From positions 1 through 44,915 of the forward strand of contig JAQVGD010000006.1 in the NCBI GenBank assembly GCA_028696945.1: a DNA stretch of 44,915 bases. The letters run 5' to 3'. This DNA is from Lutibacter sp. GTDB lineage: Bacteria; Bacteroidota; Bacteroidia; Flavobacteriales; Flavobacteriaceae. Both the position numbers and the translations under genes were made by a program. Of the stretch, positions 1-44,915 are shown piece by piece (within the stretch, counting starts at the first letter, position 1; each line of letters starts with the position of its first letter). Under the pieces are notes generated by a model that worked only from the letters and a program-made list of their open reading frames with translations, ran no database searches and had not been told where the DNA came from.

Positions 1-44
1 GTCAACCAAGAAACAGTATGACCCATTCGTCTTTGTTCTTTCAT
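1..44 (-). CDS. Probable IS200/IS605-type transposase, N-terminal fragment cut by window edge
   Basis: Only 14 complete codons are inside the window. The minus-strand reading from the ATG at 44-42 gives MKEQRRMGHTVSWL and runs off the left edge. The beginning (a basic stretch followed by G-H-T/S-V) resembles the start of Y1-type TnpA transposases of the IS200/IS605 family, in which an H-T-V segment begins the first beta strand. The catalytic HUH motif and tyrosine would lie outside the window, so this rests on a short similarity and on context: a small hairpin lies just upstream at 83-97, and the neighbouring helicase gene is cut off at exactly this place. A TATCTTTG box (minus strand, 56-49) lies four bases before the ATG. 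It could also be an unrelated short gene start. Confidence 0.5.
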   Translation of the reverse strand, partial: MKEQRRMGHTVSWL

Positions 45-82
45 AACTCAAAGATACAAAAGTGGGTAGCAACTGAAAGTCT

Positions 83-97
83 TGCACTAAAAGTGCA
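83..97. repeat. Subterminal hairpin, 6-bp perfect arms
   Basis: TGCACT (83-88) pairs with AGTGCA (92-97) around an AAA loop. It lies between the truncated helicase and the putative transposase start, where an IS200/IS605 left-end hairpin would be expected. Confidence 0.5.
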
Positions 98-106
98 TAG
101 TTTTAA

Positions 107-1069
107 CTAACGAATGAGACCAATAAACGCCAAATTGTCCACATCAATTCCCCTTGCGGAAACATCTGTTGATATTAAAATCTGCAGACTTCCATTTTTA
201 AATGCGCGCATCACTTTATCCCGTTCTTTTTGTTGCATATCACCTTCCAAAGCTTCAACAGAAAAACCTTCTTCTTTCAATTGTGCAGTTAAATTTTGTG
301 CGCCGGCTTTTGTTCTGCAAAAAATAATTCCCCTGTCCGTACTTCTTCTTTCCAATAGCCTTATAAGCAAATTAACTTTATCTTTTACTTCCGTTTTAAT
401 ATATTGATGGGTAATATTTACATTCACCAAATCCTTTTTGTTTACGGCCACTTTAGGCGTATTTGAGGCCATATAAGTTTTTATGATTTTAAGAATTTCT
501 TCTGGCATTGTTGCCGAAAATAACCATGTATTTCTTGAACCGCTTGTAAATTTTAAAATTCTGTTTAAATCCTGTTTAAAACCCATACTTAACATTTCAT
601 CGGCCTCATCCAATACGATGGTTGCTATTTTCTTCAAATCAACTTCTCCCCTTTCAATTAAATCCAACAATCTTCCTGGAGTAGCCACAATAATATGTGT
701 GGTTCTTTTTAAGGATTTCATTTGGATATCTATTTTTTCGCCACCGTAAACGCCTTCAACAAAAATTTTATCATCGGTATATTTTGTAAATTTAAACAGT
801 TGCTTTTTTATTTGCTGAACCAATTCTCTTGTTGGAGCCAATATTAAAGCTTGGGTATAAGGCAATGAACTATTGATATTATGTAATATTGGAAGTCCGA
901 AAGCAGCAGTTTTTCCTGTTCCAGTTTGTGCCAAACCAATAAAGTCTGTTTTAGTGTTCAGCAATATAGGAATCGTTTTCTCCTGAATTTCTGTAGGTAA
1001 TTTTATACCGAGTTCCTTTAATGCTTCTATATATTCCTTGCGGATTCCCAATGCTGAAAATGTAGCCAT
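107..1069 (-). pseudogene. DEAD-box RNA helicase, 3' end missing
   Basis: ATP-dependent RNA helicase of the RhlE/DeaD-like group, which unwinds structured RNA (ribosome assembly or cold adaptation in relatives). The 320 codons contain a Q motif (about 21-34), motif I AQTGTGKT (47-54), PTREL (79-83), TPGR (130-133), DEAD (154-157), SAT (185-187) and motif V TDVSARGID (301-309). It then ends abruptly in FIGLIR and a stop. Family members continue from the matching AF with a histidine-containing segment and motif VI (HRxGRxxR), which binds the ATP gamma-phosphate, and are usually 370-450 residues long. Without motif VI the protein should not hydrolyse ATP productively, so I call it a disrupted gene. 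The break coincides with the putative IS end at 1-116. It is transcribed away from the cold-shock gene in the same direction, and a TATCTTTG box lies at 1097-1090. Confidence 0.8.
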
Positions 1070-1089
1070 AATTTTATTTTTGAAAGGCG

Positions 1090-1097
1090 CAAAGATA
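1090..1097 (-). promoter_or_regulatory. -7 promoter box for the helicase gene
   Basis: On the minus strand this reads TATCTTTG, a perfect match to the Bacteroidota TAnnTTTG -7 element, 20 bases before the helicase ATG. No TTG -33 element at the usual 17-20 base spacing is visible. Confidence 0.5.
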
Positions 1098-1221
1098 CGC
1101 TTATTTATAAGGCTTTAATTATTTATTATTGCTTAACCAAAATGTATATTGAAGGGTTTGATTTAGTGCAAAAAAAAAAATTCAACAAAAGATAAAATTC
1201 AAATTATTAAAAATAAATCGT

Positions 1222-1249
1222 AAAAAAAGCCGCTTAATAAGCAGCTTTT
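1222..1249 (-). terminator. Rho-independent terminator after the cold-shock gene
   Basis: Imperfect hairpin with AAAAGC (1225-1230) pairing with GCTTTT (1244-1249) and GCTT (1232-1235) with AAGC (1239-1242), with one C-A mismatch. On the minus strand it is followed by a run of T. It begins about 20 bases after the stop of the cold-shock-domain gene and separates it from the helicase. Confidence 0.7.
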
Positions 1250-1267
1250 AATTCAAATTATATTTTT

Positions 1268-1708
1268 TTAAATCTTTTTTACTCGTACGGCATTCATTCC
1301 TTTTAATCCTCGTTCAAGCTCAAAACTAACTTTATCATTTTCTTTTATTTCCTCTAAAATTCCACTAACATGCACAAAATATTTTTCTTGCGACAGGCTT
1401 TCTATAATAAAACCAAATCCTTTTGAGGAATCAAAAAAGGAAACTTTCCCCTGTTTTTCTGCAACTTCTTCTTCTCCTCTGTCTTCCTTTTTAGGAATTC
1501 CAATTTCAATAGATGAAGCATCTACTTTTATTTTTCTCGATGGATCCATTGGTGTATCTGTAAGCTGTCCAAATTCATCAACATAAATAAACTCACTCTC
1601 CTGTCCACCAGCTTTGCGTTCTTCTTTTTTGAGAAGTTTATCTTGTTTCTTTTTTAAACGCTTCTTTTCTCTTTCTTTTTTACCAAAGGTTTCTTGCGAT
1701 CCAGCCAT
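1268..1708 (-). CDS. Cold-shock-domain protein with basic N-terminal extension
   Basis: Single-stranded nucleic-acid-binding protein, probably an RNA chaperone. The C-terminal part (about 85-146) is a cold-shock domain with RNP1 KGFGFI (96-101) and RNP2 YFVHVS (110-115). The first 33 residues are extremely rich in Lys and Glu (GKKEREKKRLKKKQDKLLKK) and probably form a charged helix that adds RNA affinity. Residues 37-82 form a linker. The length (146) is about twice that of classical CspA and matches the extended cold-shock proteins of Flavobacteriia, which often sit beside a DEAD-box helicase as here. The start at 1708 is the only ATG that keeps the basic segment. Its own terminator lies at 1222-1249. 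A promoter box at 1909-1902 would give it a leader of about 190 bases. Confidence 0.9.
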   Translation of the reverse strand: MAGSQETFGKKEREKKRLKKKQDKLLKKEERKAGGQESEFIYVDEFGQLTDTPMDPSRKIKVDASSIEIGIPKKEDRGEEEVAEKQGKVSFFDSSKGFGFIIESLSQEKYFVHVSGILEEIKENDKVSFELERGLKGMNAVRVKKI

Positions 1709-1901
1709 TAATTATTTTAATATTATAGTTTATTGTTAAACCTGTTTTCCCCCAAACAGCTAAGGTTGTCATTTAGATTTAAAACGGAAGAATGCAAAGT
1801 GAAAATTTTTAAGATTAATTTATACAATGATTTATCCAGTTATTGCAATGACCCATTATTGTAAAGTTAAATATAGCCATTTAATTTTACAGAAACTTTT
1901 G

Positions 1902-1909
1902 CAAATATA
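1902..1909 (-). promoter_or_regulatory. Possible -7 box for the cold-shock gene (long leader)
   Basis: The minus strand reads TATATTTG, matching TAnnTTTG. If used, transcription would start near 1896 and leave a 5' leader of about 190 bases before the ATG at 1708. No clear -33 TTG is seen at the proper distance. The rest of 1709-2137 is AT-rich, with no ORF or other feature I can support. Confidence 0.3.
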
Positions 1910-2127
1910 ACGTTTTCATTCCAATTTTAACGAAATTTTTTGTTAATTTAATTTTGAGTTTCAACGAATTATATGGACTTCCCCAATTCTCTGATTGCAT
2001 TCGCAATTCAATTTTCGGAAAATAATTGTTAAAAAACAACAATTTATTGCCTTAAATAAATTTAAAAGTATGAAGAATAAAATTGGATTTTTTATACCTT
2101 TTTATTAAATAACCTTTTATAAAATAC

Positions 2128-2135
2128 TATTTTTG
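2128..2135 (+). promoter_or_regulatory. -7 box abutting the glycosyltransferase start
   Basis: TATTTTTG matches TAnnTTTG. It ends at 2135, two bases before the first ATG (2138) and eight before the second (2144), which predicts a leaderless mRNA. No -33 TTG was found at the usual distance. Confidence 0.4.
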
Positions 2136-2137
2136 AA

Positions 2138-3379
2138 ATGAATATGAAAAATCTTTTAATTATAGGATTTGTTTGGCCAGAACCAAACTCAACAGCCGCC
2201 GGAAGCAGAATGCTGCAATTGATCAACTTTTTTCAGAAAAAGAATTTTACCATTACTTTTGTTTGTACTGCCACAAAAACAGAGACTTCTTTTGACTTTA
2301 AGAAATTAAATATCCAAACGTTTGAAATATTGCTAAATGACTCAAGTTTTAACAATTTGGCGAAGAAATTAAATCCCAACGTTGTTTTATTTGACCGGTT
2401 TTTTACCGAAGAACAATTTGGATGGAGAATTGCTGAAAATTGCCCAGATGCTATAAGGATTTTGGATACAGAAGATCTGCATTTTTTGAGACATGCTAGA
2501 AAAATCGCCTCTCAAAATAATGAAACAGTTACTTTAAATCATTTAAAAAATGATTTGGCAAAACGAGAAATTGCCAGTATTTACCGATGTGATTTAACGC
2601 TTATTATTTCAAAATATGAAATGAAATTGTTAAAAAAGACTTTCAATATTGATAAATCATTATTGCATTATGTGCCTTTTTTATTGAACAACATAAATTT
2701 AGAAACCTTTCATTCCTACCCTTCTTTTCTGAATCGAAATCATTTTATTTCTATCGGAAATTTTAAGCACGAGCCTAATTGGAATTCTGTTCAATATTTA
2801 AAAACAGCTATATGGCCAATAATTCAGGGAAAATTACCAGAAGCCAAATTGCATGTTTATGGTGCTTATACAACAGAAAAAGTATTACAATTACAAAATA
2901 AAAAGGAGGGGTTTATCATAAAGGGCTGGGCTAAAAGTGCTGAAGAAGTTTTTATGAATTCCCGAGTTTGTTTGGCGCCGCTTCAGTTTGGGGCTGGTTT
3001 AAAAGGAAAACTTATTGATGCAATGCAGTATGGAACACCAAGTATTACAACCAGAATTGGGGCTGAGGCGATGCATCATAAATTGCCTTGGAATGGTTTT
3101 ATTGAAGATGACCCCATAAAATTTGCTTTAAAATCGGTTGAATTATACTCCAATAAAGACTTATGGGAAAAGTCACAAAAAAATGGAATTAAAATCATTA
3201 ATACCTGTTATTCAAAAGAAAAATATGAGAGAAAACTGCTAAATAAAATTGATGACATTCAAAAAAATACCAAAAAACACAGATTAAAAAACTTTATAGG
3301 ATCTATATTCCTTCATCACACAATACAAAGCACAAAATATCTGTCGAGATGGATTGAAGAAAAAAACAAACCAACATAA
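2138..3379 (+). CDS. Glycosyltransferase, family 4-like (GT-B fold)
   Basis: Cytoplasmic nucleotide-sugar-dependent glycosyltransferase, acceptor unknown. The N-terminal half starts with a Rossmann strand (NLLIIGFVWPEPNSTAAGSRM, about 5-25), typical of the N-domain. The C-terminal half has FISIGNFKHEPNWNS (about 206-220), a strand ending in KLHVYG, and the donor-site segment APLQFGAGLKGKLIDAMQYG (about 281-300), where GT-B enzymes hold the nucleotide-sugar. There is no signal peptide or membrane segment. It stands alone, convergent with the thioesterase gene 20 bases away, so context gives no pathway. A TATTTTTG box (2128-2135) ends two bases before this ATG. Transcription would then start inside the first codons, and the second in-frame ATG at 2144 may be the real, leaderless start. 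Confidence 0.8.
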   Translation: MNMKNLLIIGFVWPEPNSTAAGSRMLQLINFFQKKNFTITFVCTATKTETSFDFKKLNIQTFEILLNDSSFNNLAKKLNPNVVLFDRFFTEEQFGWRIAENCPDAIRILDTEDLHFLRHARKIASQNNETVTLNHLKNDLAKREIASIYRCDLTLIISKYEMKLLKKTFNIDKSLLHYVPFLLNNINLETFHSYPSFLNRNHFISIGNFKHEPNWNSVQYLKTAIWPIIQGKLPEAKLHVYGAYTTEKVLQLQNKKEGFIIKGWAKSAEEVFMNSRVCLAPLQFGAGLKGKLIDAMQYGTPSITTRIGAEAMHHKLPWNGFIEDDPIKFALKSVELYSNKDLWEKSQKNGIKIINTCYSKEKYERKLLNKIDDIQKNTKKHRLKNFIGSIFLHHTIQSTKYLSRWIEEKNKPT

Positions 3380-3399
3380 ATCAAAAACTAACTATTAAT

Positions 3400-3801
3400 T
3401 TACGCTTTATTAGAGAGAAGCAAGTTCATTATTTCTGAAGGAACTTTAACTGGTTTCATGGACTTTTTATCGAGTAAACACCAAATTGTTTTTGCTTTGG
3501 CCAATAACTTATCATCCTTTTTAATTTCAACAAAACGTTCTGATTTTACACCATAAGAATCTCCAATATAGGTGATTACCGTAATAACATCATTCAAAAC
3601 TGCTGGCAAAAAATAGTCGATTTCATGCCTTATGACTACCCAAACATATTTATCATCTATGGCAGTATTGCTAAGTTTACTCCAGTGTTTTTGAGCCGCA
3701 TTTTGCACCCAATGCAAATAAGTTACATTATTTACGTGATTTAAAGTATCAATGTCATTTTCAGAAATAATTAAGGTATATGAGAAGCGGTTATTATTCA
3801 T
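3400..3801 (-). CDS. Acyl-CoA thioesterase, 4HBT hotdog family (YbgC/FadM-like)
   Basis: Probable cytoplasmic enzyme hydrolysing the thioester bond of acyl-CoA or acyl-ACP. The 133 residues are the normal length for single-hotdog thioesterases. Residues about 14-30 (ENDIDTLNHVNNVTYLHWV) carry the family's DxxxHVNNxxYLxW motif at the start of the hotdog helix. A long central helix (NAAQKHWSKL) and strands with VIRHEIDYFLPAVLND follow, matching the part of the family that lines the tunnel. The substrate cannot be told from sequence. It is a single-gene unit, convergent with the glycosyltransferase, and upstream of it begins the long noncoding region. Confidence 0.85.
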   Translation of the reverse strand: MNNNRFSYTLIISENDIDTLNHVNNVTYLHWVQNAAQKHWSKLSNTAIDDKYVWVVIRHEIDYFLPAVLNDVITVITYIGDSYGVKSERFVEIKKDDKLLAKAKTIWCLLDKKSMKPVKVPSEIMNLLLSNKA

Positions 3802-3980
3802 TGTATAATTTTTTAAAACCCTTAAAATTAACAGATTTCTATCAATATTTAAAGACTAATTAGTCCTGAAATTAATTGAGAAAATAATTGGAATTATAAA
3901 TGTTATATTTTACATTTACAGCAGCAAAAAAATGTTCAAGAATTTTTAATCTTATCTTAAGAACGGATAAAAAAAATTTA

Positions 3981-4046
3981 CAGTCGTGATACTTACTTTA
4001 AAAAAATTTCGTGGGGACGACAGTTTTTTTGAGATTTTTACGACTG
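3981..4046. ncRNA. Palindromic element 1 (putative structured RNA or DNA hairpin)
   Basis: Outer arms CAGTCGT (3981-3987) and ACGACTG (4040-4046) are perfect complements. The exact centre holds TCGT, GGGG, ACGA (4009-4020), a 4-bp stem with a GGGG loop. On the plus strand the 3' arm is followed by TTTTT, as in an intrinsic terminator. On the minus strand the other arm is followed after a few bases by a longer T run. Two related elements follow downstream. Strand and nature (RNA or DNA) are undecided. Confidence 0.55.
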
Positions 4047-4072
4047 TTTTTAAAAAATGAAATTTTAAAAGG

Positions 4073-4141
4073 CAGTTGTAACATCTATATCTTTTTTATA
4101 CTACCGTTGTGGGGACGACAATTAAAAGATAGTTACAACTG
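4073..4141. ncRNA. Palindromic element 2, longest arms of the family
   Basis: CAGTTGTAAC (4073-4082) pairs perfectly with GTTACAACTG (4132-4141), extended after a three-base bulge by TATC with GATA. The centre is GTTGT, GGGG, ACGAC (4106-4119), pairing with one G-U. The plus-strand 3' arm runs straight into eight T residues, giving a terminator-like end. Compared with element 1, the arms differ but stay complementary. Confidence 0.55.
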
Positions 4142-4413
4142 TTTTTTTTATTATGGGTCATCAGTTTTTTTTACGTTATAATGTAATACAACGCTTTTTT
4201 GGAGTAATCAAACTTCCAGTGCTATTTCTAAATTTGAAATATGGTGTTAATGTATTTATGTAGATACGATTTAATTTAGCACATTTTCTTATGACAGTAT
4301 TTTTTTTAGTTAAAATCATAATTCAAAAATTTTCAGTTCCTATTTTATAACATTACTGTGTAAATTATTTTCAGACCAGTTTGGATTTGTTTCTTTATAA
4401 GTTTTTAAAAATA

Positions 4414-4482
4414 CAGCCGCAATATTTATCTTCCAGTTACCGTTGTGGGAAAGGTGGCTTTTTGATAAACGTGTTGCGGCTG
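4414..4482. ncRNA. Palindromic element 3
   Basis: CAGCCGCAA (4414-4422) pairs with TTGCGGCTG (4474-4482), extended by TTTATC with GATAAA. The centre shares ACCGTTGTGGG with element 2 but then diverges (AAAGGTGGC). Length is 69, as in element 2. There is no immediate T run on the plus strand; on the minus strand the arm is followed by TATTTTT. Confidence 0.5.
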
Positions 4483-4502
4483 ACTTTAGTTTTAACTATA
4501 AA

Positions 4503-4545
4503 TTTATCTGATTTAAACAAATTAAATTGCTTAAAATCAGATAAA
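4503..4545. repeat. Perfect 12-bp inverted repeat
   Basis: TTTATCTGATTT (4503-4514) and AAATCAGATAAA (4534-4545) are exact reverse complements with a 19-base spacer. It lies between palindromic elements 3 and 4. It could be a hairpin or an operator-like site. Confidence 0.5.
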
Positions 4546-4548
4546 AAT

Positions 4549-4609
4549 ATAGCAATTAGATACTTCAAAAGCGTGGGGTTTTTAATTCCGCTTTGAAATG
4601 TACTGCTAT
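4549..4609. repeat. Palindromic element 4 (weaker member)
   Basis: ATAGCA (4549-4554) pairs with TGCTAT (4604-4609). Inside, AAAGCG (4568-4573) pairs with CGCTTT (4589-4594). The inner loop begins TGGGG, recalling the GTGGGG centre of elements 1 and 2, but the arms are shorter and less regular. Confidence 0.35.
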
Positions 4610-4726
4610 TGAACATAACAGTTAGAGAAATAATTATTAATACTATTAATAATATTGAACTCATGTTTTTGGGGTTTTGGAGTTTGGGTTGATTATTTAT
4701 TCTACACTATTTTTTAATTAAAAAAA

Positions 4727-4818
4727 GAGGCAGTATCAAGGTTCTTACTAACCATCTATCTTCGTAAAAGCATTTTCGGATTGCTTTTTTAAGTATGTGA
4801 TTACAGTGACACTACCTC
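4727..4818 (-). terminator. Large hairpin downstream of marR, terminator-like on the minus strand
   Basis: GAGGCAGTATCA (4727-4738) pairs at 10 of 12 positions with TGACACTACCTC (4807-4818). An inner hairpin joins AAAAGCA with TGCTTTT near 4768-4790. On the minus strand the structure is followed directly by a T run, so it could end marR transcripts that read through the TTACT array. The size (92 bp) is unusual for a plain terminator. Confidence 0.4.
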
Positions 4819-4862
4819 TAGGAAATTAGTTTACATCTTCATAAATTCTTTCGGGTTTAATG

Positions 4863-4970
4863 ATTCTTACTTTTTTCTTACTAATCAATTAATTTCTTAC
4901 TATTAATTTTTACTGCTTACTATTTAATTAATTCTTACTAGGTAATTAATTTTTACTATTAATATAGGTT
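4863..4970. repeat. Degenerate TTACT / TTAATTAA repeat array
   Basis: Six occurrences of (C or T)TTACT, several as TTCTTACTA, alternate with AATTAAT-type segments at spacings of about 10-22 bases. The array lies just downstream (3') of the marR gene. A single TTCTTACTAACC also occurs at about 4741. Confidence 0.5.
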
Positions 4971-5035
4971 TCTTTATAAGTTAATCAGTTGGGGTACGGC
5001 TAATTAATTTGTAAATAACCAATTTCGGGGTTGAT

Positions 5036-5482
5036 TTATTTATTTCTAATTTTTTCCAATAATTTGTTCAGCGTCATAACTTCATCTTCTGTTAAACCTT
5101 CTATGATATCATTTTTAAATTCTGAATGAACATCATCAATTTCAGCCAACAAATTTAAACCTTTCTCTGTGATTCTAATTTCAACCATCCTCCTATTCTC
5201 TTCACTTTGAATTCTACTTATCAAACCTTTTAATCGTAATTTTTCAACCAAACGGGTTGTATTGCTATTTTTACTTACCATTTCGGCCTGCAATGTTAAA
5301 AGGTTTGCTGGTTCTCCTTTCAATTCTCTTAAAGAACGTAAAACTTGATATTGTTGAATGGATAAAGCATATTGTTTTAAATGATCTGAAAACTTTTCAT
5401 TCATCCAATTACCTGTATGCAATATATTCTCAATTGTATAATCAGGTAAGCTTAACGCATCCTTTTTATCATCTTTATTCAA
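5036..5482 (-). CDS. MarR-family transcriptional regulator
   Basis: Winged-helix DNA-binding regulator, probably a dimer. The 148 residues have the normal family layout: helices that form the dimer interface (about 14-40, ENILHTGNWMNEKFSDHL), a helix-turn-helix (about 60-90, LLTLQAEMVSKNSNTTRLVEKLRLKGL), the wing with RIQSEENRRMVEIRITEKG (about 91-109) and a C-terminal dimer helix. The DxR of many MarR wings is here E-N-R-R. The start is a TTG at 5482-5480; no ATG exists between it and the in-frame stop upstream. A good promoter (TACATTTG at 5534-5527) lies upstream. There is no adjacent target gene on either side: it is flanked by noncoding DNA, so the regulon is unknown. The leader carries a motif shared with palindromic element 2. 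Confidence 0.85.
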   Translation of the reverse strand: MNKDDKKDALSLPDYTIENILHTGNWMNEKFSDHLKQYALSIQQYQVLRSLRELKGEPANLLTLQAEMVSKNSNTTRLVEKLRLKGLISRIQSEENRRMVEIRITEKGLNLLAEIDDVHSEFKNDIIEGLTEDEVMTLNKLLEKIRNK

Positions 5483-5485
5483 CTT

Positions 5486-5516
5486 CGGGGGGACAACAAT
5501 TATCTATACTACTATT
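5486..5516 (-). promoter_or_regulatory. marR leader with shared GGGGAC motif and possible operator
   Basis: Plus-strand GGGGACAACAATTA (5487-5500) matches GGGGACGACAATTA of element 2 (4111-4124) at 13 of 14 positions. Overlapping it, ACAAT at about 5494 and ATTGT at about 5512 form the ends of an imperfect dyad between the promoter and the start codon. This is a plausible place for autoregulation, which is common in MarR proteins. Confidence 0.35.
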
Positions 5517-5526
5517 GTATATACAT

Positions 5527-5557
5527 CAAATGTATGTACAAATATTAAAACAAACAA
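5527..5557 (-). promoter_or_regulatory. marR promoter
   Basis: Minus strand: -7 box TACATTTG (5534-5527). Two TTTG -33 candidates lie 16 and 20 bases upstream within the plus-strand segment CAAACAAA (5551-5558). Transcription would start near 5521, leaving a leader of about 40 bases. Confidence 0.6.
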
Positions 5558-5995
5558 ATCTTTTTCTTAAAAACTTTCAAATAGTTTTAAAAGAGCATGA
5601 TAAAAAAACAGCATTATTCTATAAAAACAAGAAGTAGATTGGGTTTCAATTAAGCTGTTCTTCTACAAAAATCCCTTTGTTTATGCAGTATTCTACTAAA
5701 CTTGAATACTTTTAAATAAAATAATTTAATCTTATGATTTTTTCCTTTTTCAAGAAGATAAAATGAAGAATTTTTTATAAATAAGTATTGAAAATTGTTG
5801 ATTGGTTTGCTTAATTCTCGTATAAATCGCTAATAATTAGTCCCTACTCCCACTCCATTTCAGCAATTTAGGCATCAAATTTATCATATATTAAAACAAA
5901 ACGGATAACGATTTAATATTTTAATTTATTGTTGTCCGATAAAAATTCATAAAAAATGATTTATCTCAATCTAAATGGGACTTTATAAACAGGTC

Positions 5996-6096
5996 GCCCG
6001 ATGGGGCTTGATTTACATAAAAATCTATTTTTCTACAAATAGGTTGTCCCTCTGGGACTGAAACTGCTCCGTAGGAGCTAAATGTTTGTAGAAAAA
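5996..6096. repeat. Interspersed-repeat-like element with three small-loop hairpins
   Basis: TTTTTCTACAAA (6028-6039) and TTTGTAGAAAAA (6085-6096) form perfect 12-bp outer arms. Between them stand two hairpins with 3-base loops: GTCCC/GGGAC (6046-6058) and GCTCC/GGAGC (6066-6078). A third short hairpin, GCCC/GGGC (5996-6007), precedes the outer arm. The layout is that of a repeated intergenic element of the kind commonly scattered through Flavobacteriia. It could fold as a junction RNA. Confidence 0.6.
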
Positions 6097-6188
6097 TAAA
6101 ACGAGCATAACAAATTTTGATACACAGCAGAATGATTAATGGCGAACAGCATCTGTACCAATAAAAAATAAAATATAAACAGATGAAA
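6094..6188. repeat. 95-bp direct repeat, copy A
   Basis: Begins AAATAAAACGAGCATAAC and ends ATAAACAGATGAAA. It is nearly identical to copy B at 6270-6365, with two substitutions and one inserted A. Each copy ends in an inverted repeat: CATCTGT (6150-6156) with ACAGATG (6179-6185). Confidence 0.85.
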
Positions 6189-6269
6189 CGCCTACAACAG
6201 AATCATCTAACAGAAAAAAGAAAGATGCTAAGCGTTCCATTTGACAAATAAAAAACAATAAAAAACAGC

Positions 6270-6365
6270 AAATAAAACGAGCATAACAAATTTTGATACA
6301 CAGCAGAATGATTAATGGCGAACTGCATCTGTACCAACAAAAAAATAAAATATAAACAGATGAAA
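6270..6365. repeat. 95-bp direct repeat, copy B
   Basis: Same sequence as copy A, 176 bases further on, ending seven bases before the typA stop codon. Its inverted repeat is CATCTGT (6326-6332) with ACAGATG (6356-6362). The spacer between copies (6189-6269) has its own partial dyad: AACGC near copy A and GCGTT at about 6232. Confidence 0.85.
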
Positions 6366-6371
6366 TAAAGT

Positions 6372-8141
6372 TTATTTGAACGAAATTTTTCGCATACGCA
6401 AACTTTGTGGTGTTACTTCTAAATATTCATCATCCTTAATATACTCCATACATTCTTCCAATGAAAATTCTTTTTTAGGAGCAATGTTTACTGCGGTATC
6501 TGTTCCAGTTTTACGAACATTTGTCAATTTTTTACCTTTTATAAGGTTGATAGACATATCATCTTGTCGGTTATTTTCACCAACAACTTGCCCTTTGTAA
6601 ATTTCCTGGTTAATATCAATAAAGAAAATGCCTCTGTCTCCCAACTTATCAATTGCGTAAGCTGTTGCTTTTCCTGCTTCCGCAGAAATTAAAGCACCAT
6701 TTACCACATCATTAAAGTCGCCTTTATAAGGACTGAAAGCAACAAAATTATGATTAATAATAGCAGTGCCAGCTGTTGCAGTCAATAATTTATTACGCAA
6801 ACCAATTAAACCTCTAGAAGGAATAGAAAACTCTAAATGTTGTAAATCGCCTTTTGGTTCCATAATTAACAAATCTCCTTTTTTTAAGGATACCAAATTA
6901 ATTACTTTACTGGATAATTCTTCTGGAACATCAATCACAAGTGTTTCATAAGGTTCACACTTAACACCATCAATATCTTTCATAATTACCTGAGGTCTTC
7001 CTACCTGTAATTCATATCCTTCTCTACGCATTGTTTCAATTAATACCGATAAATGTAAAATTCCTCTTCCATAAACATTAAATCTATCTTCACTCTCAGT
7101 ATCTTCAACGCTAAGTGCTAAATTCTTTTCAGTTTCTTTATAAAGTCTGTCACGTAAATGACGGGAAGTTACAAATTTGCCCTCTTTTCCATAAAATGGT
7201 GAGTTGTTAATGGTAAACAACATACTCATGGTAGGCTGATCCACTTTTAATCTTGTTAATGGTTCGGGATTTTCAAGATCGGTAATGGTATCGCCAATCT
7301 CAAATCCTTCAATCCCTGTTATGGCACAAATATCACCACTTCTTACGGAAGTTGCTCTATCTTTACCCATACCTTCAAAGGTATGAAGTTCTTTAATTCG
7401 TACTTTTTTAAAGCTTCCATCAGCTTTACAAATTGCATAATCTTTTCCTTCTTTTAAATCGCCTCTATAAACACGTCCGATAGCAATGCGGCCAACAAAC
7501 GATGTAAAATCTAAAGAAGTAATTTGCATTTGAGCAGTTCCTTCATAATAAGGAGCCTCGGGAATATTTTCTAATATTGCATCTAACAAAGGAATAATAT
7601 TATCGGTTTGTTCTCTCCAATTCGTATTCATCCAATTATATTTCGCCGAACCATAAATTGTAGTAAAATCTAGTTGTTTTTCAGTTGCATCCAAAGCAAA
7701 CATTAAATCGAACACTTTTTCTTGCACCAAATCGGGTGTGCAATTCTCTTTATCAACTTTGTTTACCACCAAAATTGGTGTTAAACCCAACTCCAATGCT
7801 TTTCCTAAAACAAAACGAGTTTGCGGCATTGGTCCTTCAAATGCATCAACTAGTAACAAAACACCATCGGCCATATTTAATACCCTTTCAACTTCACCAC
7901 CAAAATCGGCGTGACCAGGAGTATCAATAATATTGATTTTTACGCCTTTATAAATAATAGATACGTTTTTCGACAAAATGGTAATTCCTCTTTCTCTTTC
8001 TAAATCATTGCTGTCCAATAATAATTCAGTACGGACTTTTCGTTCGTCCAATATGTGTGCTTGATCAATAATTTTATCAACCAATGTCGTCTTACCGTGG
8101 TCAACGTGAGCTATAATGGCGATGTTTCTGATAGATTGCAT
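6372..8141 (-). CDS. typA: Ribosome-associated translational GTPase TypA/BipA
   Basis: EF-G-like GTPase that binds the 70S ribosome and supports 50S assembly and growth under stress. The G domain has G1 AHVDHGKT (10-17), G2 RGITI (about 50-54), G3 DTPGHADFGGEVERV (about 73-87), G4 NKVDKE and G5 SAKYNWM. It is followed by the beta-barrel domain 2, two alpha/beta domains (EGRGILHLSVLIETMRREGYE region, read here as YGRGILHL) and the BipA-specific C-terminal domain ending near YIKDDEYLEVTPQSLRMRK. The 589 residues are close to the usual 600. The minus-strand start at 8141 gives MQSIRNIAIIAHVDHGKT, the standard beginning. A TACTTTTG box lies at 8170-8163. Its 3' end abuts the repeat region, and no terminator is evident there. 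Confidence 0.95.
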   Translation of the reverse strand: MQSIRNIAIIAHVDHGKTTLVDKIIDQAHILDERKVRTELLLDSNDLERERGITILSKNVSIIYKGVKINIIDTPGHADFGGEVERVLNMADGVLLLVDAFEGPMPQTRFVLGKALELGLTPILVVNKVDKENCTPDLVQEKVFDLMFALDATEKQLDFTTIYGSAKYNWMNTNWREQTDNIIPLLDAILENIPEAPYYEGTAQMQITSLDFTSFVGRIAIGRVYRGDLKEGKDYAICKADGSFKKVRIKELHTFEGMGKDRATSVRSGDICAITGIEGFEIGDTITDLENPEPLTRLKVDQPTMSMLFTINNSPFYGKEGKFVTSRHLRDRLYKETEKNLALSVEDTESEDRFNVYGRGILHLSVLIETMRREGYELQVGRPQVIMKDIDGVKCEPYETLVIDVPEELSSKVINLVSLKKGDLLIMEPKGDLQHLEFSIPSRGLIGLRNKLLTATAGTAIINHNFVAFSPYKGDFNDVVNGALISAEAGKATAYAIDKLGDRGIFFIDINQEIYKGQVVGENNRQDDMSINLIKGKKLTNVRKTGTDTAVNIAPKKEFSLEECMEYIKDDEYLEVTPQSLRMRKISFK

Positions 8142-8162
8142 GTTCTAATTTTTTTAGCGATG

Positions 8163-8170
8163 CAAAAGTA
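8163..8170 (-). promoter_or_regulatory. typA -7 box
   Basis: The minus strand reads TACTTTTG, matching TAnnTTTG, 21 bases before the typA ATG. This predicts a leader of about 15 bases. A TTG candidate lies 24 bases further upstream, longer than the usual spacing. Confidence 0.5.
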
Positions 8171-8385
8171 GTTGTTTTATTTTGTTTTATATCACAAAAA
8201 TTCCATAATGATTTTTCTTCTTTAAAATACTTAACTTACTGAGTATGTTTATACTACATATAACACAATACTCATTTTAGAAAATTTTATTTCATTAAAT
8301 ACCTAATAATACAGATAATAAGCAGGTTTCAATAACTGTTTTTAGTATATTTTAGGTAAAATATCTCTTTTAAAAATAGCATAAA

Positions 8386-8411
8386 AAAAACTGCCAATTC
8401 AGGCAGTTTTT
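8386..8411. terminator. Terminator after the proline dehydrogenase gene
   Basis: AAAAACTGCC (8386-8395) pairs perfectly with GGCAGTTTTT (8402-8411) around a 6-base loop. On the minus strand the hairpin ends in a T run, about 25 bases after the proline dehydrogenase stop. The remaining bases up to typA (8171-8380) show nothing else. Confidence 0.8.
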
Positions 8412-8434
8412 CAAAAATTATTTCAAAAGAAATA

Positions 8435-9601
8435 TTAAATTTTTCGTCTTTCTCGTTCGCGCTTCAGTAATTCAAGTTCTCGGTTTGTTTGTCCAGCCAC
8501 TGAAGTATTTTCTTCTGCGCGTCTAATTAAATAAGGCATTACATCACGAACAGGGCCATAAGGTAAATATTTAGCTACATTATAACCTGCTGCAGCCAAA
8601 TTATAACTGATATGATCACTCATACCATATAATTGACCAAACCAAATTCTTTTGTCGTCTTTGTTAAAACCAAATTTATCTATTAAATCCATGCATAAAT
8701 AAGAGCTGTCTTCATTGTGAGTTCCAACAAAAATGGCCATATCATCAATGTTTTCCATCATATAGACCAAAACATCATTGTACATTTTATCTGTAGCGGC
8801 TTTGTTTTCGCAAATTGGATCTTTGTAGCCATATTCCTCAGCACGTTCTCTTTCTTTTTCCATATAAGCACCACGCACCAATTTCTCTCCAATTTTAAAG
8901 CCTTTTTCTTTTGCGCGGCTGTGTAATTTTTTAAGGTAATCCAATCGATCCCAACGGTATAATTGTAAGGTACCAAATACAATTACTTTTTCTTTGTTGT
9001 ATTTTTCCATCATTTCTTCAATTAAATTGTCTGCCGCTAGTTGCATCCAACTTTCTTCAGCATCAATTAATAAAGGAATATTTGCGGCATATGCCGCTTT
9101 GCTTACAATGTCATATCTTTCCTTGATACGCTTCCACTCCACCAATTCATGTTCATTTAATGTAGCACCTTCTGTTACTTTTTGGTAGATTGCCAAACGG
9201 CCAAAACCAGATGGTTTAAAAACTGCAAAAGGAATACTTGGTTTTTCAAGACCAAATTTTATGGTGTTTAGTGTTTTTTCCATCGCCAAATCAAATTGTT
9301 CTTCAACTTGTTTGCCTTCAGCAGAATAATCCAATACAGAATATACATTTTTAGTGAACATTTTATCAATCGTTGGCATACTGTCAATTTCTGTTACACC
9401 ACCGCAAAAATGATCAAAAACGGTTGTTCTAATAATTCCTTCAACAGGCAAATGCGTTTTAAGGGCAAATCTGGTAACGGCAGTTCCAATCTTAACAAGT
9501 GACTCACGCTTAATCATTTCAAACAAATAAAAAGCTCTTTCAAGCTCAGAATTTGTTTTTAAAGCAAAAGCAACTTCAGTATTGTCAAATATTTTTTTCA
9601 T
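8435..9601 (-). CDS. Proline dehydrogenase (FAD-dependent)
   Basis: Oxidises L-proline to pyrroline-5-carboxylate, feeding electrons to quinones; the first step of proline use as carbon and nitrogen source. It is a monofunctional enzyme of 388 residues with a beta/alpha barrel. Visible features are FAVFKPSGFGRLAIYQKV (substrate-side lysine region), LLIDAEESWMQLAAD, GFKIGEKLVRGAYMEKERERA (the LVRGAYxxxE motif contacting FAD), and YLPYGPVRDVMPYLIRRAEENTS near the C terminus, where the paired arginines bind the proline carboxylate. I place the start at 9601 (MKKIFDNTEVAFALKTNSEL). The longer frame to 9706 would run into the aroB start and lacks family similarity. A TATCTTTG box lies at 9626-9619. 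It is divergent from aroB with 85 bases between. Confidence 0.93.
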   Translation of the reverse strand: MKKIFDNTEVAFALKTNSELERAFYLFEMIKRESLVKIGTAVTRFALKTHLPVEGIIRTTVFDHFCGGVTEIDSMPTIDKMFTKNVYSVLDYSAEGKQVEEQFDLAMEKTLNTIKFGLEKPSIPFAVFKPSGFGRLAIYQKVTEGATLNEHELVEWKRIKERYDIVSKAAYAANIPLLIDAEESWMQLAADNLIEEMMEKYNKEKVIVFGTLQLYRWDRLDYLKKLHSRAKEKGFKIGEKLVRGAYMEKERERAEEYGYKDPICENKAATDKMYNDVLVYMMENIDDMAIFVGTHNEDSSYLCMDLIDKFGFNKDDKRIWFGQLYGMSDHISYNLAAAGYNVAKYLPYGPVRDVMPYLIRRAEENTSVAGQTNRELELLKRERERRKI

Positions 9602-9618
9602 TGTAAATTCTATTTGTG

Positions 9619-9626
9619 CAAAGATA
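9619..9626 (-). promoter_or_regulatory. Proline dehydrogenase -7 box
   Basis: The minus strand reads TATCTTTG, 17 bases before the ATG at 9601. It supports the shorter start, because it lies inside the longer alternative reading frame. Confidence 0.55.
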
Positions 9627-9686
9627 CCCACAAAGTGTATATTTTTTAATTTTTTTATCTTTAATTTGCACAAAATATTATCAAAA

Positions 9687-10754
9687 ATGCAACCTATTCT
9701 ATCCAATAATTACTTTGTGAACTTTAATGAAGACGCCTATCAGAAACTTAATAGTTATATTGCTGAATACAAGCCTTCCGCAATTTTTATTTTAGTTGAT
9801 GAAAATACCAACAACTATTGTTTACCTATTTTATTAGAAGCTTTAGAAACTGAAGCAGAAATTGAAATTATTGAAATTGAAGCTGGAGAAGAAAACAAAA
9901 ATATTGAAAATTGCTCTGGCGTTTGGCATGCTTTGACTGAATTGGGTGCTGACAGAAAAAGTCTGATGATTAACTTAGGCGGTGGCGTTATTACGGATTT
10001 GGGTGGATTTGTGGCTTCTACCTTTAAGCGGGGAATTTCTTTTGTAAATATTCCCACAACTCTTTTAAGTATGGTTGATGCTTCTGTTGGCGGTAAAACC
10101 GGTGTGGACTTAGGTGTTTTAAAAAATCAGATTGGATTATTTTCAGATCCTGAAATGGTACTGATTGATCCACGTTATTTAGAAACAATTTCCAACCGTG
10201 AATTGCGTTCAGGATTGGCAGAAATTATAAAATACGGGATAACTTACGATATTAGACTTTGGAATGAGATACGTAATTTTAAGGAATTTAATTTAAGTAA
10301 CATAAGTAAATTGATTCATCGCTCCATTGAAATAAAAAATGAAGTGGTAACGAAAGATCCCAAAGAAAAAGGGTTGCGTAAAGTTTTAAACTTCGGCCAT
10401 ACGTTAGGACACGCCATTGAATCTTATTTTTTAGAAACGGAAGATAAAGAAAAATTAACGCACGGAGAAGCCATTGCCATTGGAATGGTTACAGAAGCTT
10501 TCATCTCACAAAAACTATTAAATTTTCCTTTAGAACACTTAAAGACCATCAAAGAAACCATTTTGACAGTTTATGAAAAAGTAACCATTAACCAAACTGA
10601 TTATGATGGAATTATCGACCTTCTAATTCATGATAAAAAGAATGTAGGCGGACATGTGAATTTTGTATTATTAACTGATTTTGAACGATTTAAATTAGAT
10701 TGTAAAGTTGAAAAAGCGTTGCTTATTGACGCTTTAAATTATTACAATGCCTAA
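9687..10754 (+). CDS. aroB: 3-dehydroquinate synthase
   Basis: Second enzyme of the shikimate pathway; converts DAHP to 3-dehydroquinate with bound NAD and Zn. The 355 residues match the usual length. Motifs: the NAD glycine segment NLGGGVITDLGGFVAS, then NIPTTLLSMVDASVGGKTGVD (phosphate-binding lysine and Asn contacts), the Zn ligands Glu in GLAEIIKYG and His in NFGHTLGHAIES and HGEAIAIGM, and HDKKNVGGHVNFVLL near the C terminus. The longer frame starting at 9582 overlaps the divergent proline dehydrogenase start and adds a tail foreign to the family. ATG 9687 gives MQPILSNNYFVNFNEDAYQ, as expected. It is a single gene, convergent with bshA; the two coding sequences overlap by four bases at their 3' ends. 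Confidence 0.95.
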   Translation: MQPILSNNYFVNFNEDAYQKLNSYIAEYKPSAIFILVDENTNNYCLPILLEALETEAEIEIIEIEAGEENKNIENCSGVWHALTELGADRKSLMINLGGGVITDLGGFVASTFKRGISFVNIPTTLLSMVDASVGGKTGVDLGVLKNQIGLFSDPEMVLIDPRYLETISNRELRSGLAEIIKYGITYDIRLWNEIRNFKEFNLSNISKLIHRSIEIKNEVVTKDPKEKGLRKVLNFGHTLGHAIESYFLETEDKEKLTHGEAIAIGMVTEAFISQKLLNFPLEHLKTIKETILTVYEKVTINQTDYDGIIDLLIHDKKNVGGHVNFVLLTDFERFKLDCKVEKALLIDALNYYNA

Positions 10755-11884
10755 CAACAATTATTAAGTACTTCTTTATAAACCGCCATATATGATGGTA
10801 AAACATTCTCTAGACCAAATCTTTTGGCTTGTTGTAATGCGTTTTGTTTAAATTGTTGAAGCCGATCTAAATCCTCTAAAATATAAATTGCGTTTTTTGC
10901 CATATCGTCTGTATCTCCAACATTGCTTAAAAAGCCTGTAACACCTTGAACATTAACTTCTGGTAAACCTCCTGAGTTTGTTGAAATTACAGGCGTTCTT
11001 GCTGCCATGGCTTCCAATGCTGCCAATCCAAAACTTTCTGTTTCCGAAGGCAATAAAAACAAATCGGAATAACAGAGTAATTTATTCACTTCATTGCTAT
11101 TTCCCAAAAAGAGCACTTTGTCCAAAATTCCCAATTCTTTAGCCTGATGTTCAATATTCTCTCGATCTGGACCTTCCCCAACCAGCAATAATTTTGAGGG
11201 AATTTTTTTCTGAATTTTATAAAAAATAGTGATGACATCGGCAACTCGTTTAACAGGACGCAAATTACTCACATGTGTAATAATACGTTCATCTTCTTTT
11301 GCAATAGTATGACGTTGACATTCTTCAGAATCAATTTCAGGATATTTTTCAAAATCGATAAAGTTATAAATCACTTTTATCTCTTTTGTAATGTTAAACA
11401 GTCTTAAAGTATCTTTACGCAGACTTTCCGATACTGTGGTAACTACGTCGGAATTATTAATGCTAAATTCAACGGCGGTTTTGTAATCTGGATGACTTCC
11501 AACCAAAGTAATATCGGTTCCATGCAAGGTGGTAACAACTTTTATGTCAATTCCTTTTTCCTTCAACATTTGTTTCGCCATATAGGCTGCATACGCATGA
11601 GGAATGGCATAATGCACATGTAATATGTCCAAATTGTGTAATCGGACTACTTCAACTATTTTACTCGATAACGCCAATTCATAAGGCTGAAAATAAAATA
11701 GAGGGTATTCTTCCACAAAAACTTCATGAAAATGAATATTGGCTGAAAGAAAATCGAGCCGAACAGGTTGTTTATAAGTTATAAAATAAACCTGATGGCC
11801 TTTTTGCGCCAATGCCATTCCCAATTCTGTTGCAACAACGCCACTTCCTCCAAAGGTTGGATAACAAACGATACCTATTTTCAT
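10751..11884 (-). CDS. bshA: N-acetyl-alpha-D-glucosaminyl L-malate synthase
   Basis: GT4 glycosyltransferase that joins UDP-GlcNAc to L-malate, the first step of bacillithiol, the low-molecular-weight thiol used by many Bacteroidota and Firmicutes. The 377 residues begin MKIGIVCYPTFGGSGVVATE, the highly typical BshA start with the GGSG loop. This is followed by HVHYAIPHAYAAYMAKQM (about 94-111), TTLHGTDITLVGSHP (about 123-137), VSNLRPVKRV (about 206-215) and the donor site PSETESFGLAALEAMAARTPVISTNSGG. The bshB and bshC genes are not in the window. It is read in the same direction as the transketolase subunit but separated from it by 125 bases of repeats, so co-transcription is uncertain. 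Confidence 0.93.
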   Translation of the reverse strand: MKIGIVCYPTFGGSGVVATELGMALAQKGHQVYFITYKQPVRLDFLSANIHFHEVFVEEYPLFYFQPYELALSSKIVEVVRLHNLDILHVHYAIPHAYAAYMAKQMLKEKGIDIKVVTTLHGTDITLVGSHPDYKTAVEFSINNSDVVTTVSESLRKDTLRLFNITKEIKVIYNFIDFEKYPEIDSEECQRHTIAKEDERIITHVSNLRPVKRVADVITIFYKIQKKIPSKLLLVGEGPDRENIEHQAKELGILDKVLFLGNSNEVNKLLCYSDLFLLPSETESFGLAALEAMAARTPVISTNSGGLPEVNVQGVTGFLSNVGDTDDMAKNAIYILEDLDRLQQFKQNALQQAKRFGLENVLPSYMAVYKEVLNNCC

Positions 11885-12009
11885 TTAATAATTAATAATG
11901 AATGATGAATAATGAATAATTGAAACTTATCTTTTTCAACTATTATTTAACTTACCTACGGCAGGCAAGCTTTTTAACTTTTTTATCCCCCCTTCGGGGG
12001 TTTGGGGGC
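11885..12009. repeat. Repeat-filled junction between bshA and the transketolase subunit
   Basis: Three repeat types lie together. First comes an AT stretch of near-tandem AATAATGAATGATGAATAATG (11890-11922). Next is an imperfect palindrome CTTACCTACGGCAGGCAAG (11951-11969). Last is a G/C hairpin element with CCCCCC, TTC, GGGGG and a second GGGGG block (11987-12008), which ends at the transketolase stop codon. A sister copy of the last element lies at 34852-34872. Confidence 0.6.
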
Positions 12010-12855
12010 TTAATAATCTCCTAATGTTTCTGGATTTTGATTTAAAGCATCTTCCAGTTGTGCATCATTTGGTGCTTTTCCGTGCCAAACATGGGTATGC
12101 ATCATAAAATCGACACCATTGCCCATAACGGAATGCAACAATATACAAACTGGTTTTCCTTTTCCAGTTAAAGATTTAGCTGCTGCCAAACCTTTTCTAA
12201 TGCTGTCAATATCATTCCCCTTTTCAACATCTATAACAGTCCAGCCAAAAGCTTCAAACTTGGCTTTTAAATCGCCCAAAGGCATCACATCTTTTGTTGC
12301 TCCGTCAATTTGCTGACCATTATAATCGATGGTTGCAATATAATTATCAACTTTTTTACCAGCGGCATACATGGCAGCTTCCCAAATTTGACCTTCCTGC
12401 ATTTCACCATCTCCATGCAAAGAATATATTATTCTTGAATCGTCATTTAATTTTTTTGCTTCAGCCGCACCAATTGCAACGCTCATTCCTTGCCCTAAAG
12501 AACCAGAAGAAACGCGAATTCCCGGCAATCCGTCATGCGTAGTTGGATGCCCTTGTAAACGTGAATTTAATTTTCTGAAGGTTGCCAATTCACTTACTGG
12601 AAAAAATCCGCTTCGTGCTAAAACACTGTAAAAAAGCGGTGAAATATGTCCATTCGACAAAAAGAATAAATCTTCATTTTTTCCATCCATTGTAAAATTG
12701 GTGGAATAGTTCATAACATCTTGGTATAAAACTGTTAAAAACTCATTACAGCCCAATGAACCTCCTGGATGACCTGAATTCACGGCGTGAACCATTCTAA
12801 CAATATCTCTTCTTACTTGCTGTGCAAAATTCTGCAATTGTTGTGTTGTTGGCAT
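12010..12855 (-). CDS. Transketolase, N-terminal (thiamine-binding) subunit
   Basis: Pentose phosphate pathway enzyme half that binds the thiamine pyrophosphate diphosphate group. The 281 residues correspond to the N-terminal domain only, as in organisms with split transketolase. Features: MVHAVNSGHPGGSLGCNEF (about 21-39, substrate and cofactor histidine), GSLGQGMSVAIGAAEAKKL, the TPP motif GDGEMQEGQIWEAAMYAAGKKVDNYIATIDYNGQQ (GDG to N, about 148-182) and HTHVWHGKAPN near the end. The pyrimidine-binding and C-terminal domains are needed for activity and are normally encoded by the next gene. Here the next gene on the strand is bshA, so the partner must lie elsewhere. It follows the dnaB-adjacent protein on the same strand, 90 bases apart. 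Confidence 0.9.
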   Translation of the reverse strand: MPTTQQLQNFAQQVRRDIVRMVHAVNSGHPGGSLGCNEFLTVLYQDVMNYSTNFTMDGKNEDLFFLSNGHISPLFYSVLARSGFFPVSELATFRKLNSRLQGHPTTHDGLPGIRVSSGSLGQGMSVAIGAAEAKKLNDDSRIIYSLHGDGEMQEGQIWEAAMYAAGKKVDNYIATIDYNGQQIDGATKDVMPLGDLKAKFEAFGWTVIDVEKGNDIDSIRKGLAAAKSLTGKGKPVCILLHSVMGNGVDFMMHTHVWHGKAPNDAQLEDALNQNPETLGDY

Positions 12856-12945
12856 TTATTGAATTTTAATTTAAAGTAGCAAAAATACTGTTTTTGAATT
12901 TTGAATCACTGAAATAATAAAAAAATTATTGTGCTGTTATTAACA

Positions 12946-14256
12946 TCATGTTTTTTGATTTTTCTTTTTGGCTGCAGGAAATAATACGTTGTTCAAAATC
13001 AACCGATATCCAGGTGAATTCGGATACAAAGAGAGTTCTGTTTTTGCATCGCCAACTTTATGTTGATAGTCTTCTGGGTCATGACCGCCATAAAAAGTAA
13101 ACATTCCTTTGCCTTTTACGCCATGAATATAACGTGCTTCTCTATTTGATTTGTTTTCACCCATTACCAACACATTCGATTTTATGGTTGATCTGTCAAA
13201 TGAAGTTGTTTGCCCCATAAAGCCTTTAATTAACTGGGTATGGTTTTGACACAACATAGTTGGAATTGGATCCCATTTCGCTGAATATTCCTGTAATGAA
13301 AAATAATCGGATGTGCGGGTTATTTTTCGTTTTTGGGTCATATCAATAGATGAAAATTCATATTCAACCGGATTTCTAACCAAGACAAAATCTTTAAAGG
13401 CAAATGTTTTGTTAAAATCGATTTTCTGTTGATAGTCCATTTCTGAAGGATCTCCATCGAACATGGTTTCACAAATATCCACGCCTTCGGCAGCAAGCGC
13501 AATATCAAAGCTATCGGTGGCAGAACACATGGCAAACATAAATCCGCCTCCAATCACAAAATCTCTAATTTTTAAAGAAACCGCCAATTTTTCTTCAGAA
13601 ACCTTATTGAAGCCCAGTTTTTTCGCCAATTCTTCAGCTTCTTTTTTCTGCTCAATATACCAAGGTGCTGTTCTATAAGCTCCGTAAAACTTACCAAACT
13701 GCCCAGTAAAATCTTCATGATGCAAGTGTAACCACTCATACAACATTAATTTTTCTTCTAAAACTTCCTCGTCATAAATTACATCAAAAGGAATTTCGGC
13801 ATAAGTTAACACCAAAGTTACCGCATCATCCCAAGGCATATTGGTTTTTGGAGAATAAACCGCTATTTTGGGTGCTTTTTCAAGCGTAACAGCTTCCATA
13901 TTTTGTGACGGGCTGCTAATTTCTTCCAAAATTTTTGTAGCTTCAGTATCGGAAATCACATGAAAAGTTACGCCTCTAATTCTACATTCGTTTCTGGTGG
14001 CTTCATTATCTTCCAATAAAAAAGACCCTCCTTCATAATTTAGCAACCATTTGGCCGTATTTCCCTTTTGAAGTGACCAATAGGTAATTCCGTAGGCTTT
14101 TAAATGATTGGTTTGGGTGATATCATCCATTGGAATTAATATAAATGATGCATAAATGGAATGGAAAAAAAGCAAAGATATTGCTATCAATGCTTTTTTT
14201 ATGATTGAAAGTTTATGAGTTTTTGTTTTAAAAATCACATATTTAGAATGGAACAT
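12946..14256 (-). CDS. Exported protein of the flavobacterial 'asparagine synthetase B' family
   Basis: Conserved protein usually annotated as asparagine synthetase B in Flavobacteriia. However, I see no N-terminal catalytic cysteine and no PP-loop ATP site, so that name is doubtful. The N terminus contains IIKKALIAISLLFFHSIYASFILIP, which looks like a signal peptide or membrane anchor. The body has a repeated strand KIAVYSPKTNMPWDDAVTLVLTYAEIPFDVIYDEEVL (about 137-173) and GGGFMFAMCSATDSFDIALAAEGVD, a layout reminiscent of class I glutamine-amidotransferase-like domains. The C-terminal part has the KGKGMFTFYGGHDPEDYQH segment. ATG 14256 overlaps the dnaB stop region by 14 bases. A GTG at 14238, just after the dnaB stop, is an equal alternative; the frame to 14328 lies inside dnaB and is unlikely. 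Function unknown; co-transcription with dnaB is probable. Confidence 0.7.
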   Translation of the reverse strand: MFHSKYVIFKTKTHKLSIIKKALIAISLLFFHSIYASFILIPMDDITQTNHLKAYGITYWSLQKGNTAKWLLNYEGGSFLLEDNEATRNECRIRGVTFHVISDTEATKILEEISSPSQNMEAVTLEKAPKIAVYSPKTNMPWDDAVTLVLTYAEIPFDVIYDEEVLEEKLMLYEWLHLHHEDFTGQFGKFYGAYRTAPWYIEQKKEAEELAKKLGFNKVSEEKLAVSLKIRDFVIGGGFMFAMCSATDSFDIALAAEGVDICETMFDGDPSEMDYQQKIDFNKTFAFKDFVLVRNPVEYEFSSIDMTQKRKITRTSDYFSLQEYSAKWDPIPTMLCQNHTQLIKGFMGQTTSFDRSTIKSNVLVMGENKSNREARYIHGVKGKGMFTFYGGHDPEDYQHKVGDAKTELSLYPNSPGYRLILNNVLFPAAKKKNQKT

Positions 14257-15766
14257 CATCCTCGTCATAAGTATTTGGCGCATCAAAAGCGTCTTCTGCG
14301 CTTGCAAAATTGCGCTGTGGAATGGCATTGTTCATTTTTGAATGAAACTCACTTCCAACTGAATCATCTAAATTGCTGAATTGTGCCAAATGCGCTGTGA
14401 ATTTAAGTCGAATACTGTCCAACCCACCATTTCTGTGTTTGGCAACAATAAATTCTGCCTGACCTTCACAAGGTGTTCTTTCTTCATCATCCCACTCTGT
14501 AAGTCCGTAATACTCAGGACGGTAAATAAACGAAACAATATCCGCATCTTGCTCAATGGCACCAGATTCACGCAAATCCGACAATAATGGTCGCTTACTT
14601 CCACCTCTGGTTTCAACCGCGCGCGATAATTGTGAAAGTGCAATTACAGGAATATTTAATTCTTTGGCTAAAGCTTTTAGATTTCGTGAAATTGTTGAAA
14701 TTTCCTGCTCACGATTTCCGCCGCCTTTTTGTGAAGTTCCTGCGGTCATTAACTGCAAATAGTCAATAATTATAATTTTAATTCCATGTTGTGATGCCAA
14801 ACGACGCGCTTTTGCCCTCAAATCGAAGATGGATAACGATGGGGAATCATCAATAAAAATAGGTGCTTTAGTTAGGTTTTTAACTTTCACATTTAATTGT
14901 TCCCACTCATGAGGCTCCAAATTTCCCTTTCTTAATTTTCCTGAAGAAATTCCAGTTTCACTTGAAATCATACGTGTTATTAGTTGAACTGATGACATTT
15001 CCAATGAAAATATGGCAACAGGCTGATCAAAATCTATGGCCATGTTCTTTGCCATCGACATCACAAAAGCTGTTTTTCCCATACCTGGACGTGCGGCTAA
15101 AATTACCAAATCTGAAGGTTGCCACCCAGAAGTTAACTCATCCAAACGCGTAAATCCAGTAGCGGCACCGCTCATCCCCTGTTTGTTTCCTATTTCCTGA
15201 ATTTTCTTTATGGCTTGTGCAACAAGTCCTTCAGAAGTTTCTGATCCTTTTTTTAGATTTCCTTGGGTAACTTCAAACAGTTTGGATTCGGCATCATCCA
15301 ATAAATCAAAAACGTCAATAGTTTCATCATAAGCTTCTTCAATAATTTCAGATGAAATGGAGATTAATTTACGCTGTATATATTTTTGAAGAATAATACG
15401 TGCATGAAATTCAATGTGGGCTGATGAAGCTACTTTTTGTGTTAATCGAACCAAATAAAAATCACCGCCAACAGCCTCTAAATTATTTGTTTTTCGCAAT
15501 TGATTTGCAACAGTCAATAAATCTGTAGGTTGCGCGTTTTTAAATAAAATAAAAATCGCTTCATAAATTAATTGGTGTGCTTCTTTGTAAAAAGCTTCTG
15601 GATGCAAAATATCAATAACGTCATCAACACCTTTCTTATCAATCATCATAGCACCCAAAACAGCCTCTTCCAATTCTAAGGCTTGGGGCGGGATTTTTCC
15701 CTTTTCAAGGCTAATAATAGTACTTTTTTTAGGATTAAAGGATTGTAAAGGCTGCAAATTTTTCAC
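14243..15766 (-). CDS. dnaB: Replicative DNA helicase DnaB
   Basis: Hexameric 5'-3' helicase that unwinds the replication fork and recruits primase. The 507 residues have the N-terminal domain (about 25-125, PPQALELEEAVLGAMMIDKKG) and the RecA-like motor: Walker A ARPGMGKT (225-232), EMSSVQLITRMIS, the Walker B region IIIIDYLQLM (about 330-339), the sensor ALSQLSRAVETRG, and the arginine-finger region RPLLSDLRESGAIEQDADIV. The C-terminal tail of about 45 residues is acidic (EDAFDAPNTYDEDDVPF). No intein or insertion. A TACATTTG box at 15928-15921 (minus strand) may be the promoter. The downstream gene overlaps or abuts the stop, suggesting an operon. Confidence 0.96.
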   Translation of the reverse strand: MKNLQPLQSFNPKKSTIISLEKGKIPPQALELEEAVLGAMMIDKKGVDDVIDILHPEAFYKEAHQLIYEAIFILFKNAQPTDLLTVANQLRKTNNLEAVGGDFYLVRLTQKVASSAHIEFHARIILQKYIQRKLISISSEIIEEAYDETIDVFDLLDDAESKLFEVTQGNLKKGSETSEGLVAQAIKKIQEIGNKQGMSGAATGFTRLDELTSGWQPSDLVILAARPGMGKTAFVMSMAKNMAIDFDQPVAIFSLEMSSVQLITRMISSETGISSGKLRKGNLEPHEWEQLNVKVKNLTKAPIFIDDSPSLSIFDLRAKARRLASQHGIKIIIIDYLQLMTAGTSQKGGGNREQEISTISRNLKALAKELNIPVIALSQLSRAVETRGGSKRPLLSDLRESGAIEQDADIVSFIYRPEYYGLTEWDDEERTPCEGQAEFIVAKHRNGGLDSIRLKFTAHLAQFSNLDDSVGSEFHSKMNNAIPQRNFASAEDAFDAPNTYDEDDVPF

Positions 15767-15920
15767 TTGTTGATACTTAATATAAATTTATTAACTAATT
15801 TTTTTATTACTCCTAAGTTAAAATAATGCTTTAAGATACATTTTTTTCTGCCATAAAATTCGATTACTTTTTTTAATTTTATGGAATTGCCGAATTTTAT
15901 TCTTGGAAATTTAATTAAGG

Positions 15921-15928
15921 CAAATGTA
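15921..15928 (-). promoter_or_regulatory. Possible dnaB -7 box
   Basis: The minus strand reads TACATTTG (TAnnTTTG), about 155 bases before the dnaB ATG. No clear -33 TTG. The 289 bases between dnaB and the next gene otherwise show only AT-rich sequence. Confidence 0.35.
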
Positions 15929-16043
15929 ATTTTTAAATCACAGATTTAACTTTAATTCTCAATTTTCTTTCCACAAAAAATGTTGATAAATGTCTATTTT
16001 GTTAATAAGATTTTAAAAGCAGTCTTCTGAAAAATTTATTTCC

Positions 16044-16051
16044 TATTTTTG
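16044..16051 (+). promoter_or_regulatory. -7 box directly before the DUF3810 gene
   Basis: TATTTTTG ends four bases before the ATG at 16056, so transcription should begin at or within a base or two of the start codon (leaderless mRNA). No convincing -33 element. Confidence 0.45.
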
Positions 16052-16055
16052 GACT

Positions 16056-17129
16056 ATGGACAGTAAAAAAACTTATAAAATTCTTACAATACTACTGATT
16101 ATGCAATGGGCTTTCCTTCGAATTATCGCCCAATATCCAGCAATAATTGAGAAATATTATGCGCAAGGCTTATATGTTTACATTTCAAAGTTTTTAAGGC
16201 TTCTGTTTGGATGGATTCCTTTTTCGGTTGGAGATATTTTATACGCTTTATTGGTTATTGTGATTGTTAAAAATATTTTCACTGCCATTCAAAATAAAAA
16301 ACTCACCTTTAAAAATACCTTATTTAAAATTGGCGGATTTATATCCATCCTGTTTTTTGTTTTTCATTTAAACTGGGGATTAAATTATTTCAGGCAGCCA
16401 GTTTACAAAACGCTAAATTTTGAAAATGAAAAATACACGACAAATGAATTGGTCGATTTTACGGAAAAACTGATTGTAAAAATCAACCAAGTCCATTTTT
16501 CAATTACTAAGAATAATGCCACGCTTGTTGATAATAAATTAAATAAGTCACAAATTAAAGAAATCTCTCATAGCATTTACAATCAATTTCAAAAAAAATA
16601 CCCACAATTTTACCATGAAAATTTAAAAGCAAAATATTCGCTGTTTAGTGTGCCTTTAACCTATATGGGATTTGCAGGTTATTTAAATCCGTTTACAAAT
16701 GAGGCCCAAGTAAATTATTTAATTCCTAAAAATACCTATCCTATGGTAATTTGTCATGAATTGGCGCATCAAGTTGGAATTGCCCCAGAAAGTGAAGCAA
16801 ATTTCATCGGTTATTTAGCTGCAACAAACGCTGACGATGTTTATTTTAATTATTCTGGGTATTTAATGGCAATCCGTTTTTGTTTGTCTGAAATATATCA
16901 AAAGGATCCAGCAAAATTTGAAGTTTTAAAAATTGAACTGAATAAAGGTATCATCCAAGATATTCGACAAAGTGAAAATTTTTGGGAATCCTACCAAAAC
17001 TGGTCGGAAAAGTATTTTAAAACTTTTTATGATTCCTTTTTAAAAGCCAATAAGCAAAAAGACGGCATGAAAAGCTACAATAAAGTGGTTGTACTCCTAA
17101 TAAATTATCACAAAACTAACGGATTATAG
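16056..17129 (+). CDS. DUF3810 membrane protein with HExxH zinc-protease motif
   Basis: Inner-membrane protein of the DUF3810 family with the zincin signature. The N-terminal 120 residues hold about three hydrophobic segments (IILTILLIMQWAFLR region, about 10-25; WIPFSVGDILYALLVIVIV, about 52-72; IGGFISILFFVFHLNW, about 88-105). The soluble part carries CHELAHQVGIAPESEANF (about 231-248): HELAH is the metal-binding HExxH, and the glutamate in ESEANF is the likely third ligand, as in gluzincins. Substrate and role are unknown to me. The length (357) matches the family. It begins the plus-strand run, divergent from dnaB. Confidence 0.85.
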   Translation: MDSKKTYKILTILLIMQWAFLRIIAQYPAIIEKYYAQGLYVYISKFLRLLFGWIPFSVGDILYALLVIVIVKNIFTAIQNKKLTFKNTLFKIGGFISILFFVFHLNWGLNYFRQPVYKTLNFENEKYTTNELVDFTEKLIVKINQVHFSITKNNATLVDNKLNKSQIKEISHSIYNQFQKKYPQFYHENLKAKYSLFSVPLTYMGFAGYLNPFTNEAQVNYLIPKNTYPMVICHELAHQVGIAPESEANFIGYLAATNADDVYFNYSGYLMAIRFCLSEIYQKDPAKFEVLKIELNKGIIQDIRQSENFWESYQNWSEKYFKTFYDSFLKANKQKDGMKSYNKVVVLLINYHKTNGL

Positions 17130-17253
17130 ATGGTTGTTGCGGTAATAAATCTGCTTAAAATTTAATCCCTTGCTTCAGTAAAAACACCTTTTGATATTTT
17201 TTTTAATATGTTTAATGGATTTGTTAATATTTTATTAAATTGCTAACCAATAA

Positions 17254-17268
17254 AACATTAATAATGTT
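17254..17268. promoter_or_regulatory. Perfect 7-bp palindrome upstream of the amidohydrolase pair
   Basis: AACATTA, one base, TAATGTT, 42 bases before the amidohydrolase ATG. It could be an operator or a small hairpin. A TAACTTTA segment (about 17294) resembles a -7 box with one mismatch. Confidence 0.3.
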
Positions 17269-17309
17269 AAAAAAATTAAATTTTAGAATCTAACTTTAAA
17301 ATTCTTTTA

Positions 17310-20285
17310 ATGAAAAATTTACTTTTTGTCATGCTGTTTCTGGGTACATTCAGCATAAATGCCCAAGAATACTTTCCGGCAAATACAGGCGTAAAAACAA
17401 CAGAAACAAATACTTACGCATTTACCAATGCCAAAATTTATGTGACTCCTACTCAAATTATTGAAAACGGAACTTTACTGATTAAAGATGAAAAGGTGGT
17501 TGACATCGGCACAGCTGTTTCAATTCCTAAAAATGCCCAAATTATCGATTTAAAAGGCAAATCTATTTATCCATCTTTCATCGATTTGTATTCAAGTTTT
17601 GGTATTGAAATTCCAAAATCAGTTCAAAGCAACATTAGAAGTTCAAATACACCACCTCAATATGATGCCAACCGTGAAGGCTATTATTGGAACGACCATA
17701 TTCGTCCGGAAACTAATCCCATTTCCATTTTTCAATTCGACAAAAAGCAGGCAGAAGAATTGTTGAATGCTGGTTTTGGTGTGGTAAATACGCATTTACA
17801 GGACGGAATTATTAGAGGAAACGGACTGCTTGTCGCTTTAAATCCGAATGCTACCGATGCTTATCGTATTTTAGATCCGCGGTCGGCGCAGTATTTATCG
17901 TTCAAAAAAAGCGCAAAATCCAAACAAATTTATCCAAATTCTTTAATGGGCAGTATGGCGTTGATTCGCCAGGTTTATAATGATGCTTCATGGTATTCAA
18001 AAGGTTTGGCAAAAAATAAGGATTTATCGCTGGAAGCCATCAACAAAAACAAAAATCTGGTTCAAATATTTGAAGCCGGAGGAAAACAAAATAATTTACG
18101 TGCCGATAAAGTTGGCGATGAATATGGTATTCAATACGTTATTGTTGGAGGTGGCGACGAATATGAAAATATTGAAGAAATAAAAGCCACCAATGCAACT
18201 TATATTATTCCTGTAAATTTCAGAAAAGCGTATGATGTGAGTGAGCCTTATTTGGCTGATGAAATTGCGCTTAGCGATATGCGAAAATGGAATCAAGAGC
18301 CTGCCAATTTGCAAATATTGCATCAGAATAAGGTTCCATTTTCCTTAACCACAAATCAGTTAAAATCGATTTCCGATTTCAATAAAAATCTGCAAAAAGC
18401 TTTTGATTACGGTTTTGATAAAACTGTTGCTTTAGAAGCTTTAACCACCGTTCCTGCATCTATTTTAGGAAAATCAAATGAAATTGGATCCTTAAAAAAA
18501 GGCAGCTACGCCAACTTTTTAATCACTTCTGGAGAAATTTTTGACAAGGAAACAACTTTGTATGAAAATTGGGTGCAAGGTTCAAAAAACACGGTAAATG
18601 CAATGAATGTTAAAGAAATTGCAGGAGATTATTCGCTTTCTTTAAAAGGAAAAAATTATGATTTGTCCATTACGGGTAAATCTTCCAAATTAAAAGTTGC
18701 TGTAAAAGATGGCGAAACCAAATTAAAATCGAAAGTAGTTTATAACGACAATTGGTTAAATCTACTGATTAACAGTCAGGTTGATTCCACAAAATTCAAC
18801 CGACTTATCGCAAGGGTTTATCCAGATTCCGACAATTTAAGTGGTACTGCCACCGATGAAAAAGGAATGGAATCCTCTTGGAATGCCGTCAAAAAAGGTG
18901 ACGCCAAAGAAAAAGAAAAAAAGGAAGAAAGTTCAAAAATTACCATTTTACCTGTCACTTATCCAAATATTGCTTTCGGATTTAAAGAAAAACCAAAACA
19001 AGAAAGCATTTTATTCAAAAATGTAACGGTTTGGACTGGAGAAAATGAAGGGATTTTAAAAAACACAGATGTGTTAATTGCAGCGGGTAAAATCTCAAAA
19101 ATTGGCGCAAATTTATCCGCAAAAGATGCCAAAATAATTGATGGAACCAGCAAACATTTAACTGCCGGAATTATAGATGAGCATTCTCATATTGCCACTG
19201 TTGCCGTTAACGAAGCAGGTCAAAATTCCACTGCTGAAGTTTCTTTGGAAGATGTTGTGGATTCGGATGACATTCAAATCTACAGAAGTTTGGCTGGCGG
19301 TGTCACCACGGTTCAAATATTGCACGGTTCCGCAAATCCGATTGGCGGACAAGCAGCTCTTGTGAAATTGAAATGGGGCGAAACAGCCAATAATTTATTA
19401 TATAAAAACAACGACAAGTTTATAAAATTTGCTTTGGGAGAAAATGTAAAACAATCCAATTGGGGAAATACCGAAAAGGTGCGTTTCCCTCAAACTAGGA
19501 TGGGCGTTGAAGAAGTTTATACAGATTATTTCCAAAGAGCCAAAGAATATGACGCTATTAAAAAGAGTGGAAAACCTTTCAGAAAAGATACAGAAATGGA
19601 AATATTAGGGCAAATTTTAAACAAAGAACGATTTATAACTTGTCATTCCTACGTGCAAAGTGAAATTAATATGCTGATGAAAGTTGCCGATAAATTCAAT
19701 TTTACAGTGAACACTTTTACGCATATTTTGGAAGGTTACAAAGTTGCCGATAAAATGAAAGAACACGGTGCTGGTGCTTCGACGTTTTCTGATTGGTGGG
19801 CTTATAAATATGAAGTAAATGACGCTATTCCTTATAATGCCTCCATTTTGCACAAAGTTGGAATTACCGTTGCCATAAACTCTGACGATGCAGAAATGAA
19901 CCGACGTTTAAATCAGGAAGCTGCTAAAACCATAAAATACGGCGGATTAAGTGAAGAAGAAGCTTGGAAATTAGTCACAATCAATCCAGCAAAATTACTT
20001 CATATAGACAAACGTGTTGGAAGTGTTAAAGTTGGAAAAGATGCCGATATTGTTTTATGGAGCGAAAATCCGCTTTCCATTTATGCAAAAGCTGAAAAAA
20101 CACTTGTTGATGGCGTTGTTTATTTTGATACAGAAAGGGATTTACAGTTGAGGGAACAAGTAAAAGATGAACGAAATTCCTTAATAAATATGATGTTGAT
20201 TGAGAAAAATAACGGAAATGACGTTCAATCGCCAAGTAAAAAAACACCTGTACATTTTCATTGTGATACTGTGCTAGAATATTAA
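17310..20285 (+). CDS. Exported tandem amidohydrolase, 991 residues
   Basis: Periplasmic metal-dependent hydrolase of the imidazolonepropionase/dihydroorotase-like superfamily; substrate unknown. It has a signal peptide (MKNLLFVMLFLGTFSINAQ, about 1-19). The protein carries two amidohydrolase modules. In the first (about 30-435) the place of the metal-binding HxH reads SFIDLYSSFG, so it lacks ligands. In the second (about 565-970) the motif is GIIDEHSHIA (HxH at about 625-627), followed by a candidate His in CHSYVQSE (about 778), another in HILEGYKVADKM (about 805) and the catalytic Asp region INSDDAEMNRR (about 858), so this module looks active. A Lys/Glu-rich linker (about 530-545, KGDAKEKEKKEESSK) joins them. 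The next amidohydrolase starts 12 bases after the stop. Confidence 0.85.
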   Translation: MKNLLFVMLFLGTFSINAQEYFPANTGVKTTETNTYAFTNAKIYVTPTQIIENGTLLIKDEKVVDIGTAVSIPKNAQIIDLKGKSIYPSFIDLYSSFGIEIPKSVQSNIRSSNTPPQYDANREGYYWNDHIRPETNPISIFQFDKKQAEELLNAGFGVVNTHLQDGIIRGNGLLVALNPNATDAYRILDPRSAQYLSFKKSAKSKQIYPNSLMGSMALIRQVYNDASWYSKGLAKNKDLSLEAINKNKNLVQIFEAGGKQNNLRADKVGDEYGIQYVIVGGGDEYENIEEIKATNATYIIPVNFRKAYDVSEPYLADEIALSDMRKWNQEPANLQILHQNKVPFSLTTNQLKSISDFNKNLQKAFDYGFDKTVALEALTTVPASILGKSNEIGSLKKGSYANFLITSGEIFDKETTLYENWVQGSKNTVNAMNVKEIAGDYSLSLKGKNYDLSITGKSSKLKVAVKDGETKLKSKVVYNDNWLNLLINSQVDSTKFNRLIARVYPDSDNLSGTATDEKGMESSWNAVKKGDAKEKEKKEESSKITILPVTYPNIAFGFKEKPKQESILFKNVTVWTGENEGILKNTDVLIAAGKISKIGANLSAKDAKIIDGTSKHLTAGIIDEHSHIATVAVNEAGQNSTAEVSLEDVVDSDDIQIYRSLAGGVTTVQILHGSANPIGGQAALVKLKWGETANNLLYKNNDKFIKFALGENVKQSNWGNTEKVRFPQTRMGVEEVYTDYFQRAKEYDAIKKSGKPFRKDTEMEILGQILNKERFITCHSYVQSEINMLMKVADKFNFTVNTFTHILEGYKVADKMKEHGAGASTFSDWWAYKYEVNDAIPYNASILHKVGITVAINSDDAEMNRRLNQEAAKTIKYGGLSEEEAWKLVTINPAKLLHIDKRVGSVKVGKDADIVLWSENPLSIYAKAEKTLVDGVVYFDTERDLQLREQVKDERNSLINMMLIEKNNGNDVQSPSKKTPVHFHCDTVLEY

Positions 20286-20297
20286 AACCAAAAGAAA

Positions 20298-21599
20298 ATG
20301 AAAAAACAAACAATATACAACCTGCTATTTTTATTTTTAACAATAACTATTTCCGCGCAGCAAACTCCAGCTGCCAAGCAAACAACCGATTATAGTATTG
20401 AAGGTGCCACAGCGCATTTGGGAAACGGTGAAGTCATAGAAAATTCTTTAATCATGTTTTCGAACGGAAAACTTGAATTTGTTGGAAGTGCTTTAGTGAA
20501 AATTGCCCGAATGGGCACGATTATTAATGCAAACGGAAAACACATTTATCCGGGATTCATTATCGCGAATTCAAGTTTGGGATTGGGAGAAATTGATGCT
20601 GTGAGAGCTACAGTTGATGATAATGAAGTCGGCGGAATGATTCCCCATGTTAAAAGTTTAATCGCTTATAATGCCGAATCTAAAGTGGTTGAAAGCGTGC
20701 GGCCAAATGGCGTTCTTATCGGACAAATAACACCGAGAGGTGGCGTTATTTCAGGAACTTCATCAATTGTTCAATTTGACGCATGGAATTGGGAAGATGC
20801 AGCCGTTAAGGTAAATGACGGCATTCATTTAAATTGGCCACAAAGTTTTTCTGAAGGAAGAGCATGGAGAGGCGAAGAAGCAGGCACAAAACCAAACAAA
20901 GAATATTTGAAAGAAGTTGAAAAAATAGCGTTGTTTATGCGTAACGGAAAAAATTATTTAAACACATCTAAATCGCCAAAAAACCTGCCTTATGAAGCTT
21001 TGGAAGATTTGTTTAATGGTTCACAAAATTTATATGTGCATGCAAACGGCATAAAAGAAATTACAGATGCCGTGAATTTTTCCAAAGAAATGGGAATCCC
21101 AAAATTGGTCATTGTAAACGGAAACAATGCTTACAAAATTGCTGATTTGCTAGTTGAGAACAACATTCCAGTAATTATTGAAAGAGCGCACCGATTGCCA
21201 AATAATGAGGACGACGATTATGATTTACCATATAAAACCGCAAAATTATTAACAGAAAAAGGCGTTATTGTCGCCATTGGCATGGAAGGAAATATGGAAC
21301 GCATGAATTCTAGAAATTTGCCTTTTTATGCAGGAACTTGTGCCGCTTATGGATTAAATAAAGAAGATGCTTTAAAATTAATTACTTCCAACCCAGCTAA
21401 AATATTGGGAATTGATTCCTTTACGGGAACTTTGGAAGTTGGTAAAGACGCTACCTTGTTTATTTCTGAAGGTGATGCTTTGGATATGCGAACCAATAAA
21501 CTGACAGATGCTTTTATCCAAGGAAGAAAAATTAGTTTGGAAACGCACCAAACGGAATTATGGCAACGCTATGATAAAAAATACAGTTCACAAGAATAA
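20298..21599 (+). CDS. Exported amidohydrolase-like protein, probably catalytically degenerate
   Basis: Second member of the amidohydrolase pair, 433 residues, with signal peptide MKKQTIYNLLFLFLTITISA. It has the N-terminal beta-sandwich strand layout (EGATAHLGNGEVIENSLIMFSNGKLEFVGS) and the C-terminal signature (KLITSNPAKILGIDSFTGTLEVGKDATLFIS), where the family closes its barrel and beta domain. However, the metal-binding HxH after the first barrel strand is replaced by PGFIIANSSLGLGE, and the usual catalytic Asp segment reads AIGMEGNMERM. I infer a non-catalytic partner of the upstream protein or a changed metal site. It lies 12 bases behind its partner and is followed by a terminator. Confidence 0.85.
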   Translation: MKKQTIYNLLFLFLTITISAQQTPAAKQTTDYSIEGATAHLGNGEVIENSLIMFSNGKLEFVGSALVKIARMGTIINANGKHIYPGFIIANSSLGLGEIDAVRATVDDNEVGGMIPHVKSLIAYNAESKVVESVRPNGVLIGQITPRGGVISGTSSIVQFDAWNWEDAAVKVNDGIHLNWPQSFSEGRAWRGEEAGTKPNKEYLKEVEKIALFMRNGKNYLNTSKSPKNLPYEALEDLFNGSQNLYVHANGIKEITDAVNFSKEMGIPKLVIVNGNNAYKIADLLVENNIPVIIERAHRLPNNEDDDYDLPYKTAKLLTEKGVIVAIGMEGNMERMNSRNLPFYAGTCAAYGLNKEDALKLITSNPAKILGIDSFTGTLEVGKDATLFISEGDALDMRTNKLTDAFIQGRKISLETHQTELWQRYDKKYSSQE

Positions 21600-21602
21600 T
21601 TT

Positions 21603-21633
21603 AAAAGCTCCGATAATTTCGGAGCTTTTTTTT
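21603..21633 (+). terminator. Terminator after the amidohydrolase operon
   Basis: AAAAGCTCCG (21603-21612) pairs with CGGAGCTTTT (21620-21629) around a 7-base loop, followed by more T. It begins three bases after the stop codon. Confidence 0.85.
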
Positions 21634-21667
21634 AATATCGCTTAATTTTTAAAATTTTAATTTTGAG

Positions 21668-21675
21668 TATCTTTG
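21668..21675 (+). promoter_or_regulatory. -7 box for the RNA methyltransferase gene
   Basis: TATCTTTG matches TAnnTTTG, 18 bases before ATG 21694. It overlaps the alternative TTG at 21673, which therefore cannot be the start codon of this transcript. Confidence 0.6.
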
Positions 21676-21693
21676 CAACTTATTTCGGGCAAT

Positions 21694-22506
21694 ATGCACA
21701 AACAAATTATAAGCATACATAATTCATATATAAAAGAACTTGCGCAACTTAAAGAAAAGTCGCGTTTACGCAAGCAAACACAAACTTTTTTAATTGAAGG
21801 TTTGCGCGAAATAACTTTGGCAATAAAAGGAGATTACATTATTCAAACCATTTTAGCGGCTACATCAATTATAAATAATGAAGAAGTTGAAAAACTGCTA
21901 AATTCAGTAAATTATCCTATTGAAGTAATCGAAATTTCGAATGATGTATATCAAAAATTGGCTTTGCGCGAATCTACCGAAGGAATTTTGGCAGTTGCGA
22001 AAAGCAAAGATTTATCGCTGAAATCGATTGTGTTCAAAAATGAGAATCCGTTAATTTTAGTTGCGGAAGCACCAGAAAAACCTGGAAATATTGGGGCGCT
22101 ATTAAGAACAGCCGATGCGGCAGGAATTGATGCAGTGCTTATTGCCAATCCGAAAACCGATATTTACAATCCGAATATTATTCGTTCCAGCATTGGCTGT
22201 GTTTTTACAACGCAAATAGCAACAGGGACAACTTCTGAAATTATTTCATTTTTGAAGGAGCACCATATCAATATTTTTACAGCTACTTTATCGGCCTCTG
22301 TGGAATATCAAACCATAGATTACACAAAACCAAGTGCCATCATTGTAGGAACAGAAGCAACTGGATTAACAGATGAATGGCTTCAAAATACTTCAAAAAA
22401 TATCATTATTCCTATGCGTGGAGCTATCGATTCAATGAATGTTTCCGTTAGTGCCGCAATTATTTTGTTTGAAGTGGTAAGGCAAAGGCAAATAATTAAT
22501 AATTAA
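21694..22506 (+). CDS. TrmH/SpoU-family RNA 2'-O-methyltransferase
   Basis: AdoMet-dependent SPOUT enzyme that methylates a ribose 2'-OH in rRNA or tRNA. Residues 1-100 form the N-terminal substrate-binding domain (LKEKSRLRKQTQTFLIEGLREI). The catalytic domain has motif 1 EKPGNIGALLRTADAAG (about 129-145, with the N and R that bind RNA), motif 2 IIVGTEATGL (about 212-221) and motif 3 IPMRGAIDSMNVSVSAAIILFE (about 236-257), the trefoil-knot AdoMet site. The 270 residues are normal for the family. I start at ATG 21694 because the longer TTG start lies inside the promoter box. The exact target nucleotide cannot be told. It ends in an AT-rich junction before the broken four-helix gene. Confidence 0.9.
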   Translation: MHKQIISIHNSYIKELAQLKEKSRLRKQTQTFLIEGLREITLAIKGDYIIQTILAATSIINNEEVEKLLNSVNYPIEVIEISNDVYQKLALRESTEGILAVAKSKDLSLKSIVFKNENPLILVAEAPEKPGNIGALLRTADAAGIDAVLIANPKTDIYNPNIIRSSIGCVFTTQIATGTTSEIISFLKEHHINIFTATLSASVEYQTIDYTKPSAIIVGTEATGLTDEWLQNTSKNIIIPMRGAIDSMNVSVSAAIILFEVVRQRQIINN

Positions 22507-22557
22507 CAATTATTGATGAATAATGATTAATTAATTAATCTTTACAAATAAAATGTT

Positions 22558-22902
22558 ATGAAAGAAAATTTAATTGCCGATAAAACATATAATTTTGCTA
22601 TCAAGATAGTCCTTTTAAGTAAAAAATTATGTGCACAAAATGAATATGTGTTATCTTGACAAATTTTAAAATCGGGCACTTCAATAGGAGCAAATGTTGA
22701 AGAAGCAATTGGAGGTATTTCAAAAAAAGATTTTAGAGCAAAAATGTCAATATCATACAAAGAAGCTAGAGAAACGAACTACTGGTTGAGAATACTTAAA
22801 GACACAAATTATATTGAAATTGAAGAATTCAACTATTTAAGTGGAGAAATTACAAGTATCTTAAAAATATTATATAAAATAATTGAATCGTCAAAAGAAT
22901 AA
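22558..22902 (+). pseudogene. Four-helix-bundle protein (23S rRNA IVP type), interrupted by TGA
   Basis: Reading from ATG 22558 in one frame gives 114 codons with a single in-frame TGA at 22657-22659 (codon 34). Both parts match the four-helix-bundle/S23 intervening-sequence protein family: ADKTYNFAIKIVLLSKKL before the stop, and QILKSGTSIGANVEEAIGG followed by SYKEARETNYWLRIL after it. The family normally has Arg or Lys at the stop position, so a single CGA-to-TGA or AGA-to-TGA change explains it. Function in relatives is unknown; such genes occur inside rRNA intervening sequences and as scattered single genes. AT-rich, partly inverted repeats flank it on both sides (22500-22545 and 22907-22948). 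Translation might restart at the internal ATG at codon 63, but that would drop the conserved core. Confidence 0.85.
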
Positions 22903-22951
22903 AAAACCAAAAATCATTAATCACACATTGTTAATTAATCATCAATAACAA

Positions 22952-24184
22952 ATGACTCCAGAAACACTTTTCTATCTATTAATCGCCATCATTGTTGCTA
23001 AATTTTTATTTGATACTTTTATGGATTCCTTAAATGCGAAACATTTTAATGATTCAATTCCACCAGAATTAGAAGGAATTTATAATGAGGCTGAATATTT
23101 GAAATCCCAAGAATATAAAAAAGCAAATTATAAATTTTCAACGATTACAAGTATTATCTCCATCATTGCCACACTGTTGTTTTTTATTTTTGAAGGTTTT
23201 GCTTTTGTTGATAATTTAGCCCGAAGTTTTTCAGACAATACTATTGTCATCACTTTGATTTTCTTTGGAATTATTATTTTTGCAAGTGATCTTTTATCAC
23301 TGCCTTTTTCTTATTATGCAACATTTGTGATTGAAGAAAAATTTGGGTTCAATAAAACATCAAAAAAAACATTTGTATTCGACAAAATTAAAGGCTGGTT
23401 GATGATGATTTTTGTTGGCGGAGGCGTTTTGGCATTAATCACTTGGTTTTATCAATTAACAACAACTGATTTTTGGTTGTATGCTTGGGCATTAATGACT
23501 GTTATTACTATTTTTATAAATCTTTTCTATTCAAAATTGATTGTTCCTATTTTTAACAAACAAACGCCATTGGAAAGCGGCGAATTAAAAAATGAAATTG
23601 AAAATTTTGCTAAAAAAGTTGGATTTAAACTTGAAAATGTTTTTGTAATCGACGGCTCTAAAAGATCCACAAAAGCAAATGCTTACTTTTCGGGTTTTGG
23701 AAAACAAAAGAGAATAACACTATACGACACCTTAATAAACGATTTGAAAACCGATGAAATTGTTGCTGTTTTGGCGCATGAAGTTGGTCATTACAAGAAA
23801 AAGCATATTATTTATAACTTGTTGTTTTCTATTTTATTAACTGGATTTACGTTTTACGTTTTATCATTATTGGTCGGCAATTTAACCTTGTCACAGGCTT
23901 TGGGCGTTGAAACGGCCAGTTTTCATATCGGTCTGATTGCTTTTGGCGTTTTATACAGTCCGATTTCTGAAATTACCAGCTTATTTATGAACGCCTTCTC
24001 CCGTAAATTTGAATATCAGGCAGATGATTACGCAAAAGAAAATTTCAATGCAAACGCATTAATTTCTGCTTTAAAAAAATTGTCAAAAAATAGCTTGAGT
24101 AATTTAACGCCACATCCTTTATATGTGAAAATGCATTACTCTCACCCTACACTATTACAGCGTTTTTTAAATTTAAAAAAATAA
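22952..24184 (+). CDS. M48 zinc metallopeptidase, CAAX protease (Ste24) type
   Basis: Integral membrane protease of the Ste24/HtpX superfamily. The 410 residues contain an N-terminal membrane segment (LFYLLIAIIVAKFLF), further hydrophobic stretches (about 65-85, 100-125, 150-175, 178-195, 290-310, 325-345), and the catalytic HEVGH in VLAHEVGHYKKKHI (about 275-288). The third ligand, Glu, lies in FSRKFEYQADDYAKE (about 350-364), the Ste24-type ExxxxD. SGFGKQKRITLYDTLI is the conserved segment before the active site. Bacteria do not use CAAX prenylation in the eukaryotic sense, so the role is probably membrane protein quality control. It is followed 44 bases later by the rel gene. Confidence 0.92.
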   Translation: MTPETLFYLLIAIIVAKFLFDTFMDSLNAKHFNDSIPPELEGIYNEAEYLKSQEYKKANYKFSTITSIISIIATLLFFIFEGFAFVDNLARSFSDNTIVITLIFFGIIIFASDLLSLPFSYYATFVIEEKFGFNKTSKKTFVFDKIKGWLMMIFVGGGVLALITWFYQLTTTDFWLYAWALMTVITIFINLFYSKLIVPIFNKQTPLESGELKNEIENFAKKVGFKLENVFVIDGSKRSTKANAYFSGFGKQKRITLYDTLINDLKTDEIVAVLAHEVGHYKKKHIIYNLLFSILLTGFTFYVLSLLVGNLTLSQALGVETASFHIGLIAFGVLYSPISEITSLFMNAFSRKFEYQADDYAKENFNANALISALKKLSKNSLSNLTPHPLYVKMHYSHPTLLQRFLNLKK

Positions 24185-24228
24185 ATGCAAATAATTGATT
24201 AATCAATTTTAATCAGTATTTTTAGGCG

Positions 24229-26448
24229 ATGACTTACAACTTATCCATAGAAGAAGAAAATAAAGAGATTGCAAGGCGCTACAAAGATTTGTTAAAAGGC
24301 GCCTACCAATCTTTTACGGATACCGACAAAAAAGAAATTAGAAAAGCTTTTGAATTGGCGTTGGAAGCGCATAGCAATCAACGCCGACTAACTGGCGAAC
24401 CCTACATTTTTCATCCTATCGCTGTTGCCAAAATAGTTGCTTATGAAATCGGTCTTCATGCCACTTCAATTATTGCAGCTTTATTACATGATGTTGTAGA
24501 AGATACTGCTTATAATATTCAGGATATTGAGCGAATGTTTGGCGAATCAGTTGCTAAAATTGTTTTTGGATTAACAAAAATTTCTCACTTAAAAAAAGAT
24601 CAGGATGTCTCCGTGCAAGCTGAGAATTTTAGAAAAATGCTCTTAACTTTAAATGATGATGTAAGGGTTATTTTGATAAAAATTGCTGACAGGTTGCACA
24701 ATATGAAAACTATGGATGCAATGCCGGCAGACAAGCAGTTAAAAATTGCCTCAGAAACCTTATATATTTATGCACCGCTTGCACATCGATTAGGACTTTA
24801 CAATATAAAAACAGAGTTAGAAAATCTTGGGTTGAAGTATATGGAACCTGAAGTTTATAACGAAATCCGAGATCGAGTAACACAAAGCAAGGAAGAACAA
24901 GATAAATATATTGAAACATTCTCCAATATTATCAGTGAATCTTTAGATAAGGAAGGATTCAAATATATTATTAAAGGTCGAAGAAAATCTATCTACTCCA
25001 TTCACAAAAAAATGCTTTCGCAAGGTGTTTCTTATGATGAAATTTACGACAAGTTTGCGATTAGAATAATTTATAAATCAACTGATAAAGACGAAAAATT
25101 TGACGCATGGAAGATATATTCCATTGTAACAGATCAATTTAGGCCAAATCCAAGCAGGTTGCGTGATTGGATTGGCCAACCAAAATCTACTGGATATGAA
25201 TCACTTCATATTACTGTAATGGGTCCACAAGGAAAATGGGTTGAAGTACAAATTCGTTCAGAAAGAATGAATGAAATCGCCGAAAAAGGCTATGCAGCCC
25301 ATTATAAATATAAAAATTCAAATGAACGTGAAAGTGGCTTGGAAGATTGGTTAAATAAAATTAAAGAAACTTTTGAAAATTCTAATGGCAGCGCAATAGA
25401 TTTTGTTGAAGATTTTAAATTAGATTTATATGCTAAAGAAATTTTTATTTTTACACCAAACGGTGATCTAAAAGCCTTGCCTAAAAATGCCACCGCACTG
25501 GATTTTGCGTTTGCAATTCACACTCAAATTGGAATGAACTGCAGAGGCGCAAAAGTAAATGGAAAATTAAAACCAATAAGCCATGTACTTCAAAGCGGAG
25601 ATCAAGTTGAAATAATCACTTCAAAAAGCCAAAAGCCAACAATAGGCTGGTTGGATTTTGTGGTAACCTCCAGAGCTAGAAATCGTATTAAAAATGCTTT
25701 AAAAGAAAGTCAAAAGAAAATTGCTGAAGAAGGAAAAGAAGTTTTAACCCGAAAACTCAAACATTTAAAAATTGAACTCAATGAAAAAGTGGTCAATGAA
25801 CTTGTAACATATTTTAAACTGAGAACAAGTCAGGATTTATTTTACAGAATGGGAATTGGTTCAATTGACAATCCAATGTTAAAAGAATTCATTCACAAAC
25901 GAAATAATGCATTTGTAAGCTTCTTCAAAAATAGAATTAAACGCAGTCCAAGCAAGAAGGAGTTTATTGAAAAAGATGAAATTATAGACAAGTATGATTC
26001 TTTAGTCTTCGGAAGAGAAGAAGAACAATTAGATTATAAAATGTCTCCGTGTTGCAGTCCTATTCCGGGAGATAAAGTTTTTGGTTTTATTACCATAAAT
26101 GATGGCATTAAAATTCACAAACAAGATTGCCCGAATGCCATTAGTTTACAGGCAAATTATGCTTATAGAATTTTAAGCGCCAAATGGATTGATTCTACAA
26201 AACAGGAATTTAAGGCCATTATAAAAATTTATGGTATTGACCATGTTGGAATGGTTAATGAAATTACCCAAATTATTTCAAACAATATGAACGTAAATAT
26301 TCACAGTTTAAATATAGCAGGTGATGATGGTCTTTTTGAAGGAAAAATTACTGTTAGCGTGCAAAATAAATCTCAACTTCAAAAACTATGTGATCGTATT
26401 AAGAAAATAGAAGGTATTGATACTGTGGACCGAATTTATAAATATTAA
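24229..26448 (+). CDS. Bifunctional (p)ppGpp synthetase/hydrolase, Rel/SpoT
   Basis: Makes and degrades the alarmone (p)ppGpp in the stringent response. The 739 residues have all domains: HD hydrolase (about 45-195, with H in HPIAVAKIVA, HD in LLHDVVEDT and KIADRLHNMKTM), synthetase (about 240-370, with RRKSIYSIHKKM, DEIYDKFAIRII and STGYESLHIT plus VEVQIRSERMNEIAEKGYAAH), TGS (about 400-460, IFIFTPNGDLKALPKNATALDFAFAIHT), a helical region, a zinc-finger-like MSPCCSPIPGDKVFGFITINDGIKIHKQDCPN (Cys pair and His-Cys), and ACT (about 660-735). Both active sites look intact, so it is probably the main enzyme for both reactions. The ATG follows a TATTTTTA segment by six bases. The next gene, fur, is separated by 102 bases. 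Confidence 0.95.
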   Translation: MTYNLSIEEENKEIARRYKDLLKGAYQSFTDTDKKEIRKAFELALEAHSNQRRLTGEPYIFHPIAVAKIVAYEIGLHATSIIAALLHDVVEDTAYNIQDIERMFGESVAKIVFGLTKISHLKKDQDVSVQAENFRKMLLTLNDDVRVILIKIADRLHNMKTMDAMPADKQLKIASETLYIYAPLAHRLGLYNIKTELENLGLKYMEPEVYNEIRDRVTQSKEEQDKYIETFSNIISESLDKEGFKYIIKGRRKSIYSIHKKMLSQGVSYDEIYDKFAIRIIYKSTDKDEKFDAWKIYSIVTDQFRPNPSRLRDWIGQPKSTGYESLHITVMGPQGKWVEVQIRSERMNEIAEKGYAAHYKYKNSNERESGLEDWLNKIKETFENSNGSAIDFVEDFKLDLYAKEIFIFTPNGDLKALPKNATALDFAFAIHTQIGMNCRGAKVNGKLKPISHVLQSGDQVEIITSKSQKPTIGWLDFVVTSRARNRIKNALKESQKKIAEEGKEVLTRKLKHLKIELNEKVVNELVTYFKLRTSQDLFYRMGIGSIDNPMLKEFIHKRNNAFVSFFKNRIKRSPSKKEFIEKDEIIDKYDSLVFGREEEQLDYKMSPCCSPIPGDKVFGFITINDGIKIHKQDCPNAISLQANYAYRILSAKWIDSTKQEFKAIIKIYGIDHVGMVNEITQIISNNMNVNIHSLNIAGDDGLFEGKITVSVQNKSQLQKLCDRIKKIEGIDTVDRIYKY

Positions 26449-26525
26449 ATTTGTTCACAATTCAAAGTTAATAAATATGCTGATTACCTGCCCTTTTATT
26501 TAAAAAATAGAATTAAATTTGTTCA
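26446..26525 (+). promoter_or_regulatory. Two identical 14-base repeats with -7 boxes upstream of fur
   Basis: ATTAAATTTGTTCA occurs at 26444-26457 (across the rel stop codon) and at 26512-26525. Each contains TAAATTTG (26446-26453 and 26514-26521), a match to TAnnTTTG. They could be tandem promoters of fur or a repeated binding site. The second gives a leader of about 24 bases. Confidence 0.4.
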
Positions 26526-26550
26526 GTTTTAAAACTCAATTAAGATAATT

Positions 26551-26994
26551 ATGAGTAGTGAAGATCAAAAAATTGTAAAGGGTGTTTTTGTGAATTTTCT
26601 TGAAGCGAATAGCCATAGAAAAACGCCTGAACGATTTGCTATTTTGCAAGAAATTTATAATTTAGACCATCATTTCGACATTGAATCTCTCTATATCCAG
26701 ATGAAAAATAAAAATTATCGGGTAAGTAGAGCCACGCTATACAATACCATTGAATTATTGCTGGAATCGGGATTGGTAAGAAAACACCAGTTTGGCCAAA
26801 ATCAGTCTTTCTACGAAAAATCATATTTCGACAGGCAACATGACCATGTTATTTTAACCGATACGGGTGAAGTCATTGAATTTTGTGATCCAAGAGTTCA
26901 AATTATTAAAAAAACCATTGAAGAAACTTTTAATATTGACATTCAAAAACACTCACTTTATTTCTACGGAACAAAAAAATCAAACAATAATTAA
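26551..26994 (+). CDS. Fur-family metal-dependent transcriptional repressor
   Basis: Winged-helix regulator that represses metal-uptake genes when loaded with Fe, Zn or Mn. The 147 residues contain the DNA-binding domain (about 10-85; recognition helix [15 protein letters not shown], 56-70) and the metal site [19 protein letters not shown] (96-113), with the two His of HDH. The structural-zinc CxxC of classical Fur is replaced by LTDT here and no second C-terminal CxxC is present, so metal specificity cannot be told from sequence. It lies between rel and purA with 37 bases to purA; that tight spacing suggests at least partial co-transcription. Confidence 0.9.
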
Positions 26995-27031
26995 CAATAT
27001 ATAACTTAATTAACAATACAAAATTAAGCAA

Positions 27032-28303
27032 ATGGCTGTAAATTTATTATTAGGACTGCAATGGGGAGATGAAGGGAAAGGCAAAATTGTAGATGTCCTC
27101 ACGTCTAATTATGATATAATTGCTCGATTTCAAGGCGGTCCAAACGCAGGGCATACCTTAATTTTTGATGGGCACAAACACGTTTTACACACAATTCCTT
27201 CTGGTATATTTCATAAAAACGCCATGAATCTTGTAGGAAATGGCGTAGTGATTGATCCTGTAATTTTTAAAAAGGAATTAGAAAATCTAGAAAAGTTCAA
27301 TTTAGATATAAAATCTAAATTGTTAATATCAAGAAAAGCACATTTAATTCTGCCAACTCACCGTTTGTTAGATGCAGCTAGCGAAACCTCAAAAGGAAAA
27401 GCCAAAATTGGCTCAACCTTAAAAGGAATTGGACCAACTTATATGGATAAAACTGGAAGAAATGGTATGCGAGTTGGAGATTTAGAATTGGCGGATTGGA
27501 AAGATAAATATCATGCATTGGCTGAAAAACATCTCAGAATGCTCGAATTTTTCAAAGTTGAAATTGAATATGATTTACCAGAACTGGAAAAAGATTTTTT
27601 TGGTGCCATTGAGGTTTTAAAACAACTTACTTTTATTGACAGTGAAGAGTATTTAAACAATGCCCTAAAAAATAAGAAAACTATTTTGGCCGAAGGGGCT
27701 CAAGGTTCTATGCTAGACATCGATTTTGGTACCTATCCTTTTGTAACATCTTCCAATACAACTGCTGCCGGGGCTTGTACTGGTTTGGGCGTAGCACCAA
27801 ATAAAATTGGTGAGGTTTTTGGAATTTTTAAAGCCTATACCACTCGTGTTGGCTCAGGTCCTTTCCCAACAGAATTATTTGATGAAGATGGCGCAACAAT
27901 GGGAAGAGTTGGACAAGAATTTGGAGCAACAACAGGAAGACCTCGCCGTTGCGGCTGGCTGGATTTGGTGGCGTTAAAATATGCTGTTCAAATTAGTGGC
28001 GTAACCCAATTGATTATGATGAAAGGTGATGTGCTTTCAGGATTTTCTATTTTAAAAGCTTGCACTTCTTACAATTATCAAGGAACTGAAATTAGCCATT
28101 TTCCGTACAATGTTGAAGAACACAATGTAACACCAATTTATACGGAATTTAAGGGCTGGAAGCAAGATTTAACGGGAATGACAAGTGCTGCAACATTGCC
28201 AAAAGAATTGAACAATTACATTAAATTTATAGAAGACTTTGTTGAAGTACCCGTAAAAATTGTTTCTGTGGGGCCAGACAGAAAGCAAACCATAATGAGA
28301 TAA
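27032..28303 (+). CDS. purA: Adenylosuccinate synthetase
   Basis: GTP-dependent enzyme joining IMP and aspartate to adenylosuccinate, the first committed step to AMP. The 423 residues are full length. Signatures: the start VNLLLGLQWGDEGKGKIVD (P-loop with GDEGKGK, about 11-17), QGGPNAGHTL (about 35-44), the IMP site STLKGIGPTYMDKTGRNG (about 127-144), the second signature EGAQGSMLDIDFGTYPFVTSSNT (about 219-241) and TTGRPRRCGWLDLVALKYA (about 298-316). The C-terminal GPDRKQTI closes the nucleotide site. A terminator follows immediately. Confidence 0.97.
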   Translation: MAVNLLLGLQWGDEGKGKIVDVLTSNYDIIARFQGGPNAGHTLIFDGHKHVLHTIPSGIFHKNAMNLVGNGVVIDPVIFKKELENLEKFNLDIKSKLLISRKAHLILPTHRLLDAASETSKGKAKIGSTLKGIGPTYMDKTGRNGMRVGDLELADWKDKYHALAEKHLRMLEFFKVEIEYDLPELEKDFFGAIEVLKQLTFIDSEEYLNNALKNKKTILAEGAQGSMLDIDFGTYPFVTSSNTTAAGACTGLGVAPNKIGEVFGIFKAYTTRVGSGPFPTELFDEDGATMGRVGQEFGATTGRPRRCGWLDLVALKYAVQISGVTQLIMMKGDVLSGFSILKACTSYNYQGTEISHFPYNVEEHNVTPIYTEFKGWKQDLTGMTSAATLPKELNNYIKFIEDFVEVPVKIVSVGPDRKQTIMR

Positions 28304-28308
28304 AATCA

Positions 28309-28336
28309 AGAAAGCTCCAAAAATGGAGCTTTTTTA
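28309..28336 (+). terminator. Terminator after purA
   Basis: AAAGCTCCA (28311-28319) pairs with TGGAGCTTT (28324-28332) around four bases, followed by a T run. It begins about seven bases after the purA stop. Confidence 0.85.
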
Positions 28337-28398
28337 TTTTATTAGTTTTATAATTTACATCCTTCTTTTTCATTAGTTTTGTAACAAAATAATCAGGT

Positions 28399-30123
28399 TT
28401 GAAAAAATTAATTTTCTTCGTTATTATATTTGTCAGTATTGCAGGATTTTCTCAAACAAAAAAAATACAAATCCTAAGAGCTGATAACACTTTTGTTAAA
28501 CCTGAATATCCAGGAGCAACAATCTCTGTAGGAAATGTATTTATTGAGCACGAAGGCGCAACATTGCGTTGCGACAAAGCCTATATTTATCAGGAAAAAA
28601 AGTTGATAAAAGCAATGGGAAATGTTGTTATAAATCAGGGTGATACCATTGTGCAAACCAGTAAATATACAGACTATGATGCCAATTCAAAAATAGCAAC
28701 TTCTTGGGGAAATGTAGTATTGAAAGATGATTCAATGACACTTCAAACTGATACTTTACGGTTTGACAGAGAAAACCAACAACTTTATTACAAAAGTGGC
28801 GGAACAATTACCGATGCGAATAATGTATTAAAAAGCAGAATAGGAGATTATTATTTACGCACCAAAAAATTTCAGGCTTTTACCAACGTTGAAATTACCA
28901 ATAAGGACAGTAAAGTAGTTTCAAACCATCTCGATTATTATACCGATACAGGAATTGCCGATTTGCTTGGGCCATCAACTATCACAAGCAAACAAGATTC
29001 TATTTATACCGAAAAAGGACACCATAATTCAAAAACAAATATTTCGCATTTTTTAAAAAATTCTAAAATTTTCTACAACGATCGTACCATCGAAGGCGAT
29101 AGCTTGTACTACAATAAAAATATTGAGTTTGCTTCTGCAACAGGAAATATTATTGTGGTGGATACCATCAATAAATCAATCATAAAAGGTGGCTATGCAG
29201 AATATTTTAAACTGAAAGATTCCGTTTTTATCATTGAAAAAGCAGTGGCAATTTCTATCGTAGAAAAGGATTCCGTTTTTATACATGGCGATAAATTAAT
29301 GGTTACAGGAAAAGTTGAAGACCGTATTGTAAGGGCTTTTAATCACGTAAAAATTTTTAAATCGGATTTGCAGGGAAAATGCGATTCCTTAATAACTTTT
29401 GAAAAAACAGGATTGACCAAATTACTTATAAATCCGGTAATGTGGACAGAAGGAAATCAAATAACAGGTGATACCATTCATTTAATCTCAAATCCTAAAA
29501 CAGAACAACTCGACTCATTAAAAATATTGGATAATGCTTTTATGGTTCAAAAAGATTCTGCAGGCTTTAGCCAAATGAAGGGTAAAAACATGTATGGAAA
29601 ATTTACAAACAACGCCCTAAAAACCTTAGATGTTGTTGGAAATAGCGAAGTGGTTTTCTATCTGAGAAATGACCTTCAGGAATTGATAGGGATTACACGG
29701 ATGAAGAGCAGTAAAAATATTTTTATTACCCTAGAAAATAATGAAATTGAAACCATCGATTTTAATAGGAAACCCGAAGGAAAAACATATCCACCATCAA
29801 AACTTCCTAAAGCTGAGGAAATTTTAAAAGGATTTGTTTGGCGAGAAAAAGAACGCCCACTCAACAAAGACGGAATTTTTATTTATGATGATTTAGAAAT
29901 TGATAAAAAAGAAACTAAAAAAATAGAAACTAATGAAAAAGAGACTAAAGAAATAGAAACTAAAGAAATAGAAACTAATGAAGAAAAGACTAATGAAGAA
30001 AGGACTAATGAAAAAGAGACTAATGAAAAAGAAACTAAAAAAATAGAAACTAATGAAAAAGAGACTAATGAAAAAAAGAATAATGAAAAAGAAACTAATA
30101 AAATAGAAATTACAAAAAATTGA
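28399..30123 (+). CDS. LptA/OstA-like outer-membrane biogenesis protein with repetitive tail
   Basis: Exported protein with OstA/LptA-type beta-jellyroll domains, which carry lipopolysaccharide through the periplasm to the outer membrane. The start is TTG 28399, giving MKKLIFFVIIFVSIAGFSQ, a signal peptide. The body (about 20-490) is a long series of beta strands with recurring asparagine/aspartate turns (ATLRCDKAYIYQEKKLIKAMGNVVI and similar repeats spaced about 30-40 residues), longer than E. coli LptA and typical of the flavobacterial form. The last 75 residues (about 500-574) are a low-complexity tail of ETNEK/ETKKI-type units encoded by near-tandem 15-18-bp DNA repeats. TGA overlaps the next start (TTG) in the shape TTGA, so it is translationally coupled to the aminotransferase. 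Confidence 0.85.
   Translation: MKKLIFFVIIFVSIAGFSQTKKIQILRADNTFVKPEYPGATISVGNVFIEHEGATLRCDKAYIYQEKKLIKAMGNVVINQGDTIVQTSKYTDYDANSKIATSWGNVVLKDDSMTLQTDTLRFDRENQQLYYKSGGTITDANNVLKSRIGDYYLRTKKFQAFTNVEITNKDSKVVSNHLDYYTDTGIADLLGPSTITSKQDSIYTEKGHHNSKTNISHFLKNSKIFYNDRTIEGDSLYYNKNIEFASATGNIIVVDTINKSIIKGGYAEYFKLKDSVFIIEKAVAISIVEKDSVFIHGDKLMVTGKVEDRIVRAFNHVKIFKSDLQGKCDSLITFEKTGLTKLLINPVMWTEGNQITGDTIHLISNPKTEQLDSLKILDNAFMVQKDSAGFSQMKGKNMYGKFTNNALKTLDVVGNSEVVFYLRNDLQELIGITRMKSSKNIFITLENNEIETIDFNRKPEGKTYPPSKLPKAEEILKGFVWREKERPLNKDGIFIYDDLEIDKKETKKIETNEKETKEIETKEIETNEEKTNEERTNEKETNEKETKKIETNEKETNEKKNNEKETNKIEITKN
29911..30108 (+). repeat. Coding tandem repeats in the ostA-like tail
   Basis: About 12 variants of units such as GAAACTAATGAAAAA and GAAACTAAAAAAATA occupy the last 200 bases of the gene, encoding ETNEK and ETKKI steps. 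All unit lengths are multiples of three, so gain or loss of units keeps the frame. Copy number likely varies between strains. Confidence 0.85.
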
Positions 30124-31319
30124 AAGAAGATTTTTTTAAATACCAAGCACAAACATCCTCACACCCATTGGCAATACAAATATCTCACGCCAATGGATGC
30201 TATGTTTACGATTCAAATGGCAAAGAATATTTAGATTTTGTGGCAGGTGTTTCCGCAAATACCTTGGGTCACAATTACCCTAGAATTTCACAGGCAATAA
30301 AGGATCAAGTGGATAAATACACGCACGTAATGGTTTATGGCGAATTTGTGCAACAGCCTCAAGTTGAATTATGCAAGTTATTGGCATCAAATTTACCAAA
30401 TCCTTTAGAAACCGTTTATTTAACAAATTCAGGAACCGAAGCCACAGAAGGTGCCTTAAAATTAGTCAAACGTTTCACAGGAAGAAGTGAAATAATAGCC
30501 GCAAAAAATGGCTATCACGGCAATACGCAGGGTGCTATGAGTGTTTGTGGTGCAGAAGAACAAAACAGTGCTTTCAGACCCTTAATTCCTGGAATTAAAT
30601 TTATAAAATTTAACAATTTAAACGATATAAATAAAATAACGACCAATACGGCTGGAGTCATTTTAGAAACTATCCAAGGAGGTGCCGGTTTTATACAATC
30701 CCAAAACGATTATTTAAAAAAGGTTAAGGAAAGATGTATGGAAGTTGGTGCTTTGCTAATTTTAGATGAAATCCAATCGGGAATTGGACGCACTGGAAAA
30801 TTATTCGGATTTGAAAATTACAATGTTGTTCCCGACATCATTATTGCGGGAAAAGGTTTGGGAGGAGGAATGCCAATTGGCGCATTTATTTCTTCATTCC
30901 AAATTATGGATTGTTTAAAACAAAATCCAAAACTTGGACATATCACTACTTTTGGCGGACATCCAGTAATTGCTGCTACTGCACTTGCAACGCTTACCGA
31001 ATTACTCAATTCCGACTTAATTGCTCAAACACTTCAAAAAGAAGCTTTATTTAGAAAGTTATTGGTTCATCCATTAATAACTGAAATTAGGGGAAAAGGA
31101 CTTATGCTTGCCCCAATGGTTGAAAGTAGCGAAATGGCCTCAAAAATTATTTTAAAATGTTTAGATAAAGGATTGATTATGTTTTGGTTATTGTTTGAAG
31201 GAAAAGCTTTGAGAATAACACCGCCCCTTAACATTTCTGAAGATGAAATTTACAAGGGTTGTAACATTCTTATTGGGGTATTAAATGAGATTTTAAGCGA
31301 ATACGATCAATCAAATTAA
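30120..31319 (+). CDS. Class III (acetylornithine/ornithine-type) PLP aminotransferase
   Basis: Pyridoxal-phosphate aminotransferase of subgroup III, 399 residues, usually annotated as 'aspartate aminotransferase family' in this group. Visible parts: YLTNSGTEATEGALKLVKRFTGR (about 100-122, PLP phosphate site), AKNGYHGNTQGAMSVCG, LILDEIQSGIGRTGKLFGFENY (about 213-234, Asp for the pyridine N) and the Schiff-base Lys in IIIAGKGLGGGMPIGAF (about 240-256; K of AGKG). The specific substrate cannot be told; acetylornithine, ornithine, or another omega-amino acid are all possible. The start is a TTG overlapping the ostA stop by three bases. It ends the plus-strand run. Confidence 0.88.
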   Translation: MKEDFFKYQAQTSSHPLAIQISHANGCYVYDSNGKEYLDFVAGVSANTLGHNYPRISQAIKDQVDKYTHVMVYGEFVQQPQVELCKLLASNLPNPLETVYLTNSGTEATEGALKLVKRFTGRSEIIAAKNGYHGNTQGAMSVCGAEEQNSAFRPLIPGIKFIKFNNLNDINKITTNTAGVILETIQGGAGFIQSQNDYLKKVKERCMEVGALLILDEIQSGIGRTGKLFGFENYNVVPDIIIAGKGLGGGMPIGAFISSFQIMDCLKQNPKLGHITTFGGHPVIAATALATLTELLNSDLIAQTLQKEALFRKLLVHPLITEIRGKGLMLAPMVESSEMASKIILKCLDKGLIMFWLLFEGKALRITPPLNISEDEIYKGCNILIGVLNEILSEYDQSN

Positions 31320-31463
31320 CCTTAACTCCCTACTATCCTCCTATCATTTAGTACATTAGTTAAAATTATGTTAATCTAGTACTATGCTATGCCTAATAGT
31401 GTAACAATTTTTATTTTGAGGCGTCTATTAAATAAATAGCGACAACATAAAAACTAATATATT

Positions 31464-31586
31464 ATGAAAACAACAGGTTTAAACCAAACAGAAAAAAACA
31501 AAAAAAATATTGCTTTTGAAAGTTTTTCAACAACAAAAAGATTACAATGGGATAAATACAGAAGATATGGAATGTTTGTTTCTTAA
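31464..31586 (+). CDS. Small basic protein of 40 residues, unknown
   Basis: ATG 31464 to TAA 31584-31586 encodes MKTTGLNQTEKNKKN followed by IAFESFSTTKRLQWDKYRRY and GMFVS. It is rich in Lys and Arg, with no membrane segment or signal peptide. A promoter-like TTATTTTG (about 31413) lies roughly 45 bases upstream, and a clean terminator follows at 31626-31657, so the ORF sits in its own small transcription unit. No family recognised. It could equally be a small RNA with a chance ORF. Confidence 0.4.
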   Translation: MKTTGLNQTEKNKKNIAFESFSTTKRLQWDKYRRYGMFVS

Positions 31587-31625
31587 AATTTTAAAATAAA
31601 GTAAAAGTTTTCAAATTACCTAAAA

Positions 31626-31657
31626 TAAAAAATGCATCCAAATTGGGTGCATTTTTT
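31626..31657. terminator. Bidirectional terminator between the small ORF and the SPFH gene
   Basis: AAAAATGCATCC (about 31628-31639) pairs with GGGTGCATTTTTT (31645-31657), with one G-U in RNA. T runs occur on both strands. It lies 40 bases downstream of both the 40-residue ORF (plus) and the SPFH gene (minus). Confidence 0.8.
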
Positions 31658-31696
31658 ATAACAAGTTTAATACCATTTAAACATTTAATTGAAATT

Positions 31697-32527
31697 CTAT
31701 TGATTTCCTAAAATAATAGGCATACCACTTTTTCCGCCTCCAATAACAATAACTTTGCTGTTAGGAGATTCTGATAATTTAATGGTCGCTTCAATACCTT
31801 TGTCCTGAAGGATTTGATCGTTTAAGGAAGCACTCAAAATACGGTTGGCATCTGCCTTACCTTTTGCCTCAATAATTTGTTTTTCAGCCTCTTTTGATGC
31901 AGTTATCAATCTAAATTCATACTCTAATGATTCCTGTTCTTGCTTCAATTTACTTTCAATCGCTGTTTTAATTGTTAATGGTAAAGTTACATCTCTTACC
32001 AAAACAGCATTTAATTGAACAAATTGAGGTTCAACAATTTTTTTTGTTTCTTCAAAAATTTCAGATTGAATGGCATCTCTTTTTGTGGAATATAATTGCT
32101 CTGGTGTGTATCTTCCAACCACACTTCTTGTGGCTGAACGTACGGCAGGAATTATAACACTTGAAAGATAGTCCTGACCTCTAGTTTGATGTAAAAATCC
32201 AACTGTAGCAGCTGTTGGCTGATATAAAATTGAAGCATCTAATTTAATTTCAAGACCATTTGCCGATAAAACCAACATCTCTCTTTCCAACAATTCTTGT
32301 TGTCTCACATTATAAACAAATACTTTGTTCCAAGGTGCAACAACATGAAACCCTTCACCCAAAGGTGGCTCTTCGGTAACCACACCGCCACCAAATGTTT
32401 TATACAACACGCCTACTTCTCCAGAATTGATTGTTGTTGTTGATTTTGATAAAAAGATAATAAGTATAATTACACCTATTATTATTGGCATTAAATTCTT
32501 TGGCAATTGTAATTGTCCGTTGCTCAT
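31697..32527 (-). CDS. Prohibitin/SPFH-domain membrane protein
   Basis: Membrane-anchored oligomeric scaffold protein of the prohibitin branch of SPFH proteins. The 276 residues have one N-terminal membrane helix (LMPIIIGVIILIIFLSKS, about 12-29). An SPFH domain follows (about 30-215): TINSGEVGVLYKTFGGGV, GFHVVAPWNKVFVYNVRQQELLER, and SVIIPAVRSATRSVVGRYTPEQLYSTKRDAI. A coiled-coil region (about 195-245, KQEQESLEYEFRLITASKEAEKQIIEAKGKADANRIL) precedes a Gly-rich C-terminal end. Such proteins cluster with membrane proteases (FtsH) in other bacteria, but no protease is adjacent here. A TATATTTG box lies at 32558-32551. It is downstream of and separated by 134 bases from the VWA-like gene on the same strand. 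Confidence 0.92.
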   Translation of the reverse strand: MSNGQLQLPKNLMPIIIGVIILIIFLSKSTTTINSGEVGVLYKTFGGGVVTEEPPLGEGFHVVAPWNKVFVYNVRQQELLEREMLVLSANGLEIKLDASILYQPTAATVGFLHQTRGQDYLSSVIIPAVRSATRSVVGRYTPEQLYSTKRDAIQSEIFEETKKIVEPQFVQLNAVLVRDVTLPLTIKTAIESKLKQEQESLEYEFRLITASKEAEKQIIEAKGKADANRILSASLNDQILQDKGIEATIKLSESPNSKVIVIGGGKSGMPIILGNQ

Positions 32528-32550
32528 TTTTAATTTTTTTTAATTAATTT

Positions 32551-32558
32551 CAAATATA
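32551..32558 (-). promoter_or_regulatory. SPFH gene -7 box
   Basis: The minus strand reads TATATTTG, 24 bases before the ATG at 32527. It would give a leader of about 18-20 bases and separate this gene from the VWA-like gene. No -33 TTG at the usual distance. Confidence 0.45.
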
Positions 32559-32661
32559 CAAAACAAAATTATAATGTCTAAATTTGCTGATTGGTTTAAT
32601 GGTATTTTAGGGCTTTTAACTAAATAAAACGTTCATTTATCATTTTTATTTAAAAAGAAGA

Positions 32662-34689
32662 TCAAATCTTGCCATAATATTTTCGTGTAAACCACTCTAA
32701 ACTTAGTGAAAGTACAATCAATCCTAGAATCCATTTCCAATCAATTAGCGGTGTTTTTGAAATGGAATTTTTCTGAATACTTTTAAAGCGTTCGTCCTTT
32801 TTTAAATAATCGATCAAGTTTTTCTCCTGATTGTTATAAAAAATGAAACCTTTTGTTTCATTAGCAACTTTTTTTAACTGTTGGAAGTTGGCATTGGTAA
32901 ATTGCGCTTCAATTTCAAAAGGAAGAATTTTAAAATTTCCAGAAACGCTGTTATCTGTATTTTCAACAGAAACGACATATTGATATTCTCCAAAAGGAAT
33001 CGTTGAAAGTTCCACAACAAACCTGTTATTTAATGCCGCAAAAGGAATTTTTTTTATAAATTTTGTTTCTTCATTAGAAACAGTTAACCAAAGTTTATTT
33101 CTGTTGTCAAAATTGAAATTTTCATCAACATAACTTGCTGAAATTTGAATAATTTCATTTGCATAATAAATGGGATTTACAGTTACATTCAGTCTGCTTC
33201 TTGAATCTGTTGAAACCAAATAATGAATTAAACCAGCCAAAAAACCATCAAAATGTTCAAAAGTTTTATTTTCGACGAAACTATTCATGCGCCAACGCCA
33301 AGAATTTTCACCAAATAAAACGGCTGCTTTTTGATTGCCGTTTTCAAAAGTGACCAATAGTGGCTTGTCCGTTTCAATATTTCCTATTTTTTGAAACAAT
33401 AATGGTTGATATGAAACTGAAAACGCAAGTTCTCCAAAACGATCTTCAATAGGCGCAAAACTTAGAAAATCGATATCCGTACTTAAAAATGTAGCATAAT
33501 TTGAATTATAAATCGGGCTGTAATTTTCCAGTTCTCCACTTAACTTTTTTGAAAAACTTGATTGAACGCTATTTAAAAAATTCCAATCGGTGCTTCTTCC
33601 CGTAACCACAAAATAATTCAACTTCTTTTGGTTGATTTCTGCAAAAACATTTTTGAATAAGGCTGTAGGCTGATATAAAATAACCAACTGATAATCAGTT
33701 ATTCTACCTTTGAAATCGGTAACAGTCGAAATAGTTACCGTTCTTTGTTTATTACTTTCAATGGATTTTTTTAGCATCCCTAAATCTGGATGCACAATGG
33801 AAGTTAAAATAAGAATATCCGATTTTTCTTCAATAACATTGATGCTGAAATTTTTTGTGTTATTCTGTATATTTTGCTCATCATTAAGCTGATTAACAGT
33901 AGCGGTATAAAATTGGGTGCCTTTTGTTTTGGCTTTTAAAAAAAATGAAGCAGTTCTAACATTCTGATTTTTTGAAAATTGAAATTGCTCCGAATAAACT
34001 TTTGTTCCCTTATGATAAACTTGGAGATTTTTAGTTATAGACTTGTTTCCTGTGTAATTAATAAATAGCTCAACAGGCAGTTGATTGTTGATAAAAGTAA
34101 ACGGATTTACATTTAATTGACTGATGTAAATATCTTCAAAAACAGTAGTATCTCCAACTATAAAAGGAAAAACTGGACTTTTATAATTTACAAATTCAAC
34201 GCTGTTTCCAACCGTTTGGTTTCCGTCAGAAATTAAAATTACCGGGTTTGAACCCGTTTTATGCAATTTTGAAAATTCTTCAAAAGGCAGCGATAAATTT
34301 GTTTGGTTTTCCTGAAAATCCAATTCATTTAATGGATATAAACTACTTCCAAAACCAAAATATCCAATGGTGTATTTGTCATTTAATTCGGAATCCTGTT
34401 TTAATTTTTCAACCAAATTTTTTACAACTTCATTTTGTGAATTGTATTTAATGGACTTTGAATTATCAGCCGCAACCAATAAATTTGGTTTTATAATTTC
34501 AATATTATTTTTTTTTATTGAAGGGTTTATAAGCAACAACAATATTAAAAAAATGGTTGTGAACCTTAAAAAAGAAAGCCAATAAGTTAATTGGCTTCGC
34601 TCTTTATTTTTCCATAAATATTGAAAAACAGCTATAAATAACGCTATAAATAACGCTAAAATTATAGCTAACAATTTTTCAGTTTCCAT
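32662..34689 (-). CDS. Membrane protein with VWA-like domain, 675 residues
   Basis: Inner-membrane protein with two N-terminal membrane helices (about 7-25 and 38-57) and one near the C terminus (about 650-667, WILGLIVLSLSLEWF). Between them lies a VWA-like domain (about 70-190): the MIDAS motif is seen as DNSKS (DxSxS) in LLVAADNSKS, with ISDGNQT carrying the later Asp. A beta-rich part with Ig-like spacing follows (about 205-290), then a GATase1-like segment (about 295-370, SDILILTSIVHPDLGMLKKSIE). The architecture is that of the VWA/GATase-like membrane proteins of Bacteroidota, whose function is unknown. No MoxR ATPase or sister VWA gene is adjacent, unlike in aerotolerance operons. Its stop is 134 bases before the SPFH gene. 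Confidence 0.8.
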   Translation of the reverse strand: METEKLLAIILALFIALFIAVFQYLWKNKERSQLTYWLSFLRFTTIFLILLLLINPSIKKNNIEIIKPNLLVAADNSKSIKYNSQNEVVKNLVEKLKQDSELNDKYTIGYFGFGSSLYPLNELDFQENQTNLSLPFEEFSKLHKTGSNPVILISDGNQTVGNSVEFVNYKSPVFPFIVGDTTVFEDIYISQLNVNPFTFINNQLPVELFINYTGNKSITKNLQVYHKGTKVYSEQFQFSKNQNVRTASFFLKAKTKGTQFYTATVNQLNDEQNIQNNTKNFSINVIEEKSDILILTSIVHPDLGMLKKSIESNKQRTVTISTVTDFKGRITDYQLVILYQPTALFKNVFAEINQKKLNYFVVTGRSTDWNFLNSVQSSFSKKLSGELENYSPIYNSNYATFLSTDIDFLSFAPIEDRFGELAFSVSYQPLLFQKIGNIETDKPLLVTFENGNQKAAVLFGENSWRWRMNSFVENKTFEHFDGFLAGLIHYLVSTDSRSRLNVTVNPIYYANEIIQISASYVDENFNFDNRNKLWLTVSNEETKFIKKIPFAALNNRFVVELSTIPFGEYQYVVSVENTDNSVSGNFKILPFEIEAQFTNANFQQLKKVANETKGFIFYNNQEKNLIDYLKKDERFKSIQKNSISKTPLIDWKWILGLIVLSLSLEWFTRKYYGKI

Positions 34690-34813
34690 TTTTATTTATC
34701 AATGTGGTTCCTATCCCCAGTCCTTTTCATAGTAAAAAGAGCTTGTTTAAACTTAAATTTAAAATTTATGTCTTTTTAGTCTATTTTCTATTTTCATTTC
34801 AACCTATAGAACA

Positions 34814-34831
34814 GACAGGTCACGACCTGTC
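34814..34831. repeat. REP-like perfect palindrome
   Basis: GACAGGTC (34814-34821) and GACCTGTC (34824-34831) are perfect complements with a 2-base spacer, followed by CCTAC. It lies downstream of fabG, next to the G/C hairpin at 34852-34872. It has the look of a dispersed extragenic palindrome. Confidence 0.6.
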
Positions 34832-34851
34832 CCTACTTTATTTTTTTTATT

Positions 34852-34872
34852 CCCCCTTCGAAGGCTAGGGGG
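34852..34872. repeat. C5/G5 hairpin element abutting the fabG stop
   Basis: CCCCC (34852-34856) and GGGGG (34868-34872) bracket the palindromic TTCGAA core. It is the same family as the element at 11987-12008. Each copy ends within three bases of the stop codon of a minus-strand gene. On the minus strand it is followed by A-rich, not T-rich, sequence, so it is not a classical intrinsic terminator. Confidence 0.6.
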
Positions 34873-34874
34873 CT

Positions 34875-35615
34875 TTACATTCCGCCATCAACGCTCAATG
34901 TTTGTCCAGTAATATAAGAACTCATATCAGAAGCTAAAAACACGCAGGCATTTGCAATATCATTAGGAGTTCCGCCTCGTTTTAACGGGATGGCTTCTCG
35001 CCATTGTTTCACGGTATCTTCTGGCAAACTTTTGGTCATTTCAGTTTCAATAAATCCGGGAGCAATCACGTTGCTTCTAATATTTCTGGAACCCAATTCC
35101 AAAGCGACCGATTTAGAAAATCCGATAATTCCAGCCTTAGAGGCCGCGTAATTTGTTTGTCCCGCGTTTCCTTTTAATCCAACTACTGAACTCATATTTA
35201 TTATTGATCCGGAGCGCTGTTTCATCATTGGTCTAATTACTGCTTTTGTTAAATTGAAAACCGATTTTAAATTTACTTCAATTACAGTATCAAAATCCTC
35301 TTCAGAAATACGCATCAACAAATTGTCTTTTGTAATTCCGGCATTATTTACCAAAATATCTATGGTTCCGAATTCTTTTAAAACATCTGTAGCCAATTCT
35401 TGGGCAGCTTCATAATTTGCGGCATTTGATTGGTAGCCTTTTGCTTTTACACCATAACTTATTAATTCCTTTTCCAATTCTTGAGCCGCTTCAACTGAAG
35501 AGCTGTAAGTAAAAGCAACATTTGCGCCCTGTTTTGCAAAAGCTTGGGCTATTCCTTTTCCTATTCCTCTTGTAGCACCTGTAATTAATGCTGTTTTGTT
35601 TTCTAAAAGTTTCAT
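34875..35615 (-). CDS. fabG: 3-oxoacyl-[acyl-carrier-protein] reductase
   Basis: NADPH-dependent short-chain dehydrogenase of fatty-acid elongation. The 246 residues are the standard length. The cofactor motif TGATRGIGKGIAQAF (about 10-24) has the TGxxxGxG loop, followed by NNAGITKDNLLMR (about 87-99), catalytic Ser in NMSSVVGLKGNAGQTNYAASKAG (Ser about 138, Tyr and Lys of YxxxK in YAASK), and IRSNVIAPGFIETEMT after it. The C-terminal YITGQTLSVDGGM is the usual FabG ending. It lies alone among non-fatty-acid genes. A TATATTTG box is at 35662-35655. Confidence 0.93.
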   Translation of the reverse strand: MKLLENKTALITGATRGIGKGIAQAFAKQGANVAFTYSSSVEAAQELEKELISYGVKAKGYQSNAANYEAAQELATDVLKEFGTIDILVNNAGITKDNLLMRISEEDFDTVIEVNLKSVFNLTKAVIRPMMKQRSGSIINMSSVVGLKGNAGQTNYAASKAGIIGFSKSVALELGSRNIRSNVIAPGFIETEMTKSLPEDTVKQWREAIPLKRGGTPNDIANACVFLASDMSSYITGQTLSVDGGM

Positions 35616-35654
35616 TTTGTATTGTTCTTTTTAATTTTTCTATTTTTAATAATC

Positions 35655-35662
35655 CAAATATA
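35655..35662 (-). promoter_or_regulatory. fabG -7 box
   Basis: The minus strand reads TATATTTG, 40 bases before the fabG ATG at 35615. No -33 TTG at the usual spacing. Confidence 0.4.
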
Positions 35663-35786
35663 CATCATTGTCCAAAAATAAACTGCTCTTGTATGCCTAC
35701 AATTTTAAATTCTTTATTGAGACTCTAATATAAAAAATTCAATCTATGACAACCATTACCAATCATTAAACAAAATATACTATTCA

Positions 35787-35814
35787 TTGTTTATTCTGAA
35801 ATTTGTTACATTTG
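35787..35814 (+). promoter_or_regulatory. Promoter of the TonB-dependent receptor gene
   Basis: -33 TTG (35787-35789), 17 bases, and -7 TACATTTG (35807-35814): a full match to the Bacteroidota promoter consensus and the best in the window. The predicted start near 35820 gives a leader of about 35 bases before the TTG start codon. Confidence 0.7.
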
Positions 35815-35854
35815 TTTTAAATTAGTTAATTAAAAGTTAAATTTTATTTATATA

Positions 35855-38806
35855 TTGCCCAAATTAATTAACAAAATAATAAAATATGGATTCAAAAAAC
35901 TACTTATTTTAGGAATTTTCTCTCTTTTTACGGTGGCAATATTTGCGCAATCGTATCAAGTTACAGGGAAAGTAACAGATTCAGACAACCAGCCATTGCC
36001 TGGAGTTTCTGTTACAATTGAAGGAACCTCAAGAGGAACCACAACTGATTTTGACGGCAATTATGCAGTTATGGTACAAAGCAGCGAAAACCTCATATTT
36101 TCTTATGTGGGATATAACGAAAAGAAATTACAAATGGACGGCACAAAAATATTTAATGTCGTTTTAGTTTCTGGGGTAGCATTAAAGGAAATCGTAGTTG
36201 TTGGATCAAGAAATCCAAACAGAACAGCTGTTGACACAGCCGTTCCTGTTGATGTTATTGATGTAGCAGAACTAATTACGGCGGGACCGCAAGTTAACTT
36301 AAATCAGATATTGAACTATGTCGCGCCTTCATTTACATCAAATACCCAAACTATTGCTGATGGTACAGACCATGTTGATCCAGCTTCATTAAGAGGTCTG
36401 GGTCCGGATCAGGTTTTGGTTTTAATCAACGGTAAAAGAAGACACAATTCATCATTGGTAAATGTGAATGGTACATTTGGTCGCGGTAGCGTTGGTACCG
36501 ATTTAAATGCAATACCCGCAGCTTCTATTGAGCGCATTGAAGTTCTTAGAGATGGAGCAGCTGCGCAATATGGCTCTGATGCCATTGCTGGCGTTATTAA
36601 CATTGTCTTAAAAAGAAGCACTAATGTATTAAACTTGAATGTCACTTCAGGCGCAAACTTTACTAAAAATGCAAACGACCAAACTGGTGGTGTTGACGGT
36701 GAAACAACCAATATTAGTGCTAACTACGGACTTCAATTAGGCGATAAAGGTGGATTTATAAACTTTACAGGCGATTTTGATGTTAGAGAAGAATACAGCA
36801 GAATGAAAGAATGGGAAGGTAATATCTTTAATAAATATAATACGGTTGAAAGATTTGCAAATAATGCAGGTTATGATTTATCTAAATTATTGGATGATGA
36901 TGTTGCTGATGTAATACAGTATGGAAATGAAGCTGGTTTTGGTTTAAGCCCAAGTGCTACAAAAGCAGAATTACAAACAATTTTAAAAGCTGACAATACA
37001 GCTGCCGAATTGGCGGCACGTGGTTTAGAAAGAAGTGATTTTAATATGAGAGTTGGACAATCTTCATTAAGAGGTGGTCGTTTCTTCGCAAACCTCTCAC
37101 TTCCTTTAGATGAAGAAGGTACCGAATTGTATTCATTTGCAGGAATGAGTTCAAGAACGGGAAATTCAGGAGGGTTTTACAGACAACCTAATGAAAGTAG
37201 AACCTATACGCCTGCTTATATGAATGGTTTTTTACCAGAAATTAATTCAACTATTACTGATAAATCTTTTTCAGTAGGTATAAAAGGTAAAGTTTCTGAT
37301 TGGGATGTAGATTTTAGCAATACTTGGGGAAAAAACGAATTTACGTATATTATAGGCAATACTTTTAATGCCTCTATGCAAAAAGCATCCCCTACTCTTT
37401 TTGATGCAGGCGGATTTTCATTTGCACAAAATACCACAAATTTAGATATAAGCCAGTTTTTTGATGACACCATGGCCAGTTTAAACGTTGCTTTCGGGGC
37501 TGAATATCGTTTGGAAAACTATGAAATTATAGCTGGTGAACCTGCATCTTATCAGCAATATACTGCTGACGGACAAGTAATTACTATAGCCTCTCAGGTT
37601 CTTGCAAAAGATTTCTTTGGTAATCCGAGACCAGGAGGCTCACAAGTATTTCCAGGATTTAGTCCAACAAATGAATTATCTCGAAACAGAAGCAGTATTG
37701 CTGGCTATTTTGATATGGAAGCTGATGTTACTGAAAACTTATTATTAAGTGCCGCAGTACGTTATGAAGATTATTCTGATTTTGGCTCAACCTTAAATTT
37801 TAAAGTAGCCACAAGAATTAAAGCTGGTGAAAATACTAATATTAGAGCCGCTTTTAACACAGGTTTTAGAGCTCCATCTTTACACCAATTGAATTTTAAC
37901 TCTACCTCTACAATTTTTGATAATGATGGAAATCCCCAAGAAGTTGGAACTTTCGCCAATGACAGTAGAGCAGCACAGTTATTGGGTATTCCTAAATTAA
38001 AAGAAGAAACCTCAAAAAGTATTAGTTTAGGATTTACCTCTAAATTACCTGAAGCTCATTTAACATTCACTGTTGATGGTTACTTTGTTGGTATTAATGA
38101 CAGAGTTGTCTATACAGGTCAATTTGCTCCAAAGCTTGATTCGAGTGGAAATCCTATTGATGCCGCTAATGTTGAGTTAGCTAATTTGTTAAAACAAGCA
38201 AATGCATCTGCAGCTTCATTTTTTGCTAACGCTATTGATACCGAATCGAAAGGTTTGGATATTGTAATAACGCATGATGCTTTAATAGGTACTAATGCTA
38301 AGTTAAAATCTGACTTATCAGGTACTTTTTCTAAAACGATACAAGTAGGTGATATTAAGGCCTCTGATGTTTTAATTAATGCGGGATTAGTAGAAACTTA
38401 TTTTCCTGAAGACAGTAGGGTTTATTTGGAAGAAGCCGTGCCAAGAACTAAAATTAATTTATCTAATAGTTTAACTACTGATAAATTTAATGTGTTTTTA
38501 AGAAATGTTTGGTTTGGTGAAGTTACAGAAGCTACCACAACCGTTGAAAACCAACAGGTTTTTGGGTCTAAATTGGTAACCGATTTATCTTTTGGCTATA
38601 AAGTATCTGGAAGCACAACAGTTACTGTTGGGGCAAATAACTTATTTGATATATATCCAGATAGAGCTGCCCAAGATTTACAGCCCGATGTGCCAGGTGA
38701 TCAAAACAACAGAAGTGATGGCAGATTTGACTGGTCAAGAAGAGCACAACAATTTGGTATTGGCGGACGTTTTCTTTTCGCTAGGTTGAATATTTTACTT
38801 AAATAA
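35855..38806 (+). CDS. TonB-dependent outer-membrane receptor with carboxypeptidase-like N-domain
   Basis: Outer-membrane beta-barrel transporter powered by TonB. The 983 residues start at a TTG, with signal peptide ([20 protein letters not shown], about 12-31). A CarboxypepD_reg-like domain follows (about 33-112, [20 protein letters not shown]), then the plug (about 120-255, [20 protein letters not shown] and [21 protein letters not shown]), and a barrel of alternating strands to the C terminus, ending in [11 protein letters not shown]. No SusD-type lipoprotein gene is nearby, so it is probably not part of a SusCD pair. The substrate (siderophore, oligosaccharide or other) is unknown. The convergent neighbour is a GH31 glucosidase; the two share a terminator but are on opposite strands, so the link is weak. 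No ATG lies in frame upstream of the signal peptide, and codons ahead of TTG run into no better start. Confidence 0.88.
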
Positions 38807-38826
38807 TATTTTTATTTCCATAATTT

Positions 38827-38858
38827 AAAAAGCTTCCTGAGAAATCGGGAAGCTTTTT
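38827..38858. terminator. Bidirectional terminator between the receptor and GH31 genes
   Basis: AAAAAGCTTCC (38827-38837) pairs perfectly with GGAAGCTTTTT (38848-38858) around a 10-base loop, with T runs for both directions. It lies between the convergent stop codons. Confidence 0.85.
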
Positions 38859-38893
38859 GGTTTTATAGGTATTGTTTTAATGGAAAAAATACT

Positions 38894-41311
38894 TTAACCT
38901 AAAATAATCTCTTTTTTACCAACAATACGAAGTTCTGTAAATTCCTTTGAAATAATTAAGACATTTCCTTTAAGACTGGAAGCCAAATCAATTTCAACAT
39001 TATCCACTTCCACTTTTCTAATTTCAAAAGGCAATCCTATTAAATTAATTTTAAAAGTTTCATAAGGAGTAATGTATTTTCCCGATTTAAATTGCTGTAT
39101 GGTCAAGGAGTCTTCTCTGCCTAAAAGATTGAAATTTCTTAAACTAAACCTCCCTTTTTTATAATCAAATCCATCTTGTGCATCTTCATAAACCAGTGCT
39201 TTTTCTTTTCCCAATTTATAAAACACATCCAAATGAAGTTCCACAATTTCCTTTTCTCCAACATATTGCTGAATAGGATATTTTGGGATAATGGCACCTT
39301 CTTTCACAAAAATAGGCATACTGTCCAAATCTGCATCAACCCAAACCTCATTTCCGCCTTTAACCAACGTGTTGTCCCAGAAATTATACCAGTTTCCTTC
39401 AGGAATATACATTCTTCTTCCTTTGGCATTTGGTTCAGTAATAGGGCAAGCCAATATTTTTTCGCCAAAAACAAATTCATCATTTCTATAATGTGTATGT
39501 GAATCGGCTTGGTCATATAATACCAAAGATTTTAAAATAGGAATCCCTTCCGTGGCATAACGCCAAAATGCCGTATATAAATAAGGCAGCAATTGATACC
39601 TGATTTCAATGAATTTTCTGACGATATCGGTAATATTTTCACCAAAAGCCCAAGGTTCCTGATCACCATGTTCGCCAGAAGAATGCGTTCTACAAAACGG
39701 ATGGAAAATTCCCAATTGGATCCAGCGTGCATATAGTTCTCCGCTAGGCTGTTCTGCAAATCCGCCGATATCTGATCCTACAAAAGAGAAGCCCGACATA
39801 CACATGCGTTGCGCCTGCATATTCGCAATGGTTAAATGTTCCCATGACGCCACATTATCGCCAGTCCAAGTAGAGGTATAACGCTGTGTTCCAGAATAAG
39901 CCGCTCTGGTAATTACAAAAGGACGTTTTGGAAAAGAGAATTTTTTTAATCCTTGGTAAGTGGCTCTAGCCATTTGCATTCCGTAAATGTTATGCGCTTT
40001 TCTGTGACTGCATTCATTCCCATCGTAGTCGTGTCTTACATCATCTGGAAATGTTTTTCCTGGAACATCCATAATTGCGGGTTCGTTCATATCATTCCAC
40101 ACGCCTTTTACCCCAATATCTTCAATAAGTTCTTTAAACAAACCCGACCACCATTCGCGAACTTCGGGATTGGTAAAATCAGGAAAATAGCATTCTCCAG
40201 GCCATACTTTTCCTTTCATATAAGGACCATCGGCACGTTTACAAAAATAATCTTTATCCAAACCTTCCTTAAAAACACTGTATTCACTGTCTATTTTAAT
40301 TCCGGGATCAATAATAGCCACGGTTTTAAATCCATTATCGGACAATTCTTTTACCATTCTTTTAGGGTCTGGAAAATATTCTTTGTTCCAAGTAAAACAC
40401 CTAAATCCATCCATATAATCAATGTCTAAATAAATGGCGTCACAAGGAATTCTTAATTCTCTAAATTTATTGGTCACTTCTTTTACCTTTGCTTCGGGAT
40501 AATAACTCCATTTGCATTGGTGGTAGCCCAAAGCCCAAAGTGGCGGTAATTCGTGCGGTTTTCCTGTTAAATCTGTATAATTGGATACTACTTCGCCCAT
40601 TTCTGGGCCATAGATAAAATAATAATTCATTTCGCCTCCCTGTGCCCAAAAACTGGTAACATTTCTACGTTCTTGACAAAAATCAAAATGTGCTCGGAAA
40701 GTGTTGTCGAAAAATATGCCGTAGGATTTTTCGTGATGAAGTCCTGTATAAAACGGAATTGCTTTATAAATAGGATCTGTGTCCTTATTAAATGCATAAG
40801 AATCGGTAACCCAATTTTCAAAACGTTTTCCCTTTAAATTTAATGGGACTGGTTTATCACCCAATCCGTAATAGCTTTCCTTTTCCTGAGAATTTTTAGA
40901 CATCTTCACAATATTTCCTCCAAATTCATAACTCTCTTCCCAATGAAACCCAAGTTCATCTTCTGAAATAAGAATATTGTCCTTTGCATCAAAAATTGAT
41001 TTTTTCATATCCTCTTTTGAAATATGACAAATTAATTTTGAAGTTGTAATAATATATTTGCTGTCGTCTTCAGTTACTTCAAGGTAGTTAAATCCCTTGC
41101 TTGCATAACGGGTAATGGCATAAGAAAAGTCATTTTCAAAAATTGAAGTTGTAGAATATCTAAATCGCAACACGCTATCTCTCTGAATAGTAAGCTGTAG
41201 TACCACATTATTCTCACTCGTAAAGTAGAGTGTGTCAACGTCTTTTTTATAGGATATTATTTTTGAAGGAAACTGATTTCCTTTTAATTCTAACTCGGTA
41301 TTTATAATCAT
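38894..41311 (-). CDS. Glycoside hydrolase family 31 alpha-glucosidase
   Basis: Hydrolyses terminal alpha-glucosidic bonds of glucans. The 805 residues have an N-terminal beta-sandwich (about 1-240) and a TIM barrel. The catalytic nucleophile Asp is in GVWNDMNEPAIM (the WxDMNE signature, about 406-417), and the acid/base Asp in TSTWTGDNVASWEHL (about 483-497). PLWALGYHQCKWSYYPEAKV is the GH31 entry of the barrel, and FSFVGSDIGGFAEQPSGELYARW carries further subsite residues. No signal peptide is seen, so it is probably cytoplasmic and could release glucose from glycogen-derived oligosaccharides. It is last in the glgA-glgC-glgB run, 126 bases after glgB. Confidence 0.93.
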   Translation of the reverse strand: MIINTELELKGNQFPSKIISYKKDVDTLYFTSENNVVLQLTIQRDSVLRFRYSTTSIFENDFSYAITRYASKGFNYLEVTEDDSKYIITTSKLICHISKEDMKKSIFDAKDNILISEDELGFHWEESYEFGGNIVKMSKNSQEKESYYGLGDKPVPLNLKGKRFENWVTDSYAFNKDTDPIYKAIPFYTGLHHEKSYGIFFDNTFRAHFDFCQERRNVTSFWAQGGEMNYYFIYGPEMGEVVSNYTDLTGKPHELPPLWALGYHQCKWSYYPEAKVKEVTNKFRELRIPCDAIYLDIDYMDGFRCFTWNKEYFPDPKRMVKELSDNGFKTVAIIDPGIKIDSEYSVFKEGLDKDYFCKRADGPYMKGKVWPGECYFPDFTNPEVREWWSGLFKELIEDIGVKGVWNDMNEPAIMDVPGKTFPDDVRHDYDGNECSHRKAHNIYGMQMARATYQGLKKFSFPKRPFVITRAAYSGTQRYTSTWTGDNVASWEHLTIANMQAQRMCMSGFSFVGSDIGGFAEQPSGELYARWIQLGIFHPFCRTHSSGEHGDQEPWAFGENITDIVRKFIEIRYQLLPYLYTAFWRYATEGIPILKSLVLYDQADSHTHYRNDEFVFGEKILACPITEPNAKGRRMYIPEGNWYNFWDNTLVKGGNEVWVDADLDSMPIFVKEGAIIPKYPIQQYVGEKEIVELHLDVFYKLGKEKALVYEDAQDGFDYKKGRFSLRNFNLLGREDSLTIQQFKSGKYITPYETFKINLIGLPFEIRKVEVDNVEIDLASSLKGNVLIISKEFTELRIVGKKEIILG

Positions 41312-41437
41312 AAATTAAATAATTTGGTAAAAGTGTAAACGTAATAAAATAAACAATTTAATAGCTATTATTGTTACTAAAAATATAATTACTTTATTAA
41401 CAGATTTATAAAATTAATACAATTTGGCACTATCAAA

Positions 41438-43345
41438 TTAGCAGAATTTTAAAATTGAGATACCAAGTGGCGGTAGAACAAGAGTGACAAAATATTCACC
41501 AGTGCTTTTTGGTTGTTTCTTTATGGTAATTTTTTCAGCATTTACCGCACCACTTCCTCCATATTTTTCATGGTTGCTGCTAAATACTTCCAGCAATTTT
41601 CCTTTTCTGGGAACGCGGATTTTATAATTTTCCAATGTTTGTGGCGAAAAATTACAGATTACCAACACATCATCCTTAGGATTATTGCCTTTTCTTAAAT
41701 AGGATATCACAGAGTTTTTGGAGTCATCATAACTTACCCATTCAAAACCTTCTTGGCTAAATCCCTTTTCATATAATGCAGGTGTAGATTTATAAAATAG
41801 ATTTAAATCTTTAAAATAATTTTGTGTGTTTTTATGTGGAAAAAACTCCAATAAATTCCAATCTAAACTTTTTTGAAAATTCCATTCTTCATAATGGCCA
41901 AATTCACTTCCCATAAACAACAATTTTGTGCCGGGATGTGTAAACATATAACCATACAACAAACGCAGATTTGCAAAGCGTTGCCATTCATCGCCAGGCA
42001 TACGACCCAAAATGGTTTTTTTGCCATGCACCACTTCATCATGCGACAACGGCAACATAAAATTTTCAGTAAAAGCGTAGGTTAAACTAAAGGTAATTTC
42101 ATTTTGATGGTATTTTCTGTAAATGGTATCTTTAGAAAAATAATCTAAAGTATCGTGCATCCAACCCATCATCCATTTCATTCCAAAACCCAAACCGCCC
42201 ATAAAAGTTGGTTTGGAAACCATAGGAAATGCCGTAGATTCTTCAGCAATAGTTTGCACATCAGGAAATGATTTATACACTTCTTCATTCAATTCCTTTA
42301 GAAACAAAACAGCCTCTAAATTTTCATTTCCTCCATAAATATTAGGTTCCCATTCACCGTCTTCACGCGAATAATCAAGAAATAACATAGAAGCCACCGC
42401 ATCAACACGCAATCCGTCGGCATGATATTGTTCGAGCCAAAAAATAGCATTGCTGATTAAAAAAGAACGAACTTCATTTCTTCCATAGTTAAAAATAAGG
42501 CTTTTCCAATCTTGATGGTAACCTCTTCGCTTGTCTGGATGTTCATACAAATTTGAACCATCAAAAAAACCAAGTCCGTGCGTATCTTCAGGAAAATGTG
42601 AAGGCACCCAATCTAAAATAATTCCTATTTCGCTTTGATGCAATTTATCGACCAAATATTTTAATTCTTCTGGATAACCAAAACGGGAAGTTGGCGCAAA
42701 ATAGCCTGTAATTTGATATCCCCATGAAGGATCATAAGGATATTCCATAATCGGCATAAATTCTACGTGGGTAAAATTCATTTCTTTCACATAAGTTACC
42801 AATTCGTCTGCCAATTCAAAGTAGGACAAGGATCTATTTTCTTCGGTGTTTTTCCTCCACGAGCCCAAATGCACTTCATAAACAGAGAAAGGTGCATCCA
42901 AAGCATTATTTTTTTTGCGTGTGTGCATCCAGCTTTTATCTTTCCATTTGTACGTATCTTCCCAAACCACAGAGGCTGTTTTTGGAGGGTGTTCACACCT
43001 GCGGGCATACGGATCGGCTTTTTCGGAAACGTAATTGTTAATGTTTGAATGGATTTTGTATTTGTACAAATTTCCTTTTCCCACCGAAGGAATAAATCCT
43101 TCCCAAATACCAGATGCATCCCAGCGAACATTTAAGTTATATTCACCATCAACCCAATGATTGAAATCTCCAATTACGGAAACTTGTTTGGCGCTTGGAG
43201 CCCAAACAGCAAAATAAGTGCCTGCAACACCATCTACCGTAGTAATATGGGAGCCAAATTTTTCATACAATCGATAATGCTTTCCGCTTTTAAATAAATT
43301 GATATCGAAATCTGAAAAAAGGCTGTGTGTAATTACATTCGTCAT
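41438..43345 (-). CDS. glgB: 1,4-alpha-glucan branching enzyme
   Basis: Adds alpha-1,6 branches to glycogen. The 635 residues have a CBM48 domain (about 25-115, DGVAGTYFAVWAPSAKQVSVIGDFNHW), then the GH13 barrel with VYEVHLGSWRK (about 154-164), FMPIMEYPYDPSWGYQITGYFAPTSRFG (about 197-224), and DWVPSHF. The nucleophile Asp is in GLRVDAVASMLFLDYSR (about 313-329), the acid Glu in TIAEESTAFP (about 369-378), and the third Asp in LPLSHDEVVHGK (about 435-446). The C-terminal beta domain follows to IS-LKF-C-type end. The N-terminal extension found in longer GlgB is short here. The gene starts three bases after the glgC stop, so the two are co-transcribed. Confidence 0.95.
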   Translation of the reverse strand: MTNVITHSLFSDFDINLFKSGKHYRLYEKFGSHITTVDGVAGTYFAVWAPSAKQVSVIGDFNHWVDGEYNLNVRWDASGIWEGFIPSVGKGNLYKYKIHSNINNYVSEKADPYARRCEHPPKTASVVWEDTYKWKDKSWMHTRKKNNALDAPFSVYEVHLGSWRKNTEENRSLSYFELADELVTYVKEMNFTHVEFMPIMEYPYDPSWGYQITGYFAPTSRFGYPEELKYLVDKLHQSEIGIILDWVPSHFPEDTHGLGFFDGSNLYEHPDKRRGYHQDWKSLIFNYGRNEVRSFLISNAIFWLEQYHADGLRVDAVASMLFLDYSREDGEWEPNIYGGNENLEAVLFLKELNEEVYKSFPDVQTIAEESTAFPMVSKPTFMGGLGFGMKWMMGWMHDTLDYFSKDTIYRKYHQNEITFSLTYAFTENFMLPLSHDEVVHGKKTILGRMPGDEWQRFANLRLLYGYMFTHPGTKLLFMGSEFGHYEEWNFQKSLDWNLLEFFPHKNTQNYFKDLNLFYKSTPALYEKGFSQEGFEWVSYDDSKNSVISYLRKGNNPKDDVLVICNFSPQTLENYKIRVPRKGKLLEVFSSNHEKYGGSGAVNAEKITIKKQPKSTGEYFVTLVLPPLGISILKFC

Positions 43346-43348
43346 AAA

Positions 43349-44611
43349 TTATATACTAAAACCTTTAGGAATTATTGCGCCTTTTTTAATGACAACTATG
43401 CCATTTCTTACAACATAGGTATTTGTCTCTATATCTTTAAGATGTTTTCCTCCAATAATCCTCACATCATCGCCAATACGGCAATTTTTATCCAAAATTA
43501 CATTTTTTATGAAACAGCGTTTTCCAATTCCCATAGAAACTATATTTTCGTCAACAATTTGTTCAAGAGGCTGGTAATAATCGGAACCCATCATATAGGT
43601 ATTAATAATAGTTGATTCGGTATCAATCCTTGAGCGAACTCCAATTACGGAGTGTTCAATTTTTCCCGCATTTATAATACAACCTTCGGCAATTACAGTT
43701 TTATCTAAAATAGTTCCAAAAATTTTTGTGGTTGGCAACATCCTGGCATGTGTATATATACGTTTTTTCACACTGTATAAATCAAACTTCGGGAAATCAT
43801 CTGTCAATCCTAAATTTGCTTCAAAAAACGAATCAATATTTCCAATATCAGTCCAGTAGCCTTCATATTGGTAGCTAACAACTTTATGTTTATCAATAGC
43901 CTGAGGAATAATTTCTTTACCAAAATCATTTGTGTCTGGATTGGCCATTAATTCAACAAGAAGATCTCTGTTAAAAATATAAATTCCCATGGAAGCCAAA
44001 TAATTGCGACCTTCCTTTTTCATTTCATCACTTACTTCGGAAGTCCAATCTGGCAACAATTCAGCAGCAGGTTTTTCAATAAAAGAGGTGATTTCATCTT
44101 CATCATTTGTTTTTAAAATCCCAAATGAAGTTGCATCTTTTGCATTCACAGGGATTGTTGCTATAGAAATTGAGGCTTTCATTTTAATATGTTTTTCAAC
44201 CATTTCCTCAAAATCCATTTGATATAATTGGTCTCCAGACAATATCAAAGCATATTCAAAATCGAAGTTTAAAAAGTGGTGCATGCTTTGCCTAACAGCA
44301 TCTGCAGTACCCTGAAACCATGTGCTGTTTCCAGGTGTTTGTTCGGCAGCCAAAACGTCAACAAAAGCAGAACTGAAAAAACTAAAATAATAGGTGTTTT
44401 TAATGTGCCTATTTAATGAGGCCGAATTAAATTGCGTTAACACAAAAATTCGCTTGATATCCGAATTGATGCAATTTGAAATAGGAATATCCACCAGCCT
44501 ATATTTACCAGCAATTGGCACAGCAGGTTTCGATCGCGTTTCTGTTAATGGGTGTAATCTAGATCCCTGGCCGCCGCCTAAAATAATTGCTAAAACTTTA
44601 TCCCCTACCAT
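43349..44611 (-). CDS. glgC: Glucose-1-phosphate adenylyltransferase
   Basis: Makes ADP-glucose, the donor for glycogen synthesis, and is normally the regulated step. The 420 residues contain the nucleotidyltransferase loop LGGGQGSRLHPLTETRSKPAVPI (about 11-33, GGGxGxRLxPLT), KYRLVDIPISNCINS, the ALILSGDQLYQMDF segment with the metal-binding Asp, and FIEKPAAELLPDW and YWTDIGNIDSFFEANLGL. A left-handed beta-helix fills the C-terminal part (about 300-420, hexapeptide steps such as KTVIAEGCIINAGKIEHSVIG). The start at 44611 is three bases after the glgA stop. Allosteric behaviour cannot be read from the sequence. Confidence 0.95.
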   Translation of the reverse strand: MVGDKVLAIILGGGQGSRLHPLTETRSKPAVPIAGKYRLVDIPISNCINSDIKRIFVLTQFNSASLNRHIKNTYYFSFFSSAFVDVLAAEQTPGNSTWFQGTADAVRQSMHHFLNFDFEYALILSGDQLYQMDFEEMVEKHIKMKASISIATIPVNAKDATSFGILKTNDEDEITSFIEKPAAELLPDWTSEVSDEMKKEGRNYLASMGIYIFNRDLLVELMANPDTNDFGKEIIPQAIDKHKVVSYQYEGYWTDIGNIDSFFEANLGLTDDFPKFDLYSVKKRIYTHARMLPTTKIFGTILDKTVIAEGCIINAGKIEHSVIGVRSRIDTESTIINTYMMGSDYYQPLEQIVDENIVSMGIGKRCFIKNVILDKNCRIGDDVRIIGGKHLKDIETNTYVVRNGIVVIKKGAIIPKGFSI

Positions 44612-44614
44612 AAC

Positions 44615-44915
44615 TTATTGATTTAACGATTTATATAAATTGATATATGCCAATGCCGATGCATTCCAAGAATGGTTAATGCCCATTATTCTTTTTCTGA
44701 TTTTATTGTATTTCTCTTTATTTTTAAACAACTTTACCCCTCTTTCAATTGCTTCGGTAATTTCTGAAACCGTAACTTCTTTATGACAAATTCCAAATCC
44801 GTCTTTTTCTGAAATATCGATAACGGTATCTTTTAAACCACCAATACTTCTCACAACAGGAATTGCGCCATAACGCAAAGCGTACATTTGGTTCAATCCA
44901 CAAGGTTCTACCCTT
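44615..44915 (-). CDS. glgA: Glycogen synthase, C-terminal fragment cut by window edge
   Basis: ADP-glucose-dependent GT5 glycogen synthase; only the last 99 codons are in the window and the frame is open to the right edge. The first complete residues read RVEPCGLNQMYALRYGAIPVVR, the strongly conserved EPCGLxQxxALRYGxxPVVR donor site, followed by SIGGLKDTVIDI and GFGICHKEV, as in the family. The C-terminal helices end in SWNASALAYINLYKSLNQ. The order glgA-glgC-glgB with three-base gaps marks one operon for glycogen synthesis. Confidence 0.93.
   Translation of the reverse strand, partial: RVEPCGLNQMYALRYGAIPVVRSIGGLKDTVIDISEKDGFGICHKEVTVSEITEAIERGVKLFKNKEKYNKIRKRIMGINHSWNASALAYINLYKSLNQ

Follow-up and report, generated by a model that had tools for sequence, protein, structure and literature searches.

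Bacteria of the phylum Bacteroidota make little use of Shine-Dalgarno pairing, and to our knowledge few small RNAs of the Flavobacteriaceae have a tested target. In CopA/CopT and in the staphylococcal small RNAs with C-rich loops, an exposed loop that contains a run of G or C makes the first contact, close to where translation starts. The consulted parts of PMC11697453 describe FopS/GibS, a multicopy small RNA family of Bacteroides, and state that FopS was deposited in Rfam. For F. psychrophilum, the consulted part of PMC9723704 describes Rfp18, a multi-hairpin small RNA whose stem-loop is the predicted pairing region. Here we describe a hairpin family of Lutibacter that we provisionally assign to the trans-acting small RNAs, as a family not described before.

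The window analyzed is a 44,915-nt stretch of Lutibacter sp. DNA, contig C79 of a draft genome of 3.36 Mb in 310 contigs. It contains three hairpins, E1 (3981-4046, plus strand; 66 nt, arms CAGTCGT/ACGACTG), E2 (4073-4141, plus strand; 69 nt, arms CAGTTGT/ACAACTG) and E3 (4414-4482, strand unassigned; 69 nt, arms CAGCCGC/GCGGCTG). Direct reading showed that a preliminary description had given their coordinates, lengths and arms exactly to the base, and the T runs that it placed behind two elements are five residues behind E1 (4047-4051) and eight behind E2 (4142-4149). The head of E1 is TTTCGTGGGGACGACAG and that of E2 is ATACTACCGTTGTGGGGACGACAATT (4098-4123), and copies of GTGGGGACGACA start at 4011 in E1 and at 4109 in E2. 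Copies of ACCGTTGTGGG start at 4103 in E2 and at 4439 in E3 (4439-4449); the centre that E2 and E3 had been said to share holds for the left half of the head, the only half that E3 has, and not for the rest. Stretches of 73-79 nt with E1, E2 and E3 folded with z scores of -5.0, -4.2 and -5.7, respectively, each beating 200 of 200 shuffles. A decayed third site, GGGTCATCAGTTTTTTT at 4155-4171 (plus strand), was recognized by repeat search and in an ortholog alignment of the locus, which took in the 18 of 20 loci fitting a pattern; several relatives have TTTGTGGGGACAACAGTTTTT.

The window locus was compared in 22 Lutibacter genomes (the 20 best loci from a 91-base query around E2, plus L046 and L047), where a pattern search found E1 in 22/22, E2 in 21/22 and E3 in 21/22; in the locus missed by the E2 pattern (L031), E2 is present with a diverged arm. 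The 91-base query had matches in 37 of the 38 genomes of the genus. Covariance model R1 was built from alignment A5, which comprises 23 of the 39 sequences of alignments A2 and A4 (A2 excludes L028, with an 8-nt insertion in the head; L031 was added by hand). R1 likewise matched 37 of the 38 genomes, with 1-7 matches each at E-values up to 0.001, and it recovered the window E2, a copy that is part of its own alignment, at 5.3e-14. Across 299 genomes of the family, five were matched, namely three of Lutibacter's genus, G040 and G149; weak copies may have been missed there, because scoring was limited to 16 candidates in each genome. An exact search for CTAYCGTTGTGGGGACRACA in the GTDB genome collection returned 69 stretches, 53 of them titled Lutibacter, 15 from other Flavobacteriaceae or Bacteroidetes (two labelled Gelidibacter) and one from Nodosilinea, the last a lone 20-mer (L126) that was excluded from later comparison.

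The R1 matches numbered 113, in 105 distinct rows, and 96.8% of their pair cells were standard. Both-sided change was seen at 8 of 8 outer pairs, in 87 cells compared with 24 in shuffles, a level reached by 0 of 500 shuffles in an alignment that was fitted to the model structure and so leans towards it. MAFFT alignments gave weaker covariation, with a score reached by 0/500 shuffles in A5 and 11/500 in E1, and the RNAalifold covariation terms were small (E1, -0.93; E2, -0.16; E3, +0.11; sister copies, -0.34). Taken alone, E3 had no covariation support (term +0.11, with one pair C-A in 3/21 cells). Selection on base pairing, which had been proposed from the three copies of the window, is thus supported at the level of the family, by A5 and by the 105 distinct model rows, and the covariance-model search of Flavobacteriaceae suggested earlier found both homologues outside the strain, with covarying arms, and dispersed copies, so that the elements are not specific to this strain. 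In the family alignments the loop was the most conserved part while the arms drifted, and an unpaired TACTACC beside the loop was invariant in 18 sister copies.

The strand carrying the G-rich head was the better fold in 84 of 100 elements, a difference in fold energy to which the constant head contributes. Among enclosing pairs of these 100 elements, G.U pairs made up 285/2520 on the G-head strand and 168/2360 on the other; the E1 rows (n=19) had 2-9 G.U pairs on the G-head strand and 0-2 on the other. The strand comparison excludes duplicates, stretches containing N and elements with fewer than 10 enclosing pairs on both strands, and its counts are not independent, since the elements are related by descent. 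These G.U pairs point to a family read as RNA on the plus strand. Mobile DNA hairpins of the REP/BIME or MITE kind are likewise palindromic, intergenic, dispersed and multi-copy, and the genome has Y1 transposase-like proteins (6 Y1_Tnp matches, 5 over the cut-off). REP/BIME elements would be expected as many near-identical dispersed palindromes; the Lutibacter elements are few (1-7 per genome in 37/38 genomes), occupy the same site in 22/22 loci, keep a fixed loop between drifting arms and show an RNA-like strand asymmetry, which makes a mobile DNA family very improbable.

Database comparisons did not place the family among described ones. Rfam release 15 (4227 families) gave no match at gathering in the window. 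The best score near E1 and E2 was for CRISPR-DR50 (27.2 bits against a gathering threshold of 47), Flavo-1 RNA was not among the four matches at E-values up to 10 in 3850-4700, and seven sister loci gave two weak matches only, far below gathering. In the open-access literature, exact head strings occurred only in papers unrelated by title, and among the matches listed nothing relevant appeared on Lutibacter small RNAs or RNA-seq, or on small RNAs with G-rich kissing loops in Bacteroidetes; as far as we searched this literature, the hairpin family is not in print. A CRISPR array would have identical repeats and unique spacers of regular length; it was rejected, since no two of the three copies are alike and the distances between them are unequal. 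A tandem array does occur at L014 (1960-2170), where units of the head with a short stem (TTGATTATAAAACCGTTGTGGGGACAACTATTTTAT) recur every 41 or 71 bp, and there the spacer is repeated too. Integron attC sites, which have conserved R boxes near an integron integrase, show the reverse pattern to variable ends around a fixed centre, and were set aside because the Lutibacter ends vary and the centre is fixed.

A promoter-like element lies upstream of E1 on the plus strand at 3888-3918, with TTG at 3888-3890, 20 nt, and TACATTTA at 3911-3918. A TAnnTTT[GA] box was present 5' of E1 in 22/22 loci; 19 of them have it at -69 to -81 and the other three at -36. The consulted part of PMC9723704 gives the consensus TAnnTTTG, to which the window box is similar, but it ends in A. 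The region 3923-4150 folded with an MFE z score of -4.2, and a 5' hairpin, H0, is predicted at 3940-3979 (plus strand). The sequence of H0 differs between species, and a hairpin of this type between box and E1 is predicted in 19/22 loci; the other three (L023, L027 and L028) have a shorter spacer without it. Since E1 and E2 stand behind one promoter-like box, in a conserved layout and with T5 and T8 behind them, they are probably parts of a single small RNA, about 227 nt long (approximately 3923-4149, plus strand) and composed of a 5' region, H0, E1, E2 and T8. Three separate small RNAs of 65-75 nt, as suggested previously, are not what this layout indicates, and E3 may instead be a target site on the minus strand. 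The choice that had been left even between small RNAs and REP/BIME-like DNA now leans to the small RNA side, given the G.U bias, the promoter-like box and the T runs. Near the putative 5' end, GTTCAAGAAT (3934-3943, plus strand) is conserved in many loci and is a possible second seed; its complement was not enriched in the window (9 matches, 7.5 expected).

Other copies of the hairpin lie between an OmpA/PD40 gene (assigned by Pfam) and an M3 peptidase gene, between a gene for a CxxCxxCC-domain (YkgJ-like) protein and a CAP gene, and in the vicinity of gcvP and of the threonine synthase gene; the M3 peptidase, gcvP, threonine synthase and, below, TypA/BipA-like names were assigned by eye from the protein letters. 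Most heads seen are downstream of genes, and several copies sit between convergent genes. The latter would be expected of bidirectional terminators whose similar loops were spread by gene conversion and have no regulatory role. We consider this improbable, because the loop, which is dispensable for termination, is the most conserved part, and the window copy stands behind its own promoter-like box.

The likely target of the inferred RNA lies 1.3 kb from E2. A gene for a MarR-family regulator (Pfam MarR, 4.6e-9) occupies 5036-5482 on the minus strand, with a probable TTG start at 5482 by comparison with orthologs. Its leader carries AATTGTTGTCCCC (5489-5501, minus strand), complementary to the heads, and a promoter box, TACATTTG (5527-5534, minus strand), that recurs in many orthologs. 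The leader motif can form 13 bp with E2, and E1 adds approximately 7 bp towards the start codon. An exact search of the 3.36-Mb genome for TTGTYGTCCCC returned three sites, two of them antisense to two heads and the third in the MarR leader (5489-5499), immediately before the probable TTG start. With one mismatch allowed, the head complement was not enriched in the genome (37 hits, compared with 75 for the reversed pattern).

We then compared duplex energies between heads and leaders, the latter taken from -40 to +12 and classed by pattern (L115 may be a stray in the CAP class, and the leader of G149 falls outside the MarR class). The E2 head paired with Lutibacter MarR leaders at -19.2 to -24.6 kcal/mol in 15/15 distinct leaders, all of which were better than every one of 291 control leaders (median -7.1, best -18.8 kcal/mol), in energies that omit the cost of opening the head, itself paired. 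Just left of GGGG, the head of E1 is unlike that of E2 and of the sister copies; E1 gains pairing with CGAA that extends to the start codon, and a locus's own E1 paired with the MarR leader better than its own E2 in 16/20 loci. Own and cross combinations of head and leader paired alike (-26.54 and -26.46). Four loci have variant E2 heads, and the MarR leader has changed to match in one of them (L133) but not in L046, L141 or L047; the compensatory-change test is a poor one, as the head is nearly invariant.

The motif and the heads also co-occur across genomes. A MarR search of 149 family genomes gave a match in 114; in the 30 best orthologs, four leaders had the CCC motif, two from Lutibacter and one each from G040 and G149, and all four come from genomes with heads detected by R1; for the 26 genomes with motif-less MarR leaders, membership in the 299-genome R1 set was taken from handles. 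The G149 leader (ATTGTTGTTCCCACAACAATG) differs in sequence, yet 14-15 bases of the head in that genome pair with it (-28.2 to -28.4), and its predicted fold is a hairpin that spans the AUG and has UCCC as its loop. For G040, whose leader also carries the CCC motif, the energy of -16.3 lies within the control range and resembles that of some motif-less orthologs (to -16.2). Complementarity to the translation start is thus conserved for MarR of Lutibacter and of G149, and weakly for G040. A further pairing, of ACUAC in the head with GUAGUAU in MarR, was dropped because the string is missing from the G149 leader.

The G149 motif is in addition a perfect inverted repeat (ATTGTTGT-TCCC-ACAACAAT), and MarR proteins bind inverted repeats, so that the head might be a DNA operator, for example of MarR itself, repeated at several sites. 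Such an operator is improbable in light of the Lutibacter leaders seen, in which the motif is not palindromic, and of the heads, most of which are downstream of genes, within arms that show covariation and G.U pairs, both typical of RNA. It is further disfavored by another promoter palindrome, seen by eye around TTGTATATACAA in many motif-less MarR orthologs. The palindrome around CATTTGTATATACAAATG at the MarR promoters of many family members (e.g. L200, L202, L209 and L224) is perhaps an autoregulatory operator.

Two further features were noted around the MarR gene. Between it and a small hydrophobic ORF, at 4722-4822 on the minus strand, lies a second structured RNA candidate, with a 12-13-bp outer stem (GAGGTAG...CTGCCTC) around a AAAAAGCAATCCGAAAATGCTTTT hairpin, then a T run (z -4.3). 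It had no Rfam match at E-values up to 1 and was found in 3 of 100 genomes: the window genome, another Lutibacter (strong) and G088 (weak, E 3.1e-4). Positions 6094-6173 and 6270-6349 form an 80-bp direct repeat, 95% identical, just 3' of ORF 6372-8141 (minus strand), which is TypA/BipA-like.

With moderate rather than high confidence, we favor the reading that E1-E2 is one trans-acting antisense RNA that represses MarR translation, with paralogous heads elsewhere and weaker CAP targets. Plus-strand transcription would run from approximately 3923 to a terminator at 4149, and each hairpin would expose GGGG at the tip of a short stem (E2, GUUGU-GGGG-ACGAC; E1, CGU-GGGG-ACG). This loop would first meet the CCCC run of the neighboring MarR mRNA leader, where AAUUGUUGUCCCCCCGAAG is the expected contact, and the contact would zip to about 13 bp with E2 or about 20 bp with E1. 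The duplex would cover the region immediately 5' of the start codon, reaching the codon itself with E1, and would block initiation of MarR translation. Paralogous heads, after OmpA/PD40 genes and convergent to CAP-lipoprotein operons, could feed the same or related targets, and CAP mRNAs, with CCCC directly before the ATG, would be weaker ones. The computed support consists of the conserved paired structure, the strand bias, the location, the complementarity and the co-occurrence of motif and heads; from these we infer transcription, the RNA ends, the start codon and repression as the outcome, and the effect on MarR could instead be activation.

Part of the same evidence would also fit heads that are protein-bound RNA hairpins in 3' UTRs or terminators and act in cis on the stability or termination of the upstream transcript, the MarR complementarity being incidental or the leader being bound by something else. 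Several sister hairpins begin approximately 5-75 nt past the stop of a same-strand OmpA/PD40 gene, T runs follow E1 and E2, and the invariant unpaired TACTACC is left unexplained by MarR pairing; a motif that is inverted in the leader relative to the hairpins is also expected under protein recognition. The window pair, however, has its own promoter-like box, and the gene upstream of it (3400-3801) is on the minus strand. This, together with the 15/15 MarR leaders that beat all 291 controls and the shared occurrence of motif and heads, leads us to regard cis action as unlikely.

The antisense reading extends to CAP-domain lipoprotein genes, which at many loci run towards the hairpins together with a small ORF of approximately 44-62 codons; the CAP domain was confirmed in the one gene tested (Pfam CAP, 2.3e-15). 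The small ORFs that follow CAP-lipoprotein genes form a family with the motif INTLxPxFxxxN (e.g. L014 2182-2370, minus strand; L049; L056), two members of which were tested and had no Pfam or NCBIfam match. The window strain has no CAP gene between E2 and E3. A 47-aa small ORF remains there (4176-4319, minus strand), a relative of the small ORF 3' of the CAP-lipoprotein genes of sister loci, and a 75-aa small ORF at 4437-4664 (minus strand) has a hydrophobic N-terminus and CCCC in its leader; neither had a Pfam or NCBIfam family. On contig C114, neither a CAP gene nor the small ORF was seen beside the hairpin. CCCC occurred within 40 bases of the start in 19/21 CAP leaders, compared with 4/291 controls. 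Duplexes of CAP leaders with the head had a median of -12.3, with 10/21 under the 5% point of the controls and 3/21 under the 1% point, and small-ORF leaders mostly paired poorly with the head (4/36 under the 5% point). The pattern AACCCCN{3,9}ATGAA was not enriched genome-wide (16 hits, and 16 for the reversed pattern); therefore, the CAP leaders are special rather than part of a big class.

At loci with a CAP gene, E3 lies upstream of it, and the C-A cells of E3 on the plus strand are G.U on the minus strand. Minus-strand E3 has the complement of the left half of the head in E2, and it paired with the E2 head of its own locus at -20.0 to -32.3 kcal/mol in 21/21 loci, which is not independent proof, as it follows from the shared string. 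When E3 was folded in isolation, the minus strand was better in 5/8 CAP-assigned loci and 0/13 others, by weak differences. From this arrangement, a CAP-lipoprotein operon may have its target site in E3, on the minus strand; the window strain lacks the CAP gene of this operon. A tentative and on balance doubtful extension would divide the head into two seeds that overlap: its right half GUGGGGACGACAAUU would silence MarR, and its left half ACCGUUGUGGG would recognize E3 within the leader of the operon for CAP lipoprotein and small protein. The multicopy family would thereby couple a regulator to surface lipoproteins and an undescribed small protein. Were this true, copies convergent to CAP-lipoprotein operons would stand at three kinds of loci.

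The locus bears on the way in which start sites are recognized by antisense RNAs where Shine-Dalgarno pairing is hardly used. It offers a compact, testable case: the loop would be the seed, each inferred RNA would have it twice, further copies lie at other loci, and the adjacent gene, the likely target, has a C run at its start. It also points to an undescribed family of small proteins tied to CAP lipoproteins. Compared with CopA/CopT and the staphylococcal small RNAs, it would be the small RNA that has the G run in Lutibacter, and the mRNA that has the C run. Rfp18 and the other small RNAs of F. psychrophilum also belong to Flavobacteriaceae and were compared by description only; according to the consulted part of PMC9723704, the predicted targets of Rfp18 are metalloprotease and adhesin mRNAs, unlike the MarR mRNA proposed here. 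The nearest described system that we found is FopS, and its architecture differs. The consulted parts of PMC11697453 describe, again within Bacteroidota, paralogous small RNAs with one seed that pair near the start codon of the target, and members that are intergenic, antisense or derived from 3' UTRs, both of which are likenesses to the Lutibacter family. Membership in FopS was rejected, as there was no Rfam match (assuming that the deposited model is in release 15) and the seed is a hairpin loop. The FopS seed is described as a single-stranded 5' stretch, followed by one terminator hairpin, that targets susC-like mRNAs, whereas in the Lutibacter family the seed would be the hairpin loop itself, displayed twice per inferred transcript.
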